Assembly (NCBI RefSeq): GCF_003669015.1 | Contig: NZ_CP033069.1 | Span: forward strand, 1,739,001 to 1,803,000 | From: Acidovorax sp. 1608163 | GTDB lineage: Bacteria; Pseudomonadota; Gammaproteobacteria; Burkholderiales; Burkholderiaceae_C | DNA: 64,000 nucleotides | Direction of reading: 5' to 3' | Shown here: positions 1-64,000 of the stretch, piece by piece | Numbering within the stretch: position 1 is the stretch's first letter | How the letters are laid out: every line of letters starts with the position of its first letter | Position numbers and translations under genes: made by a program | The notes under the pieces: model-generated | Told to the model about the DNA's origin: nothing | What the model saw: only the letters and a program-made list of their open reading frames with translations | Database searches by the model: none

Positions 1-2
1 AA

Positions 3-254
3 GCGGCAGCCGGTGGCGCCATTGGCTTGGTGAAGAACGGTGACCGCATCCGCATCGACATCCCCAACCGCAGCATCAACGTGCTGGTGTCCGACGAAGA
101 ACTGGCCCAGCGCCGCGTGGAGCAGGACGCCAAGGGCTGGAAGCCCGCGCAGCCACGCCCCCGCAAGGTGTCTGCGGCGCTCAAGGCCTATGCCAAGCTG
201 GTCATGTCGGCCGACAAGGGTGCGGTGCGCGATCTGTCTTTGCTCGACGATTGA
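3..254 (+). CDS. ilvD: Dihydroxy-acid dehydratase, C-terminal end (partial)
   Basis: The reading frame is open from the window edge and ends at TGA 252-254. It encodes the last 83 residues of a dihydroxy-acid dehydratase, which dehydrates 2,3-dihydroxy-3-methylvalerate and -isovalerate in isoleucine/valine synthesis using an Fe-S cluster. The segment [20 protein letters not shown] and the downstream VSDEEL are typical of the C-terminal swivelling domain of the IlvD/Edd family. The Fe-S cysteines and most of the protein lie upstream of the window. A strong terminator follows about 90 bases later. Assignment to IlvD rather than the related sugar-acid dehydratases rests on this C-terminal segment only. 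Confidence 0.85.
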
Positions 255-344
255 TTGGGGCGACCGAAAGGTCGATCCGCGCCAGCCATCGCCACCCGTG
301 CTGCGGCACCCAGGTGGCGCTTTGGTTGAACGGGTAGCCCGGAA

Positions 345-384
345 CAAAAAAGCCGCCATGCAGCAATGCATGGCGGCTTTTTTT
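345..384. terminator. Intrinsic terminator after ilvD
   Basis: A perfect 12-bp stem (351-362 with 367-378) and a GCAA tetraloop are flanked by A6 on the left and T7 on the right. It can therefore stop transcription from both sides: ilvD on the plus strand and anything running leftward from the ferritin gene. Confidence 0.9.
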
Positions 385-391
385 ATAGTTT

Positions 392-444
392 TGCTATTTA
401 TTTGATAGCTTTTGGCGCTTGACTGGATTGCGCTAGAGCCTGAT
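392..444 (+). repeat. Two-hairpin dispersed repeat, copy 1
   Basis: Copy of a short dispersed element made of two adjacent imperfect palindromes: a GCTAT...ATAGC arm pair followed by a GCGCTT...AAGCGC-like arm pair ending in CTAGAGCC. This copy lies between ilvD and the ferritin gene. Nine related copies are listed elsewhere in this window. Confidence 0.75.
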
Positions 445-502
445 TTGACAAAAACCTGCGAATGGGGCCTGGTGCCCCCTTTGCTCAAGCCATTCAGGCC
501 AT

Positions 503-979
503 TCAGGCGGCAGGCTGCGACTGGCTTTGCAGGTAGTTGGGCAGGCCCATTTTCTCGATCAGGCCCAATTGCTTTTCCAGCCAGTAGGCGTGGTCTTCCT
601 CGGTGTCGCGCAGCTGGGCCAGCAGCAGGTCGCGGCTCACGTAGTCGCGCAGGCTCTCGCACAGTTGTATGCCTTTTTGCAGGGCATCGCGCACTTCGTA
701 TTCCACGGCCAGGTCTTTTTGCAGCATCTCCACTACCGTGGTGCCGGGGGTGAAGGGATTGGGGCGCATGTCAGGCATGCCGCCCAAAAAGAGGATGCGG
801 CGCAGCAGCGCGTCGGCGTGCTGGGTTTCTTCCTGCATTTCATGGTCCAGGCGGGTGTACATCTTCACCAGGCCCTGGTCTTCGTAAATGCGCGAGTGGA
901 TGAAATACTGGTCACGCGCAGCCAGCTCGCCGCGCAGCAGGTTTTTGAAATATTCGATGACTTGTGGGTTTCCCTGCAT
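503..979 (-). CDS. bfr: Bacterioferritin-family iron storage protein lacking the heme methionine
   Basis: A 158-residue ferritin-like four-helix protein that oxidises Fe(II) and stores iron in a 24-subunit cage. Ferroxidase ligands are in place: E18, E51, H54, E94 and the EEDH motif holding E127/H130. Position 52, the methionine that ligates heme in classical bacterioferritin, is threonine (EETQH). From memory this matches the Pseudomonas aeruginosa FtnA subgroup, so the protein probably works as a heme-free ferritin. ATG 979 was chosen over an upstream in-frame extension because [12 protein letters not shown] is the usual family start. It lies beside an iron-starvation signalling operon. The alternative name is ftnA. 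Confidence 0.9.
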
Positions 980-1162
980 GGTGCATTCCGTTCTTCTGAG
1001 GCGGCGAGTATCGCGCGCCTGGCACGGGTTCAGGGTCATAACCCCGCATGTCGCTTTGCATGCGAACCGTCATCATTAGCGCTTGCGTTGAGCCCTCTGC
1101 CCATCCACCGGCTGTTTCTGGTGGAGGGGTGGAGGCCGCTCGCGCAGACCTGCGTTACAGGC

Positions 1163-3607
1163 TTAGAAGTCGATGGCGGCAGACAGCATCAGCGTGCGCG
1201 GTGCTCCCACCGTCACGTAGCCCGACGCCGTCACCCAGTAGGCCTTGTCGGCCACGTTCTCCAGATTGGCGCGGAACACCACAGCCTTGCCTGCCACCTT
1301 GGTGGCGTAGCGCGCGCCAATGTCCACGCGCGTCCAGGCGGGCATGCGCAAGGTGTTGGCCGCGTCGTAGTACATGGCCGAGGTGTTGATCACCCGGCCG
1401 TTCAGGCTCAGGCCCTGCACCCAGGGGGTGTCCCAGTCCAGGCCCAGGTTGAAGGTGTGGTCGGGCACGCCGGTGGCATTCTTGCCTTGGTTCACGCCGC
1501 CCTGGGTTTTGGCCATCTTGGCATCGTTGAACGCGGCGCTGGCCATGGCCCGCAGGCCGCGCTGGATTTCGCCATACGCCGTCAGCTCCAGGCCCCGGTT
1601 GCGCTGCTCGCCGCCGTAGCTGTAGATGTTGGTGATGGGGTCGGTGACGGCGTTGGGCTTGGTGATTTGGTACAGGGCCGCCTGGGTGGTCAGGCTGCCC
1701 CAGTCGGCCTTCACGCCCACTTCGTATTGCTTGGTCTTTTGCGGTGCAAACACCTCGCCCTGGTTGGCGGTGCTGGCGCCCGCAATGCCCCCAGCAGCCA
1801 GGCCTGCCGTGTAGTTGCCATACACCGAGATGTTCTTTTGCGGCTTGAACACCAGCCCCACCAGTGGCGTCACGGTGCTGGCCTTGTAGGGCGTGGAGCC
1901 ATTCACGCTCTTTTGGTGGATGGTTTGGTCGCGCAGGCCCAGTGTGGCCAAAAAGCGGTTGTTGAAGAATGCCAGGGTGTCGGCCACGGCCAGGCTGGAC
2001 TGCGACAGATCGGCCGTTTTGCTGGGGGCGCCGCGCGCGAAGTCAATGGCGGGCAGCGGTGCGGGGTGGTAGATGTTGGAGGCCACCGTGGCCGAGGTCA
2101 GGCCATAAAAGTACCCGCTTTCACGCGCCATGGTGTTGGCCGACACCACCAGCGTGTGGGCCACATCGCCCGTCTTGAAGCGCGTGCGCAGCCCCACATC
2201 GGCTGACGTGGTCTTGTTGTATTCGTCGTAATAGCCGTTGGCCACGGTGAAGTTGCCCAGCGCATCGATGCGGCGCATGGCAGTGGGGAAGTTCTGGTTG
2301 CTCGTCACATCGCTGTAGCCCACGGCGCCATAGGCCGTGGTGCGGTCGTTGATGTCGTATTCCAGGCGCGAGATCACGGTCTTGGCCTTGTCCGTCAGCT
2401 CAGTGCCGGGGTATAGCGTGGTGCGGTTGTCGGGCACCGCAGGCACCTGGGTGATGCCCGCCAGGAAGGCGCTTTGTGCGCGGAACTCGGTCGTCTTTCC
2501 GCTGCTGGTCAGCGTGTCCATCGACCAGCGCAGGCCGGCACCGGCGTAGTCCACCCCCAGCGAGCCCAGCCCCAGGCGCTGGCGGCCGCCGTCGATGTTG
2601 CCCTCGCCATTGCGCCACACACCGTTGGCGCGCACACCCCACTGGTTGTCTTCGCCAAAGCGGCGGCCCACATCCAGGTGGGTGCCCAGTTGGGCCTTGC
2701 CCATGTAGGTGGTGGTCAGGCGCGTCAGCGGCACATCACTCGCTCGCTTGGTCACCACATTGATGCTGCCGCCCACGCTGCCGCTGGGGCCGATGCCGTT
2801 GGTGAGCGAGCCAGGGCCCTTGAGCACTTCCACGCGCTCAATCATCTCCAGCGGGATGCGGGTGGAAGGCGTCAGGCCAAACAGGCCATTCATGCTGATG
2901 TCGCGGGGCGATACGGCAAAGCCACGGATCTGAAAGTCATCGCCATAGCCGCCTCGGGCTTGCAGTGTGCGCACCGAGGCGTCGCTCATCACCACGTCCG
3001 ACACCGTCAGGCCTTGCTGGTTTTCAATCAGCTCGGCCGTGTAGTTGGTGGTGCTGAAGGGCACGTTCATCAAATCGGTCTTGCCCAAAATGCCCAGGTC
3101 GCCCCCGCGCGCAAACTGGCCGCCCGAGTAGGTCTTTTGCAGGCCGCCAATGGCCTCGGCTTCTTCCGACACCACCACCTCTGCCAGCGCCGCCTTTTGG
3201 GTGGGGGCTGCGGTGCCGCGCAGCACGTAGGCGCCGTTACCTTCGCGCACGGCGCGCCAGCCGGTGCCTTCCAGCGCCTTGGCAAAGCCCGCGTCCACGC
3301 CATAGCTGCCCTGCAGGCCGCCAGAGCGGGCGCCGCCCAGCTGCGCAGCGTCAAAGGCCAGGGTCACGCCTGCGGCGTGGGCGTATTGCGCCAGCACCTG
3401 GGCCAGGGGGCCTGCTTCAATCGCAAACGCCTTGGCAGCGGCCGCTGCGCCTGTGGCTTCTGCTGGGTTGGCCGTGCCCTGCGCGTAGGCCAGAGGGGTG
3501 AGCAGCGCTGCCGCACTCAGCGCCGCAATGCGGGCCGCGCGGGCCATGGGGTGCAGGGCAAAGTGGGGGTGGGCGGCGTGGCCGCCGTTCATTCGGGTGC
3601 GGGACAT
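1163..3607 (-). CDS. TonB-dependent siderophore receptor with signalling domain
   Basis: An 814-residue outer-membrane receptor, probably for a ferric siderophore. A signal peptide ends near residue 42 (LLTPLAYAQ). An STN domain (about 61-130) follows, as in FecA/FpvA-type transducers that signal to FecR. Then come the plug and a 22-strand barrel ending in the aromatic terminus AAIDF. ATG 3607 is preferred because GAGGAAG stands just upstream; a longer in-frame extension to 3682 lacks this. It lies downstream of the sigma/anti-sigma pair in the same direction, so it is the expected target of that pathway. The ligand cannot be read from sequence; hydroxamate or catecholate siderophores are both possible. 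Confidence 0.92.
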   Translation of the reverse strand: MSRTRMNGGHAAHPHFALHPMARAARIAALSAAALLTPLAYAQGTANPAEATGAAAAAKAFAIEAGPLAQVLAQYAHAAGVTLAFDAAQLGGARSGGLQGSYGVDAGFAKALEGTGWRAVREGNGAYVLRGTAAPTQKAALAEVVVSEEAEAIGGLQKTYSGGQFARGGDLGILGKTDLMNVPFSTTNYTAELIENQQGLTVSDVVMSDASVRTLQARGGYGDDFQIRGFAVSPRDISMNGLFGLTPSTRIPLEMIERVEVLKGPGSLTNGIGPSGSVGGSINVVTKRASDVPLTRLTTTYMGKAQLGTHLDVGRRFGEDNQWGVRANGVWRNGEGNIDGGRQRLGLGSLGVDYAGAGLRWSMDTLTSSGKTTEFRAQSAFLAGITQVPAVPDNRTTLYPGTELTDKAKTVISRLEYDINDRTTAYGAVGYSDVTSNQNFPTAMRRIDALGNFTVANGYYDEYNKTTSADVGLRTRFKTGDVAHTLVVSANTMARESGYFYGLTSATVASNIYHPAPLPAIDFARGAPSKTADLSQSSLAVADTLAFFNNRFLATLGLRDQTIHQKSVNGSTPYKASTVTPLVGLVFKPQKNISVYGNYTAGLAAGGIAGASTANQGEVFAPQKTKQYEVGVKADWGSLTTQAALYQITKPNAVTDPITNIYSYGGEQRNRGLELTAYGEIQRGLRAMASAAFNDAKMAKTQGGVNQGKNATGVPDHTFNLGLDWDTPWVQGLSLNGRVINTSAMYYDAANTLRMPAWTRVDIGARYATKVAGKAVVFRANLENVADKAYWVTASGYVTVGAPRTLMLSAAIDF

Positions 3608-3742
3608 GGAGCTTCCTCGGTTCGGTGGGATGGAAAAAATTCGCTTCACTGGTATGCCGAACGAGGCGCTCCCATCATGCAAAGGCTGTTACAAATTTAT
3701 AGAAAAAATTAAGGCAGCGTGTGCCCAATTGATAAGCCATCT

Positions 3743-3795
3743 ATGCCCCTAGAGCTCATTGATAAAGCGCTAGCAGCTATCAATTTGATAGTTAT
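3743..3795 (-). repeat. Two-hairpin dispersed repeat, copy 2
   Basis: Inverted copy of the element at 392-444, with a near-complete GCGCTAGCAGCTATCAA core. It sits between the fecR-like gene and the receptor gene. The gap of about 230 bases also must hold the receptor's own promoter, which I could not define. Confidence 0.8.
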
Positions 3796-3840
3796 TTGAG
3801 GAGGGCAGGGCGATAGCAAAGGGCGTTGGGCTCAGCCCCC

Positions 3841-4800
3841 TCACGCAGCCTCCACCCGCACCCAGTAGCGGGTGCGGTAGTGCACCTGCACGGCAAAGCT
3901 GGCGGCCAGTGCGGCCAGGGCCTGGTCGGTGTGGTCCAGCGCAAACGCGCCAGACACTTGCAGGTGGGCCACCTCGGGTGCGCAGCCCAGGTAGCCGGGG
4001 CGGTAGCGGGCCAGCTCCTGCACCAGCTCGCCCAGGGGCATGTCCAGGGCGATGAGCCCGCCGTTGCGCCAGCTGGCCTGCGCCAGGTTGGCCGGTTGGG
4101 GTGGCAGGGCTTCGGTAGACGAAAAATCCAGCTGCTGCCCGGCCACCAGCAGGCGCGCCTCGCCATGGGTGGGCTTTACGCGCACCGATTTTTCTTGCAC
4201 CGCCACGCGGGTGTGCCCCGCGTCCAGCGCCTGCACGGTGAACTGCGTGCCCAGCGCCAGCACGGTGCCCTGCGGCGTTTGCACGCTGAAGGGGCGCTGG
4301 TGCAAGTCCGGCCGGGTGCTGATCTGGATGCGGCCAGAGCGCAGCTGCAGCCTGCGCTCGTGCGCGTCAAACTGCTCGTCCACCGCCGTGGCGGTGTCCA
4401 GCGCCAGCTCAGAGCCATCGGGCAGGCCCAGGTGCTGGCGCTCGCCCGTGGCGGTGTGGTACGTGGCGCCCAGCGCCTGCCAGGGGCTGGCTTGCCAGGC
4501 CAGCCACGTTGCCGCGCACCCGCCCAGGCCTAGCGCCACGCCCCGCAGCGCCGCGCGCCGTGCCAGTGGGGGCTGGGCCAGGGCCTGCAGGGCCACCGGA
4601 GCGGGGATGCGTGCCAGCCGCTGGCTCACGGCTTGCACCGTTTGCCAGGCTTGCTGGTGGCTGGCGTGGGCGCTGTGCCAGTGCTGCCAGGCCTGCTGGT
4701 CCTCGGGCGTGGCGGCTTCGTCGTGCAGTCGGGTGTGCCAGCGCGCGGCCTCGTGCAAGGCCTGGCGCTCGGCTGGGGTGCGGGTGGCGGTGGATTTCAT
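3841..4800 (-). CDS. fecR: FecR-type transmembrane anti-sigma regulator
   Basis: A 319-residue inner-membrane sigma regulator. The N-terminal DUF4880-like segment (HEAARWHTRL, residues 16-25, with conserved tryptophans at about 38-52) contacts the sigma factor. One membrane helix lies at about 85-103. A periplasmic FecR domain follows (about 115-210, with HLGLPDGSELALDT), and the C-terminal STN-like part would contact the receptor's signalling domain. It starts 19 bases after the sigma gene and is co-oriented with it, so the two are probably co-transcribed. Length and layout are normal for the family. Confidence 0.9.
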   Translation of the reverse strand: MKSTATRTPAERQALHEAARWHTRLHDEAATPEDQQAWQHWHSAHASHQQAWQTVQAVSQRLARIPAPVALQALAQPPLARRAALRGVALGLGGCAATWLAWQASPWQALGATYHTATGERQHLGLPDGSELALDTATAVDEQFDAHERRLQLRSGRIQISTRPDLHQRPFSVQTPQGTVLALGTQFTVQALDAGHTRVAVQEKSVRVKPTHGEARLLVAGQQLDFSSTEALPPQPANLAQASWRNGGLIALDMPLGELVQELARYRPGYLGCAPEVAHLQVSGAFALDHTDQALAALAASFAVQVHYRTRYWVRVEAA

Positions 4801-4819
4801 GCGGGCGGGGCGGGTCTAC

Positions 4820-5296
4820 TTAGGCCAAGGCCAGGCAGCAGTGCTCCATGGCGCGGGTCAGGTAGTTGCTCACCGTGCGGTGCGATATGCCCAGGCGCTG
4901 GGCGATTTCGGCATAGGGCAACTCTTCCAGCTGCGCCAGCAAAAACGCTTGCCGCACCTTGGTGGGCAGGGCGCGCAGCAGGGCGTCTACCTCCAGCAGG
5001 GCCTGCTGGGCTTGCGCCTGGTCCTCGGGGGAGGGCGCTTGCTCCTCGGGCAAGGCGGCCAGGTAGTCCAGATAAGCCTGCTCCAGCGTGCGGCGCCGGA
5101 AGAGGTCGGCCACCAGCCCGCGCGCCACCGTCGCCAAAAAGCGCTGCGGCTCGCGCAGGTCTGCGGGCGACAGCTCTGAGCGCATCACCCGCACAAAGGT
5201 GTCGTGCGCCAAGTCCGCCGCGTCCTCCCGGTTGCCCAGACGCTTGCGCAGCAGGCTTTGCAGCCAGGGGTGGTGGTCTAGGTAAAGCTCTTGCAC
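4820..5296 (-). CDS. fecI: FecI-family ECF sigma factor
   Basis: An extracytoplasmic-function sigma factor of the iron-starvation (FecI) group. The region 2 segment (ELYLDHHPWLQSLLRKRLG, then DAADLAHDTFVRVM) and the region 4 helix-turn-helix (YAEIAQRLGISHRTVSNYL) are both clear. The start is uncertain. The frame is open to 5365, but that TTG would fall inside the Fur-like box. GTG 5296 puts the start about four residues before the conserved LY..HH motif and gives 158 residues. No good ribosome site is visible for either. Activity is expected to need the receptor-FecR signal. Confidence 0.88.
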   Translation of the reverse strand: MQELYLDHHPWLQSLLRKRLGNREDAADLAHDTFVRVMRSELSPADLREPQRFLATVARGLVADLFRRRTLEQAYLDYLAALPEEQAPSPEDQAQAQQALLEVDALLRALPTKVRQAFLLAQLEELPYAEIAQRLGISHRTVSNYLTRAMEHCCLALA

Positions 5297-5346
5297 GGCA
5301 ACGAACGGGCAAACTGGTAAATGGGCGGAAGCGGGTGTGTGAATGC

Positions 5347-5367
5347 AAATAGGAATGCTTATCAATT
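5347..5367. promoter_or_regulatory. Putative Fur box upstream of fecI
   Basis: AAATAGGAATGCTTATCAAT is close to the common proteobacterial Fur-box form (AATnAGAATnATTATCATT) and stands directly upstream of the sigma factor gene. Iron-replete Fur would then silence the whole signalling cascade. The match is by eye; no matrix score was computed. Confidence 0.6.
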
Positions 5368-5489
5368 ATGCCAAAGTTGGCATGTAACCCACTCATTGGG
5401 GTGCCCAGGGCCGCACTGGGTTTTGGTGCGCAGGGCACTTTGGCCTCACGCCAAGCCCGTCATGGGTTGCGGGCACAATACCGCCCACC

Positions 5490-6311
5490 ATGCTGACTTA
5501 CCCCCACATCGACCCCGTTGCCCTGCAGTTGGGCCCCCTCGCCATCCACTGGTACGGCATCACCTACCTGGTGGCGTTTGGGCTGTTCATGTTCCTGGGC
5601 ACGCGCCGTCTGCGGCACGAACCCTTTGCCTCCATCACCGGCCCCAGCGCTTGGACGCGCCGTGATGTCGAGGACATCCTCTTCCTTGGCGTGGCCGGTG
5701 TCGTCATTGGCGGGCGCCTGGGGTACTGCCTGTTTTACAAGCCCGGCTACTACCTCACCCACCCGCTGGAGATTTTTGCGGTGTGGCAGGGCGGCATGGC
5801 GTTTCACGGCGGCCTGCTGGGGGTGATTGCCGCCATGCTGTGGTTTGCCCATTCGCGCAAACGCCCCTGGCTGCAGGTGGCCGACTTTGTAGCGCCCTGC
5901 GTGCCCACCGGGCTGGCCGCCGGGCGTGTGGGTAACTTCATCAACGGCGAGTTGTGGGGCCGCTTTGCCAGCCCCGATCTGCCCTGGGGCATGGTGTTTG
6001 CGCACAGCGGCTCCCTGCAGCCCCGCCACCCCTCGCAGGTGTACCAATTCTTGCTGGAAGGCTTGCTGCTCTTTGTGCTGCTGTGGCTGTATGCCCGCCG
6101 CGAGCGCAAACAGGGCCAAGTGGCCGCCGCCTTCTTGGTGGGCTATGGCAGCTTCCGCTTCATCGCCGAGTATTTCCGCGAGCCCGATGCCTTCCTGGGC
6201 CTGTTGTCACTGGGCATGAGCATGGGCCAGTGGCTGTGCGTGCCTATGGTGGCCGCAGGCATCGCGCTGTGGGTGTGGGCGCAGCGCCAGCCGGTGGTGG
6301 GGCGCAAGTGA
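5490..6311 (+). CDS. lgt: Prolipoprotein diacylglyceryl transferase
   Basis: A 273-residue inner-membrane enzyme that moves diacylglycerol from phosphatidylglycerol to the lipobox cysteine of prolipoproteins, the first step of lipoprotein maturation. Several membrane helices are evident. The conserved N-terminal HWYG (residues 20-23), the GGRLGYC segment and the signature [14 protein letters not shown] near residue 150 are all present. ATG 5490 is supported by family length. CACAAT at about 5475 could be a -10 element. It is read alone and apparently not operonic with the next gene 170 bases on. Confidence 0.95.
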
Positions 6312-6485
6312 GTTGCATGCCGCGCTGATTGGCCAAAACCGCAGCCGAGCGGCCCAGCCATCCTGGCGCCGTCGGCACGGTCTTTGCTGCTTGCGCCATC
6401 GAAGTCTGGGCCGCCACGGCGTGCCAGTGTCTGCCCCGCAATGCAGGGGCCAAAAAATCAAACAGTTAACAACGAGGGAGTCAGC

Positions 6486-7082
6486 ATGATTGAAGTGAGC
6501 GGTGGGGTCGTGGGCGTGTCAGACAAAGCGGTGTTTTTCAGCACCCTCAAAACCCTGGCGCCAGACGCCGTGGCCGCCTTGGGCAAGGGTGACAAAGCCA
6601 AGCTGGGAGAGCACGGCATCGTGATCGAGAAGGACAAGGTCGCTTCGGTGCACGCCGTCAAGGACGCCAAGTTCACCACCGTCATCTCTGCCAAGGGCAT
6701 GGGCGACGACATCGGGGTGCACGCCCTGAGTGAGGCCGCACAACAGCGCATCGTTGCCAGCGTGCAAGCCCTGCTAGGCCGCAAGGGCCAGCAAGCGCAA
6801 GTGCAAGCGGGCCTCTTCCAGCGCTCGGGCAAATCCATCGTGCTGGCGGTCTGCAGCCTGGTGCTGACGGCGGCGTTTTATTACATCGTCTCGTCCCTGC
6901 ACAGCGACTCGGTGCAGCGCACCGGCAAAAACGCGGGCAAGGAAGAGTTTTTGTACTCCATCGCTCACACCCTGGGGCCCACGGGGACCTTGGTGGCAGG
7001 TGGCTTGGTCACCGCGTTGTTTGTGTTTGCCGCTTTCAAGAACAGCAAGAAGAACTGGGTGACTCAGCGGTATTCGTTCTGA
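6486..7082 (+). CDS. Unknown protein with two C-terminal membrane helices
   Basis: A 198-residue protein I do not recognise. The ATG follows GAGGGAGTCAGC, a good ribosome site. Residues 1-115 are soluble and rich in V, K and A. Two hydrophobic segments follow, at about 120-140 (SIVLAVCSLVLTAAFYYIVS) and 170-188 (LVAGGLVTALFVFAAF). A lysine-rich tail ends in YSF. The topology suggests a cytoplasmic domain anchored by a helical hairpin. Codon use is like its neighbours. No neighbour suggests a pathway. Confidence 0.7.
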   Translation: MIEVSGGVVGVSDKAVFFSTLKTLAPDAVAALGKGDKAKLGEHGIVIEKDKVASVHAVKDAKFTTVISAKGMGDDIGVHALSEAAQQRIVASVQALLGRKGQQAQVQAGLFQRSGKSIVLAVCSLVLTAAFYYIVSSLHSDSVQRTGKNAGKEEFLYSIAHTLGPTGTLVAGGLVTALFVFAAFKNSKKNWVTQRYSF

Positions 7083-7234
7083 GTGGGTTTAGGCTGGGGC
7101 GCAGAGGGCCGAGTCAGTGCCTCTGGGTCATGTGCTCTGTTGCGAGGTCGGATGAAGGGGCGTTGAATTGCTCCTGGATGTGCCTGCACTGTCATGCAAT
7201 GGGATTTACGGCCAAGAGCAACCGGTGGTAGTTA

Positions 7235-7333
7235 GAGAACGTCGATGCTCAAGGTCGGCACTGACCGGAACACAATAGACGCGGCAAAGCCGCATTCTTC
7301 AGTTGTGTTTCCGTGTCGAGCGCAAAGTTAGGA
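7235..7333 (-). other. attC-like imperfect palindrome
   Basis: Read on the minus strand just after the stop of the next gene: CCTAACTTTGCGC, then arms CGGAAACACAA and TTGTGTTCCG (one unpaired A in the left arm) around an inner GCGGC-TTT-GCCGC hairpin, then TTGAGCATCGACGTT. A CTAAC box, arms with a bulged base and a length of about 100 bases are what integron attC sites look like. The right-hand box (GTTCTCT) fits the GTTRRRY consensus poorly, so this is a candidate only. Confidence 0.45.
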
Positions 7334-7341
7334 ATAGCTTG

Positions 7342-7869
7342 CTATTCAATTGGACGAAGACCGCGACGGACACGATCTTGGTTGTAGAGTTCGTTGCGAA
7401 AGGCATTGGGATCGCTCATGCCGTCGAGTGCCTGCCAGATTTCCTCGCGTGAAGCAGCTACGTTGAATCCGGCGGCAACCAGAGCTGCACGGGTATCGTT
7501 AAAAGCCTCGTCGTCCATATCCGACACTGCAACGTAGTCTGGCACTGTGGCTGCCACGAGGTTGTACTGCCCTTCATTGTCGAGACGCACTACTGGAGCA
7601 CGTTCTAATGGCGTTTTCTCGGGACCGCGCCACAGGCCAACAAAGCCGCCCTCTTGGTCTCGACCGAACCAAGCGATGAGCTTGTTCGTCGCGTCCATTG
7701 CCGCAACGTTTGCCATGGTGTCGGGATCGGCACGGTCAGTTTCGTTCAAGTAGCTTGTGTCCGAGGGTTCTGCCCATTCTGGATCATCTATGAATTCAAA
7801 CTCAATCTGATCCAGCACAGTCTGAAGATTAGCGAGATTTTTCTGAAGTCGATTTACGTCGGGCGTCAT
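7342..7869 (-). CDS. Unknown acidic protein in a cassette-like unit
   Basis: A 175-residue acidic, soluble protein with no membrane segment or signal peptide. The ATG follows GAAGAAGGAAA. A central stretch (IAWFGRDQEGGFVGLWRG, about 68-85, then VVRLDNEGQYNLVAATVPDYVA) recalls SMI1/KNR4 (SUKH)-type immunity proteins, which carry such WFGRD...GGxxGLW patterns, but the match is weak. There is no toxin gene beside it. It lies exactly between an attC-like hairpin downstream and an attI/attC-type core upstream, in the orientation expected of an integron cassette gene. It is visibly less GC-rich than its neighbours, which fits recent acquisition. Confidence 0.65.
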   Translation of the reverse strand: MTPDVNRLQKNLANLQTVLDQIEFEFIDDPEWAEPSDTSYLNETDRADPDTMANVAAMDATNKLIAWFGRDQEGGFVGLWRGPEKTPLERAPVVRLDNEGQYNLVAATVPDYVAVSDMDDEAFNDTRAALVAAGFNVAASREEIWQALDGMSDPNAFRNELYNQDRVRRGLRPIE

Positions 7870-7922
7870 AGCGGGTTTCCTTCTTCCAGGGGATCGCAGT
7901 CGAGAGATTGGGGGGGGGGTTA

Positions 7923-8060
7923 GCCTAACGTGACGCGTCCCGCAAAACCTGCGGGATAAACTGGACCGTGCGGAATATTCTGGGCATTGATTCCTCCGGG
8001 AAGTGACTTACAGCATGGGTTTCCAGGCGGTCACTTGTTTAGATGCCCAGGTATAGAAAT
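7923..8060 (-). other. attI-like region with integrase-type promoter, integrase missing
   Basis: On the minus strand a perfect GTTAGGC core (7929-7923) precedes the cassette-like gene. About 110 bases further out, on the plus strand, 8034-8060 reads CTTGTTTAGATGCCCAGG then TATAGAAAT. From memory this parallels the class 1 integron intI1 promoter (TTGCTGCTTGGATGCCCGAG then GCATAGACTG). The orientation is right: an integrase would be read rightward, the cassette leftward. No integrase-like frame follows, so this would be a relic. The comparison is by recall and needs alignment. Confidence 0.4.
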
Positions 8061-8308
8061 TCTGCGAAACCCGGCAAGCGTTAAGTCCGCAAACTATATC
8101 GTGCCAGTAGGTTGAACCGGGCTCGCCTTGTGTACGCTTTGGGCGCCGATCAATCTGAATCTATGGCTGGTTTTGGGGAGGGGGGCCCACTATCGGCTCA
8201 GGGCCCCAAGCTGTCGATCACATGCGGCAGATGATCACTGTCGTATCTGGCGGACGGGGCGCGGATCTTGCGCCTTCGACATCGTCAGCCTTAGCAATCT
8301 CTGTAATT
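8061..8308. other. Intergenic DNA without recognisable gene
   Basis: About 250 bases where an integron integrase would be expected. All frames are short and none resembles a tyrosine recombinase. Composition is mixed, including GGGGAGGGGGGCCC near 8175. I see no convincing gene or RNA here. Confidence 0.5.
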
Positions 8309-8360
8309 TGCTATCTATTTAATAGCTGTTGGCGCTTATTCCAAAAGCGCTAAGCACTGT
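8309..8360 (+). repeat. Two-hairpin dispersed repeat, copy 3
   Basis: Copy of the dispersed element (GCTATCTATTTAATAGC arm pair, then GGCGCTTATT...AAAGCGCTAAGC). It separates the integron-like relic from the malonate block. Confidence 0.8.
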
Positions 8361-8548
8361 TTTTGTTGATATTCCAATACCCCCGTGGGCCACAGCAGCG
8401 CCCACCGCCAAGCCGGCATCGCTTTGCCCCCACCACCCAGCCCAGCTACCCAGGTGTTGTCCCCAGGCTGCACCCCTTAAATTTTGTGCATCCCCAACCC
8501 CCCCAAACTCAGGGTTTCCCCCTTGTTATTTTGCGTAATTATGAGAAA

Positions 8549-8564
8549 TTGCAGTCACCTGCAA
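8549..8564. promoter_or_regulatory. Inverted repeat, possible GntR operator
   Basis: TTGCAGTCACCTGCAA is a perfect 6-bp inverted repeat with a 4-base spacer, 118 bases before the GntR gene. GntR/FadR-type regulators often bind such sites in front of their own operon. The link is by position only. Confidence 0.4.
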
Positions 8565-8681
8565 CGCGATAAAAGCTTGCAGAGCAGTGAGTGGTAAGCA
8601 GCGAAAAGGGCGGTAGTCCAGGCTGTGATAGCACTCCGTATGCAAGGCGGTTTCGCACATTTTCAGGAGCGGTTTCACACC

Positions 8682-9350
8682 ATGCGCCCGGTTCCCAATT
8701 CACTGCACGATGAAGTCGCCTCGCGGCTGCGCGAGCAGATTTTTGGTGGCGCACTGCCGCCAGGCAGCTTTCTGGACGAGGCTGCGCTGTGCGAGCGGCT
8801 GGAGATTTCGCGCACGCCGCTGCGCGAGGCGCTGAAGGTGCTGGTGGCCGAGGGGCTGCTGCGCCATGAGCCGCGCCGGGGCTGTTTTGTGGCCGAGGTC
8901 ACCGAGCGCGACCTGGACGAAATCTTCCCCGTGATCGCCTTGCTGGAAGGGCGTGCCGCCCACGAGGCGACGCAAAAGGCCAGCAGTGCCGATGTGGCGG
9001 CGCTGGAGACCTTGCACCAGCGCCTGCAGCAGTGCGCCAGCGAAGGCCGCATCACCGACTACTACGTCACCAATCACGCCATCCATGAGGCCTTCATCAC
9101 CCTGGCGGACAACCGCTGGCTGGCCCAGGTGATTGGTGATTTGCGCAAGATTTTGCGTCTGGCCCGTCTGCAGCAGTTGCATGCGCCAGGCCGCCTGCAA
9201 CAAAGCCTGTCCGAGCACCTGGCCGTGTTTGCCGCCCTCAAGGCGGGCAACAGTGCCGCTGCCGAAGACGCCATGCGCTCCCATTTGTTGCGCCAGCGCG
9301 ATGCGCTGCGCGATGTGGCCCGTAACCAGCAATCGAGGTTGACACCATGA
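8682..9350 (+). CDS. matR: GntR-family (FadR/FCD) regulator of malonate genes
   Basis: A 222-residue transcription factor. The N-terminal winged helix includes FLDEAALCERLEISRTPLRE and the GLLRHEPRRGCFVAEVTERD wing. A C-terminal FCD helical ligand-binding domain follows (EGRAAHEA, then NHAIHEAF and SEHLAVFAAL with metal-binding histidines). ATG 8682 was chosen because the family starts shortly before LHDEVASRLRE; an in-frame ATG at 8640 is the alternative. The stop overlaps the start of the malonyl-CoA decarboxylase gene by four bases, so the two are translationally coupled. By analogy to rhizobial MatR it probably senses malonate or malonyl-CoA; the symbol is inferred from that context. Confidence 0.85.
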   Translation: MRPVPNSLHDEVASRLREQIFGGALPPGSFLDEAALCERLEISRTPLREALKVLVAEGLLRHEPRRGCFVAEVTERDLDEIFPVIALLEGRAAHEATQKASSADVAALETLHQRLQQCASEGRITDYYVTNHAIHEAFITLADNRWLAQVIGDLRKILRLARLQQLHAPGRLQQSLSEHLAVFAALKAGNSAAAEDAMRSHLLRQRDALRDVARNQQSRLTP

Positions 9351-10846
9351 ACAGCACCGCCGAATGGATCTCCCGCAGTGTCTCCCGTCTGCGCGCTGCC
9401 GCCCCTGCAGCCGCCAAAGAGGGCGGCAAAGGCCCTGAAAAGCAGGTCCGCACCAGTACCGACAAATCCGGCGTGACCGACGTAGTGGCCAAGGTGGCGG
9501 TGCCGCGCTCTACCCACGAGCGGCTGCAGGCCACGCTGCGCCGGGGGCAAGAGGCCTTGTCGCCCCGTGCGCTGCGCCGCTTGCTGACCGACTTGCAGGA
9601 AGTGGTGGCCCCGCAGGTGAGCGAGCTCGAAGGTGGTCGCCGTGCCCAGGCGGTGGCTGAGTGGTATGCCACGGCCGAGGCCGAAGAGCGGCGCGACATG
9701 TGGCTGCTGCTGTGCGAGCAGTTTGCGCCCGATGCCACGCAGTTCAAATCGGCCCGCCAGCGCTACGAGGCCGCCGCAGGCACAGCCGAAGAAGGGCAGG
9801 CCGAAATCTCGCTGCGCCGCGCGCTGGTGTCGCCGCGCACCCGGCTGTTGCAGCGGTTTGCGGTGTTCCCCGAAGGCATGCGCTTTTTGGTGGACATGCG
9901 CGCTGAGCTGCTGCCGCTGCTCAAAAGCGACAAGCGCTTGCTGGCGCTCGATGCCGAGCTGGAGCACCTGTTCTCGACCTGGTTTGACGTGGCGTTTTTG
10001 GAGCTGCGCCGCCTGTCGTGGGACTCGCCCGCTTCGCTGATTGAAAAGCTCATCAAGTACGAGGCGGTGCACGACATCCGCAGCTGGGCCGACCTGAAAA
10101 ACCGCCTGGACAGCGACCGCCGCTGCTACGGCTTCTTCCACCCCCGGCTGCCCAACGAGCCGCTGATTTTTGTGGAGGTGGCGCTGGTCGACAAAATCTC
10201 GTCCAGCATCACGCCCCTGCTGGACGAGGCCGCCGCCCCGGCCGACCTGGCCAAGGCCACCACGGCCATTTTTTATTCCATCAGCAACACGCAGACGGGG
10301 CTGCGCGGGGTGAGTTTTGGCGATTCGCTCATCAAGCATGTGGTGGAGACGCTGACACAAGAGTTTCCACGGCTGCGCACCTTTGCCACGCTGTCGCCCA
10401 TTCCGGGTTTTCGCGCCTGGCTGGGCAAGCATGCCGGTGCGATGCTAGAGCGCCTGGACGACAAGCGCCGCAGCGAGCTGGGCCGTGCGGTGGGGTTTGA
10501 GCCGCCACAGCCCACGCACTTTCTGGCAGCGCTGGACAAGCCACTGGAGCTGGATGCCAAATCCCCCGTGCGCCAGATGCTGCTGGAGTGCGCGGCGTAC
10601 TATCTGGGCCGCGAGATGCAAGAGGGCAAGCCGGTGGACGCCGTGGCGCGCTTTCACCTGGGCAACGGGGCCCGCGTGGAGCGCCTGAACTGGGCGGGCG
10701 ACCCCTCCGCCAAGGGGCTGAAACAATCGTATGGGTTGATGGTGAATTACCTGTACGACTTGAAGCGCATAGACAAGCACCGCGGCTTGCTGGCGCAGGG
10801 CAAAGTGCCAGTGTCGGGAGACATCGACAGCCTTTGCCGCAACTGA
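9347..10846 (+). CDS. matA: Malonyl-CoA decarboxylase
   Basis: A 499-residue enzyme that decarboxylates malonyl-CoA to acetyl-CoA. The helical N-terminal domain is followed by the GNAT-like catalytic domain. Family marks at the C-terminus are plain: VARFHLGNGARVERLNWAGD, then KGLKQSYGLMVNYLYDL and the conserved histidine in DKHRGLL. The long N-terminal part up to about residue 60 is variable and charged. It overlaps the regulator gene by ATGA and is followed 81 bases later by a solute receptor. Together with the CoA ligase downstream it converts malonate to acetyl-CoA. Confidence 0.93.
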   Translation: MNSTAEWISRSVSRLRAAAPAAAKEGGKGPEKQVRTSTDKSGVTDVVAKVAVPRSTHERLQATLRRGQEALSPRALRRLLTDLQEVVAPQVSELEGGRRAQAVAEWYATAEAEERRDMWLLLCEQFAPDATQFKSARQRYEAAAGTAEEGQAEISLRRALVSPRTRLLQRFAVFPEGMRFLVDMRAELLPLLKSDKRLLALDAELEHLFSTWFDVAFLELRRLSWDSPASLIEKLIKYEAVHDIRSWADLKNRLDSDRRCYGFFHPRLPNEPLIFVEVALVDKISSSITPLLDEAAAPADLAKATTAIFYSISNTQTGLRGVSFGDSLIKHVVETLTQEFPRLRTFATLSPIPGFRAWLGKHAGAMLERLDDKRRSELGRAVGFEPPQPTHFLAALDKPLELDAKSPVRQMLLECAAYYLGREMQEGKPVDAVARFHLGNGARVERLNWAGDPSAKGLKQSYGLMVNYLYDLKRIDKHRGLLAQGKVPVSGDIDSLCRN

Positions 10847-10927
10847 TTGCCACGCCGCCTGGGCTTGCTGCGGCAGATGGCAAGGGACGGACTTTCCTAT
10901 TTTTATAACGACGACAGGAGACAAGGA

Positions 10928-11941
10928 ATGACGAGAGACAACAACCTGCAGCGCCAACACCTGCAGCGCCGCCAACTGCTGCGCGCAGCCGCTGGCACGG
11001 GCCTGGGTTTGCTGGGCACGGGCAGCCTGTGGGCGCAGGCATCGGCCTGGCCTTCCAAGCCAGTGAACCTGGTGGTGCCCTTTCCGGCCGGGGGCGGCAC
11101 CGACGCCTTTGCCAGGCCGCTGGCGGCGCAGTTTTCCAAGTCCACCGGCAAGATGCTGGTGATTGACAACCGGGGTGGCGCAGGCGGCACCGTGGGGGCC
11201 AGCTTTGCAGCCCGTGCGGCGGCCGATGGCTACACGCTGTTCATGGGCGGTGTGCACCACTCCATCGCACCGGCCATGTACCCCAAGCTCGACTACGACA
11301 TCGAGAAAGACTTCATCCCGCTGGCCTTGCTGGCGCGCGTGCCCCAGGTGCTGGTGGTGAACCCCAAGATCCCCTCGACCAACTTCAAGCAGTTCCTCGA
11401 CCACGTCAAGAAAAACCCCGCCAAGCTCAACTACGGCTCGGCCGGTGCGGGCACATCGCACCACCTGGCGGGCGAGTTGTTCAAGCAGCAAACCGGCACC
11501 TTCATCACGCACATTCCCTACCGTGGCGCAGGCCCGGCGTTGCAAGACCTGATTGGCGGCAATGTGGACATGATGTTCGACGGCCTGGGCTCGTCGGCCG
11601 CGCACATCAAGGGCGGGCGCATCAAGGCGCTGATGGTGTCGGGTGCCAAGCGCAACCCGGCTTTCCCCGACGTGCCCTGCGCCGCCGAAGTGGGCCTGCC
11701 CGACTACACCGTGACCACTTGGTACGGCCTGTGGGCCCCCAAGGGCACGCCCGCCGATGTGCAAGCGCGCATCGTGGAAGAAGCCAAGCGCCTGGGCACC
11801 TTCGATGAACTCAAGACCATCTGGGCCGCCAACGGCGCTGACTACGGCGGCATGACGCAGCAGCAGTTTGGTGCGTTTGTGAGCAGCGAGGTCAAGCGCT
11901 GGGCGGAGGTGGTCAAGGCCTCTGGCGCAAAACTGGATTAG
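10928..11941 (+). CDS. Bug/TctC-family periplasmic solute-binding protein
   Basis: A 337-residue periplasmic receptor of the tripartite tricarboxylate transporter (Bug) family, which is expanded in Burkholderiales. The export signal carries RRQLLRAAAG at about 15-24 (Tat-like) and ends near WAQAS. The mature protein starts WPSKPVNLVVPFPAGGGTD, the family signature, followed by NRGGAGGTVGA. ATG 10928 follows AGGAGACAAGGA. Context suggests malonate or a related dicarboxylate as ligand. No TctA/TctB membrane subunits lie nearby, so it must use components encoded elsewhere or act as a sensor. Confidence 0.92.
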   Translation: MTRDNNLQRQHLQRRQLLRAAAGTGLGLLGTGSLWAQASAWPSKPVNLVVPFPAGGGTDAFARPLAAQFSKSTGKMLVIDNRGGAGGTVGASFAARAAADGYTLFMGGVHHSIAPAMYPKLDYDIEKDFIPLALLARVPQVLVVNPKIPSTNFKQFLDHVKKNPAKLNYGSAGAGTSHHLAGELFKQQTGTFITHIPYRGAGPALQDLIGGNVDMMFDGLGSSAAHIKGGRIKALMVSGAKRNPAFPDVPCAAEVGLPDYTVTTWYGLWAPKGTPADVQARIVEEAKRLGTFDELKTIWAANGADYGGMTQQQFGAFVSSEVKRWAEVVKASGAKLD

Positions 11942-11942
11942 C

Positions 11943-11985
11943 CCCCTGAGGCGCTTTGCGCCATCCCCCTGAAGGGGGACGCCAC
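11943..11985 (+). repeat. CCCCCTGAGG-type dispersed palindrome, copy 1
   Basis: CCCCCTGAGGCGCTTTGCGC followed by a CCCCCT...AGGGGG hairpin and GACGCC. Related copies lie at 45962-46017 and, inverted, at 53183-53229. Placed right after the Bug gene, it could end or attenuate transcription, but it has no T-run. Confidence 0.65.
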
Positions 11986-12087
11986 CGGTGGCCTGGCAGA
12001 GCCAGCTCCACGGTGGCACTGGCGATGGCGCCGCGCGGGCTCTGAGGGCTGATACGGATTTGTGTTCAGTTCATCAGAACCCAAACC

Positions 12088-12170
12088 GTTCGGGCTGAGC
12101 CCTTCGACAGGCTCAGGACAGGCGTGTCGAAGCCTTGCGCGGCGCTTTGACTGCGCTCAGTGAACGGATT
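12088..12170. repeat. Extragenic palindrome of the TTCGGGCTGAGC type
   Basis: GTTCGGGCTGAGCCCTTCGA, then CAGGCTCAGGACAGGC and GTGTCGAAGCC: a REP-like extragenic palindrome common in proteobacteria. A related arrangement follows the next gene (13044-13213), so the enoyl-CoA hydratase gene is bracketed by the same repeat class. Confidence 0.65.
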
Positions 12171-12227
12171 TGTATTTATGAATGCCTACGGATATGAGTA
12201 GCTTGCACAAGTGGATGGATTGCCAAC

Positions 12228-13034
12228 ATGTCGGGTGAAGTATTAATGGAAGTCGGTGAGGGCGGTGTGGTGTATGTCACGCTGCGTCACGCCGGGCGGT
12301 TGAATGCCATGTCGCGGGCGATGTGGCGGCAGTTGCGTGCGGTGTTTGAAGACGTGCAGCACCGCGCCGATGCGCGCTGCGTGGTGGTGGCGGGCGAGGG
12401 CGGGGCGTTTTGTGCGGGGGGCGATATTTCGGAATACCCCGGCTTTCGCTTCGATGCCGCAGCGCTGCGCGACTTTCATGAAAACGACGTGTGGGGCGGG
12501 TTGAATGCCATGCTGGTGTGCGATGTGCCCATCGTGGCCAGCATCAGCGGCGCCTGCATGGGCGCGGGGGTAGAGATTGCCAGCTGCTGCGATGTGCGCG
12601 TGGCTGGTGCATCGGCCCGCTTTGGCGCCCCCATTGCTAAGCTCGGCTTTCCCATGGCCCCGCGCGAGGCGCAGTTGGTGGCAGGCGCTGTGGGCGATGT
12701 TACGGCCCGCCAAATGTTGCTAGAGGCCGCCACCTTCAACGCCGCAGACATGCAGGCGCGCGGTTTTTTGAGCCGTGTGGTGGCCGACGACATGGTCGCC
12801 ACCGAAGCCCTGGGCAGCGCCCGCCGCATCGCCGCCCTGGCCCCCGGCGCCGCCCGCATGAACAAACAGGTGCTTAGGGCATTAAAAATGCCTATAGCGC
12901 AGGACGGTAAAGCGCAAGCAGCTATTGAAATGATAGTAAACGGCCCACAAGACCCCTACGCCTATGCCGACAGCCCCGAGCACCGCGAAGGCATCACTGC
13001 CTTTCTAGAAAAGCGTTCGCCCCAGTTTGATTGA
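12228..13034 (+). CDS. Enoyl-CoA hydratase/isomerase-family protein
   Basis: A 268-residue crotonase-fold protein. The CoA/oxyanion-hole segment FCAGGDISEYPG (about 62-73) and the GAGVEIASCCD segment, keeping the first catalytic glutamate (E144 of rat hydratase), are present. The second glutamate (E164 equivalent, usually in QPE) is absent: here the segment reads FGAPIAKLG. Classical hydration is therefore unlikely, and a different acyl-CoA reaction is possible. Near residue 218-238 (LKMPIAQDGKAQAAIEMIVN) the coding sequence runs through a copy of the dispersed repeat. It lies between the malonate receptor and malonyl-CoA synthetase genes; its role in that pathway is unclear. Confidence 0.85.
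   Translation: MSGEVLMEVGEGGVVYVTLRHAGRLNAMSRAMWRQLRAVFEDVQHRADARCVVVAGEGGAFCAGGDISEYPGFRFDAAALRDFHENDVWGGLNAMLVCDVPIVASISGACMGAGVEIASCCDVRVAGASARFGAPIAKLGFPMAPREAQLVAGAVGDVTARQMLLEAATFNAADMQARGFLSRVVADDMVATEALGSARRIAALAPGAARMNKQVLRALKMPIAQDGKAQAAIEMIVNGPQDPYAYADSPEHREGITAFLEKRSPQFD
12879..12940 (-). repeat. Two-hairpin dispersed repeat inside a coding sequence, copy 4
   Basis: An inverted copy within the enoyl-CoA hydratase-like gene: CCTATAGCGC...AAAGCGCAAGCAGCTATT...ATGATAG. It keeps the frame and encodes about 20 residues near the C-terminus. Confidence 0.7.
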
Positions 13035-13043
13035 GAGTGCCTT

Positions 13044-13213
13044 TGTGAACTTGAAATATCTGATCGGGCGGAGCCCGCAATGAGGGTGGGATGGCGAACA
13101 CGCGCCTCTGTGAACCTCAAATATCCGTTCGGGTTGAGCTTGTCGAAACCTGGCGCGAGGTTTGCACAGGCTTGTCGCCGCCCCCTGTCCTGAGCCCGTC
13201 GAAAGAATCTGTT
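13044..13213. repeat. Direct repeat pair and REP-like palindrome
   Basis: Two direct copies about 66 bases apart (TGTGAACTTGAAATATCTGA at 13045 and TGTGAACCTCAAATATCCGT at 13110), each followed by a CGGG...GAGC segment. A CTTGTCGAAACC ... CCTGAGCCCGTCGAAAG palindrome follows. They fill most of the 275-base gap before the malonyl-CoA synthetase gene. Confidence 0.6.
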
Positions 13214-13309
13214 CGAACGCTTCCACCCAGTTTGCGCCGAATCCATCAACCGCTTCATTCAAAGCTCACCATTTCCTCAACCGCTCACCTCCGTTACTCC
13301 TGAATTGCC

Positions 13310-14863
13310 ATGAGCCAACACAACCTCTTCAGCGCCTTGCGCGCCGCCTTCCCGTCTGACCTGGACAGCACTGCCGTCGAAACCACGGCAGCAGACGGCT
13401 CCCCGCTGTTCTATACCTGGCGCGACCTGGACCGCGCCAGCGCCCGCATCGCCAACCTGCTCGCATCGCTCAAGCTGCCCGAAGGCAGCCGCGTGGCCGT
13501 GCAGGTCGAAAAGTCGGTCGAAGCCATGGCGCTGTACCTGGCCACGCTGCGCGCGGGCTACGTCTTCTTGCCCCTCAACACCGCCTACCAAAGCGCTGAG
13601 ATCGAATACTTCATCGGCAACGCCGAGCCCGCCGTGGTGGTGTGCAGCCCCGGCAACTTTGGCTGGGTCAGCAAGATCGCCTTCACCCTGGGCACGCAGC
13701 ATGTGTTCACCCTGGGCGACGACCGCAGCGGCAGTTTGCTGGAGCGCGCTACGCACCACAGCGACGAGCACCAGGCCGTGGCCCGCAGTGCCGACGACCT
13801 GGCCGCCATCCTGTACACCAGCGGCACCACCGGCCGCAGCAAGGGCGCCATGCTCACGCACGGCAACATGCTCAGCAACGCCGTCATGCTCAAGGACTAC
13901 TGGGGCTGGAAGAAGGGGGACGTGCTCATTCACGCCTTGCCCATCTTCCACGTCCATGGCCTGTTCGTCGCCATCCACGGCGCACTCATCAACGGCAGCA
14001 AGATGATCTGGATGGCCAAGTTCGACCCCAAGGCCGTCATCGCCGCCATGCCCCGCGCCACAGTGTTCATGGGCGTGCCCACGCTGTACGTGCGCATGCT
14101 GGCCGAGCCCGCACTGAACAAGCAGGCGGTGAAGAACATGCGCCTGTTCATCGCAGGCTCTGCACCGCTGCTCATCGAGACCTTCAAAGACTGGCAGCAA
14201 CGCACCGGCCACACCATCCTGGAGCGCTACGGCATGAGCGAAACCATCATGCTCACCAGCAACCCCTACACCGCCGACAAGCGCTACAACGGCCAGGATG
14301 AACGCCGTGGCGGCACCGTGGGCTTCCCCCTGCCGGGCGTGAGCCTGCGCGTGCAGGGCGACGACGGCAAAGACCTGCCCGTGGGCGAAATCGGCGGCAT
14401 CCAGGTCAAGGGCCCCAACGTGTTCAAGGGCTACTGGCGCATGCCCGAAAAGACAGCGGAAGAGTTCACCAAAGACGGCTACTTCAAGACCGGCGACGTG
14501 GGCAAAGTCGATGAGCGCGGCTATGCCCATATCGTTGGCCGCAGCAAAGACCTCATCATCAGCGGCGGCTACAACGTCTACCCCGCAGAGATCGAGGGCT
14601 ACATCAACGACATGCCCGGCGTAGCCGAAAGCGCCCTGGTTGGCGTGCCACACCCCGACTTTGGCGAAGTGGGCGTGGCCGTGGTCATTGCCAAGCCCGG
14701 TGCCAGCCTGGACGCCGATGCCATCGTGGCCCAGCTCAAGTCGCAGTTGGCCAACTTTAAGATTCCCAAGAAGTGCTTTGTGGTGGCGGAACTGCCGCGC
14801 AATACGATGGGGAAGGTGCAGAAGAATCTGCTGCGGGATCAGTACAAGGGGTTGTTTGTGTAG
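13310..14863 (+). CDS. matB: Malonyl-CoA synthetase
   Basis: A 517-residue acyl-CoA synthetase of the ANL superfamily that joins malonate and CoA with ATP to AMP. The P-loop-like motif YTSGTTGRSKGAMLTH (about residues 166-181) is present, as are YGMSE (A5), TGDVGKVDERGY (A7), GRSKDLIISGGYNVYPAEIE (A8) and the C-terminal lysine in NTMGKVQKN (A10). The N-terminal VQVEKSVEAMALYLATLRAG and LPLNTAYQSAEIEYFIG segments are characteristic of MatB rather than acetyl-CoA synthetase. With the decarboxylase upstream it gives malonate to acetyl-CoA conversion. A strong terminator follows. Confidence 0.92.
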   Translation: MSQHNLFSALRAAFPSDLDSTAVETTAADGSPLFYTWRDLDRASARIANLLASLKLPEGSRVAVQVEKSVEAMALYLATLRAGYVFLPLNTAYQSAEIEYFIGNAEPAVVVCSPGNFGWVSKIAFTLGTQHVFTLGDDRSGSLLERATHHSDEHQAVARSADDLAAILYTSGTTGRSKGAMLTHGNMLSNAVMLKDYWGWKKGDVLIHALPIFHVHGLFVAIHGALINGSKMIWMAKFDPKAVIAAMPRATVFMGVPTLYVRMLAEPALNKQAVKNMRLFIAGSAPLLIETFKDWQQRTGHTILERYGMSETIMLTSNPYTADKRYNGQDERRGGTVGFPLPGVSLRVQGDDGKDLPVGEIGGIQVKGPNVFKGYWRMPEKTAEEFTKDGYFKTGDVGKVDERGYAHIVGRSKDLIISGGYNVYPAEIEGYINDMPGVAESALVGVPHPDFGEVGVAVVIAKPGASLDADAIVAQLKSQLANFKIPKKCFVVAELPRNTMGKVQKNLLRDQYKGLFV

Positions 14864-14893
14864 TACGCAAAGGCGAGCCTCACTTCTACCCAA

Positions 14894-14930
14894 CTAATCA
14901 GGCCCGCCATCGCGGGCCTGATTAGCTTTT
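14894..14930 (+). terminator. Intrinsic terminator after matB
   Basis: A perfect 14-bp stem (14894-14907 with 14912-14925) with loop CATC, followed by a short CTTTTG. It closes the malonate block and also faces the minus-strand gene ending at 15032. Confidence 0.85.
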
Positions 14931-15031
14931 GCGTACTTGTGGCTGCTCGTGCCTAATTCTCACGGCCCGGAGACGAATGTGGTTTGAAAGGGGTTGGAGG
15001 CAAAAGGCAAGACCTGACCTTGGAGATATGC

Positions 15032-15754
15032 TCAAGCGGCCAGAGGTTTCACAGACCATGCAGAGCCTGGTCCAAAGCTGGCCCTGCATCGGGGACATTC
15101 TTCGGAGTAGATACTGATTTTTGTATCGCAATTGGGGCAAATGCCTTGAGGAGCTTGAGCGTCAGCAAGACGCTTGCGCTCTGCGGCTTCTTGCTTGCGG
15201 AGCGCTTCCTCTGCGACGGGATCTGGCCATGCAGGAGGCTTGCTCAGACGGCTAAGCAATTCCGAATACTCTGCATCGTTAATTTTCCCAGATGCCCGCG
15301 CTAGCTCCAAAACGGAGGCGCGCTGCTGGTGCCATTGGGGGTTGCAAGAGCGCAAGCGCTGAAAGACTGATGCGAGAACCACGCGCAAAGCAGAGGGCTC
15401 CATCTTGTCGTAGTGGAGGTGCAACTCGCCAAAATTGGTGATTAGGGTGATGAAGGTGTGAATTTTTGATCGCGTGGTAAGCCCGTTTAGGATCGTTGCA
15501 ATTCCCATACCTTGAAGGGCTCCTTCAACACCAAAACCTCCGCCCACAAAACCACCACCTGTTGTTACCGTACCAGGTCCACTTATCTCTAGCTCAGCAA
15601 GTTCAAAATACGAGAAGCGTGCAGAGCGCGTTTTGCCTTGCAAAACAATGCCTGATTGCGCGAAAAGTGCGTCCACATGCTCGCCAGGGGTGAATGGAAA
15701 CTCGGCACTTCCCAGGCAAAACGTGCCCTTGAGATTTATTTCGTTGAAGTTCAT
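15032..15754 (-). CDS. Unknown protein with PH-like region and C-terminal zinc ribbon
   Basis: A 240-residue protein I do not recognise as a named family. Residues 1-115 look beta-rich, like bacterial PH/GRAM-type domains (LQGKTRSARFSYFELAELEI, then HTFITLITNFGELHLHYDKM), broken by a glycine-rich loop (TTGGGFVGGGFGVEG). A helical segment with a SHOCT-like pattern follows (ARASGKINDAEYSELLSRL, about 150-168). A lysine/alanine linker then leads to a zinc-ribbon CPNC...CPRC at about 208-226. It is visibly less GC-rich than the metabolic genes around it. An in-frame small ORF upstream overlaps its start by four bases. Confidence 0.7.
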   Translation of the reverse strand: MNFNEINLKGTFCLGSAEFPFTPGEHVDALFAQSGIVLQGKTRSARFSYFELAELEISGPGTVTTGGGFVGGGFGVEGALQGMGIATILNGLTTRSKIHTFITLITNFGELHLHYDKMEPSALRVVLASVFQRLRSCNPQWHQQRASVLELARASGKINDAEYSELLSRLSKPPAWPDPVAEEALRKQEAAERKRLADAQAPQGICPNCDTKISIYSEECPRCRASFGPGSAWSVKPLAA

Positions 15755-15981
15755 GGATGTGCAAAAAGGGTAGGTTTCGTTAATGTTTGATTTGACGGTT
15801 TTTCTTGGTTTCCGAACATTCGCTTACATGACTCCTGGCATAACTGCTGCAGGTGCTTGTGAATAGCTGGGGAGCAGGTCTTACCTTTTGCCACACGGTG
15901 CCAAGAGCGAATAGTCTCAATCGCTGTAGTCTGCTCTCGAGACTGTTCGGTTGGCAGGTTTTCCGTTGTCGCCCTCTTCAA
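15751..15981 (-). CDS. Possible small protein upstream of the zinc-ribbon gene
   Basis: A 76-residue frame starting at TTG 15981, hydrophilic, with two cysteines (QLCQESCKRMF). Its stop overlaps the ATG of the next gene as ATGA, a typical coupling arrangement and the main argument that it is coding. The rare start codon, lack of a clear ribosome site and absence of any recognised family argue against it. Confidence 0.3.
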   Translation of the reverse strand: MKRATTENLPTEQSREQTTAIETIRSWHRVAKGKTCSPAIHKHLQQLCQESCKRMFGNQEKPSNQTLTKPTLFAHP

Positions 15982-16084
15982 AGATGACCGAAAAAAGCTA
16001 TGTGCATCGTCAGATGCGGTGCGCCATATGCCGTCGTTGGTAATGTGGAATCGGACTATTACACAGCCTCGTCAGACCTCTCCA

Positions 16085-16525
16085 ATGAATCGCCGCGTCC
16101 TCGCCATCCCCCTCGGAATCGCCTTGGTAGCGATCATCGGGGCATCCCTTGCTCCTGTCTTTCTGACCCCTCCGGTGACCCCATGCGCCTACCTCAGCAC
16201 ACCGGTGCGTTTCCTCAAAATGGACAGCCGCCCAGTGCAGGTAGGCCGAGGCACTCGGCAGTTCACTGGCCAGTTTCCAGTGCTGGAATACAGCTACGTC
16301 GTTTCCGGCAAGAGCTACACCAGCACCCGAATGTTTTGCAGAGACAGCGAGAGCTTCAAGGTGGAATGGTCCAAGGTCGACCGTTTCTTTCACGATGCTG
16401 AAAACGGTGCCGAAGTAGTGGCGTGGTTTGCACCCTCATCGCCGGAGTCGGCGTGCATCTCCATCGATGCGGAGTTCGATTACTCCTTGGTGTCGCACAC
16501 TTCTTCTCAATGCCGAGCCAAGTGA
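16085..16525 (+). CDS. DUF3592-like exported or membrane-anchored protein
   Basis: A 146-residue protein. An N-terminal hydrophobic segment (VLAIPLGIALVAIIGASLAP, residues 5-24) acts as signal or anchor. The rest fits DUF3592: FPVLEYSYVVSGKSYTSTRM, then a region where EVVAWFAPSSPESACI corresponds to the family's YxPxxPxxA/S motif. ATG 16085 is preferred to an upstream frame extension because it begins right at the signal. Function is unknown; the family is beta-rich and often found singly. Two extra cysteines near the C-terminus could form a disulfide. Confidence 0.65.
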   Translation: MNRRVLAIPLGIALVAIIGASLAPVFLTPPVTPCAYLSTPVRFLKMDSRPVQVGRGTRQFTGQFPVLEYSYVVSGKSYTSTRMFCRDSESFKVEWSKVDRFFHDAENGAEVVAWFAPSSPESACISIDAEFDYSLVSHTSSQCRAK

Positions 16526-16560
16526 GGCCTCTCTTGGCTGGTGGATGCAAGAGGTGATTG

Positions 16561-16615
16561 CTATTTAATTGATAGCTACTTGCGCTTTATCTATAAGCGC
16601 TAGAGGCATATTTTT
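16561..16615 (+). repeat. Two-hairpin dispersed repeat, copy 5
   Basis: A near-consensus copy: GCTATTTAATTGATAGC then TGCGCTTTATCTATAAGCGC and TAGAGGCA. It lies between the convergent DUF3592 and LysR genes, where it could serve as a terminator. Confidence 0.85.
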
Positions 16616-16664
16616 ATTAAAGACTGTTCACGCGATGCCCGGCGGCGCCATCGTGCTGGCCTAG

Positions 16665-17672
16665 TCAACCCGCCATGGCTGCAGCGGTGGTGACTGCGTT
16701 GGCGCCGTTAGCACCTTGCTGTGGCGCGCAAAAAATGCAGCCCGCCCCAGCCTCTGCAGCCACAGGCGTGGCAGCACCCTCCGCATGGTTGCAGCAATGC
16801 TCCAGCCACCCGGCCACCAGCCGGTACACCGACAAATTGGTGCGGGCCGTGGGTGCGCACAGGTAGTAGCCCAGCGGGCTGTCAAAGCGGTCTTTCAGGG
16901 GCTCTACCAGAGTGCCTGCCTGCAGTTCGTCTTCCACCAGGCAGGTGGGCACTATGCCCACGCCAAAGCCTGAGACGGCGGCGCGGATGATGAGTGAGTA
17001 GAGGTTGAAGCCCGGCCCAAAGCGGCTGGCGCTGGTGTCCAGGCCGTTAGCCTCCATCCAGTCTTGCCATGCCAGGGGCACTTCGATGTGTTGCAGCAGC
17101 GTGGCGCGCATCAGGTCTTGCGGAGTGCGCAGGGGCAGGGCGTCGCGCAGTTGGGGGCTGCAGACGATGCTGGTCTCTTTGCCGATGAGGTAGCGCGCAT
17201 TGGCGCTGGGCCAGTTGCCGTAGCCGTACTGGATGGCGGCGTCAAACTCGTGCGGGGTCGCAAAGTCGTGCGCGTGCTGGTAGCGCACAAAGTTCAGCGA
17301 CACCTGCGGCAGCGTGCGCTTGAAGTGCCCCAGGCGTGGGAAGAGCCACTGCGCCGCAAACGTGGGCGGCACCGACAGGTTGAGCGAGCCGCCATCGCCC
17401 CCGTACGACATGAGCTGTGCCGTGGCGGATTCCAGCGCGGCCATGGCAGGGCGGGTGGCGTTGAGGTAGGTGGCGCCTGCCTCGGTCAGCTCTAGTCCCG
17501 TGGCTTTGCGGATGAAGAGCTTTTGGCCCAGGTAGTCCTCCAGCGCCGCAATGTGGCGGCTGATGGCGCTTTGCGTCACGCACAGCTCGCGCGCGGCCAT
17601 GGTGAAGGCTTGGTGCTTGGCGGCGGAGTGAAAGGCGTTCAGCTCCGAAATAGTGGGGCAGAGGCGGCGCAT
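16665..17672 (-). CDS. LysR-family transcriptional regulator
   Basis: A 335-residue LysR-type regulator. The N-terminal helix-turn-helix (AFTMAARELCVTQSAISRHIAALEDYLGQKLFIR, about 22-55) resembles the GcvA/AmpR branch. The C-terminal co-inducer domain carries LSVPPTFAAQWLFPRL and an alanine-rich tail. It is divergent from the amidohydrolase gene, with about 250 bases between starts including an inverted repeat at 17763. It is therefore the likely regulator of the amidohydrolase-transporter operon. The inducer is unknown. Confidence 0.92.
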   Translation of the reverse strand: MRRLCPTISELNAFHSAAKHQAFTMAARELCVTQSAISRHIAALEDYLGQKLFIRKATGLELTEAGATYLNATRPAMAALESATAQLMSYGGDGGSLNLSVPPTFAAQWLFPRLGHFKRTLPQVSLNFVRYQHAHDFATPHEFDAAIQYGYGNWPSANARYLIGKETSIVCSPQLRDALPLRTPQDLMRATLLQHIEVPLAWQDWMEANGLDTSASRFGPGFNLYSLIIRAAVSGFGVGIVPTCLVEDELQAGTLVEPLKDRFDSPLGYYLCAPTARTNLSVYRLVAGWLEHCCNHAEGAATPVAAEAGAGCIFCAPQQGANGANAVTTAAAMAG

Positions 17673-17762
17673 AGGGTTATCCCTTGGTATGAGTGATGCT
17701 CATGGGTGGGTGAGATTTTAGGCGTTGCGGCCAAGGGCAATTGGCCTGATAAATGCATCTTG

Positions 17763-17778
17763 TGACATATCGATGTCA
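17763..17778. promoter_or_regulatory. Inverted repeat, possible LysR operator
   Basis: TGACATATCGATGTCA is a perfect 16-base palindrome in the divergent promoter region. LysR regulators typically bind an interrupted dyad with T and A at its ends. The assignment rests on position and symmetry only. Confidence 0.5.
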
Positions 17779-17920
17779 TGGATTTACCTCTGAGAGATGG
17801 TGCACCGCACCAAGTTGAGGCTATGACATTCACCCCTGACACCCATGGCCTGCACTTTGCAGTGCCATGAGTATTCCGGAAGTCCTCCATCACGCTTCTG
17901 CCACCTTCTTGACCTTGCTC

Positions 17921-19153
17921 ATGACCACTTTGTTGATTGAAAACAGCCGCGTTCTGGATGTGCATGCCCTGACTTTGCGCACCGGCCTGTCCGTTCTGGT
18001 GCAGGACGGCCGCATTGCCGCCGTGGGGGCTGACTTGGTGGCCCCTGAAGGCGCCACAGTGCTGGACGCCCGCGGCATGACGCTCATGCCCGGCCTGATC
18101 GACTGCCACGTGCACGTGGTGGCGTCTTCGTTCAACCTGGGTGCCGTGGCCAAGATGCCCAACGTGTTCACCATGATGCGCTCGCTGCCCATCATGAAGG
18201 GCATGCTGGAGCGGGGCTTTACCACTGTGCGTGATGCGGGCGGCGCCGACTGGTCGCTGGCCGAGGCGGTGCGCACGGGGCTGGTGCAGGGGCCGCGCAT
18301 CTTCCCTGCGGGCAAGGCGCTGTCGCAAACGGGCGGGCATGCGGATTTCCGCCAGCGCAACGATGACCTGGATGTGTGTTCGTGCGCCTACAAGCTCGGC
18401 AACATCGGTCGCGTGGTCGATGGCGTGGATGCTTGCCGCCTGGCGGTGCGTGAAGAAATTCTGAAGGGCGCCACGCAGATCAAGGTGATGGCTTCGGGCG
18501 GCGTGGCCTCGCCCAACGACCCAATTGGCAACCTGGGCTATTCCGAGGCCGAGCTGCACGCCATTGTGGAAGAGGCATCCAATGCCAACACCTATGTCAT
18601 GGCCCACGCCTACACGCCCCGCGCCATCGCCCGTGCCGTGCGCTGCGGCGTGCGCACTATCGAGCACGGCAACCTGGTGGATGCGCCTACGGCAGAGTTC
18701 ATGGCCGAGATGGGGGCTTTCATGGTGCCCACGCTCATCACCTACGAGGGCCTGGCCAACGAGGGCGAGCGTTATGGCCTGCCTGCGGTGTCGATTGCCA
18801 AGATCGATTCGGTGCGCGGCCAGGGCAAGCAGGCCATCGAGATCCTGGCCAAGGCGGGCGTGAAGATGGGCCTGGGCAGCGACTTGCTGGCCGAGACGCA
18901 TTACCTGCAGTCGGACGAGTTGCGCTTGCGCGCGGAGATTCTGGGCAATGGCCCGGTGCTGCAGCAGGCCACGCTGATTGGCGCGGAGATTCTGGGCCAG
19001 CAAGGCCAGCTGGGCGAAGTCACGGTCGGTGCCATTGCCGACATCTTGCTGGTCGATGGCAACCCGTTGACCGACATCACCTGCCTGCTGAACCAGGGCG
19101 AGCGCATTCGCGCCATCGCCAAGGACGGCGTGTGGGTCAAGAACACCCTTTGA
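17921..19153 (+). CDS. Metal-dependent amidohydrolase (prolidase-like)
   Basis: A TIM-barrel amidohydrolase of about 410 residues. Metal and active-site motifs can be seen in order: DCHVHV, the carboxylated lysine in TQIKVMASGG, MAHAY, IEHGN and the terminal aspartate in LGSDLL. The KVMASGGVASPNDP pattern is typical of the group holding Xaa-Pro/Xaa-Arg dipeptidases and imidazolonepropionase-like enzymes, so a small peptide or N-acyl amino acid is the likely substrate. ATG 17921 matches the usual TLLIENSRVLD beginning; an in-frame ATG at 17867 would add 18 residues. No clear ribosome site supports either. It is followed 49 bases later by an amino acid-type receptor. Confidence 0.88.
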   Translation: MTTLLIENSRVLDVHALTLRTGLSVLVQDGRIAAVGADLVAPEGATVLDARGMTLMPGLIDCHVHVVASSFNLGAVAKMPNVFTMMRSLPIMKGMLERGFTTVRDAGGADWSLAEAVRTGLVQGPRIFPAGKALSQTGGHADFRQRNDDLDVCSCAYKLGNIGRVVDGVDACRLAVREEILKGATQIKVMASGGVASPNDPIGNLGYSEAELHAIVEEASNANTYVMAHAYTPRAIARAVRCGVRTIEHGNLVDAPTAEFMAEMGAFMVPTLITYEGLANEGERYGLPAVSIAKIDSVRGQGKQAIEILAKAGVKMGLGSDLLAETHYLQSDELRLRAEILGNGPVLQQATLIGAEILGQQGQLGEVTVGAIADILLVDGNPLTDITCLLNQGERIRAIAKDGVWVKNTL

Positions 19154-19202
19154 GTCCCTTTCACCCCCTCACCCCCATCCCACCCCCCTACCGGAGATCA
19201 CC

Positions 19203-20423
19203 ATGCAACGTAGAAATTTCGTCAAGCTCGGCGGCGCCGCTGCGGCTCTGCAGTTCCTTCCCTCCATCGGTTTCAGCCAGCAAGGTGAGGTGTTCCGCAT
19301 TGGCTCGCTCACGCCCATCACCGGCGCAGGCAGCCCCTACGGCCCGGGCATGCAGCAGGCCATCCGCCTGGCAGTGGATGAGGTCAATGCCGCGGGCGGC
19401 GCGGGTGGACGCAAGCTGGAGCTGTTCACCGAAGACGACCAGACCAAGCCCGACGCGGCCGTGCTGGCCGCCAAGAAGCTGATCGAGGTGAACAAGGTGC
19501 AGGCGGTGCTGGGCACCTGGGCCTCGGGCGTGACGCTGGCAGTGATGCCGCTGACGGATGCGGCAGGCATCATCCAGATGAACGTGTCGGGCGCGCCCGC
19601 CATTTCCACGCTGGACACCAAGGACCTGGTGTGGCGCTTTCAGGCCACCAACGACCGCTTTGGCGCGGCCTTTGCCGAGATCTGCGCCAAGCGCGGCTTC
19701 AAGCGCCCGGCCACGATGGCGTTCAACAACGCCTCGGGCCTGGGCAATGTCGAAGGCTTCACCAAGGTGTGGGAAAAGCGCGGCGGCAAGGTGGCCGCAC
19801 ACGTCACCTACGAGCCCAGCCGCCCCAGCTACCGCAGCGAGCTGCAGAAGATTCTGGCTGCCAAGCCCGATGTGATCGTGATGGGCTCGTACCTGCCCGA
19901 CACCACCATCATCCTGCGCGAGTGGTTCCAGTCTGGTGCCGACACCAAGTGGATCATCCCCGGCTGGGCGGCCAACCCCGACCTGGTGAAGGCCCTGGGC
20001 GCAGAGGTGTGCGAGGGCATCATTTCGGTGGACACGGTGTCCAACGAAAAGAGCGCTTCGTATGCCCAGTTTGACGCGGCCTTCACCAAGGCCACGGGCA
20101 AGGCGGCCTCCACCAACATTTACGCCGCCATGGCGTACGACATGGTGATATCGCTGGCGCTGGCCATGGAGGCTGCTGGCCCCAAGGCCACGGTAGAGCA
20201 GATCAACGCCAAGATGCGCGATGTCTCCAACGCCCCCGGCACGGCCGTGTTCACCTTTGCCGAAGGCAAGGCGCAACTGGCCAAAAAGGCCAAGGTGAAC
20301 TACGAAGGCGCATCGAGCAAGCTGGACTTTGACAAGGCGGGTGATGTGACGCCGGACTTTGGCGTGTTCATCATCGAAAAGGGCCAACTGGTGCGGCGCG
20401 ACGTGGTGTCCATCACGATGTGA
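19203..20423 (+). CDS. ABC transporter substrate-binding protein, branched-chain amino acid type
   Basis: A 406-residue periplasmic receptor of the Leu/Ile/Val-binding fold. The signal (MQRRNFVKLGGAAAALQFLP) has an RRNFVK Tat-like start. The mature N-terminus IGSLTPITGAGSPYGPGMQQ with AIRLAVDEVNAAGG is the family hallmark. It precedes two permeases and two ATPases in the same direction. Because an amidohydrolase heads the operon, the ligand may be an amide, peptide or heterocycle rather than leucine. A hairpin with a T-run follows, likely making this gene's message more abundant than the permeases'. Confidence 0.92.
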   Translation: MQRRNFVKLGGAAAALQFLPSIGFSQQGEVFRIGSLTPITGAGSPYGPGMQQAIRLAVDEVNAAGGAGGRKLELFTEDDQTKPDAAVLAAKKLIEVNKVQAVLGTWASGVTLAVMPLTDAAGIIQMNVSGAPAISTLDTKDLVWRFQATNDRFGAAFAEICAKRGFKRPATMAFNNASGLGNVEGFTKVWEKRGGKVAAHVTYEPSRPSYRSELQKILAAKPDVIVMGSYLPDTTIILREWFQSGADTKWIIPGWAANPDLVKALGAEVCEGIISVDTVSNEKSASYAQFDAAFTKATGKAASTNIYAAMAYDMVISLALAMEAAGPKATVEQINAKMRDVSNAPGTAVFTFAEGKAQLAKKAKVNYEGASSKLDFDKAGDVTPDFGVFIIEKGQLVRRDVVSITM

Positions 20424-20431
20424 CGGACCGC

Positions 20432-20472
20432 GCCCGGTGCGCCTGCCAGATGCAGGCCCCGGGCATTTTTTT
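20432..20472 (+). terminator. Intra-operon attenuator/terminator after the receptor gene
   Basis: Outer arms GCCCGG/CCGGGC and inner arms GCCTGC/GCAGGC form a GC-rich hairpin followed by AT7. It stands between the receptor gene and the first permease, where partial termination would raise the receptor-to-permease ratio. Confidence 0.75.
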
Positions 20473-20515
20473 GCGGCGCACAGCGCAGATGTGCATGGGA
20501 TGACGGAATGACGCA

Positions 20516-21391
20516 ATGACCTGGATCGACTTTGTAAACCTGCTGATCAACGGATTGATCGAAGGCCTGGTGGTGGCACTGCCTGCCCTGGCCATGACCC
20601 TGGTGATGGGCGTCAACCGCTTTCCCAACGCAGCCACGGGCGACATGCTCACCACCGGCGCCTACGCTGCCGTGGCGGTGCAGCTGTTGGGGGGCTGGCC
20701 GCTGTGGGCGGCGGCGCTCATCAGCATGGTGGTCACGGCCGTGGTGTCGGCAGGCTCGTACACGCTGATCTTTCGCAAGCTGGCCGGGCGGCCCATGGTG
20801 TCGTCCATGCTCGCGGCCATTGGGCTCGGGTTTTTGCTGCGCAGCCTGATCGGTTTTTTTGCCGGGCATGACCAGCGCACGTTTGACCTGCCCCTGGTGC
20901 GCGCCTGGAACTTTGGCGGCATTCGCGTGTTGCCCACCGACCTGGCCATTGCGGCGGTGGCCGCCGGTTGCCTGCTGGTGGTCTTTGTGCTGATCTACCG
21001 CACCAGCTTTGGCCGACAGCTGCGTGCCGTGGCTGACAGTGCCGACCTGGCGCGGGCCAGCGGCATTCGCGCCAATGGGTTGATGCTGAGCCTGTGGCTG
21101 TTGGTGGGCGCGTTGTCATCACTGGGTGGCGTGCTGCTGGGCATGAAGGCTGTGGTCAGCCCCGAGATGGGGTGGGAGAGCCTAATCCCCGCGTTTGCCG
21201 CCATGGTGCTGGGCGGCATCGGTAGCCCGGTGGGCGCGGTGCTGGGTGCGCTGCTGCTGTGTGTGGCGCAAGAGCTGGCGGTGCCACTGATGGGGCCGTC
21301 GTACAAGCTGGTGCTGTCGTTTGTGGTGTTGGCCCTGGTGCTGCTGGTACGCCCGGCCGGCATCATGGGCCGCGTGCAACTGGTGCGGTAA
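20516..21391 (+). CDS. livH: Branched-chain amino acid-type ABC permease LivH
   Basis: A 291-residue inner-membrane permease with about eight hydrophobic segments. Family marks include INGLIEGLVVALPALAMTLV at the N-terminus and GRQLRAVADSADLARASGI, the cytoplasmic coupling-loop region that contacts the ATPases. MVLGGIGSPVGAVLGALLL lies near the C-terminus. It is followed by livM 12 bases on. Confidence 0.92.
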   Translation: MTWIDFVNLLINGLIEGLVVALPALAMTLVMGVNRFPNAATGDMLTTGAYAAVAVQLLGGWPLWAAALISMVVTAVVSAGSYTLIFRKLAGRPMVSSMLAAIGLGFLLRSLIGFFAGHDQRTFDLPLVRAWNFGGIRVLPTDLAIAAVAAGCLLVVFVLIYRTSFGRQLRAVADSADLARASGIRANGLMLSLWLLVGALSSLGGVLLGMKAVVSPEMGWESLIPAFAAMVLGGIGSPVGAVLGALLLCVAQELAVPLMGPSYKLVLSFVVLALVLLVRPAGIMGRVQLVR

Positions 21392-21403
21392 GGAGTTCGA
21401 CCG

Positions 21404-22285
21404 ATGATTGCTTACCTGTGTGCCATTGGAATCGTTGCCCTTATTTACTGCCTGCTGGCGCTGGGCCTGAACCTGCAGTTCGGCCTGACCCGGCTGGTCA
21501 ATTTTGGCGTCGTGGCGTTCTTCGCCGTGGGCGCCTACACCTCGGGCCTGCTGGCGCTGCAAGGCGTGCCGCTGGTGCTGTGTTTTGTGGCGGCGGCTGT
21601 GCTCTCGGGCTTGCTGGCGCTGCCCATTGGGCTGCTGTCGCTGCGCTTGCGGGACGACTACCTGGCCATCGTGACGCTGGGCTTTTCGGAGGCGGTGCGC
21701 ATCTCCATTCAGCAAGAAAGCTGGCTGACCAAGGGCGTGCAGGGCTTGCCCGGCTTGCCCAAGCTGTTTGCGTCCTGGGGCAGTGGTGTGTCGGATATGG
21801 CGATTTTTGCCACGCTGCTGGCGGTGGTTGCTGTGGTGGCCTGGGGCACGGTGCGCCTGGCGGCCAGCCCGTTTGGGCGGCTGCTCAAGGCCATTGGCGA
21901 TGATGAGCCCGCGTTGTCGGCCCTGGGCAAGGACCCTGCCTGGTTCAAGGTGCAGGTGTTCATGCTGGGGGCGGCGCTGGCTGGCGTGGCGGGGGCGTTC
22001 TATGCGCACTTCATCACCTTCATCACGCCAGAGCAGTTCATCCCGCTCATCACGTTCTATGTGTGGATGGGACTGGTGATGGGCGGCTCGGGCACGGTGC
22101 GCGGCGCGGTGTTTGGCTCGCTGCTGCTCATGGTGTTTCTGGAGGGCTCGCGCTTTGCCAAGGACTGGGTGCCGGGCGTGTCAGAAGTTGGCATGGCCAG
22201 CCTGCGTTTGGCAGCGGTCGGCCTGGCGCTGATTCTGGTCACCCTGTACAAGCCCAACGGCCTATTTGGAGGCAAAACCCAATGA
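21404..22285 (+). CDS. livM: Branched-chain amino acid-type ABC permease LivM
   Basis: A 293-residue second permease subunit. It has the typical LALGLNLQFGLTRLVNFGVV N-terminal region, then LPIGLLSLRLRDDYLAIVTLGF and the coupling segment SPFGRLLKAIGDDEPALSALG. The C-terminus (LILVTLYKPNGLFG) matches the family. Its stop overlaps livG as ATGA. Confidence 0.92.
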   Translation: MIAYLCAIGIVALIYCLLALGLNLQFGLTRLVNFGVVAFFAVGAYTSGLLALQGVPLVLCFVAAAVLSGLLALPIGLLSLRLRDDYLAIVTLGFSEAVRISIQQESWLTKGVQGLPGLPKLFASWGSGVSDMAIFATLLAVVAVVAWGTVRLAASPFGRLLKAIGDDEPALSALGKDPAWFKVQVFMLGAALAGVAGAFYAHFITFITPEQFIPLITFYVWMGLVMGGSGTVRGAVFGSLLLMVFLEGSRFAKDWVPGVSEVGMASLRLAAVGLALILVTLYKPNGLFGGKTQ

Positions 22286-23052
22286 CCGCAACAACGATGC
22301 TGCAGGTGGAGGCCGTCACGCGGCAATTCGGGGGCTTCAAGGCGGTGGACGGTGTGTCACTGCAATTGAACGCAGGTGAGATTCTGGGCGTAGCAGGCAC
22401 CAACGGTGCGGGAAAGAGCACGCTGTTTGCCGCCATTGCCGGGCAGCAGCCAGCGGATGCAGGGCAGATCCACTTTGAGGGGCACGACATCACCCGCATG
22501 CCCCCCTACCGCCGCGCGCGGCTAGGGCTGGTGCGCACCTTTCAGATTCCGCGCGAGTTCAAGAGCCTCACGGTGCACGAGAACCTGATGGCGGCTGCCG
22601 CCAACCCGCAAGGGGAGCGGCTGGTGAATGCCTTCTTCCAGACGCGCAGCCTGCGCGAGCATGAGGCGCAGCTGTCTGCCAAGGCGGACCGCATCCTGCA
22701 GTTTTTGAACCTGGCGCGGGTGCGCGATGTGACGGCGGGGGGCTTGTCGGGCGGGCAGAAGAAGCTGGTGGAGCTGGGCCGGGTGCTGATGCTGGACCCG
22801 CGCTGCATCCTGCTCGACGAGCCGTTTGCCGGGGTGAACCCGGTGCTGATCGAAGAGATTTGTGACCGCGTGCGCGAGCTGAACGGGCAGGGCATTGCGT
22901 TCATCGTGATCGAGCACCACCTGCAGGCGCTCAAGGCCTTGTCGAACCGCATGATCGTGATGGACCGGGGCTCCATCCTGGCTGAGGGCGACCCGCACAC
23001 GGTGCTGGACGACCCGCGCGTGCAGGAAGCCTACATGGGAGGGGTGGTATGA
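22282..23052 (+). CDS. livG: Branched-chain amino acid-type ABC ATPase LivG
   Basis: A 256-residue ATPase. Walker A is GTNGAGKST (about 35-43), the signature is LSGGQKKLVELGR, Walker B is CILLDEPFAGVNP, and the switch histidine is in IVIEHH. The loop FKSLTVHENLM and the RTFQIPREF motif are typical of LivG rather than LivF. ATG 22282 overlaps the livM stop, and the end overlaps livF, so the subunits are translationally coupled. Confidence 0.94.
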   Translation: MTATTMLQVEAVTRQFGGFKAVDGVSLQLNAGEILGVAGTNGAGKSTLFAAIAGQQPADAGQIHFEGHDITRMPPYRRARLGLVRTFQIPREFKSLTVHENLMAAAANPQGERLVNAFFQTRSLREHEAQLSAKADRILQFLNLARVRDVTAGGLSGGQKKLVELGRVLMLDPRCILLDEPFAGVNPVLIEEICDRVRELNGQGIAFIVIEHHLQALKALSNRMIVMDRGSILAEGDPHTVLDDPRVQEAYMGGVV

Positions 23053-23762
23053 GCGGCGAAGACAACTTGCTGCAGATCGCGCAATTGCGCGGCGGGTATT
23101 CCGAGGTGGACATCATCCACGGCATTGACCTGACCGTGGCGCCGGGCGAGATCGTGACCATTGCAGGCACCAACGGTGCGGGCAAATCCACGTTGGTGAA
23201 GGCGCTGCTGGGCCTGTTGCCAAGGGTGGCGGGCACCATCCACCTGGGTGGGCGCGACATCACGGCCTTGTCGGCCGAAGACCGCTTTGACGCAGGGCTG
23301 GCCTACGTGCCGCAGGTGGCCAATGTGTTTCCGTCGCTCACCGTGCGCGAGAACCTGTTGGTGGTGCGCGGCGTGGCAAACATCAAGCGCCGCATGGACG
23401 AGGTGCTGGCCGACTTTCCGGCACTGGTGGAACGACTGCCTCAGCCCGCCAGCAACCTCTCGGGCGGCGAGCGCCAGCAGCTCGCCTTTGCGCGGGCCCT
23501 CATGCCATCGCCGCGCATCATGGTGCTGGACGAGCCCACGGCAGCGCTGGCGCCCTCGCTGGTCGGCAAGGTGTTTGACATGGTGCAAGAGCTGCCCGCC
23601 GCAGGCGTGGCGGTGCTGATGGTGGAGCAGCGCGCGCGCCAGGCGCTGCAGATCAGCCAGCAGGGCTACATCCTGGACCAGGGGCGGTGCGTGCTGCAGG
23701 GCCCCGCACACGGGCTGCTGGCCGATGAGCGCATGGCGCAGTTGTATCTGGGCAATCACTGA
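23049..23762 (+). CDS. livF: Branched-chain amino acid-type ABC ATPase LivF
   Basis: A 237-residue ATPase. Walker A is GTNGAGKST, the signature is LSGGERQQLAFARAL, and Walker B is IMVLDEPTAALAP. LAYVPQVANVFPSLTVRENL is the LivF-type Q-loop region. It closes the operon and is followed by a long bidirectional terminator. Confidence 0.94.
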   Translation: MSGEDNLLQIAQLRGGYSEVDIIHGIDLTVAPGEIVTIAGTNGAGKSTLVKALLGLLPRVAGTIHLGGRDITALSAEDRFDAGLAYVPQVANVFPSLTVRENLLVVRGVANIKRRMDEVLADFPALVERLPQPASNLSGGERQQLAFARALMPSPRIMVLDEPTAALAPSLVGKVFDMVQELPAAGVAVLMVEQRARQALQISQQGYILDQGRCVLQGPAHGLLADERMAQLYLGNH

Positions 23763-23789
23763 GCCGCCCGCAATCCAGTCGGCCATGAA

Positions 23790-23828
23790 AAACCCCGATA
23801 AGGCGTTGCGCCTTATCGGGGTTTGCTA
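23790..23828. terminator. Bidirectional terminator between livF and uspA
   Basis: A 16-bp perfect stem (23790-23805 with 23809-23824) with loop TTG, A-rich on the left and TTTG on the right. It serves the convergent livF and usp genes. Confidence 0.9.
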
Positions 23829-23875
23829 TTTATTTAATAGCTTGTAGCGCTTGGTTGATAAGCGCTAGAACCTGT
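23824..23875 (+). repeat. Two-hairpin dispersed repeat, copy 6
   Basis: GCTATTTATTTAATAGCTTG then TAGCGCTTGGTTGATAAGCG and CTAGAACC. It abuts the terminator and lies nine bases from the usp stop. Confidence 0.85.
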
Positions 23876-23883
23876 TTGGATGC

Positions 23884-24327
23884 TTAACGCAGCACCAGCA
23901 CAGGGATGTGCGAGTGTGTCAGCACATGCTGCGTTTCGCTGCCCAGCAGCAGGCGCTTGAGGCCCTTGCGGCCGTGCGATGCCATGACGATCAGGTCGCA
24001 CTTGTGCTTTTTGGCGGCAGCGATCACGGCCTCGGCCACCAGGTCGGACTTGGCGGTCACGGCTTTTACGGTCACGCCCTGGGCTTCGCCTTGGGTTTTG
24101 ACGGCGTCCACCATGGCTTGGGCGGCATCACCCCACTGGCCTTCGATGCGCTTGACGTCGCCAGCGTCCACCGGCATGCCACCTTCAAAGTAACTGCGTG
24201 GGTAGCGTGGGACGACCTTGAGGGCCACCACGGAGGCGCCCGTCAGTGCGGCGAGGGACAGGCCGCTTTCCACGGCCTTGTCGGACAAGGGCGAACCGTC
24301 AGTTGCGATCAGGATGCGTTTGTACAT
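23884..24327 (-). CDS. Universal stress protein (UspA family)
   Basis: A 147-residue UspA-fold protein. The N-terminal MYKRILIATDGSPLSDKAV and the ATP-binding motif near the C-terminus (GRKGLKRLLLGSETQHVLTH, matching G-2x-G-9x-G-S/T) mark an ATP-binding member. ATG 24327 has GAGGAG upstream; the longer frame to 24354 does not start as well. An FNR/Anr-type box lies centred 60 bases upstream and a TAAGCT hexamer fits a -10 site, so induction under low oxygen is likely, as known for Anr-controlled usp genes in other bacteria. Confidence 0.92.
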   Translation of the reverse strand: MYKRILIATDGSPLSDKAVESGLSLAALTGASVVALKVVPRYPRSYFEGGMPVDAGDVKRIEGQWGDAAQAMVDAVKTQGEAQGVTVKAVTAKSDLVAEAVIAAAKKHKCDLIVMASHGRKGLKRLLLGSETQHVLTHSHIPVLVLR

Positions 24328-24380
24328 GATGGGCTCCTCAAAGTGATGGAACAAGCTTAGGATGCATCATCTTTTGTGAC

Positions 24381-24394
24381 TTGATCCAGGTCAA
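24381..24394. promoter_or_regulatory. FNR/Anr-type box between usp and ccoI
   Basis: TTGATCCAGGTCAA matches the FNR consensus TTGAT-N4-ATCAA with one change. For the usp gene a box centred at -41.5 would put the transcript start near 24346, with TAAGCT as -10. For ccoI the same spacing would place the start at its ATG. Action on usp is therefore better supported. Confidence 0.75.
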
Positions 24395-24428
24395 TAGACA
24401 TGTCACGTTGCCCGGATAGGCTTGAACC

Positions 24429-26956
24429 ATGTCAATGTTTCGCTCTGGCGCGTCCGAATCACAGGTGACGCCTGCTGCCGCTGTGCCTCTTGCCGAGACT
24501 GCGGTCGCGCCAACTACACCACCGGCTTCGCCGTCCCTGCTCGACGATCCGCAGGAGTGGGCGGGCTTTGGCCGCCCCTGCACGGCAGCCGGTGCCGCAC
24601 TGGACGTGCCTGCGGGCAGTGACCCTGCCAGCACGGCGTGGGATTCGCATGTGGTGCTGGATGGCATGCACTGCGCAGCGTGCGCCCTCACGATTGAAGA
24701 CGCACTGAAATCTGTGCCCGGTGTGTTGCAGGCGGACGTGAGTGCGGCCACCCGGCGTGCCCGGGTGGTGTGGCAGCCGGGCAGGGTGCTGCCATCGCAG
24801 TGGATGGATGCGGTGCAGGCCGCAGGCTACAGGGCCATGCCTGCCATGGATGCGTTTGTGCGTGGGCAGCGCCAGGTGGAAAACCGCCGAGCGCTGTGGC
24901 GCTGGCTGGTGGCGGGCTTTTGCATGATGCAGGTGATGATGTATGCGTGGCCTGCCTACGTGGCGCAGCCGGGTGATCTGTCGCAAGAGATGGAGACGCT
25001 GCTGCGCTGGGCATCGTGGGTGATTTCGCTGCCCGTCATCTTTTTTGCCTGCGGGCCTTTCTTTACCAGCGCGTTGCGCGATGTGCGCCAGCGGCGGGTG
25101 AGCATGGATTTGCCAGTGGCCTTGGGCATGGGCATCACCTTTGCGGTGAGCACGGCGGGCACGTTTGACCCCAACGGCATTTTTGGGCGCGAGGTGTACT
25201 TTGACTCGCTCACCATGTTTGTCTTCTTCCTGCTGACGGGGCGCTGGCTGGAGCTGCGGCTGCGCGATCGCACGGCGGGAGCCTTGGAGGCGGTGTTCAA
25301 CCGCTTGCCAGACAGTGTGGAGCGGCTGGGAGCTGACGGCACCTTCACCCGCGTGGCGGTGCGCCGCCTGGTGGTGGGCGACACGGTGCGGGTGCTGCCG
25401 GGCGAGGCGTTTCCGGCCGATGGCGCCATCACGCTGGGCAGCACGCAGGCCGATGAGGCGCTGCTAACGGGGGAATCGACCCCGGTGGATCGGCCCTTGG
25501 GCAGCACGGTGACGGCCGGCAGCTACAACCTGCAGGCGCCTGTGGAGGTGCGCGTGGAGTGCGTGGGGGCTCAAACCCGGTTTGCACAAATTGTGGCGCT
25601 GATGGAAAGCGCATCGCTGCAAAAGCCCCGCCTGGCCCAGCTTGCGGATCGCATTGCCCGGCCCTTTTTGGTGGCAGTGCTGCTGGCGGCCTTTTTGGCG
25701 GCGGCCTGGTGGTGGCCCAAAGACCCAGGCCATGCATTGATGGTGGCCGTGGCGGTGCTCATCGTGACTTGCCCTTGTGCGCTGTCGCTCGCCACCCCAG
25801 TGGCCATGCTGACGGCAGCGGGCACGCTGGCGCGGCAAGGGGTGCTGGTGCGCAACCTGCAGGGGCTGGAGGCGCTGGCGCAGATCGATACCGTGGTGTT
25901 TGACAAGACAGGCACCCTGACGCGCGATGCGATGGCGCTGCAAGAGGTGCGCTTGGCGGCTTCGGCGCTGGACAAGGTGGCAGCCCTGTCGCTGGCCGCA
26001 GCGTTGGCGCGGCAGTCGTTGCACCCGGCATCGCGTGCACTAGTGGCCGCTGCGCCCGCTGACGATGGGCGCTGGCAGGTTGCCAATCTGCAAGAACAGG
26101 CAGGCTTGGGCTTGAGTGCCGATGTGTTTGACCGCACTGCGCAGCAGCCGCTGGGGCGTGTGCGCCTGGGGTCGGCTGTGCATGCCGGGGTGGCTGATGG
26201 GGCGGCCGATGCTGTGGGGGCAGCGCTTGCTGGGCCCCTGGATTCAACGGCTTTGTGGGTGGTGCTTGCGCAGGACGGCGCACAGTCTGGCCAGGAATCG
26301 TCCCTGGAACTGGCCCGCTTTGGGTTGGTCGAGGATGTGCGCGGCGAAGCGGCTGCCGTGGTGCAGGCGCTGGCCAAGGCGGGCTTGGCGGTGCAGATGC
26401 TTTCTGGCGACCGCCCTGGGGCGGTGCAGCGCGTGGCAACACAGGCGGGTATTGAACAAGCCCGTGGTGCGTGTACCCCCAAGACAAGTTGCAAGCGCTG
26501 CAAGCGCTGCAAGCCCAAGGCCACCATGTGGCCATGGTGGGCGATGGGCTCAATGACGGCCCGGTGATGGCGGGCGCCCATGTGTCGTTTGCCTTTGGCC
26601 GATCGGTGCCACTGGCGCGTTCGCGGGCGGATTTTGTGGTGCTGGGCGACAGCTTGGCGCTGGTGCCACAGGCGGTGCTGTTGGCGCGCAAGACGCTTTC
26701 TATCGTGCGCCAAAACCTGTGGTGGGCGGCTGGCTACAACGCGCTGTGCGTGCCTTTGGCTGTGGTGGGCTGGATGCCTGCGTGGCTGGCGGGGCTGGGC
26801 ATGGCGCTCAGCTCGCTGTTGGTGGTGCTGAACGCGGCCCGCTTGTCCAGAGGCTTGCCCGCCGTTCTGTCGGCAGAGCAGGGCGGCCCTTCTTCTTTTA
26901 CGGTTGCGGGTGTTTTGCCAGCAGCCTCTTCATTCAATGCTGTGGAGCCCGCCTGA
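24429..26956 (+). pseudogene. ccoI: Copper-transporting P-type ATPase CcoI, frameshifted
   Basis: CcoI delivers copper to the cbb3 oxidase. The first frame (24429-26567) holds a metal-binding domain (GMHCAAC, C82/C85), membrane segments, the CPC metal site (C448, C450) and the phosphorylation motif DKTGT (D492). At about 26466-26471 the frame breaks. Protein similarity (VYPQDKLQALQ, then MVGDGLNDGPVM and the last two helices) continues one frame over, to 26956. One extra G (GGTGGCGTG instead of GGTGCGTG) would restore an 842-residue protein of normal layout. Without it the ATPase lacks its GDGxND hinge and final helices. A sequencing error is a serious alternative to true loss. Confidence 0.85.
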
Positions 26957-27093
26957 TGGACATCCTTTATTTGCTGATTCCTTTGTCTGTGGTGCTTGTG
27001 CTCATGATCCTGGCGGGCCTGTGGTGGGCGGTGTACCGGGGGCAGTTTGAGAGCGTGGAGCAAGAGGGGGAGCGCATTCTCCGGGACGGTTGA
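26956..27093 (+). CDS. ccoS: cbb3 oxidase maturation protein CcoS
   Basis: A 45-residue protein: one membrane helix (ILYLLIPLSVVLVLMILAGL) followed by WWAVYRGQFESVEQEGERIL, the CcoS signature. CcoS is needed for cofactor insertion into cbb3 oxidase. Its ATG overlaps the ccoI stop as TGATG, so it is read from the same message. Its stop lies inside the FNR box of ccoN. Confidence 0.9.
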   Translation: MDILYLLIPLSVVLVLMILAGLWWAVYRGQFESVEQEGERILRDG

Positions 27094-27103
27094 CTTTCGT
27101 CAA
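27090..27103 (+). promoter_or_regulatory. FNR/Anr-type box upstream of ccoN
   Basis: TTGACTTTCGTCAA, a symmetric FNR-type site centred at 27096.5. Spacing of 41.5 predicts a transcript start near 27138, and TTAAAA at 27124-27129 can be the -10 element. ccoN begins 20 bases later, after AGAGG. Confidence 0.75.
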
Positions 27104-27157
27104 TAACCGCAATGCCAGTCTGGTTAAAACTTGTATCGCAATACAAAGAGGTGTCCG

Positions 27158-28597
27158 ATGGATTTTCCAAAAACAAATGCTGCGCACTACAACGACACTG
27201 TCGTGCGGCAGTTCTCTATCATGGCCGTGGTCTGGGGGGTGGTCGGCATGCTGGTGGGCGTCATCATCGCCGCCCAGCTGGCTTGGCCTGAACTCAACCT
27301 CGGTATTCCGTGGCTCAGCTACGGTCGCTTGCGTCCGCTGCACACCAATGCAGTGATCTTCGCGTTTGGCGGCTGCGCGCTGTTTGCCACCAGCTACTAC
27401 GTGGTGCAGCGCACCAGCCAGGTTCGGTTGTTTGCCCCCGCTCTGGCCTCGTTCACGTTCTGGGGCTGGCAACTGGTCATCCTGGCGGCGGCGATCAGCC
27501 TGCCGTTGGGCTACACCTCCGGGAAGGAATATGCAGAACTGGAATGGCCCATTGACATCCTGATCACGCTGGTCTGGGTGTCCTACGCCATCGTGTTCTT
27601 CGGCACGGTGGGTACCCGCAAGGTCAAGCACATCTATGTGGCCAACTGGTTCTTTGGTGCTTTCATTCTGGCTGTGGCCTTGCTGCACCTGGTGAACAGT
27701 GCTGCGGTGCCTGCGGGCTTCATGAAGAGCTACTCGGCCTACGCTGGTGTGCAAGATGCCATGGTGCAATGGTGGTACGGCCACAATGCGGTGGGCTTCT
27801 TCCTGACGGCAGGCTTCCTGGGCATGATGTACTACTTCATCCCCAAGCAAGCAGGTCGCCCTGTGTACTCGTATCGCCTGTCGATCGTGCACTTCTGGGC
27901 TCTGATCTTCACTTACATGTGGGCGGGCCCTCACCATCTGCACTACACCGCGCTGCCTGACTGGACGCAATCCGTCGGAATGGTGTTCTCCCTGATCCTG
28001 TTGGCCCCCAGCTGGGGCGGCATGATCAACGGCGTGATGACGCTGTCTGGCGCATGGCACAAGCTGCGCGACGATCCTATCTTGCGCTTCCTGATCGTGT
28101 CCTTGTCGTTCTACGGCATGTCCACATTCGAAGGCCCGATGATGTCCATCAAGACCGTCAACGCCCTGAGCCACTACACCGACTGGACAGTGGGCCACGT
28201 GCACTCGGGTGCCTTGGGCTGGGTGGGTTTGATCTCCATGGGCTCGCTGTACTACCTGGTGCCCCGTCTGTTTGGCCGTGAAAAGATGCACTCCATCAAG
28301 GCCATTGAACTGCACTTCTGGATGGCCACCATTGGCATCGTGCTGTACATCGCTGCGATGTGGATTGCCGGTGTGATGCAGGGCCTGATGTGGCGCGCCG
28401 TGAATCCTGATGGCACGCTGACCTATACCTTCGTTGAAAGCGTGAAGGCCACTTACCCCTTCTATGTGATCCGTGTAGCCGGTGGTCTGCTGTACCTGGG
28501 CGGCATGCTGGTGATGGCCTGGAACGTGTGGGCCACTGCAATCTCTGGCCGTTCGGTCAAGGTGGCGATTCCCGCCGTGAACGCAGCCCACGCTTGA
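27158..28597 (+). CDS. ccoN: Cytochrome cbb3 oxidase catalytic subunit I
   Basis: A 479-residue heme-copper oxidase subunit that reduces oxygen in the inner membrane with high affinity. About twelve membrane helices are present. Visible ligand segments are [12 protein letters not shown] (low-spin heme), [10 protein letters not shown] (CuB), GPHHLHYT (two CuB histidines) and [11 protein letters not shown] (heme histidines). ATG 27158 follows AGAGG. It heads ccoNOQP and is preceded by an FNR-type box. Confidence 0.96.
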
Positions 28598-28613
28598 GCC
28601 TTAAGGAGCCAAT

Positions 28614-29246
28614 ATGTCTCAAAACAATAAGCAAGCTTCTGCCGGTTTCAGCCACGAGAAGATTGAAACCAACAACTTCCTGATGATCGTGCTGATTCTG
28701 CTGGTGATCGCCATTGGCGGTCTGGTGGAAATCGTGCCCCTGTTCTTCCAGAAGTCCACCACTGAGGCTGTCAAGGGTGTAGAGCCCTACACCGCTGTGC
28801 AGCTCATGGGCCGCGATGTGTACATCCGCGAAGGTTGCTACAACTGCCACTCGCAGATGATCCGCCCCTTCCGTGCAGAAACTCTGCGCTATGGCCACTA
28901 CTCGGTAGCTGGCGAGTTTGTGTACGACCACCCCTTCCAGTGGGGTAGCAAGCGCACAGGCCCTGATCTGCACCGCGTGGGCGGCAAGTACAGCGATGAA
29001 TGGCATCGCATCCACTTGAACAACCCGCGTGATGTGGTGCCCGAGTCGAACATGCCTGCCTACCCATGGCTGGAGAAGACCACCATTGATCCCACGGATG
29101 TCGCGCCCCGCATGAAGGCCTTGCGCACGGTGGGTGTGCCTTACACCGACGCGCAGATCACTGCCGCTGCGGATGAGGTCAAGGGCAAGACCGAGCTGGA
29201 TGCGCTGATTGCCTACCTGCAAGTCATGGGCCGCGCGCTCAAGTAA
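28614..29246 (+). CDS. ccoO: Cytochrome cbb3 oxidase monoheme subunit II
   Basis: A 210-residue membrane-anchored cytochrome c. One N-terminal helix (about 22-43) and a heme site CYNCH (C75, C78, H79) followed by [15 protein letters not shown] are CcoO marks. The axial methionine is likely in [10 protein letters not shown]. It passes electrons from CcoP to CcoN. It begins 16 bases after ccoN with AAGGAG upstream. Confidence 0.96.
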
Positions 29247-29258
29247 AGGAGAGCAGCA

Positions 29259-29396
29259 ATGGACATCACCACCATGCGCATCGTGGCCACGCTGGCTTCG
29301 ATGGTCTGCTTCATCGGCATCTGGGTGTGGGCCTACATGGGCCGCAATCGCGCCCAGTTCGACGAGGCCGCTCGCTTGCCGTTTGAGCAAGAATGA
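29259..29396 (+). CDS. ccoQ: cbb3 oxidase small subunit CcoQ (FixQ)
   Basis: A 45-residue protein with one membrane helix (RIVATLASMVCFIGIWVWAY) and a charged tail (GRNRAQFDEAARLPFEQE), the standard CcoQ shape. It lies between ccoO and ccoP, with AAAGGAGAGC before the ATG. It stabilises the oxidase complex. Confidence 0.9.
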   Translation: MDITTMRIVATLASMVCFIGIWVWAYMGRNRAQFDEAARLPFEQE

Positions 29397-29420
29397 ACTC
29401 CACCAGAATGAGAAAAACCC

Positions 29421-30329
29421 ATGAGTGACTTCACCAGCAATTTCTGGTCGGTCTTTGTGACCGCGCTGACTTTGATCGGCATCTTTGGCTGCGCCTTGCT
29501 GCTTTGGATGGCCGGCCGCAAAAAGGTCGTGGCAACGGCCGACAACACCACAGGCCATGTCTGGGACGAAGACCTGGTTGAAATGAACAACCCCCTGCCA
29601 CGCTGGTGGGTGTGGATGTTCGTTATCACCATCATCTTTGGCTTGGGCTACCTGGCGGCTTACCCAGGCCTGGGCACCTCGGCTGGCAAGCTGGGCTGGA
29701 CCCAGAAGGGCGAGTACGAGGCTGAAGTGGCAAAGGCCAACAAGGAGCTGGAGCCTCTGTATGCACGCTTTGCCGCCATGACACCTGAAAGCATTGCGGT
29801 TGACCCGCAAGCCAAGGCAATTGGTGAGCGCTTGTTCATGAACAACTGCGCGCAATGCCACGGCTCGGATGCCCGCGGCAGCAAGGGTTTCCCGAATCTG
29901 GCGGATGGCGACTGGCTGCACGGCGGCACCCCAGACAAGATTCTGGAAACCTTGCAAAAGGGCCGTATTGGCAACATGCCTCCCATGGCTGCAGCAGTGG
30001 GCACGCCTGAAGATGTGCGCAACCTGTCGCACTACGTGTTGAGCCTGTCGGGCAGCCCCCATGATTCCTTGCGCGCCTCTTTGGGTAAGTCCAAGTTCAC
30101 GGCATGTGCCGCCTGCCACGGCATGGACGGCAAAGGCAACCAGGCCCTGGGTGCCCCCAACCTGACCGATGACATCTGGCTGCATGGCTGGGGTGAGGCG
30201 GCCATCACTGCCATGATCAACAACGGCAAGGTCAACCAAATGCCTGCACAGGCAGAAAAGTTGACGGAAGCCCAGATCAAGGTGCTGGCCTCGTATGTTT
30301 GGGGTTTGTCAAACAACAAGGCTCAGTAA
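29421..30329 (+). CDS. ccoP: Cytochrome cbb3 oxidase diheme subunit III
   Basis: A 302-residue membrane-bound diheme cytochrome c, the electron entry point of the oxidase. Two N-terminal helices (about 10-30 and 62-80) flank NPLPRWWVWMF, a CcoP signature. Heme sites are CAQCH (C143-H147) and CAACH (C229-H233), each with a downstream methionine (NMPPM, NQMPA). A terminator follows. Confidence 0.96.
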   Translation: MSDFTSNFWSVFVTALTLIGIFGCALLLWMAGRKKVVATADNTTGHVWDEDLVEMNNPLPRWWVWMFVITIIFGLGYLAAYPGLGTSAGKLGWTQKGEYEAEVAKANKELEPLYARFAAMTPESIAVDPQAKAIGERLFMNNCAQCHGSDARGSKGFPNLADGDWLHGGTPDKILETLQKGRIGNMPPMAAAVGTPEDVRNLSHYVLSLSGSPHDSLRASLGKSKFTACAACHGMDGKGNQALGAPNLTDDIWLHGWGEAAITAMINNGKVNQMPAQAEKLTEAQIKVLASYVWGLSNNKAQ

Positions 30330-30338
30330 GCTGGGTAG

Positions 30339-30372
30339 GGGCGGTATCGGGTGATGCCGCCCTTTGTTGTTT
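30339..30372 (+). terminator. Terminator after ccoP
   Basis: A 10-bp stem (30339-30348 with 30353-30362, one G-T pair), loop GGGT, then TTTGTTGTTT. It separates the oxidase structural genes from ccoG, which may be reached by read-through. Confidence 0.75.
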
Positions 30373-30408
30373 GGGTTGAGAAGTTTTGAAGAATTAAAGA
30401 GCGCCACC

Positions 30409-31866
30409 ATGAAGCAACCCAGCGAGTCTCCTCGCAAGGTCATTCCCATCGCTCCCGTTGCGGCTGATGCTTCCGATGCCTCCAGCAGCCAGGTTGAGAT
30501 CGTCTCCCTGTATGAGGCGCAGAAGAAGATTTACCCGCGATCGATCAGCGGCTTGTTTGCCCGGTGGCGCTGGGCCATGGTGTTCCTGACCCAGTTGGTG
30601 TTCTATGGCCTGCCCTGGCTGGAGTGGGGGCAGCGCCAAATGGTGCTGTTCGATCTGGGCGCGCGCCGCTTTTACATTTTTGGTCTGGTCCTGTATCCGC
30701 AGGATTTCATCTACCTCACGGGGCTGCTGATCATTTCGGCACTGTCTCTGTTCTTGTTCACTGCCGTGGCAGGGCGCTTGTGGTGTGGGTTTGCGTGTCC
30801 GCAAACGGTGTACACCGAAATCTTTATGTGGATTGAGCACAAGATCGAAGGTGATCGCAGTGCCCGCTTGCGCCTGGATGGCGGTCCATGGACCTTTGAG
30901 AAGGTTCGCAAAAAGTTTTTGAAGCAAGCCATTTGGATTGCAGTAGCCCTGTGGACAGGGTTCACTTTCGTTGGCTACTTTGTGCCGATCCGCGAGCTGG
31001 GTGCTGAGCTGATCGCGTTGCAGGGCGGCTGGCAGATTTTCTGGGTGCTGTTTTACGGTTTTGCCACCTATGGCAATGCGGGCTTCATGCGTGAACAAGT
31101 GTGCAAGTACATGTGTCCTTATGCACGCTTTCAGAGCGCCATGTTTGACAAGGACACGCTCATCGTCAGCTACGACGTGGCGCGTGGTGAGCCGCGTGGG
31201 CCCCGCAGCAAGACCGTGGATCACAAGGCCAAGGGCCTTGGGGATTGCATCGACTGCACGCTGTGTGTACAGGTGTGCCCTGTGGGTATTGATATTCGCA
31301 AAGGGCTGCAGTACGAGTGCATTGGGTGCGGGTTGTGCGTGGATGCGTGCAACACCGTCATGGACAAGGTGAAGTACCCCCGTGGCTTGATTCGGTTCAC
31401 TACCCAGAACGGCGTCGTGAAGCGCTGGTCGCAGTCTCAGATCCTGCGGCGCGTGCTGCGGCCCCGTGTGTTGATTTACAGCGCCGTGCTGGTGGCCTTG
31501 TGTGTGGCCATGCTTGCCAGCCTGATGACCAGAACGCCTTTGAAGGTCGACGTTGTGCGGGATCGCGCCGCCTTGTCTCGCATCGTTGCGGGCGGTAAGC
31601 TGGAGAACATCTACCGTATCCAGATCATGAATGCGACGGAGTCGCCTCAGCGCTACCACGTAGCAGCCAAGGGGCTGGAAGGCTTGGAGGTTGTATCGGA
31701 GTCTGCTGTGGACATTGAGCCTGCGCAGTCACGTTGGGTGGCGGTGCGCTTGCAGGTGCCCTATGGGTCCGCAACGCCGGGTTCGCACCCTGTGACGTTT
31801 GAGATTGGGGCGGAAGGTGGTGGCGCCCATGTATCGGAAAAAACGGTCTTTTTGGTTCCTCGGTAA
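30409..31866 (+). CDS. ccoG: cbb3 oxidase accessory ferredoxin CcoG (FixG/RdxA)
   Basis: A 485-residue membrane protein with Fe-S clusters, reported as a Cu(II) reductase in cbb3 assembly. Several helices surround a CGFACPQTVYTEIFMW motif. A double ferredoxin domain follows: CIDCTLCVQVCPVGIDI and CIGCGLCVDACNTVM. The C-terminal part after another helix is an immunoglobulin-like periplasmic domain (FixG_C). ATG 30409 is preceded by AAAGAG. Length is normal. Confidence 0.94.
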   Translation: MKQPSESPRKVIPIAPVAADASDASSSQVEIVSLYEAQKKIYPRSISGLFARWRWAMVFLTQLVFYGLPWLEWGQRQMVLFDLGARRFYIFGLVLYPQDFIYLTGLLIISALSLFLFTAVAGRLWCGFACPQTVYTEIFMWIEHKIEGDRSARLRLDGGPWTFEKVRKKFLKQAIWIAVALWTGFTFVGYFVPIRELGAELIALQGGWQIFWVLFYGFATYGNAGFMREQVCKYMCPYARFQSAMFDKDTLIVSYDVARGEPRGPRSKTVDHKAKGLGDCIDCTLCVQVCPVGIDIRKGLQYECIGCGLCVDACNTVMDKVKYPRGLIRFTTQNGVVKRWSQSQILRRVLRPRVLIYSAVLVALCVAMLASLMTRTPLKVDVVRDRAALSRIVAGGKLENIYRIQIMNATESPQRYHVAAKGLEGLEVVSESAVDIEPAQSRWVAVRLQVPYGSATPGSHPVTFEIGAEGGGAHVSEKTVFLVPR

Positions 31867-31911
31867 GCAGCCTGTGGTCTCGCTGTCTTACCCGTTTTGA
31901 TGGAGTTTGCT

Positions 31912-32193
31912 ATGTCTTCGATTTCCTCTTCAGCTCCCGCTCCCGTTCAGGCGGCTCCTTGGTGGAAGTTTGGCCATGTTTGGCTGGTGCTCTCTGGCCC
32001 CGCTATCGTCGTGGTAGCGGGCTTCGTTACCTTGTGGATTGCCGTCTCCAGCCCTGACCCCGTTGTGGCTGAAGACTACTACCAGCAAGGCATTGATATC
32101 AACAAGAGGCTGGAGAACCCGCAGCCTGGCATGGCGCCTGCGCTCAAGGGCCGCAACCATGCCGTGACACCGCTCAAAGACCAGCCCCGCTAG
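31912..32193 (+). CDS. ccoH: cbb3 oxidase accessory protein CcoH (FixH)
   Basis: A 93-residue protein with one long helix (VWLVLSGPAIVVVAGFVTLW) followed by the FixH motif VVAEDYYQQGIDINKRL. It takes part in cbb3 assembly. ATG 31912 has TGGAG eight bases upstream, better than the ATG at 31900. It lies 45 bases after ccoG. Confidence 0.9.
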   Translation: MSSISSSAPAPVQAAPWWKFGHVWLVLSGPAIVVVAGFVTLWIAVSSPDPVVAEDYYQQGIDINKRLENPQPGMAPALKGRNHAVTPLKDQPR

Positions 32194-32271
32194 TTGCGGA
32201 GCCTGGGCCTTCATGGCGGTGCGGTAGGCCCAGGCATCGATGCCTTCTCAAAACCATACGGAGACACCACG

Positions 32272-32565
32272 ATGTGGACACAGCGTTTGATGTGGATTGC
32301 TTGGCCGGCCTTTTTGGTCGCCGGGGCTTTGGAGGTGTTGGTGTTTGCAATGGTTGACCCCCAAGACCTGCACTGGTTTGGGCAGCCGCTGGCATTGTCT
32401 CGGCTGGGGGTGTACACGCTGGCCTTCTTTGCCTTCTGGGTGCTGACCATGGCGTCCGGCGCTTTGACCACGCTGCTGGCCATGTCACCGTTTGAACTCA
32501 ACCGCTGTCCTGTGCCTGACCAAGATCGACCTGACGATTGCCGCAAGACACCGTCTTGCCCATGA
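32272..32565 (+). CDS. Small two-helix membrane protein of the cco locus
   Basis: A 97-residue protein with two hydrophobic segments (about 7-24 and 44-70: LGVYTLAFFAFWVLTMASGA) and a cysteine-containing hydrophilic tail (NRCPVPDQDRPDDCRKTPSC). ATG 32272 follows GGAGACACC. I do not recognise a named family. Its position in line with ccoH and just before fnr suggests a link to cbb3 assembly or regulation. Confidence 0.75.
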   Translation: MWTQRLMWIAWPAFLVAGALEVLVFAMVDPQDLHWFGQPLALSRLGVYTLAFFAFWVLTMASGALTTLLAMSPFELNRCPVPDQDRPDDCRKTPSCP

Positions 32566-32614
32566 GGCCGGATGGCATGCCTCCGTTAGTCGGCATGCCT
32601 CAAGACCCAACCGA

Positions 32615-33337
32615 TCAGTGGCAGGCTTGTTGGTTGTTCACGATGCGGCGTAGCGCGTCGGTGTCCAAAATTCGCACGTGGCGTTGGCGAACTTCGACAG
32701 TTCCATCCTCTACGAATTTGGAGAAGGTGCGGCTCACGGTTTCCAATTTGAGGCCCAGGTAGCTGCCAATTTCTTCCCGGGTCATGCGCAGCACCAACTC
32801 TGATTGAGAGAAGCCGCGGGCATGCAGGCGCTGTACCAGGTTGAGAAGGAAGGCTGCCAAACGCTCTTCAGCCCGCATGCTGCCCAAAAGGAGCATCACG
32901 CCGTGTTCGCGCACGATTTCGCGGCTCATGATTTTGTGCACATGGTGCTGTAGTGCAGTCACTTCGCGTGATAGTTCTTCAATGCGATCAAACGGCATCA
33001 CACAGACTTCGGCATCTTCCAATGCCACGGCGTCGCAGGTATGGTGATCATTCACAATGCCATCCAGGCCGATGATCTCCCCGGCCATTTGAAAGCCCGT
33101 GACTTGATCGCGACCATCTTCAGTGGCTACGCAGGTCTTGAAGAAACCCGTGCGAATGGCGTACAGCGAGGTGAAGGCTTCGCCATTGCGAAAGAGTGTG
33201 CCACCGCGCTTGACTTTGCGGCGCACGGCCACCACCTCGTCGATGCGCTGCAGCTGTTCGTCATTGAGGCCAACGGGCATGCAAAGCTCGCGGAGGTTGC
33301 AGTTGGAGCAAGCGACTTTGATGGTGAGCGGATTCAT
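32615..33337 (-). CDS. fnr: FNR-type oxygen-sensing transcription factor
   Basis: A 240-residue CRP/FNR regulator. Fe-S ligands are C10, C13 and C19 (CSNCNLRELC) and C112 (EVCVMPF). A cyclic-nucleotide-like beta-roll, a dimer helix (EELSREVTALQHHVHKIM) and a helix-turn-helix (MTREEIGSYLGLKLETVSRTFSKF) follow, with the E--SR residues that read TTGAT half-sites. ATG 33337 was chosen because MNPLTIKVACSNC is the usual start; ATG 33367 is possible. It is divergent from hemN across an FNR-type box, so autoregulation is likely. It probably governs the surrounding cco, hemN and usp genes. Confidence 0.95.
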   Translation of the reverse strand: MNPLTIKVACSNCNLRELCMPVGLNDEQLQRIDEVVAVRRKVKRGGTLFRNGEAFTSLYAIRTGFFKTCVATEDGRDQVTGFQMAGEIIGLDGIVNDHHTCDAVALEDAEVCVMPFDRIEELSREVTALQHHVHKIMSREIVREHGVMLLLGSMRAEERLAAFLLNLVQRLHARGFSQSELVLRMTREEIGSYLGLKLETVSRTFSKFVEDGTVEVRQRHVRILDTDALRRIVNNQQACH

Positions 33338-33460
33338 GGCACAGAAACCTGGTTGATGTTCGGGCATATCGTGCACGACGAGGGAGGCCGGTATGCCTCG
33401 GTCTGCGAGTAGTGGCAGATGATATGCATCAAATTGTCGCTCTTGTGGAGATGACTTCAC

Positions 33461-33474
33461 TTGATGCAGGTCAA
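33461..33474. promoter_or_regulatory. FNR/Anr-type box between fnr and hemN
   Basis: TTGATGCAGGTCAA, nearly identical to the box before the usp gene. For hemN a box at -41.5 predicts a start near 33509 with TAAGCT (33501-33506) as -10, 18-26 bases before the ATG. The fnr start is 124 bases away on the other side. Confidence 0.78.
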
Positions 33475-33526
33475 GGACGCAAGAGGAGGGGTGCGGCACA
33501 GTAAGCTAGTACGCAAGGATATCCCC

Positions 33527-34908
33527 ATGACCGCAGTTACCCCAGAACTCCTGACCCGCTTTGACGTGCCAGGTCCTCGATACACCTCCTACCCCACGGC
33601 AGACCGTTTCGTGGAGGCATTTGGCCAAGAGGAATATTCCTTGGCATTGGCGCAGAGGCATCTGGGGACAGGTGCCAAGGCAATGCCATTGTCACTGTAC
33701 GTGCACATTCCATTTTGCGAGTCGCTATGCTACTACTGCGCTTGCAACAAGATCATCACCAAACACCATGACCGCGCCGATGTCTATTTGCGCTATCTGA
33801 GCCGTGAGATTGATCTGCACACGGCCCAGTGTGGTGCAGGGCAGGTGGTCAGTCAGCTGCATTTGGGGGGGGCACGCCGACGTTTCTCTCGGATGAGGGC
33901 TTGCGCGAACTCATGTCTATGCTCAAGCGCAGTTTCACGCTGGCGCCTGGAGGGGAGTATTCGATCGAGGTGGACCCGCGGACCGTGGATGCCGAGCGCT
34001 TGGCCTTGCTGGCCGAGTTGGGCTTTAACCGGCTGAGCTTTGGTGTGCAAGACTTTGACACTGAGGTACAAAAAGCCGTGCACCGGGTCCAGCCCGCCGA
34101 GCAGGTCTTTGCTTTGGTGGAGTCCGCCCGGTCCATTGGGTTTGATTCCATCAATGTGGATTTGATTTACGGCTTGCCACGCCAGACCCCTGAGTCATTT
34201 GACCGTACGCTCTCCCAGATCGCTCAACTCCGCCCGGATCGGATTGCTCTGTACGCTTATGCCCATTTGCCAGACCGCTTCAAGCCCCAGCGCCGCATCA
34301 TCTCCGCTGAACTGCCCACAGGGGGCGCGAAGGTGGCCATGTTGTCGCGTTCGCTCGATGCCTTTTTGGAGGCGGGCTACGTGTACGTTGGCATGGACCA
34401 TTTTGCGCTGCCCACCGATGCCCTGGCCATCGCCAAGCGGCAAGGGCGCTTGCATCGCAATTTCCAGGGGTACAGCACGCAGCCTGACTGCGACCTGATT
34501 GGCTTGGGCGTATCGGCCATTGGGCGCATTGGCGCCACCTATAGCCAAAATGCCAAAACTCTGGATGAGTACTACGACCACCTCGACCAGGGGCGTCTGC
34601 CCGTGGTCCGTGGCTTGGCACTGAATCGGGACGATCTGGTGCGCCGTGCTGCCATCATGGCCTTGATGTGCCAAGGCGAGTTGCTTATTGAGCCCATGGA
34701 GCAAGCTTGGCTGATTGACTTCCGCCGCTACTTTGCTGCTGAGTTGGATCAGCTCCAGGACATGCAGACCCAAGGCCTGGTAGAGATCGGTGATGAGGGG
34801 GTGCGTGTGACGGCCATGGGGTGGTTCTTTGTGCGTGGCATTGCCATGGTGTTTGATCGCTACCTGCAAGCTGATCGCACGCGGGCCAAGTTCTCTCGCA
34901 TCATCTGA
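33527..34908 (+). pseudogene. hemN: Oxygen-independent coproporphyrinogen III oxidase HemN, frameshifted
   Basis: A radical-SAM enzyme that makes protoporphyrinogen IX without oxygen. The start (ATG 33527, AAGGA upstream) leads to the cluster motif CESLCYYC (C64, C68, C71). At the G8 tract 33865-33872 the frame is lost after QLHLGG. GGTPTFLSDEGL and the remaining 340 residues, including NVDLIYGLPRQT and the HemN C-terminal domain, continue in another frame to 34908. One more G (G9) would restore a 460-residue protein with the motif GGGTPTFL. A homopolymer sequencing error, a phase-variable tract or a real mutation are all possible. Confidence 0.88.
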
Positions 34909-34916
34909 CCCTCTAT

Positions 34917-35648
34917 ATGACTGGTGCTGTGGCCTGGACGGCGTTGGTGATGGGGCTCCTGGGTGGGACCCACTGCGTTGCCATGTGTTCGGCGCCTTGC
35001 GGTGCGGTGGTGGGGGCGGGCGCTTCAGCGGCAGAAACTCGTCCTGCAGAGCAGCCTGTGCACTGGATGCCGCGCAGCGCAGCACCTTCTTTTCTGCGCC
35101 AGTTGGCCTTTCACAGTGGCCGTGTGCTGGGCTATTCGCTGCTGGGGGCCTTGTCGGCCTGGGCGATGGAGAGCCTGGCCTGGGTCACCCAGCAATCCAT
35201 GGCGCTGCGGCCCGTGTGGACGCTCATGCACGTTGCTGTGCTGGGTTGGGGGCTGATGATGATGGTTCAGCTGCGCCAGCCTGCCTGGGTGGAGCAGGCC
35301 GGTCGCTCGGTGTGGGCGCGTGTCAGTCCCTTGGTGGGCACCCCTGCCGGGGTGGCGTCGGCTGGGGTGTTGTGGGCTCTGATGCCCTGTGGGCTGCTTT
35401 ACTCTGCGCTGTTGGTGGCAGCACTCAGTGGCGGCCCTGTGCAAGGGGCATTGTCGATGGCGCTCTTCGCCGTGGGCAGCGGCCTGTGGTTGGTCGGTGG
35501 CCCGCTGGCATGGCATTGGGGGCGCAAGCACCTCCAAGCGTTGCAGGGTGATTGGGGGGCTCGTATCAGTGGCGCCCTATTGTGCGGCGTTGCGGTGTGG
35601 GCGCTGTGGATGGACTTGGTGTACAAGCCTTCACTGTGGTGCCGTTGA
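34917..35648 (+). CDS. TauE/SafE-type (DsbD_2-like) membrane protein
   Basis: A 243-residue membrane protein with about six helices. It carries the GGTHCVAMCSAPCG motif (about 16-29) and a second LMPCGLLYSALLVAAL motif, both typical of the UreH/SafE-like branch related to the DsbD transmembrane domain. Such genes sit beside cbb3 clusters in many proteobacteria and are suspected of metal or redox handling. It begins nine bases after hemN, so it is probably in the same transcript. Substrate is unknown. Confidence 0.8.
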   Translation: MTGAVAWTALVMGLLGGTHCVAMCSAPCGAVVGAGASAAETRPAEQPVHWMPRSAAPSFLRQLAFHSGRVLGYSLLGALSAWAMESLAWVTQQSMALRPVWTLMHVAVLGWGLMMMVQLRQPAWVEQAGRSVWARVSPLVGTPAGVASAGVLWALMPCGLLYSALLVAALSGGPVQGALSMALFAVGSGLWLVGGPLAWHWGRKHLQALQGDWGARISGALLCGVAVWALWMDLVYKPSLWCR

Positions 35649-36022
35649 GCCAGGCGCTTGGCCTTGCTTGCTAAGAACCTGTTCAAAGAGTCTGCCGACT
35701 GCTTTGGCTTGCATGGCCCGCGATCAGTCGGTCGCTTTTTGACAATTTCACCACACTCTGCCAGCTTTTACATCTTGCTGGAGTTGCCGATCCACCTTTG
35801 CTAGGCAGCCATTTTTCTGCGTCTGGCGAGCGGTGCGCTGAGAGGGCCCCCGCTGGGCACATGGTTTTGCGGCTTTCGCGTCTGATTTCGACCTCTTTTC
35901 CAGAAAAGCACTGCTGGAAATAGGGGGTAAACGCCTTGCTCAGGCGGCCATCAGAACTGGTGATAATGGGCTTAACAATTGTCGCGGCATTGTTACATTT
36001 CCCCACTGTCACCTATTGCGCT
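35649..36022. other. Intergenic stretch without recognised gene
   Basis: About 370 bases between the membrane protein and the HD-GYP gene. It is less GC-rich than its flanks. A minus-strand frame of about 110 codons (35683-36012) has no ribosome site or family I know. TTAACAATTGTCGCGGCATT near 35970 may belong to the HD-GYP promoter. Nothing else can be supported. Confidence 0.4.
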
Positions 36023-37351
36023 GTGAATACCTCAGTTCTTATCGATATCAGCCAGTTGCGAATTGGCATGTATATCCAGCTGGATTTGAGTTGGATGCAG
36101 CATCCGTTTCCCGTCAGCAATTTCAGGGTGGGTTCCGCGGAGCAGATCGCAACCCTGCGCGAGTTGGGACTCACCCAAATCAAGGTGCTGCCCAAGAAAA
36201 GCGATCCAGAGTTTCGCCATGGCGTGATTCCGCCAGAACCCGAAACCCCGTCAGCATGCCCAGAGCCCGCATCGCCGGAGCCCGTTGTTGCCGATCAACC
36301 CTCTGCCTCATTGACCGCCGGGGCCGAGAATGCCCTGGCGTTGCGGCGCAGGCTGCTGCTGGCAGCCCAAAATGCTTCTTTGTTGGCCTGCGATCAGCGC
36401 TTTCGCTTGGCCACTCGCCAGTACATGGCGATGGAGAAACTGGTCAGTGACCAGCCCCAGGCTGCGCAAGCTGAGGGGGTATCGCTGGTTTCAGAGTGTG
36501 TGGATGAGTTGCTCGAAAGCAGCGACTCGGTCATTCGCCTGCTCTCAGAAGGCGTTGGCGAGCCCGGCGCACTGCATCCCGTGAATGTCATGGTGCTCAG
36601 CCTTTTGCTGGGCAAAGCGCTGGGCATGAAAAGCGCCGAGTTGCATGACCTGGGTGTCGCCGCGTTGCTGCACGACATCGGAAAAATGGGCATGCCGCTG
36701 CAGCTGGCCCATGTCTCTTCTTCCATGACCCTCGCTGAACGCTCGCGCTACGAGGGCCATGTGGCCGCCTCGGTAGCGTTGGCCACGCGCATGGGTTGGG
36801 GCAAACCGGTGCTGGCCACCATCGCGCAGCACCATGAAATGGTCGATGGCTCGGGTTTTCCTTTGCGTCGCGGCGCGGCAGAGTTGAGTCGATCCAGCCA
36901 GGTGGTGGCGCTGGTCAATCACTATGACCGCATGTGCAGCCCCATCGGAGGAGGGGGCCTTACGCCCCACGAAACCTTGTCTGTGATCTTTGCACAGCAC
37001 AAGGCGCGGTTTGATTCGGTGGTGCTGGGTGCCTTCATCCGCATGATGGGGGTGTACCCCCCAGGCTCCATCGTCCAGTTGGTCAACGACCGTTATGCCA
37101 TCGTGGCATCGGTCAACTCTTCGCGGCCCCTGCGTCCTCGGGTGATCGTGCACGACTCGCGCATTCCCAAGGACGAAGCCCCGATCCTGGATTTGGAGAC
37201 GGTGCCAGAACTGGGCATCCGGCGCAGCCTGAAACCTTCGCAGTTGCCTCGCGATGCGCTGGACTACCTCTCCCCGCGCAAGCGCATCTGCTACTTTTTT
37301 GAGCGTGCAGTCAGCCCAGACTCCGTCGAAGCAGAGGTTCAGGCGTTGTGA
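36023..37351 (+). CDS. HD-GYP domain cyclic-di-GMP phosphodiesterase
   Basis: A 442-residue cytoplasmic protein. An N-terminal DUF3391 domain (ISQLRIGMYIQLDLSW and on) is followed by a linker and an HD-GYP domain. That domain has the metal motif HDIGKMG and the paired HHEMVDGSGFPLRRG; the family's GYP appears here as GFP. It should hydrolyse c-di-GMP. GTG 36023 starts right at the domain; ATG 35966 would add a hydrophobic leader and is the alternative. Its stop overlaps the following GGDEF-EAL gene as GTGA, so opposing or combined c-di-GMP activities are coupled. Confidence 0.88.
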   Translation: MNTSVLIDISQLRIGMYIQLDLSWMQHPFPVSNFRVGSAEQIATLRELGLTQIKVLPKKSDPEFRHGVIPPEPETPSACPEPASPEPVVADQPSASLTAGAENALALRRRLLLAAQNASLLACDQRFRLATRQYMAMEKLVSDQPQAAQAEGVSLVSECVDELLESSDSVIRLLSEGVGEPGALHPVNVMVLSLLLGKALGMKSAELHDLGVAALLHDIGKMGMPLQLAHVSSSMTLAERSRYEGHVAASVALATRMGWGKPVLATIAQHHEMVDGSGFPLRRGAAELSRSSQVVALVNHYDRMCSPIGGGGLTPHETLSVIFAQHKARFDSVVLGAFIRMMGVYPPGSIVQLVNDRYAIVASVNSSRPLRPRVIVHDSRIPKDEAPILDLETVPELGIRRSLKPSQLPRDALDYLSPRKRICYFFERAVSPDSVEAEVQAL

Positions 37352-39794
37352 CATACCCACTGCCGCAGCCTTGGCTGGATGCGATGCTGGAGGCTGTCTG
37401 CCTGGTGGATGAGAAGTCTCTGGCAGTTCTGGCAGCCAATGGGGCCGCAGCCAAGCTGTTGGGGCGTACCGTTCAGGAGCTGGTGGGGCAATCTGTGCTG
37501 GGTTTCGTTGCCACCCCGCAAGACCATGTGTTTTGGGTACAGCCTGTGGATGCCATCGCGGACGGCATCCACTCTGAAACCAGTGTGCTGCATGCCAATG
37601 GCGCGCTGATTGCGGTGGAGCGGCAGTTGCGCCGCGTGCCATTGCCGGGGGGCGGCACGGCATTCTTGTTGGCGATGATGGACCGCAGCCAACAGCAAGC
37701 GACCGAGTTGGAGCTGGAGACTTTGCTGTCGGAGTTGAGGGCGACGCTGGACTCTGCGGCAGACGGGATGCTGGTATGTGCCATGGATGGCAGCATTCGG
37801 GCTTTCAACCAGCGTTTGGTCAAGCTGTGGCACATCTCGCCAGACATGTTGACCCGCCGTGATGACCCGGCCGTTTTTGCCCACATGGCAGATCAGGTGC
37901 GCGACCCGCAGGGCTACTCTGAGCGGATGGCGGCCATCATGGCCGACCCGATGCAAGAAAGCACCGATATTCTGGAGCTGAGCGCTGGCACGGTACTGGA
38001 GCGCCGGTCTGTCCCGCAGCTCAGCCGTGGCTTGCCTGTTGGGCGGGTCTATTCATTCCGTGACATCACGCGCCAGACAGAAGCCCAAGCCAGTCTTCGG
38101 TTGGCAGCCAGGGTGTTCGAGTCGAGTCTGGACGCTATCTTCATTGCCGATCGCCAGCATCGGATCTTGCGGATGAACCCGGGTTGCGAAAAACTCATGG
38201 GCTCTGCCGCCCCCTTTTATGAGGGGCAGTTGGCCGCCTCGCTGTTCAGGCCTCTGGAGGATGCACTGCTGATGGAGCGGGTGGGCGAGGGCTGGAAGAC
38301 GTCGGGGTTTTGGGAGGGGGAGCTGTGGATGCCGCGCCAGATGGGGAGCGACTGCGCTGTGCAGTTGTCCTGGGTGGCCCTGCACGACGAGAGCGGGCAA
38401 GTCATGCAGAGCATTGGCTTCATGCGCGATCTCACGGTGCAGCACGCCGCACAGAAACGCATTGAGGAACTTGCCTACAGCGATGTGTTGACGGGGTTGC
38501 CCAACCGCTTGTTGCTGGCGCAGCGCGCGGAGGCGGCCATTGCCGCGGCACAGCAACAAGGCGGCAGTTTTGCCATCTTGTTTTTGGACCTGGACCGCTT
38601 CAAGATCATCAATGACTCGCTCGGGCACCCGTTTGGCGATCGGGTCCTGCAGTTGGTGGCCGAACGTTTGCAAACCTGCCTTCGGCAAACAGACATGCTG
38701 TGCCGACTGGGGGGGGACGAGTTTGTCATCTACCTGCATAGCGGCGATGCCACCGTTGCAGAAGCGGTGTCGCGCCGCATTCTGGACGAGATGCTGCGCC
38801 CCTTTGGGCTGGATGGCATGGGGTTTTCTATCCAGTGCAGCATTGGCATTGCGTTGTTCCCGCACGATGGGCTTTCGCTGGACGACCTCATCAAGCAGGC
38901 CGACACGGCGATGTACCGCGTCAAGGAACGTGGCCGGGGCAGCTACGGCTTTTACCAGCCGCAGATGAATGCCAACCTGCTCTCCCGCATGAAGCTGGAG
39001 CATGCCATGCGCCAGGCCTTGGGCCTGAACCACATGTCGGTGCACTACCAGCCGCAGGTCAGCCTAACCACGGGGAGCATCACGGGAGCCGAGGCGCTGA
39101 TCCGTTGGACGGATCCAGAAATGGGTCCTGTGTCACCGGGGGCGTTCATTCCGCTGGCCGAAGAGTCTGGCTATATCGTCACGCTGGGGCCTGGGTGATG
39201 GAGCAGGCGATACGGGAGGCTGCGGGCTGGATGCAGTCCGGAAACCCCATTGTTGTCTCGGTGAATGTGTCGGCATTGGAGTTTCTGCAGCCCGATTTCG
39301 TGAGCCGACTGGTCTCTTTGCTGGCCGCCCACGGATTGCCACCGACCTTGCTGGAGCTGGAGCTGACGGAGAGCATTTTGCTGCAGGACGCGCAGGAGAT
39401 GGCGCAGCGCCTGGGGGTGCTTGCCAAGCTGGGGGTCAGTCTGGCCATCGATGACTTTGGGACGGGCTACTCCAGCCTGGGCTATCTGAAGAAACTCCCC
39501 ATCCACAAGCTCAAGGTGGACCAGTCTTTTGTGCGCGGCTTGCCCGACGATGATGGTGACCATGCCATCGTGAGTGCCGTGATCAGCATGGGACACGCGT
39601 TGCGCATCGCTGTGGTGGCCGAAGGTGTTGAGACCGTGGCCCAGAAAGCCATGTTGCAGCAAATGCAGTGTGACCACTTCCAGGGATTCCTGTGCGCGCC
39701 AGGGTTGCCTGCGCAAGACTTTCGCCTGCTGCTGGCCGACCCCGGCAAGGTGGCGCAGCGCATGCAAGAGCAGGGCGTTGCGGCAGCGGCCTGA
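37348..39794 (+). pseudogene. PAS-GGDEF-EAL c-di-GMP protein, frameshifted in the EAL domain
   Basis: A large c-di-GMP enzyme: two or three PAS domains (about 1-360), GGDEF (CRLGGDEFVIYL, intact active site, with PNRLLLAQR and DLDRFKIINDSLGHPFGD) and EAL. The EAL domain starts well (GAEALIRWTDPEMGPVSPG) but the frame stops at 39198 after YIVTLGPG. The rest (MEQAIREAAGWM, IDDFGTGYSSLGYLKKL, KVDQSFV, EGVET) is in another frame to 39794. At 39186-39189 there are four Gs; five would give TLGAWVMEQ and an intact protein of about 815 residues. As written, the cyclase could work but the phosphodiesterase could not. Confidence 0.88.
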
Positions 39795-39845
39795 TGCTTG
39801 TTGGGCGGCGTTGCAGTTGCCCACAACGCGGTGCCCTGGCGCGGT

Positions 39846-40661
39846 TCAAGACGCCAGCACACCTTTCCAGAACATATAGGCCGCCAGTGCAAAAAGCAGA
39901 CTGGCAAACACGCGCTTGAGCTTTTTCACGGGCAAGTTGTGGGCTGCTTTCGCGCCCAATGGGGCGGTCAGCACGCTGCAGGTGGCAATCACGCCCAGTG
40001 CTGGCAGCCACACATAGCCCAGCGAGCCTGCAGGTAAATCGGCCACTGACTGGCCGCCCAGCACATAGCCAATCACGTTGGCCAAGGCAATCGGAAAGCC
40101 CAGCGCAGCGCTGGTGGCCACCGCATTGTGGATGGGCACGTTGCACCAGGTCATGAACGGCACACTGACAAAGCCGCCGCCCGCGCCAACCAAGCCTGAC
40201 AAAAATCCAATCACCCCGCCTGCACCCATCTGGCCCGCCGTGCCAGGCATTTGCCGTGTGGGGGCAGGTTTCTTGTCCAGAAACATCTGCGTGGCAGAAA
40301 AGCTGACGAACAGGCCAAAGAAGATGGCCAGAAAAGAGCCTTTGAGCAGAGCAAAGACCCCCAGGCTGGCGACCAAACTGCCCAGCACAATGCCAGGGGC
40401 TAGATTGGTCACGATGTCCCAGCGCACGGCTGCGCGCTTGTGGTGCGCACGCACGCTGGAAATAGAGGTAAACACAATGGTGGCCATCGATGTGGCAATG
40501 GCCATCTTCACGGCCAAATCTGGGCCCACCTGCTTGGTGCCCAGGATGTAGGTCAGAAATGGCACTAGCAGCATGCCGCCGCCAATGCCCAGCAGCCCGG
40601 CCAGAAAGCCGGTGCACAAACCCAGAACGCCCAACTCAACAATCAGCAGAGGATCCAGCAT
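39846..40661 (-). CDS. TauE/SafE-family sulfite/anion exporter
   Basis: A 271-residue inner-membrane protein with about eight helices. Two related halves contain FLAGLLGIGGGMLLVPFL and FLSGLVGAGGGFVSVPFM, the duplicated GxGGG motif of the family. A role in export of sulfite or organosulfonates is typical, but the substrate here is not indicated. It stands alone on the minus strand, with 6S RNA pointing toward it from upstream. Confidence 0.9.
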   Translation of the reverse strand: MLDPLLIVELGVLGLCTGFLAGLLGIGGGMLLVPFLTYILGTKQVGPDLAVKMAIATSMATIVFTSISSVRAHHKRAAVRWDIVTNLAPGIVLGSLVASLGVFALLKGSFLAIFFGLFVSFSATQMFLDKKPAPTRQMPGTAGQMGAGGVIGFLSGLVGAGGGFVSVPFMTWCNVPIHNAVATSAALGFPIALANVIGYVLGGQSVADLPAGSLGYVWLPALGVIATCSVLTAPLGAKAAHNLPVKKLKRVFASLLFALAAYMFWKGVLAS

Positions 40662-40747
40662 AAGGGAGGGGTACCGTAAGTGTTGGAGTGGGGCCCGAGC
40701 TGCTGCTCGGCAGCGCTTCGCACCGAGAGGGCCAAGCGTAAGAAGAA

Positions 40748-40923
40748 GGTGTCTGCGAATGCCACCGGACCGGCATCCTGAACCGGGGGTTCAGGGGGGC
40801 GAGGGCAGCCTGACGTTGGGTTCATCTGACGCGAGACGATCACGCTCACCAGGCAATTACCAAGCCCGAGCTCAGGGAGCATTGGTTCAAGGAAATATAA
40901 AGCCCGACAGCACCGCAGACCTC
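40748..40923 (-). ncRNA. ssrS: 6S RNA
   Basis: A minus-strand transcript of about 176 nt. The ends pair (GGTCTGCG near 40922 with CGCAGACACC ending at 40748). The 5' half has CTCCCTGAGC and CCTGGTGAGCGTGATCG, matching CCCCTGAGCC and TTGGTGAGCATG of E. coli 6S RNA. The 3' half has CCCTGAACCCCCGGTTCAGG then GCCGG...GGCAT, matching its TTGAACC...GGTTCAAGG and CGGCAT parts. The molecule folds as the open-promoter mimic that binds RNA polymerase sigma-70. Linkage to zapA upstream is the usual proteobacterial arrangement. TACAAT (minus strand, 40932-40927) is a good -10 box. Confidence 0.9.
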
Positions 40924-41129
40924 GCCATTGTAGGCCTTTGGCCTGGAGGTTGCAGGCAAAGCGGTGATGTATTTGGGGAGGGTTTGCCACGCTTGGGTCA
41001 AACGCGGTGGCCGATGTGCGCGCTCTCTGGGCTGGCGGCTACGGGGCCCGCCATCTGGCCCGTGCAAATATGCCTAAAAGCCGAAACACACCGTGGGCAG
41101 TCTGCCCGGGGTGGCCGCAGCCAGCACCG

Positions 41130-41480
41130 TCAAAGCAGCTGGCCGTCTTGCTCCAGCGCCTGGTCCAGGCGGCCCAGCAAGCTTTGCAGGCGCTGGTTTT
41201 CTTCATCGCTGGGGGCTGAGGCCGCCAGGGTGGGGGCAGGGGTGTGCACTGGCTGTGCTGCTGCCTTGGCCGCCGCTGCATCGCGGTCGGCGATTTCAAA
41301 AGCGAGGTTCAGCGCAGCCAGCACGGCGATGCGCTCGCGGGCGCGGACTTTGCCGGCATCGCGGATGCGGGTCATGGCGGTGTCGACCCGCTCCACGGCA
41401 TCCAACAGGCGCGATTCTTGCCCCTCGGGGCAGGCCAGCAGGTAACTTTGCTGCAGGATCTGCACCTCGATTTGCTTCAT
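41130..41480 (-). CDS. zapA: Cell division protein ZapA
   Basis: A 116-residue protein that bundles FtsZ at the division ring. The N-terminal MKQIEVQILQQSYLLACPEG and the helix with RARERIAVLAALNLAFEIAD (about 46-65) are family hallmarks. An alanine/proline linker leads to a C-terminal coiled coil. ATG 41480 overlaps the stop of the upstream small coiled-coil gene. 6S RNA follows downstream. Confidence 0.93.
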   Translation of the reverse strand: MKQIEVQILQQSYLLACPEGQESRLLDAVERVDTAMTRIRDAGKVRARERIAVLAALNLAFEIADRDAAAAKAAAQPVHTPAPTLAASAPSDEENQRLQSLLGRLDQALEQDGQLL

Positions 41481-41716
41481 TCGATTTCCTTGGTGGGGGC
41501 GGGGGCGACGGGCGCGGTGTTGGAAGGCAGGCGCTCCAGCAAGGCGTCGATTCTGCCGCGCGCTGCGTTCAGGCGGGATTTGAGTGAATCGCGCTCCTGG
41601 GTCAGGGCGCTGACTTGATCGGCCAGCAAGGCATTGGTGCGTTGCAACTCGGCGTGGCGTACCAAAAGGCGCTCAACACGCTCGGCGATCTGATCGGTGG
41701 TGGAGGGTTCTGCCAT
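41477..41716 (-). CDS. ZapB-like coiled-coil protein (TIGR02449 type)
   Basis: A 79-residue, almost wholly helical coiled coil (IAERVERLLVRHAELQRTNA, then LLADQVSALTQERDSLKSRL), the usual partner upstream of zapA in beta- and gammaproteobacteria. ATG 41716 is used rather than a long frame that reaches back into the riboswitch region. It overlaps zapA by ATGA, so both are co-translated. A role in division-ring assembly is inferred from the pairing. Confidence 0.8.
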   Translation of the reverse strand: MAEPSTTDQIAERVERLLVRHAELQRTNALLADQVSALTQERDSLKSRLNAARGRIDALLERLPSNTAPVAPAPTKEIE

Positions 41717-41782
41717 ACAGCTCTCGATTGTAGGGTCGTCTGTTCCAGGCGGGGGATGCAGAGGCCCTAAAATCCGCGAGTT

Positions 41783-41988
41783 GGTGCTCGCTGCTTGGTT
41801 CACAGGCTGCAGTTCAACGGGAAGCAGGAAGGCGACCACCACGGTGGCATGCCCGGCCTGCGCTGCCCCCGCAACGGTCAGCGGACGGATCGCTTGATCC
41901 TCTCTCCATTCACACACGCCACTGGGGGCCTTGAACAAGCCCCTGGGAAGGCCTTGGAGAGTGTTCCGCCAGCCCGGATACCGGCCAA
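41783..41988 (+). promoter_or_regulatory. Cobalamin riboswitch
   Basis: An ordered set of AdoCbl-riboswitch elements: GTTCAACGGGAAGCAGG near 41812, GGTGGCATGCCCGGCC, the B12-box-type core GCTGCCCCCGCAACGGTCAG (41860-41879), CCACTGGGGGCCTTG, CTGGGAAGGCC and CAGCCCGGATACCGGCC at the end. It lies about 100 bases before btuB on the same strand and should repress the operon when adenosylcobalamin is plentiful. Confidence 0.92.
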
Positions 41989-42090
41989 CACGGTGGTTGT
42001 GCGCGACCCATGGTGTCGCTGCGCAGCCGTATCACCCACACGCTGGCGGGGAGGCCGGCACGGGTTGTTTGTTGATTGAGTTCCCCCACG

Positions 42091-43967
42091 ATGAAGTACC
42101 CCACCCCCCACGCCCGCAAGCAGGCGCTGTTGTCGCTGCGCCCTGGCCTGATGGCCCTGGCCGCCACTGGGCTTTGCACCTTGTCGGTGCCTGCCCATGC
42201 CCAAACCACAGGTACCACGGTGCTGGCGCAAAACCTGCGCGCACCTTCTTTGTCTGAAACCGTAGTGGCCGCCACGCGCACTGAGCAGCCACTGTCCGAT
42301 TTGGTGGCCGATGTCTCCATCGTGGACCGCGACAGCATTGAGCGCAGTGGCGCCACCGGCCTGGGCGATTTGCTGGCCCGCCTGCCAGGGGTGGAAATGT
42401 CGCGCAATGGCGGCCCGGGCACGCAGACCAGCCTGTTTCTGCGCGGTGCCGAATCACGTTTTACCGCGGTGTACATCGACGGGGTGCGCATGGATTCCCA
42501 GGCCACCGGTGGCGCCGCGTGGGAGGCCATTCCGCTCGGGCTCATTGACCGCATCGAAGTGCTGCGTGGCCCTGCGGGCGCGGTGTATGGCTCTGACGCC
42601 CTGGGCGGTGTGATCCAGATCTTTACCAAGCGCGGTGAAAAGGGCTTCGCGCCGTTCGTTTCTGTGGGCGTGGGCAACCGGGGCACCACCAAGCTCGAAG
42701 CCGGTGTGAGCGGCGCCAGTGGCACGGTCGATTACGCCCTGGGCCTGCTGCGCGATGAGAGCGACGGTTTCAACGCCCGCCCCATTGCCGGCCAGAACCC
42801 TGACAAGGATGGCTACCGCAATACCGCTGGCAATGCCCGCGTGGGCGTGCAGCTCAATGCAGTGCACCGCCTGGAAGGCACGCTGATGGCGGGCGACACC
42901 AACAGCGGCTACGACAGCGGCCTTGGCAATGACGACCGCAACCTGCACACCATGCACGCGCTGGGGCTGAACTGGCAGGCGCAGTGGAGCAGCGCTTACA
43001 AGACCAAGTTCAGCGTGACCGATTCGCGCGACGAATACGAAACCAAGCCCTCGGTGTACCTGTCGGACACGCGCCTGCGCGGCTACCTGTTCCAGAACGA
43101 ATGGCGCCAGGGCGCCCACCAGCTCACGGCCGCGCTGGAGCGCCGTGAAGACCACCTGGAGAACAACCCCATCGACCGCGATCGCTCGCAAAACGGGGTG
43201 GCACTGGGCTATGGCTACAACGCGGGCGGGCACACGGTGCAGGTCAACGTGCGCCACGACGAGGACAGCGAGTTTGGTGGCAAGGGCACGGGCAGCGTGG
43301 CCTATGGTTACGCCATCACGCCGCAGTGGCGCGCCACGGCATCGGTGGGCACCGCTTTCCGCGCACCCACGCTGTACCAGCGCTTCAGCCAGTACGGTGT
43401 TGCCTCGCTGCGCCCTGAAACCGCGCGCAACGCCGAGCTCGGCCTGCGCTATGCCCAGGGCAGCAGCACCTTCTCGGCCGTGGCGTTTCGCAACCGGGTA
43501 AGTGACCTGATTTCGTTTGCAGGTACAGGGCCTTGCGCCTCCACGTTTGGCTGCTACGCCAACACCGCCCGTGCCGAATACAAGGGCGTGACGCTGGCCG
43601 CATCGCACCGCGTGGGCCCCGTGCAATTGCGCGGCTCGCTCGACCTGCAGCGCCCGCGTGACCTGGACACCGGCAAGCAACTGGCCCGCCGCGCCAAGCA
43701 CCACGGCACCTTCGGGGCCGATACCGTGGTGGCTGGGTGGACGCTAGGGGCAGAAGTGCAGGCCTCGGGCCGCCGCTACGACACCATTGCCAACACCAAC
43801 GTGCTGGGCGGCTACACCCTCGTCAACCTGTACGCCAGCACTCGCATTGCGCGCGACTACACCCTGCTGGCCCGCGTGGACAACGTGGCCGACAAGGACT
43901 ATCAGTTGGCTCGCACCTACGCCACCCCAGGCCGCACGCTGTTTGTGGGCCTGAAGTGGGCACCGCA

Positions 43968-43971
<4 letters not shown>
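42091..43971 (+). CDS. btuB: TonB-dependent cobalamin receptor BtuB
   Basis: A 626-residue outer-membrane vitamin B12 receptor. A signal peptide ends near residue 37 (LSVPAHAQ). A TonB-box-like segment (SLSETVVAATRTEQPL) precedes the plug (LLARLPGVEMSRNGGPGTQT and on). The barrel closes with TLFVGLKWAPQ. It has no STN domain, unlike the receptor at 1163-3607. Position directly after a cobalamin riboswitch and before cobalamin genes fixes the ligand. The stop overlaps cobB as GTGA. Confidence 0.94.
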
Positions 43972-45364
<1,393 letters not shown>

Positions 45365-45368
<4 letters not shown>

Positions 45369-45958
45369 GCCAAACCATGCCAAAAAGCCGCTCCGAGCTG
45401 ATCCTCGGCGGTCAGAAAAGCGGCAAGTCCCGCCGGGCCGAGCTGCTGGCGCGCGACTGGCTGGCCCAGTCGCCCGCACACAACGCCGTGCTGATCGCCA
45501 CCGCCCAGCCGTGGGACGGTGAGATGCGCGAGCGCATTGCCCGCCACCAGCGCGACCGGGCCGAGCGCGTGCCCGGCCTGCAAACGCTGGAAGAACCCCG
45601 CGACCTGGCAGCCGCCCTGGCAAAGCACAGCACCGCGCACACGCTGGTGGTGGTGGACTGCCTCACGCTGTGGCTGACCAACTGGCTCATGCCCGCTGGG
45701 GACGAAGCTCTGGATTTGAAACAAAAACAGGCTCTGGCGCTTGACTGGAAAGCGCAAGCAGCTCATTTTTTGATAGCAATTGAAAAAGCCCCCGGCCCCG
45801 TGGTGCTGGTGGGCAATGAGATCGGCCTGGGCGTGATCCCCATGGGCCGCGAAGTACGGGCCTTTGTGGATGCGCTGGGCGTGCTCAACCAGCAAGTAGC
45901 GCAGGTGTGCGAACGCGTCACGCTGATGGCGGCAGGCTTGCCGCTGAAACTGAAATGA
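45365..45958 (+). CDS. cobU: Adenosylcobinamide kinase / guanylyltransferase
   Basis: A 197-residue bifunctional enzyme (CobU/CobP) that phosphorylates adenosylcobinamide and converts it to the GDP form. Visible are LGGQKSGKSRRAE (P-loop), IATAQPWDGEMRERIARHQ, the VVDCLTLWLTNWL Walker-B-like region, and VGNEIGLGVIPMG. GTG 45365 overlaps the cobB stop; ATG 45377 is possible. Residues about 120-139 (KQKQALALDWKAQAAHFLIA) are encoded by an in-frame copy of the dispersed repeat. Confidence 0.92.
45722..45781 (-). repeat. Two-hairpin dispersed repeat inside cobU, copy 7
   Basis: GGCTCTGGCGCTTGACTGG then AAAGCGCAAGCAGCTCATTT and TTGATAGCAATT. An inverted copy read in frame through cobU, in a variable loop before the GNEIGLGVIP motif. 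Confidence 0.7.
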
Positions 45959-45961
45959 ATC

Positions 45962-46017
45962 ACCCCCTGAGTCGCGTCGCGCCTTCCCCCTCTCTCGCTT
46001 CGCGGGAGGGGAACGCC
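45962..46017 (+). repeat. CCCCCTGAGG-type dispersed palindrome, copy 2
   Basis: ACCCCCTGAGTCGCGTCGCG then CCTTCCCCCT and CGCTTCGCGGGAGGGGAACG. Same plan as the copies at 11943 and 53183. It lies between cobU and btuF, the only sizeable gap in the cobalamin operon. Confidence 0.6.
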
Positions 46018-46123
46018 GTCCGTGCGGCGGGGCGGCCCTTGCACGACGGCCCTGGTCTGGATCGAGCCAGTTTCGAGCGCGGTGGGTTGCTTTGTACAGC
46101 AACGAATTCACTGAGATAGAACT

Positions 46124-47059
46124 ATGAAACCCATCCCCGTGCGCCGCATCCTCTGGGTGATCGCCATCCTCATCGTTCTGGGCCTGCTCATGGCCGGACT
46201 GGCGCGGGCGCAGCCCGTGCAGGTCACCGACGACCGGGGTCGTGCGGTGACGCTGTCGCGCCCGCCCCAGCGCATCGTGAGCCTGCTGCCATCGCTCACC
46301 GAAACCATCTGCGCGCTCGACCAATGCCACCGCCTGGTGGGCGTGGACCGTTATTCCAACTACCCCGCCAGCGTGCAAAAGCTGCCCAAGGTGGGCGGTG
46401 GGCTGGACCCCAACATCGAGGCCATCGTGGCCCTGCGCCCCGATGTGGTGGTGATGTCCGTCTCATCCCGCGCGGGCGAGCGGCTGGAGGCGCTGGGCGT
46501 TAAGGTCGTCACGCTGGAGCCCAAAACCCATGCCGACGTGCAGCGCGTGCTGGGCACCATGGCCCGCCTGCTGGGCCAGCCCGACGATGCCGCGCGCAAG
46601 GTGTGGCGCGTGATCGATGCCGCTGTGTCTGCCGCCGCTCAGAGCCTGGCGCCCGAGGCCCGCAACACCCGCGTGTACTTTGAAGTGAGCCGCGGCCCCT
46701 ACGGCGCGGGCGAGTCGTCGTTCATTGGCGAGACGCTCACGCGCCTGGGCGTGAAGAACATCGTGCCCGTCTCGCTGGGGCCCTTTCCGCGCCTGAACCC
46801 CGAGTTTGTGGTGCGCGCCAACCCCGACCTCATCATGATGGGCAACCGCAGCATGCAGAACATGGTGCCGTACCCAGGGTGGGACACCATCAAGGCCGTG
46901 CGCGAGCAGCGCCTGTGCGTGTATGGGCCCGACGATTCGGACACCGTGGTGCGCCCCGGCCCCCGCATGGCCGAGGCCGCCCGGCTGATGGCCCAGTGCA
47001 TCAACGACAAAATGGCCCGCAAACCCCAGACGGCCAACTCCCCAGCCACCCGGCCATGA
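46124..47059 (+). CDS. btuF: Periplasmic cobalamin-binding protein BtuF
   Basis: A 311-residue helical-backbone metal receptor. An N-terminal signal or anchor (ILWVIAILIVLGLLMAGLARA) leads to the two-lobe domain with RIVSLLPSLTETICAL and NIEAIVALRPDVVVMS. It hands corrinoid to BtuCD. The stop overlaps btuC as ATGA. The function call combines family and the riboswitch/btuB context, since siderophore receptors share the fold. Confidence 0.9.
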   Translation: MKPIPVRRILWVIAILIVLGLLMAGLARAQPVQVTDDRGRAVTLSRPPQRIVSLLPSLTETICALDQCHRLVGVDRYSNYPASVQKLPKVGGGLDPNIEAIVALRPDVVVMSVSSRAGERLEALGVKVVTLEPKTHADVQRVLGTMARLLGQPDDAARKVWRVIDAAVSAAAQSLAPEARNTRVYFEVSRGPYGAGESSFIGETLTRLGVKNIVPVSLGPFPRLNPEFVVRANPDLIMMGNRSMQNMVPYPGWDTIKAVREQRLCVYGPDDSDTVVRPGPRMAEAARLMAQCINDKMARKPQTANSPATRP

Positions 47060-48117
47060 GCGATTCCACTCTGCCTCCCGCCGCCGTCCGCATCACTGCG
47101 CCCCATGCGGGCGTGACCCCATCGCGCCAACGGGCTGTGTGGCTGCTGCTGGCGCTGGCCGCGCTGTCGGTGCTGCTCACCGGCCTGGGTGCCAGCGTGG
47201 GCAGCACCGGGTTTGACAGCGTGCTGCGCCTGGCCGACGACCCCCTGGCTGCCCGCATCGTGTGGGACATTCGCCTGCCGCGCAGCCTGGGTGCGTGGCA
47301 GGCGGGGGCGCTGCTGGGCCTGGCGGGCGCCGTGGCGCAGGGGCTGTTTCGCAACCCATTGGCCGACCCGTTCTTGCTGGGCAGTGCCTCGGGCGCATCG
47401 TTGGGCGTGGCGCTGGCCATGGCGCTGTTTGGCGTGGCGCCTGCCACCGTGTGGCTGGCCAAGCTGGGCCTCACGGGGGCGGCCTTTGTGGGCGCTGTGC
47501 TGGCCGTGCTGCTCACGCTGCAGCTGGCGCGTGGCGTGCAGCACACCCTGCGCCTGCTGCTGGCCGGGGTGATTGTGGGCGTGGTGCTGGGTGCTGTCAA
47601 AGACCTCATCACGCTGGCCGCGCCCGACATCATTCCGTCCATGCAGGGCTTTAACCTGGGCAGTGCGGGCTTCATCGGCTGGGCGTCTTGCGTGCTGATG
47701 GCCGCGGCTTGGTGCGTGTGCGCCGCAGCGGCCTGGGTGTTCAGCCGCGCACTCGATGGGTTGAGTTTGGGCGAGGCCACTGCCACCAGCCTGGGCCTGC
47801 CGCTGGCCCCCATGCGCCTGGCGCTGGTGGCGGTGCTGGCCCTGGCCACCGGCACCGCCGTGGCGCAGACGGGGCTCATCGCCTTTGTGGGGCTGGCTGC
47901 GCCGCACCTGGTGCGCTCCATGGCCAAGGTCACCCACGCCTGGTTGGTGCTGCTGGCCAGCCTGATGGGCGGCGTGTTGCTGATGGGCGCCGATGTGCTG
48001 GCCCGCTGGGTGATTGCCCCGCAAGAGCTGCCGGTGGGCGTGCTCACGGCCGTGCTGGGCGGTGGCTACCTGCTGTGGCTGATGCACCGGCGCACCGGAC
48101 AAGGGGGCGTGCTGTGA
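47056..48117 (+). CDS. btuC: Cobalamin ABC permease BtuC
   Basis: A 353-residue FecCD/BtuC-family permease with about nine to ten helices. Typical segments are RIVWDIRLPRSLGAWQAGAL, LAGAVAQGLFRNPLADPFLL, LGSASGASLGVALA and IAFVGLAAPHLVRSM. It forms the channel for corrinoids with BtuD. Overlaps btuF (ATGA) and btuD (GTGA). Confidence 0.93.
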   Translation: MSDSTLPPAAVRITAPHAGVTPSRQRAVWLLLALAALSVLLTGLGASVGSTGFDSVLRLADDPLAARIVWDIRLPRSLGAWQAGALLGLAGAVAQGLFRNPLADPFLLGSASGASLGVALAMALFGVAPATVWLAKLGLTGAAFVGAVLAVLLTLQLARGVQHTLRLLLAGVIVGVVLGAVKDLITLAAPDIIPSMQGFNLGSAGFIGWASCVLMAAAWCVCAAAAWVFSRALDGLSLGEATATSLGLPLAPMRLALVAVLALATGTAVAQTGLIAFVGLAAPHLVRSMAKVTHAWLVLLASLMGGVLLMGADVLARWVIAPQELPVGVLTAVLGGGYLLWLMHRRTGQGGVL

Positions 48118-48956
48118 CCACATTGCATGCTCCTGAAATAATAGCTATCCACGCTCACCAGATGGGCGCTAGCGTGGGTAAATGCCCCATATTGCAAGAC
48201 ATTCATCTGCCGCTGCTGGCCGGGTGCTGGACGAGCATCGTCGGCCCCAATGGCGCAGGCAAATCCACCTTGCTGCGCGCACTGGCGGGGCTGATGCCGC
48301 ACACCGGCACGGTGCACCTGCTGGGCCGCGCGCTGGCCGACTGGCCCCGGCGCGACAAGGCGCGGGCGCTGTCGTGGCTGGGGCAGAACGAAGCCGCGGC
48401 CGACGACCTCACCGTGTACGACGTGGCCATGTTGGGCCGCCTGCCGCACCAGCCCTGGCTGGCCCCGCCCAGCGCGGCCGACCACGCGGCGGTAGAGCAA
48501 GCCCTGCGCGCCACCCACGCGTGGGACTGGCGCCAGCGCACGCTGGGGGGCTTGTCGGGCGGCGAGCGCCAGCGCGTGCTGCTGGCCCGTGCCCTGGCCG
48601 TGCAGGCCCAGGTGCTGCTGATGGACGAACCCCTGGCCAACCTCGACCCCCCGCACCAGGCCGACTGGCTGCTGCTGGTGCGCGCGCTGGTGGCCGAGGG
48701 CAAGACCGTGGTCAGCGTGCTGCACGAGGTCTCGATGGCGCTGCAGGCCGACCACGTGGCCGTGCTGGCGCGTGGCCGTGTGGTGCACCACGGCGCAGCG
48801 GCAGACCCCGCCACCCACCGCGCCGTAGAACGCGTGTTTGACCGCCGCATTGCCATCCACAGCGTGGCCGGGCAATGGATGGCGCTGCCGCAGTTGCACG
48901 CTACGGCTGTGCCACCTTCCAATGATTTGAACGAGAGCCCACCCCATGCAAATTGA
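48114..48956 (+). CDS. btuD: Cobalamin ABC ATPase BtuD
   Basis: A 280-residue ATPase. Walker A is GPNGAGKST, the signature is [15 protein letters not shown], Walker B is [12 protein letters not shown], and the switch histidine is in [12 protein letters not shown] 48114 overlaps the btuC stop. The first 25 residues ([16 protein letters not shown] region) run through a copy of the dispersed repeat, which replaces the usual start of the first beta strand. The 3' end overlaps cobO by 11 bases. Confidence 0.93.
48134..48175 (-). repeat. Partial dispersed repeat inside btuD, copy 8
   Basis: AATAATAGCTATCCACGCTC then ACCAGATGGGCGCTAGCGTG: a diverged, partial copy within the btuD 5' end, read in frame. 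Confidence 0.5.
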
Positions 48957-49515
48957 AGCCGCCCCCACCGAAAAGCGCTACGAAAAACCCGAGGGCGAGC
49001 GCCGTGGCCTCGTCATCGTCAACACCGGCGACGGCAAGGGCAAAAGCACGGCCGCCTTTGGCCTGGCACTGCGCGCCCATGGCCGGGGCAAGGCCGTCAA
49101 GATCTACCAGTTCATGAAAGTGCCCACGGCCCGCTTTGGCGAGCACCGCATGTTCGAGCAGATCGGCATCCCCATCGAAGGCCTGGGCGACGGCTTCAGC
49201 TGGAAGAGCCAGGACCTGGAGCACTCTGCCCAACTCGCCCGCGATGGCTGGGAAAAAGCCCGCGCCACCATCATGGCGGGCGAGCATTTTTTGGTGGTGC
49301 TGGACGAAATCACCTACCCGCTGATTTACGGCTGGCTGCCGCTGGAAGGCGTGCTGCAAACCCTGCGCGACCGGCCCAAGGACGTGCACGTGGTGCTCAC
49401 GGGCCGTCGTTGCCCTGAAGAGATCATCGAGCTGGCCGACACGGTGACCGAAATGAAGCTCATCAAACACGCGTTCAAGGCCGGGGTGCCTGCGCAGCGC
49501 GGCATTGAGGACTGA
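48946..49515 (+). CDS. cobO: Cob(I)yrinic acid a,c-diamide adenosyltransferase
   Basis: A 189-residue CobO/BtuR/CobA-type enzyme that transfers the adenosyl group from ATP to Co(I) corrinoids. P-loop GDGKGKST (about 28-35), [14 protein letters not shown], the [11 protein letters not shown] region and [15 protein letters not shown] are characteristic. It overlaps btuD by 11 bases. It completes adenosylation between diamidation (CobB) and loop assembly (CobU). Confidence 0.95.
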
Positions 49516-49532
49516 GCGCTCTGTTTGTACCC

Positions 49533-50231
49533 ATGTCCGCAACAGAGCCCACCACGCCCACCGTTCCAGCCCAGCCCTACACCGAGGCCGAGCGCCGTGC
49601 GGTGTACCGCGCCATTGACGAGCGGCGCGACATGCGCCACTTTGCGGGCGGTGCGGTGGCACCCGAGGTGCTGCAACGGCTGCTGCGGGCGGCACACCAC
49701 GCGCCCAGCGTGGGCTTCATGCAGCCGTGGCGCTTCATCCGCATCACACGCCCTGTGCTGCGCCAGCAATTGCACGGGGTGGTAGAGGCCGAACGCCTGC
49801 TCACCGCCGATGCGCTGGGTGTGCGGCGCGAGGAGTTCATGCGGCTCAAAGTACAAGGGGTGCTCGACGCTGCCGAGCTGTTGGTAGTGGCTTTGGCCGA
49901 TGGGCGCGAGGCCCACATCTTTGGCCGTCGCACGCTGCCGCGCATGGACTTGGCGTCTGCTGCCTGCGCCATCCAGAACCTGTGGCTCGCCGCCCGCGCC
50001 GAAGGCCTGGGCATGGGCTGGGTGTCCATCTTCGACCCGGCTGCCGTGGCCGCGCTGGTGGGCATGCCAGCAGGGGCCGAGCCCATTGCACTGCTGTGCC
50101 TGGGGCCGGTGCACGGCTTTTACGAAGAGCCCATGCTGCAGCAAGAGCGCTGGGCCCAGCGTGCACCGCTGGCCAGCGTGGTGTTTGACGACGCGTGGGG
50201 CGTTGCGTCGTCCGTGGTTTCGCCAGAATAG
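49533..50231 (+). CDS. bluB: 5,6-dimethylbenzimidazole synthase BluB
   Basis: A 232-residue flavin-destructase that makes the B12 lower ligand from FMNH2 and oxygen. The nitroreductase fold carries RRDMRHFAGGAVAPEVLQRL, APSVGFMQPWRFI, and GREAHIFGRRTLPRMDLASA near the middle. GLGMGWVSIFDP follows. It ends the riboswitch-controlled run, 17 bases after cobO. Its presence shows the organism can make its own lower ligand aerobically. Confidence 0.92.
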   Translation: MSATEPTTPTVPAQPYTEAERRAVYRAIDERRDMRHFAGGAVAPEVLQRLLRAAHHAPSVGFMQPWRFIRITRPVLRQQLHGVVEAERLLTADALGVRREEFMRLKVQGVLDAAELLVVALADGREAHIFGRRTLPRMDLASAACAIQNLWLAARAEGLGMGWVSIFDPAAVAALVGMPAGAEPIALLCLGPVHGFYEEPMLQQERWAQRAPLASVVFDDAWGVASSVVSPE

Positions 50232-50246
50232 GACGGGCCCTTGGAG

Positions 50247-50274
50247 CCCAGCCCGGCCCGGTCTCGGGGCTGGG
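50247..50274. terminator. Possible hairpin terminator after bluB
   Basis: CCCAGCCC (50247-50254) pairs with GGGCTGGG (50267-50274) in the 55-base gap between convergent bluB and the LOG gene. There is no T-run on either side, so termination would be weak or factor-assisted. Confidence 0.4.
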
Positions 50275-50286
50275 CAGCGGTGGCGC

Positions 50287-51150
50287 TCAGAGCTGGTAGA
50301 ACGCCTTGATGTAGTCCCAGGCTTCCTGCGGGTCGTCCGTGTAGTGGAAGAGCTTGAGGTCTTGCGCCGAGATGGTGCCTTCTTCGACCAGCGCCTCGAA
50401 GTTGATGAGTTTCTTCCAGAACGCGGTGCCGCACAGCACGATGGGCACGGGCTTGGCCTTGCCGGTTTGCACTAGCGTCATCACTTCAAACAGCTCGTCC
50501 AGCGTGCCAAAGCCGCCGGGGAAGGCCACCAGGGCCTTGGCGCGCATCATGAAGTGCATCTTGCGCAGCGCGAAGTAGTGGAACTTGAAGCACAGCGAGG
50601 GCGTGATGTAGGGGTTGCCGCTTTGCTCGTGGGGCAGGGCAATGTTCAGGCCCACGTTCAGCGCGCCTTCGTCGTGCGCGCCGCGGTTGGCGGCTTCCAT
50701 GATGCCGGGGCCGCCGCCGGTGCAGATGTACAGGCGCTCGGACTCGGGCTTGCCATTGCTGTATTGGGCGACCAGGCGCGAGAACTGGCGGGCCAGGTCG
50801 TAGTGCTGGGCATTGCGCACGGCCTGCTTGGCGCGGGCAATCAGCGTGGTGTCGCCATTGGTCTGGGCATCGGCCAGTTGTTTTTGCGCGGCTTCGGGGT
50901 CGACAAAGCGGGCGCTGCCAAACACCACCACGGTGTTTTCAATGCCCTGGTCGGCCTGGCCCAGGTCGGGCTTGAGCATTTCAAGCTGGAAGCGGATGCC
51001 GCGCGTTTCGCGGCGGAAGAGGAACTCAGGATCGGCAAACGCCATGCGGTATGCGTCAGAGTGCAGCGGGTTGCCGTTGGTAGCGTGTGTGTGCAGATCA
51101 GCCCAGGCATCGGCCAGGCGGCGTTCGTTGAGTTGGGTGTTGGCTTCCAT
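50287..51150 (-). CDS. LOG-family (Rossmann-fold nucleotide-binding) protein
   Basis: A 287-residue protein of the TIGR00730/LOG type. It contains VVVFGSARF, the GGGPGIMEAANRGA segment and the signature PGGFGTLDELFEVMT, which binds phosphate in cytokinin-activating phosphoribohydrolases. A nucleoside 5'-monophosphate phosphoribohydrolase activity is likely. The protein is longer than classical LOG (about 190 residues), with an N-terminal extension that includes RRETRGIRFQLE. ATG 51150 is preferred to TTG 51174. Confidence 0.88.
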   Translation of the reverse strand: MEANTQLNERRLADAWADLHTHATNGNPLHSDAYRMAFADPEFLFRRETRGIRFQLEMLKPDLGQADQGIENTVVVFGSARFVDPEAAQKQLADAQTNGDTTLIARAKQAVRNAQHYDLARQFSRLVAQYSNGKPESERLYICTGGGPGIMEAANRGAHDEGALNVGLNIALPHEQSGNPYITPSLCFKFHYFALRKMHFMMRAKALVAFPGGFGTLDELFEVMTLVQTGKAKPVPIVLCGTAFWKKLINFEALVEEGTISAQDLKLFHYTDDPQEAWDYIKAFYQL

Positions 51151-51244
51151 AGAGGTCTGATTCAAGAGGTGCAAATGGAGGAGGGGCCAGTGGCCGGAGC
51201 ATGCGCTGCCACTGTCGTTCTATATGGGGCTGAAGGCTTGTATA

Positions 51245-51628
51245 TCAAGCGCGAGAAGCTATCAAAAGAGTAGCGTTGTGAATGCCCAGCGCGGTCAGCA
51301 CCAGGGAGCCCAGCAGATGCACTGCCGTGGTGCCCAAGGCCATCAGGTAGCGCTGCTGCTGCAGCATGCTGACCACCTCGGCAGAGAAGCTGGAGAACGT
51401 GGTGAGGCCGCCGAGAAAGCCGGTGACCAAGGCCAGGCGCCAGGCTGGGTCCAGCTGGGGCAGGGCCTGGAATACCGCCACGCACACGCCAATCAGGTAA
51501 CCCCCGATCAGGTTGGCGGCCAGGGTGCCCCAAGGTATCAGCCCGCCGGGGCTCAGCCACAGCCCCAGTTGCCAACGCGCAAGCGCGCCCAAGCTGGCTC
51601 CAATACAGATGGCAAGGGGGGCAATCAT
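51245..51628 (-). CDS. crcB: Fluoride exporter CrcB (Fluc)
   Basis: A 127-residue four-helix dual-topology fluoride channel. Marks: [32 protein letters not shown] (the conserved asparagine) and [16 protein letters not shown] with the phenylalanine-box residues. No fluoride riboswitch is visible in the short upstream gap. Its last codons overlap part of a dispersed repeat (51251-51272). Confidence 0.94.
51251..51272 (+). repeat. Partial dispersed repeat at the crcB end, copy 9
   Basis: On the minus strand CTTTTGATAGCTTCTCGCGC is half of the two-hairpin element. It encodes the final residues (LLIASRA) of CrcB. Confidence 0.45.
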
Positions 51629-51728
51629 GGGGCGCGATTCTAGGCCAAGACGATGGCAGGCTTGGCACCATCTGCGCCTTGCCTGCGCCCACCTGCGCGC
51701 GAGGCTTGCAGGGCGCCTGTGGCTGCGC

Positions 51729-53039
51729 TTATTGTTCCTTGCCCATCACCAAATCGGGCAGGATGGTCACGATCTGCGGGAACAAGGTGATCAGGCCAAT
51801 GCACACCACCAGGCACAGGAAGAACGGGATGGCAGCGCGCGCGATCGTGTTGCTGTCCTTGCCCGTCATGTTCTGCAGCACGAAGAGGTTGAAGCCCACA
51901 GGCGGAGTGACCTCGGCGATCTCGACCAGCAGCACGATGAAGATGCCGAACCAGATCAGGTCGAACCCGGCCTGCTGGATCATGGGCAGCACCACGGCGC
52001 TGGTGAGCACGATCATGCTGATGCCGTCCAGCGCCGTGCCCAGCACCAGGTACACCAGCACCAGCACGCTGATCAGCGCGAACGGCGACAGGTGCATGGC
52101 GTTGACCCATTCGGCCAGCTCGCGCGGGATACCAGTGAAGGCCATGGTCTTGGTGAGGAAGGCGGCACCCGCCAGGATGAACATGATCATGCAACTGGTG
52201 CGCGTGGTGCCCATCAGGCCTTCCTTGAAGTTCTGCCAGGTGAGCGAGCGGCTCCACAGCGCAAGGCCCAGCGAACCCACCACGCCGTAGGCCGCGCATT
52301 CGGTGGCGGTGGCGTAGCCCGTGACGAGCACGGCCACGATGAAGACGATGAGCACACCCACGGGAATCAGGTTGCCCGACAGGCGGATTTTTTCGCGCAG
52401 CGTGGTGGGTGGGTCGGCTGCGGGCACCTTGTCGGGGTTGCGCAGGCTCCACCAGCCGATGTAGCCAGAGAACAGCAGCATCAAGAGGATGCCCGGCAGG
52501 AAGCCCGCCAGGAAGATGCGGATGATGGATGCATCGGCCGCCACGGCATACACCACCATGGTGATGGAGGGCGGAATCAAAATGCCCAGCGTGCCCGCCG
52601 TGGCCAGCGAGCCCAGGGCCAGCTTCTCGTCATAGCCACGCTTCATCAGCTCGGGCAGTGCGACCTTGCTGATGGTGGCGCAGGTGGCGGCCGACGAGCC
52701 TGAGACTGAGCCAAAGATGCCGCAGCCCAGGATGGTGGTGTGCATCAACCGGCCGGGAATGCGGTTGAGCCAGGGGCGCAGGCCCTCAAACATTTCCTCG
52801 GACAGCTTGGTGCGAAACAGGATCTCGCCCATCCAGATGAACAGGGGCAGGGCGGCCAGCTCCCAGCTCGCATTGCTTTCCCAAAAGGCGGAAAACAGGT
52901 TCTTGGCCGGTTGTGTGGACGTGAAGAACGCCTGCCCCACCCAGCCGCAGATCGCCAAGGTCATGGCGATCCACACACCGCCGGACAGCAGCACCATCAT
53001 GAGCAGCAGCAGGACGCCACCCACCATCAAGATATCCAT
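51729..53039 (-). CDS. dctM: TRAP transporter large membrane subunit
   Basis: A 436-residue ion-coupled permease with about twelve helices. Family marks: [20 protein letters not shown] and the [16 protein letters not shown] motif, with a related [14 protein letters not shown] segment in the second half. It works with the small subunit and a periplasmic receptor, both encoded upstream. It is separated from dctQ by 190 bases containing a palindromic repeat, unusual for this gene pair. Confidence 0.93.
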
Positions 53040-53182
53040 ATCGAACTTTCTGGGCTGCGGGTGCTATGCCCGATGCAGCCTGTTGTTATCGGTATTCACA
53101 CCGCACTGCGCTTGCAGTGCAACGCAAAAACGGGCGCGGCAAAAAACCAGTGCCACCGTGGAACCGGCTTTGCCGGGCCAGG

Positions 53183-53229
53183 GGTGGCGTCCCCCGCCGG
53201 GGGAAGGCGCGCAGCGCCTCAGGGGGGCT
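53183..53229 (-). repeat. CCCCCTGAGG-type dispersed palindrome, copy 3
   Basis: GGCGTCCCCCGCCGGGGGAA then GGCGCGCAGCGCCTCAGGGG: inverted copy of the element at 11943. It sits between the small and large TRAP membrane subunit genes. Confidence 0.65.
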
Positions 53230-53769
53230 TCATATGTCAGAGGAAAAGTCGCCCTTCGCATGGCGCTCCTCCACCGCGCGCACGAAGGTGGGCACGCCGC
53301 CGCGCAGCACGATGATGAATTCATCGACCACGGCCACCCACAGCAGCACCGAGCCGAAGGCAAAGCTCAGCTGCGGAATCCACAGCGGCATGGGCAGCAG
53401 GCCCTGCGCAATGTCGTTGAACTCCCAGCTCTCGTAGGTGTAGCTGCAGGCCGCCCACATGAGGTAGCCCACGGCCACCGAGCCGATGGCCAGCGACACC
53501 ACCTCGAGCTGGCGGCATCGGCGCGGCGAGAGCTTTTCCAGCAGCAGCGTCACGCGCACGAAGTCGCCGTGCTTGAAGGCATGGGCCATGGCCAGAAACG
53601 CGGCCGCTGCGCAGAACCAGGCCACGATGTCGTTGATGGCCCCTGTGCGCAGGCCCAGCTCGCGCATGATGCTCTGCGCGATCATGAGCACGCAGATCAG
53701 GGCAATGCACGTCGCGCCAGCAGCGCCAGCGGCCAGGTAGATCCAGTCGAGACAGCGGCGCAGCATCAC
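53230..53769 (-). CDS. dctQ: TRAP transporter small membrane subunit
   Basis: A 179-residue four-helix protein of the DctQ family (CIALICVLMIAQSIMRELGL, MAHAFKHGDFVRVTLLLEKL). It bridges receptor and large subunit. The ATG overlaps the stop of the receptor gene as ATGA, so the two are translationally coupled. Confidence 0.9.
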   Translation of the reverse strand: MMLRRCLDWIYLAAGAAGATCIALICVLMIAQSIMRELGLRTGAINDIVAWFCAAAAFLAMAHAFKHGDFVRVTLLLEKLSPRRCRQLEVVSLAIGSVAVGYLMWAACSYTYESWEFNDIAQGLLPMPLWIPQLSFAFGSVLLWVAVVDEFIIVLRGGVPTFVRAVEERHAKGDFSSDI

Positions 53770-54773
53770 TTCTTGGCCGGTGCGGCGGCGGGGGCACTCT
53801 TGCGGTAGGCCGCGATGATGGCTTCCCCGTCAGGGCCTGCCTTCTTGAGCCAGTCGCTCAGCATGATGTCGCCCACCTGGCGCATGTCGGCCATGAGCTT
53901 GGGCGCGGGGGTGACGATCTTCATGCCCTTCTCGATCAGGGCTTTCTTGTACCACTCGGTCTTGTCCTCGCTGAGCTTCCAGCCGCGCGATTCAGCCTCG
54001 GTCGATGCCTTGAGCAGTGCGTCCTGGCTGGGCTTGTCCAGTGCGTCAAAGGCCTTCTTGTTCACGATGACCGCGTTCTTGGGCAGCCAAGCTTGGGTGT
54101 CGTGAAAGAGCTTGATACTTTCGTAGATCTTGCTGTCGTAGCCGGTGGAGCCCGAGGTCATGGTGGCTTCGACCACGCCGGTGGCCAGCGCCTGCGACAA
54201 CTCGGCCGCCTGGATGGTGACGGGCTGCGCACCGATGAGCTCGGCGATCTTGGCCGTGGCGGGGCTGTAGGCACGCCACTTGATGCCCCGCAGGTCGGCC
54301 ACGGAGCCCAGTTCCTTCTTGGAATAGATGCCTTGCGGAGGCCACGCCACGGCGTACAGCAGCTTCATGCCCTGGCTGCCCAGCAGCTTGTCGAGGTAGG
54401 GCTTTTGCGCTTCGTACAGGCGCTTGGAGTCGGCATACGAGGTGGCTACAAACGGGATGCCGTCTACACCGTACAGCGGGTTTTCGTTTTCGAAGTTGCC
54501 CAGCAGCACCTCGCCAGCCGGGGCTTGGCCACCTTGCACGGCGCGTTTGATTTCGTTGGCCTTGAACAGCGAGGCATTGGCGTGCACTGTGATCTTGAGC
54601 TTGCCTGCGGTGGCCGCATCCACGTCCTTGGCGAACTGCATCAGGTTTTCCGTATGGAAATTGCTGACCGGGTAGGCCGCCGCCAAATCCCACTTGGTTT
54701 GCGCCTGCGCAGCAGAAGCAAAAATGCCACAGGCCAGGGCCGTGGCAGTGACGGAAAAAATGCGACGCTTCAT
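53766..54773 (-). CDS. dctP: TRAP transporter periplasmic receptor
   Basis: A 335-residue DctP-type solute receptor. The signal peptide ends near SAAQA (about residue 24). The mature part begins KWDLAAAYPVSNFHTENLMQ. GIKWRAYSPATAKIAELIGA carries the conserved arginine that usually binds the ligand carboxylate. ATG 54773 has GGAGAT upstream. A second, clearly related receptor is encoded at 55581-56585, across a regulator gene. Ligand is unknown; a carboxylate such as 5-oxoproline fits the neighbouring enzyme. Confidence 0.92.
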   Translation of the reverse strand: MKRRIFSVTATALACGIFASAAQAQTKWDLAAAYPVSNFHTENLMQFAKDVDAATAGKLKITVHANASLFKANEIKRAVQGGQAPAGEVLLGNFENENPLYGVDGIPFVATSYADSKRLYEAQKPYLDKLLGSQGMKLLYAVAWPPQGIYSKKELGSVADLRGIKWRAYSPATAKIAELIGAQPVTIQAAELSQALATGVVEATMTSGSTGYDSKIYESIKLFHDTQAWLPKNAVIVNKKAFDALDKPSQDALLKASTEAESRGWKLSEDKTEWYKKALIEKGMKIVTPAPKLMADMRQVGDIMLSDWLKKAGPDGEAIIAAYRKSAPAAAPAKK

Positions 54774-54952
54774 GGGAGATCTCCGCAGGGTTGAGGTCAA
54801 TGAAAAGTGACGTGCCACTGTATCGGATGCCTGTTGTGGCGCGCTAGGTGTTTTGCCTGAACGTCAACAAAATGGCATCAAATTATTGTCAACGTGCCTA
54901 CAATAAAACCGCATGCACATCTTGTGCCAGTCGAATGTTTGAGAGGGTTTTC

Positions 54953-55525
54953 ATGCCAGCCAAGCCAGTCGCCGTTGCAAAAGCCAAGACGCAGCAAGCC
55001 CCCAAGACCCAGCGCAGGGCAGAGTCTGGCCCCATTGTTTCGTCGGCCCATCTGGTGTCGGCCCGCAGTGCCGAGATGAGCGAGTTTGAGTTTGGGCTGA
55101 TCGTCTCGGGCAATGCCTTTCACCGCTGGGTGGTGCATTGCATGGCGGCCGCTGGCCTCAAGGACCTGACGCCGCTGGATGTGTTGGTGCTGCACCACGT
55201 CACGCACCGCGCGCGCGACAAGCGTCTGGCAGACATCTGTTTCATCATGAATGTGGAAGACACGCACTTGGTGAATTACGCCCTCAAAAAGCTGCAAGGC
55301 CTGGGCGTGGTGGCCTCGCACAAAAGCGGCAAAGAAGTGACCTATGCTGCCACCGACCTGGGGCGATCGCATGTGCAGCGCTACCGCGATATCCGCGAGT
55401 CGTGCCTGATCGATGCGCTCAAGGCCGACGACGCACTGAACAAAGACATTGGGGAGCTGGCCCGATTGCTGCGTGTGCTCTCGGGCATGTACGACCAGGC
55501 CGCACGCTCGGCCGCGTCTTTGTGA
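54953..55525 (+). CDS. MarR-like winged-helix regulator
   Basis: A 190-residue protein with a basic N-terminal tail (KPVAVAKAKTQQAPKTQRRA) and a winged-helix domain (LTPLDVLVLHHVTHRARDKR, ICFIMNVEDTHLVNYALKKL, GVVASHKSGKEVTYAATDLG). This resembles the PF13463/MarR-like regulators found beside TRAP-oxoprolinase clusters. ATG 54953 follows GAGAGGG. It is divergent from dctP and precedes the second receptor, so it probably controls both. Effector is unknown. Confidence 0.85.
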   Translation: MPAKPVAVAKAKTQQAPKTQRRAESGPIVSSAHLVSARSAEMSEFEFGLIVSGNAFHRWVVHCMAAAGLKDLTPLDVLVLHHVTHRARDKRLADICFIMNVEDTHLVNYALKKLQGLGVVASHKSGKEVTYAATDLGRSHVQRYRDIRESCLIDALKADDALNKDIGELARLLRVLSGMYDQAARSAASL

Positions 55526-55580
55526 GATGGGGCCGAAGCGAGGCAGGTTCGATTTTGATTCGTTAATTGGGAGCTATGGG

Positions 55581-56585
55581 ATGCAACGACGTGAGATGCT
55601 GGGTACGGTGATGGGTGCCCTGGGGGCTGTGGGTGTGATGGGCGCGGGTGTGGGGGATGCGAGGGCTGCGACCCAGTGGAAGCTGGCCACGGGCTACAAG
55701 CCAGAGACGCTGCACACGCAGAACATTGAGCAGTTTGCGCGCGATGTGGAGAAAGCCACGGCAGGGGATTTGAAGATTGCGGTGCACCCCAACAACAGCC
55801 TGGTCAAGCTGCCAGAAATCCTGGGCGCCGTGCAGTCGGGCAAGGCCGAGGCGGGTGAGATGCTGATGTCGGCCATGGTCAAGGATGTGCCGTTGGCGGG
55901 GGCTGACTCGGTGCCTTTCATCGTGTCCTCCTACAAAGACGCCCATCGCCTGTGGCAGTACCAATCGCCCTTGCTTGAAAAGCACCTGATCGATGAAAAG
56001 GGCGTGGTGCCGCTGTATGCCGTGCCTTGGCCTCCACAGGGCCTTTTTACCGTGAAACCCGTGCGCACCAAGGCAGATTTTCAGGGCCTGAAAATGCGCA
56101 CCTACAACGCCACCACGGTGCGCATTGCCGAGCTGTTGGGGGCGCAGTCTGTGGACGTGGCCGCGCCCGACATCCCCAAGGCGCTGGCCTCTGGGCAGAT
56201 TGACTCCATGATCACCTCGTCGCTCACGGGCGTGGAAAGCCAGATCTGGACGCACACCAAGTACTACTACGAGCTCAACGCCTGGATTCCGAAGAACCTG
56301 GTATTTGTGCAGAAGAAGGCGTTGGACGCCCTGTCGCCCGCCACGCGCAAGGCCGTGCTGGAGGCCGCAAAGGCCGCCGAAGAGCGCGGCTGGGCCTTGA
56401 GCGAGGCGGCACTGCGGGCGTCGGTGAACGAGCTGCGCAGCCACGGTATGACGATTGACCGCATCTCGCCCGAGCTGAGCAAAGACATCAACCGCTTTGG
56501 TGAAAAATTTTCGCGCGAGTGGGTGCGCACCGTGGGCAACGACGCCACGCGTTTGTTTGTTCCCTTCTACACACAGGCACCTTGA
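55581..56585 (+). CDS. Second TRAP transporter periplasmic receptor
   Basis: A 334-residue DctP-like receptor with a Tat-like signal ([20 protein letters not shown]). The mature N-terminus [20 protein letters not shown] parallels the receptor at 53766-54773. The ligand-binding arginine lies in [20 protein letters not shown]. No membrane subunits follow, so it may share DctQM with the first receptor. It is two bases from the oxoprolinase gene and clearly co-transcribed with it. Confidence 0.92.
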
Positions 56586-56587
56586 GC

Positions 56588-59500
56588 ATGTCGTCTTCTG
56601 CACCCTTCATGCCTTTGCGCTGGCAGTTCTGGATCGACCGTGGCGGCACCTTCACCGACGTGGTGGGCCGACGCCCCAACCCGGATGGATCGTTCACGCT
56701 GGTCACGCACAAGCTGCTGTCCGAGAACCCCGAGCAATACAAGGACGCCGCTGTGGCGGGCATCCGCCACCTGCTGGGTTTGAAGCCCGGCGAGGCGGTG
56801 ACTCCCGAGCTGGTGGAGTGCGTGAAGATGGGCACCACGGTGGCCACCAACGCGCTGCTGGAGCGCAAGGGCGAGCCCACGCTGCTCATCACGACCAAGG
56901 GCTTCAAGGATGCGCTGCGCATCGCCTACCAGAACCGCCCGCGTTTGTTTGACCGGCGCATCGTGCTGCCCGAGCTGTTGTACGAGCGCGTGATCGAGGC
57001 GCAGGAGCGTGTGGGCGCGCAGGGCGAGGTGATCGAGCCGCTGGATGAAGACCACCTCAAGGAACGCCTGTGGGCCGCCTACGACGCGGGCCTGCGCAGC
57101 GCCGCCATCGTGTTCATGCACGGTTATCGCTACACCGCACACGAAGAGGCTGCGGCCCGCATTGCGCGCGCAGCGGGCTTTACGCAGGTGAGTGCATCGC
57201 ACGCTACCAGTCCCATGATGAAGCTGGTGAGCCGGGGCGACACCACGGTGGTGGATGCCTACCTCTCGCCCATCCTGCGCCGCTATGTGGACCAGGTGGC
57301 GAGCGAGATGCCGGGCGTGAAGCTGTTCTTCATGCAATCGTCGGGCGGCCTCACGGATGCGCAGGTGTTCCAGGGCAAGGACGCGATACTCTCGGGCCCT
57401 GCAGGCGGCATTGTCGGCATGGCACGCACAGCCGGTTTGGCAGGCCACGACAAGGTCATCGGCTTTGACATGGGCGGCACCAGCACCGATGTGAGCCACT
57501 ACGCGGGCGAGTTTGAGCGCGAGTTCGAGACCCAGGTGGCGGGCGTGCGCATGCGCGCGCCCATGATGAGCATCCACACCGTCGCGGCCGGTGGTGGCTC
57601 CATCCTCGGTTTTGACGGCGCGCGCTTCCGCGTGGGCCCCGAAAGCGCCGGTGCCAACCCCGGCCCTGTCAGCTACCGCCGGGGCGGCCCGCTGGCCGTG
57701 ACCGATGCGAACGTGATGGTGGGCAAGATCCAGCCCGCGCATTTCCCCCAGGTGTTTGGCCACGGCGCCAACGAGGCGCTGGACGGCGATGCCGTGGTGC
57801 AGAAATTTGATGCCCTCGCCACGCAGACTGGGCGCAAGGCCGAAGATGTAGCCCACGGCTTCATTCAGATCGCTGTGCAGCAAATGGCCAATGCCATCAA
57901 GAAGATCAGCGTGGCACGCGGCTACGACGTGACGCGCTACACGCTGCAGTGCTTTGGCGGCGCGGGCGGTCAGCATGCCTGCCTGGTGGCCGATGCTTTG
58001 GGCATGACGCGCGTGTTCGTGCACCCGCTGGCGGGGGTGCTCAGCGCCTACGGCATGGGTCTGGCGGACCAGAACGTGATCCGCGAACAGGCCGTGGAAA
58101 CCAAGCTCGTGCCCGAGGCGCTGGCAGGCATTGAAGCCACGCTGGAGCAACTGGCCACCACCGCCCGCACCGAGCTGGAGCGCCAGCAGACGGGCAGTGG
58201 CACGGCTGTGGTGCACCGGCGGGTGCATGTGCGGTATGAGGGCAGTGATTCGGCACTCATCGTGCCGCTGGGTTCCTTGGCCGAGATCACTGCAGCGTTT
58301 GAACAGGCGTACCGCCAGCGTTTCGCCTTTTTGATGCAAGGCAAGGGGCTGGTGGTGGAAGCCGTGTCGGTCGAGGCGGTGGTGCCCGGCGACGCACCGG
58401 TGGAGCCACGCCACACGCTGCAGCCCGCGCGCGAGGTGCCGCGCCGCAGCACCGTGCGCATGTACACCGGTGGCGTGGACGGCATGGCCGCATGGCACGA
58501 CGCCGCCCTGGTGGTGCGCGAGGATTTGCGCCCTGGCGACGTGATCCCCGGCCCCGCCATCATCGCCGAGAAGAACGCCACAACAATAGTCGAGCCCGGC
58601 TGGGAGGCCCAACTGACCGACCTGGACCACCTGCTGCTAACGCGCCGCGTGGCGCGCGCCGTGCAGCATGCCGTGGGCACCACGGTGGACCCAGTGCTGC
58701 TGGAGGTGTTCAACAACCTGTTCATGAACATTGCCGAGCAGATGGGGCTGCAGCTGCAGAACACGGCGTACTCGGTGAACATCAAGGAGCGCCTGGACTT
58801 CAGCTGCGCTCTGTTCGACACCGCGGGCAACCTGATCGCCAACGCACCGCACATGCCCGTGCACCTGGGCTCGATGGGGGAGAGCATCAAGACCGTGATC
58901 CGCGAGAACACCGGCAAGATGCAGCCGGGTGATGTGTACGTGCTCAACGATCCGTACCACGGTGGAACGCACCTGCCAGACATCACGGTGATCACGCCGG
59001 TCTACCTTGCCGACGAGGCCGCGCCCACGTTCTATGTGGGCAGCCGAGGGCACCATGCGGATGTGGGGGGAGTTACGCCGGGATCCATGCCTCCGTTCTC
59101 CACGCGCATCGAGGAAGAGGGCGTGCAGATCAACAACGTGAAGCTGGTCGAGCGCGGCGTGCTGCGCGAGGCGGAGATGATTGCGCTGCTGCAAAGCGGC
59201 GAGTACCCGAGCCGCAACCCACAGCAGAACATGGCCGACCTGCGCGCGCAGATCGCAGCGAATGAGAAGGGCCAGCAGGAGCTGCGCCGCATGGTGGGCG
59301 AGTTTGGCCTCGACGTCGTTCAGGCCTACATGCGCCATGTGCAGGACAACGCCGAAGAGTCCGTGCGCCGCGTCATCACGCGCCTGAAGGACGGCGCGTT
59401 CACGCTGCCGCTGGACAATGGTGCGCAGATCAGCGTGGCGGTGAAGGTGGATGCCAAGAGCCGTAGCGCCACCATCGACTTCACCGGCACCAGCCCGCAG

Positions 59501-60247
59501 CAGACGAACAACTTCAACGCGCCCACGGCGGTGTGCATGGCCGCGGTGCTGTATGTGTTCCGCACGCTGGTGGATGACGACATTCCGCTCAATGCGGGGT
59601 GTCTCAAGCCGCTCAACGTGATCATTCCGCCGGGCAGCATGCTCAACCCCAACCCGCCAGCCTCGGTGGTGGCGGGCAATGTGGAGACTTCGACCTGCAT
59701 CACCAATGCGCTGTATGGCGCCTTGGGCCTGATGGCGGCGGGGCAGTGCACCATGAACAACTTCACCTTTGGCAGCACGCGCTACCAGTACTACGAGACC
59801 ATCTCGGGCGGCAGCGGCGCGGGCGGCGTGTGGGATACCAATGGGCAGCTCACTGGCGGTTTTGCAGGCACCAGCGTCGTGCAATGCCACATGACCAACT
59901 CGCGCCTGACGGACCCCGAGGTGCTGGAGTTCCGCTTCCCGGTGCGGCTGGAGGGCTACGAGATCCGCAAGGGATCTGGCGGTGCCGGGCAGTACAAGGG
60001 CGGCGATGGCGGCATTCGCCGGGTGCGCTTTCTGGAACCGATGACGGCCAGCATTCTGTCCAACGGCCGCCACCATGGCGCGTTTGGCATGGCGGGCGGC
60101 CAGCCGGGGGCGGTGGGCATCAACCGGGTGGTGCGCAGCGATGGCCGGGTGGAGCTGCTCGACCACATTGGCCAGGTGCAGATGCAGCCGGGCGATGTGT
60201 TTGAAGTCCACACGCCGGGTGGCGGCGGCTTTGGCACGCCTCGGTGA
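56588..60247 (+). CDS. 5-oxoprolinase/hydantoinase, fused A and B domains
   Basis: A 1219-residue ATP-dependent enzyme with HyuA and HyuB parts fused, as in eukaryotic-type 5-oxoprolinase. The A part opens with [17 protein letters not shown] and holds [26 protein letters not shown] and [11 protein letters not shown]. The B part (from about residue 700) has [40 protein letters not shown] and [14 protein letters not shown]. It likely hydrolyses 5-oxo-L-proline to glutamate, or a related hydantoin. The TRAP receptors beside it would supply the substrate. Confidence 0.92.
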
Positions 60248-60372
60248 TTTTGGAGCGGCTCACACAACGCCCCTGGCGTCGTTGTCCCGTCTGGTCGTAC
60301 CCTTGTACTGCCTGCGACGGAACGCCTAGCCAGGGCCGCTTCGCTGAGTTGTATTAGCCGCTCTTGATGAAA

Positions 60373-60426
60373 ATGGCCGCTAGCGCTTTCCAATAAAGCG
60401 CTAGCAGCTATTGAATTGATAGCAAT
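60373..60426 (-). repeat. Two-hairpin dispersed repeat, copy 10
   Basis: CCGCTAGCGCTTTCCAATAA then AGCGCTAGCAGCTATTGAAT and TGATAGCA. It lies in the 197-base gap between the convergent oxoprolinase and Mrp operons and may act as their terminator; nothing else is seen in that gap. Confidence 0.85.
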
Positions 60427-60444
60427 TGCCAGAGGGCCTCGGCC

Positions 60445-60812
<368 letters not shown>

Positions 60813-60816
<4 letters not shown>

Positions 60817-61091
60817 TCGATCACCTCGCCGCGCAGCAGAAACTTGGCCATGGCCATGGCGCCCACAAAGCTCAGCACCGCCAGCAGCAGGGCGGCCTCA
60901 AAGTAGTTTTTGCTGCTGTAGTGCAAGCCCAGCACCAGCATCAGCAGCATGCCGTTCAGCGCCATGCAATCGAGCGCCAGCACCCGGTCTTGCGCCGAGG
61001 GGCCTTTGAGCACGCGGGCCAGTGCGCAGCCCATGGCCAGCACCAGCATGATGAGGGCCACTGGCAGGGCCCATTGCAGCACGGGGTTCAT
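60813..61091 (-). CDS. mnhF: Mrp/Pha cation antiporter subunit F
   Basis: A 92-residue subunit with three helices. CALARVLKGPSAQDRVLALD carries the family motif (GPxxxDRVxALD). Overlaps mnhE and mnhG by four bases each. Confidence 0.92.
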
Positions 61092-61588
61092 TCAAAAATC
61101 TCCATCAGGGGGCGTTCGTAGCGCTGTTGGATGTGGGCGGTGATGGCAGCGGCGTCGTCCAGCTCCAGCACATGCAGCAGCAGGGCACTGCGGTCCAGCG
61201 CCAGCTCGGCCCAGGCGGTGCCAGGGGTGATGCACACGATCATGGCCAGGGCGGCCAGGGCGTTGGGGTCGCGCAGCTCCAGTGGAATGCGCACAAACCC
61301 GGCCGGGTGGCGACGCCGCCCGGGCGCCAGCAGCAGTCGGGCGACGGCCAGGTTGGATTGCACGGTGTCGGCCATCACCGTGAGCATGAGCCGCAGCACG
61401 GCCCCAGGGCGGCGAATGCGCACGGGCGTGGGCCGCAGGCCTGCGGTAAGCACCGGGATGGCCAGCGCCAGCAGGCCGCCCAGCAACACATGCCCGGCGC
61501 TGAGCGAGCGGTTGAGCAGCAACCACATGCCCAGCAGCGCCAGGGACAGCAGCGGGGCGGGGAGCAGTTTGTGGAGCCAGTGCTTCAT
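61088..61588 (-). CDS. mnhE: Mrp/Pha cation antiporter subunit E
   Basis: A 166-residue subunit: two N-terminal helices (LLPAPLLSLALLGMWLLLNR) and a cytoplasmic domain with MIVCITPGTAWAEL, the conserved ITPGT motif, then LLLHVLELDD. ATG 61588 overlaps the mnhD stop; a much longer upstream frame is only a shadow of mnhD. Confidence 0.92.
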   Translation of the reverse strand: MKHWLHKLLPAPLLSLALLGMWLLLNRSLSAGHVLLGGLLALAIPVLTAGLRPTPVRIRRPGAVLRLMLTVMADTVQSNLAVARLLLAPGRRRHPAGFVRIPLELRDPNALAALAMIVCITPGTAWAELALDRSALLLHVLELDDAAAITAHIQQRYERPLMEIFE

Positions 61589-63333
61589 GGCTGGGCCCCT
61601 GGCACTGAACCTTGGCGCCCAGCGCTGGCCGGTGCGGCTTTTTGGGCAGGGGCCGGGTTGGGCTTGGGCTGGGCCGACATGACAGCCTGGATGTAGCCCG
61701 CAGGGGTGTGCAGGGCGTCGGCCGTGGCCTGGGTGTAGCGCAGCACGGCACCCGCCTGCCAGGCCAGTGCACCGCACACCACCAGCAGCGCGGCCACGGG
61801 CAGGCCCTCCAGCACCAGCAGCTTGGGGGCGGCGCGGTCATGGGCGGCCCAGAAATGCAAGATGCCGACCCGCGTCAGCGCCACCAGCGCCAGCAGGCCC
61901 GAGCCCACCATCAACGCCACGATGACCCAGGTCAGTGCCCCCGCCGTTGTGGGCAGGTCTGCGCCCAGCCCTAGGGGGTTCAGCAGCGCATGGATCATGG
62001 CGAATTTGCCCACAAAGCCGGGCAGGGGCGGCAGGCCCGCGATGACGAGCGTGCAGGCGATGAACGCCAGCCCCAAGAATGCGGCCGCTGCCGGAATCAC
62101 CTCGCCGATCAACGCTTCTTCCTTGTCGTCCAGGTTCAGCCCCTCACTGGGCACAAGGTCGGCCGAGAGGAAGGGGGCATCGTCCGTGCGCTCGTAGGGG
62201 GCGAGGCTGTAGCCGTCGTTGCGCCAACGGTCGATCAGGTCGGTCAACAGGAACAGGGCACTCACGGCCAGGGTGGAGCTGAGCAGGTAGTACAACAAGC
62301 CGCCGGTGAGCGGGCTTTGGCCCAGGCCCACCGCCGCCAGCAGCGTGCCCGATGACACGATGGCGCTGAAGCCCGCCAGGTGCCCCAGGCGCTGTGAGCC
62401 CAGCATGCCGATGGCGCCAAACACCAGCGTGACCATGCCGCCGCCCACCAGCCAGGCGCTGCCAAACTGGGCCGAGGCCCCAGCGTCCGGGCTGAACAGC
62501 AGGGTCCACAGCCGCAAGATCACGTACACCCCCACTTTGGTCATGAGCGCAAACAGAGCGCCCACCGGGGCCGTGGCGGCACTGTAGGCGGGTACCAGCC
62601 AGAAGTTGAGCGGCCACACGGCGGCTTTGATGAGAAAGGCCACGCCCAGGATGGCGCAGGCCGCGTGCAGCAGACCGCGGTCGCTATCGGCCACACCGGC
62701 CATGCTGCGCGCCAGGTCGGCCATGTTGAGCGTGCCGGTGATGCCGTAGAGCATGGACACGCCAATCAGGAACAGCGATGACGCGGCCAGGTTGATGGCG
62801 ATGTAGTGCAGGCCGGAGGCCACGCGCGGGCGCCCCGAGCCATGCAGCAGAAGCCCGTAGGAGGCGGCCAGCATGATCTCGAAGAACACAAACAGGTTGA
62901 ACAGATCGGCCGTGAGGAAGGCCCCGGCTAGCCCCATGAGCTGGAACTGAAACAGCGGGTGAAAGTGCACCCCGGCCCGGTGCCAGCGGGCACTGGCGTA
63001 CAGCGCCGCAGCCAGGCCCACGGTGCTGCACAGCACCAGCATCATGGCCGAGAGCCTGTCGAGCGCCAGCACGATGCCAAAGGGCGCGGGCCAGTTGCCG
63101 GGCAGGTAGATGCCCAGGGTGCCTGGCATGCCGGGCTGCTTGGCTTGTGACAGCAGCAAGATGGCAATCACCAGCCCCAGCAGGGTGGATCCCACGTTCA
63201 ACAGGATCTTGGTGCGCTGCTGCTCTTCGCGCAGCAGCAGCATGAGCCCGGCGGTGAGCAGGGGCAGCACGATGGGGGCGAGGATGAGGTGCGGCATCCA
63301 CTGCGCCGCCACCCAGGTGGTGATGGCGTTCAT
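61585..63333 (-). CDS. mnhD: Mrp/Pha cation antiporter subunit D
   Basis: A 582-residue proton-channel subunit homologous to NuoM/NuoN, with about fourteen helices. DLFNLFVFFEIMLAASYGLL bears the conserved membrane glutamate, and FLIKAAVWPLNFWLVPAYSA bears the conserved lysine. The C-terminal tail (about 545-582) is rich in A, P and Q and longer than usual. Overlaps mnhC and mnhE by four bases. Confidence 0.94.
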   Translation of the reverse strand: MNAITTWVAAQWMPHLILAPIVLPLLTAGLMLLLREEQQRTKILLNVGSTLLGLVIAILLLSQAKQPGMPGTLGIYLPGNWPAPFGIVLALDRLSAMMLVLCSTVGLAAALYASARWHRAGVHFHPLFQFQLMGLAGAFLTADLFNLFVFFEIMLAASYGLLLHGSGRPRVASGLHYIAINLAASSLFLIGVSMLYGITGTLNMADLARSMAGVADSDRGLLHAACAILGVAFLIKAAVWPLNFWLVPAYSAATAPVGALFALMTKVGVYVILRLWTLLFSPDAGASAQFGSAWLVGGGMVTLVFGAIGMLGSQRLGHLAGFSAIVSSGTLLAAVGLGQSPLTGGLLYYLLSSTLAVSALFLLTDLIDRWRNDGYSLAPYERTDDAPFLSADLVPSEGLNLDDKEEALIGEVIPAAAAFLGLAFIACTLVIAGLPPLPGFVGKFAMIHALLNPLGLGADLPTTAGALTWVIVALMVGSGLLALVALTRVGILHFWAAHDRAAPKLLVLEGLPVAALLVVCGALAWQAGAVLRYTQATADALHTPAGYIQAVMSAQPKPNPAPAQKAAPASAGRQGSVPGAQP

Positions 63334-63716
63334 GGCAGCTCCTGGTGCGAGTCTTGCCAGTCAGGCGCATCCTTGGCGTGGGCGCCGTCCACATGGTCGG
63401 TGCCTGCCATGCCGCGCGATGCCAGCAGCACCACCAGGAACAGCGCCGTCATGGCAAAGCCGATGACGATGGCGGTGAGGGTGAGCGCCTGGGGCATGGG
63501 GTCGGCATAGTGGGCCAGGTCTTGTGGCAGGCCGGGTTGCAGCACGGGTTCCTTGTCGATCGACAGGCCCAGGCGGCCCATGCTGAAGATGAACAGATTG
63601 ACGGCATACGACAGCAGCGACAGGCCCATGATGACCTGGAAGGTGCGCGGGCGCAGCAGCAGCCACACGCCTGAGCCGGTGAGCACGCCGATGGCCAAGG
63701 CCAGAACCATTTCCAT
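63330..63716 (-). CDS. mnhC: Mrp/Pha cation antiporter subunit C
   Basis: A 128-residue NuoK-like subunit with three helices (GVWLLLRPRTFQVIMGLSLL, ALTLTAIVIGFAMTALFLVV). The intervening DPMPQALTLTAIVI segment is the family signature. Its start overlaps the upstream stop as TGATG. Confidence 0.93.
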   Translation of the reverse strand: MEMVLALAIGVLTGSGVWLLLRPRTFQVIMGLSLLSYAVNLFIFSMGRLGLSIDKEPVLQPGLPQDLAHYADPMPQALTLTAIVIGFAMTALFLVVLLASRGMAGTDHVDGAHAKDAPDWQDSHQELP

Positions 63717-64000
63717 CAGCGGTCTCCTTGGTGGGTTGTGGGGGATGGGGTGGGGGGCTGCGCAGCATCGTCGTCGGCTGCGCGGGCATGAAAGCGGTGG
63801 CTGCGCACCGACTGGTGGGCAATGGCCGTGAGGATCAGCAAGGTGGAGCCAACGACCAGGGTGAACACGCCGATGTCGAAAAACAGGGCGCTGGCGATGT
63901 GCAGCTCACCCACCATCGGCAGGTGCAAATGCGCTGTGTGGCTGGTGAGGAAGGGGTAGCCAAACCACAGCGAACCCAGGCCGGTGGCCAGCGCGGCCAG
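63716..64000 (-). CDS. Mrp/Pha antiporter subunit A/B fusion, C-terminal part (partial)
   Basis: The last 94 residues of a protein that continues beyond the window. HLPMVGELHIASALFFDIGV followed by FTLVVGSTLLILTAIAHQ is the MrpB-type end of the fused PhaAB subunit found in proteobacteria. A hydrophilic tail (RAADDDAAQPPTPSPTTHQG) closes it. The large NuoL-like A domain must lie further right on the minus strand. Confidence 0.85.
   Translation of the reverse strand: MAALATGLGSLWFGYPFLTSHTAHLHLPMVGELHIASALFFDIGVFTLVVGSTLLILTAIAHQSVRSHRFHARAADDDAAQPPTPSPTTHQGDR

Follow-up and report, generated by a model that had tools for sequence, protein, structure and literature searches.

A 1017-bp unit in the genome of Acidovorax sp. 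1608163 is best explained as a MITE-like, non-autonomous integron platform that carries one cassette and would be loaded in trans by IntI, a reading to which we give a probability of roughly 0.77. The unit lies in the window, the whole stretch of 64,000 nucleotides analysed here. Its attC site, the statistics of attC placement across the genus and a survey of first cassettes support the proposal of the initial annotation that it is an integron without its own integrase, holding a single cassette. Sequence comparison, the basis of the whole analysis, shows that several orthologous platforms, truncated in each species, differ completely in their cassettes. In window coordinates, the unit consists of the following parts.

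7205..8221, no strand assigned: whole unit from right end (RE) to left end (LE), 1017 bp, joining the RE match (7252-7205) and the attI/LE match (7923-8221)
7205..7252, minus strand: RE, the conserved segment beyond the last attC; nhmmer match to the RE profile, E 1e-3
7247..7333, minus strand: attC with outer core CTTGAGC; cmsearch match, 33.9 bits, E 2.4e-5
7342..7869, minus strand: cassette gene of 175 aa, an open reading frame with 118 homologues and no family assigned
7923..7929, minus strand: attI/cassette core GTTAGGC, read from the sequence; the boundary at which 24 aligned rows diverge
7923..8012, minus strand: attI region, columns 1-90 of a 54-copy alignment; found next to intI in other genomes as well
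8034..8050, plus strand: LexA box from the intI promoter, decayed and reading CTTGTTTAGATGCCCAG
8061..8104, plus strand: what is left of the start of intI, roughly eight codons plus a small piece from further on, from comparison by eye with intI starts
8105..8221, plus strand: tail and LE with the palindrome CGGCTCAGGGCCC, reaching profile position 304

The GTTAGGC core is present where it had been reported. Trained on 29 attC sites from arrays of integrons in the genus (with 91.1% of cells in the training alignment paired and 11 pairs changed on both sides), a covariance model gives 7333-7247 on the minus strand as its sole match up to E 10 in the 64-kb window, recovers the same site with search filters off and thereby bears out the earlier recognition of an attC-like hairpin. 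The hairpin ends at 7247, not at 7235 as first described, and its outer core reads CTTGAGC, not GTTRRRY. In sequence, this attC is 84% identical over 75 bp to one in the array of L061, an integron with intI. Because its outer core has lost the G at the crossover point, the window copy may be partly locked, perhaps fixed in place.

The low-GC gene of unknown function is likewise real: its 175-codon frame has a GC content of 53.8%, against 63.4% for the window, a value as low as in 2% of 528-bp stretches, and its product matches no Pfam, NCBIfam or PADLOC family at E 1. Many of the 118 homologues come from short metagenome contigs; the gene is found in one of 47 genomes of the genus, along with three distant relatives at 34-36% identity, and has no match in the plasmid collection. 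The predicted fold of the protein is confident and weakly resembles HPF1, an Rhs immunity protein and Knr4. The leader of this gene, between core and start codon, includes ten consecutive G at 7910-7919 (C on the cassette strand), which probably form a hotspot of slippage. No clear Pc promoter emerged; a consensus scan returned a single minus-strand site, at 8217-8189 inside LE, against 0.2 expected.

No integron integrase over the family cut-off lies near the unit, as the initial annotation had it, and the start codon appears lost in the intI remnant on comparison by eye. The sole over-cut-off match in the Acidovorax sp. 1608163 genome is 1.5 Mb away; there are five weaker ones, three among the matches listed. 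With one attC and no nearby intI over cut-off, the unit falls under the definition of a CALIN; compared with a complete integron, it has the attC cassette and, judging by homology, an attI with its core, and lacks the adjacent intI.

Several further features surround the unit. A short hairpin-like repeat at 8305-8352 (TTAATAGCT..GGCGCTTATTCCAAAAGCGCTAA) matches many places in genomes of the genus. The open reading frame at 6384-7082 has no counterpart in the lgt-GntR intergenic region of the five relatives inspected there; similar DNA occurs elsewhere in two genomes (G016, 72%; G008, 69%), and the frame is perhaps another insertion at the same place as the unit. A cobalamin riboswitch (71.4 bits) lies at 41765-42003.

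Several lines of evidence place the unit in a dispersed family. First, a DNA search with the region revealed a dispersed repeat at 7923-8211, which starts with the GTTAGGC core. This piece of about 300 bp, comprising attI, truncated intI and LE, has a match in 36 of 47 Acidovorax genomes and occurs at 11 places in that of Acidovorax sp. 1608163, the window included. In a first alignment of 24 rows (the window and 23 copies whose match begins near the core), similarity ends at the recombination core and gives way to unrelated DNA, often with a nearby start codon. A profile made from 20 of these rows and searched over 101 sequences gave 112 matches, many spanning position 1-5 to about 300. In the dispersed copies, some eight codons of intI and a small piece from further on remain ahead of the tail; the deletion joint was compared by eye. 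A typical copy, L022, has no match among 72,556 plasmid records.

Second, the copies are associated with cassettes across the genus. Within 2.5 kb on the cassette side, an attC match of at least 22 bits was found for 54 of 86 core-ended copies (from 81 loci searched) and no attC match for the other 32, mostly lower-scoring ones. By scripted count, 83 of 85 attC matches of at least 22 bits lie on the expected side and strand, the other two being beside L083, a copy excluded by the filter. Because most loci were fetched with a longer flank towards the cassettes, the side is in part set by design; the strand is not. Among 88 cores, two of them from integrons with intI, 45 fit RYYYAAC at all four variable positions, against 5.5 expected. 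In 55 units, that of the window among them, the first cassette contains a reading frame, sought no further than the first attC: in 52 it started at most 66 bp from the core, and in 41 the distance from the end of the stop codon to the start of the attC lay between -6 and +17 bp. These 55 first-cassette proteins form 54 families, and a Pfam scan of 53 of them met 15 families, one protein each.

Third, the units have matching ends. A conserved segment of about 50 bp, RE, follows the last attC in many arrays (28 rows in the profile); the window copy, absent from these training rows, is among the weaker ones. The outer ends of RE and LE are imperfect inverted repeats, with 15 of 20 consensus positions agreeing. 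Over 33 rows, one a duplicate, they match at 7.2 of 14 positions against 3.9 expected, a level that 1 in 5000 joint permutations of columns attained. Units with both ends paired measure 0.66-2.8 kb, cassettes included. Similar to MITEs, they thus have terminal inverted repeats and dispersed copies; no target-site duplication was found, at most 3 of 39 rows, one of them a duplicate, agreeing in offset and length. An unsystematic look at the fetched loci noticed no transposase with LE/RE-like ends. Double-headed units also occur, in which two attI platforms are joined at LE and face outwards with RE at the outer ends (L068, 1925-5415; L035, 103-4162; L037; L076; L118; L156), and one arm of L068 holds a nearly full-length but frameshifted intI.

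Comparison of flanks shows many platform sites to be orthologous between species. At five such sites (L030/L082; L160/L161; L102/L126/L128/L098; L103/L110/L111; L077/L100), cassettes that do not align lie between flanks that do, and where an RE is recognised the alignment picks up again there or close by; L030 and L082 hold one and four cassettes, none in common. The platforms are mutual best matches at four sites (L030/L082, 95%; L160/L161, 92%; L103/L110, 88%; L102/L126, 83%); other combinations are not mutual closest relatives (L077/L100, rank 18; L102/L128, rank 6; L098/L102, rank 26; L103/L111, rank 23). Cassettes are unchanged in two orthologous pairs, L155/L157 and L040/L094, the latter from near-identical genomes, and four further orthologous groups gave no verdict. 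Conversely, different sites of different species have cassettes in common that are more alike than the surrounding platforms (L024/L079, 98% versus 80%; L078/L101, 92% versus 78%; L103/L108, 86% versus 70%), and an 837-bp cassette is 94% alike in L076 and L086. As a separate observation, units in six species (L030, L082, L103, L110, L111 and L039) lie beside the same RE-side gene with 83-95% flank identity, which marks a recurrent or ancient site.

The main rival explanation for this turnover is homologous recombination through the conserved ends, by which whole arrays would be swapped between units without IntI acting in trans. The 300-bp LE/attI and the roughly 50-bp RE are indeed common to many units, and the site L077/L100, with orthologous flanks around platforms that rank only 18th in mutual similarity, suits such an exchange. 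Against it, L030/L082, L160/L161 and L103/L110 keep the platform together with both flanks or the RE variant while all the DNA from core to RE differs, and in L024/L079 it is the second and third cassettes that are 98% alike, beside different first cassettes and in platforms only 80% alike. We regard exchange through the ends as an unlikely account of the whole. For sister platforms that are both truncated already, the simplest agent of cassette change would be an IntI made elsewhere in the cell.

A less probable alternative is that the units are ordinary relics, full integrons that each lost intI where they stand after their cassettes had been loaded. Broken intI genes do occur in several genomes, and L074 and L079 share an LE flank at which one species has a long but broken intI and the other the truncated form. 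However, 54 fetched copies, chosen for fitting the truncated layout end to end, share that layout and its tail. In a tree of these full copies, those of one genome do not cluster (23 label changes against a shuffled mean of 22.9); several repeat subfamilies coexist within one genome, and the closest relatives are often from other species. Moreover, cassettes differ at orthologous sites whose platforms are each other's closest relatives and already truncated. The initial annotation had thought a decayed copy plausible; decay of one integron in place sits poorly with the same truncated platform at 11 places in this genome and its matches in most congeners, with the shared layout of the selected copies, and with the presence in Acidovorax sp. 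1608163 of an integron (L057) that has an intact intI, an LE-like tail and an RE beyond its array. The cassette of L057 and one from the chromosomal integron of another species (L057 6488-6543 and L066 10314-10369) have 97% identity over 368 bp.

The platform is itself akin to complete integrons. Upstream of intI in several integrons of the genus, the sequence matches repeat positions 1 to about 150-160, so that the attI stretch aligns with attI/intI regions of other genomes and 8034-8060, first described as resembling the class 1 intI promoter region, proves homologous to the LexA-box and promoter region of intI genes in the genus. The nearest relatives found for the window integron are chromosomal integrons of Acidovorax itself. 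On average, attI (the first 90 columns of the 54-copy alignment) is the best conserved part of the repeat; the LexA box is exact in 9 of the 54 dispersed copies and within one mismatch in 33, compared with exact boxes in six of seven intI promoters examined. This kinship contradicts the notion of a single cassette inserted at a secondary, attG-type site beside an unrelated repeat, which we consider barely credible even though off-target insertion is a CALIN route given in the consulted part of PMC8618304: the upstream repeat is homologous to the attI and intI promoter of integrons with intI, and it adjoins the core in all 24 aligned rows.

How the platform arose may be read from 17 intI loci. 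An LE-like tail follows the intI stop in five of them (L057, L068 and L074 by profile; L060 and L073 by eye), with intI intact in L057 and L060 and split, by frameshift or breakage, in L068, L073 and L074. The tail is absent from the other 12, including L058 and L061, the two with attI closest to that of the repeat; the tailed loci, L057 and L060 among them, have a more distant attI. No locus among the 17 combines the closest attI with the tail. Given this mixed distribution, the repeat would seem to stem, by internal deletion or as a mosaic, from an attI-intI-LE platform, much as MITEs arise from transposons; no plain parent turned up in this set. Spread to new places might conceivably be the work of a transposase acting in trans on LE and RE. 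Once established, a platform would gain and lose cassettes through IntI made elsewhere in the cell, for which the one intact intI of Acidovorax sp. 1608163, at C1:3246040-3246984 and with ends of the same kind around its integron, is the candidate in the present genome. An integron integrase over cut-off occurs in only 12 of the 47 genomes, so most copy-bearing genomes are without an evident partner today.

These units resemble several known systems and differ from each. Class 1, or Tn402-type, integrons have 5′ and 3′ conserved segments; similarly, the cassettes here lie between an attI side and a conserved segment that follows the last attC, whereas no transposition genes were seen and most units are without intI. 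MITE-flanked integrons were reportedly described by Gillings in 2009. A link between MITEs and integrons, including MITE-flanked ones, also appears in the portion of PMC3934969 used here; the likeness lies in small size, lack of autonomy, inverted ends, a large number of copies and a tie to integrons, and the difference in that the miniature element is here the integron platform itself, with no target duplication found. Delta-attI-type cassettes, as excerpts of PMC12901181 present them, carry partial attI pieces still recognised by IntI; the partial attI is a shared trait, but theirs are remnants at the cassette 3′ end in mobile integrons, not dispersed platforms. CALINs, too, are attC-bearing arrays without intI; as far as the cited extracts describe them, they differ from arrays headed by a recognisable attI and truncated intI, with conserved ends and many dispersed copies. 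The consulted sections of PMC12444791 state that CALINs can be mobilised in trans and that Xanthomonas CALINs lie at relatively conserved places, and contain no mention of attI-headed arrays for the latter. Searches of an open-access library yielded no paper on dispersed truncated attI platforms. By the account in part of PMC9024848, IntegronFinder 2 needs two attC sites to report a CALIN at default settings and detects attI of class 1 only, so the one-attC window copy would go unreported under those settings; the same text gives 2961 CALINs against 2760 complete integrons in one large survey.

Integrase-less arrays are usually ascribed to decay, stray insertion or rearrangement, in line with the origins listed in the excerpted part of PMC8618304 (off-target insertion, intI loss and rearrangement). 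At slightly better than even odds, the Acidovorax units would represent a class of non-autonomous integrons, attI docking platforms of about 300 bp with inverted-repeat ends that spread like MITEs, are served by IntI in trans, provide many docking sites with one or few cassettes each and so constitute a fourth route to CALINs. If this is true, a truncated platform that keeps attI while changing its cassettes would be a distinct origin for integrase-less arrays, a genome would offer many docking places for cassettes instead of one, and the service of distant attI sites by IntI in trans would become testable in a natural system.
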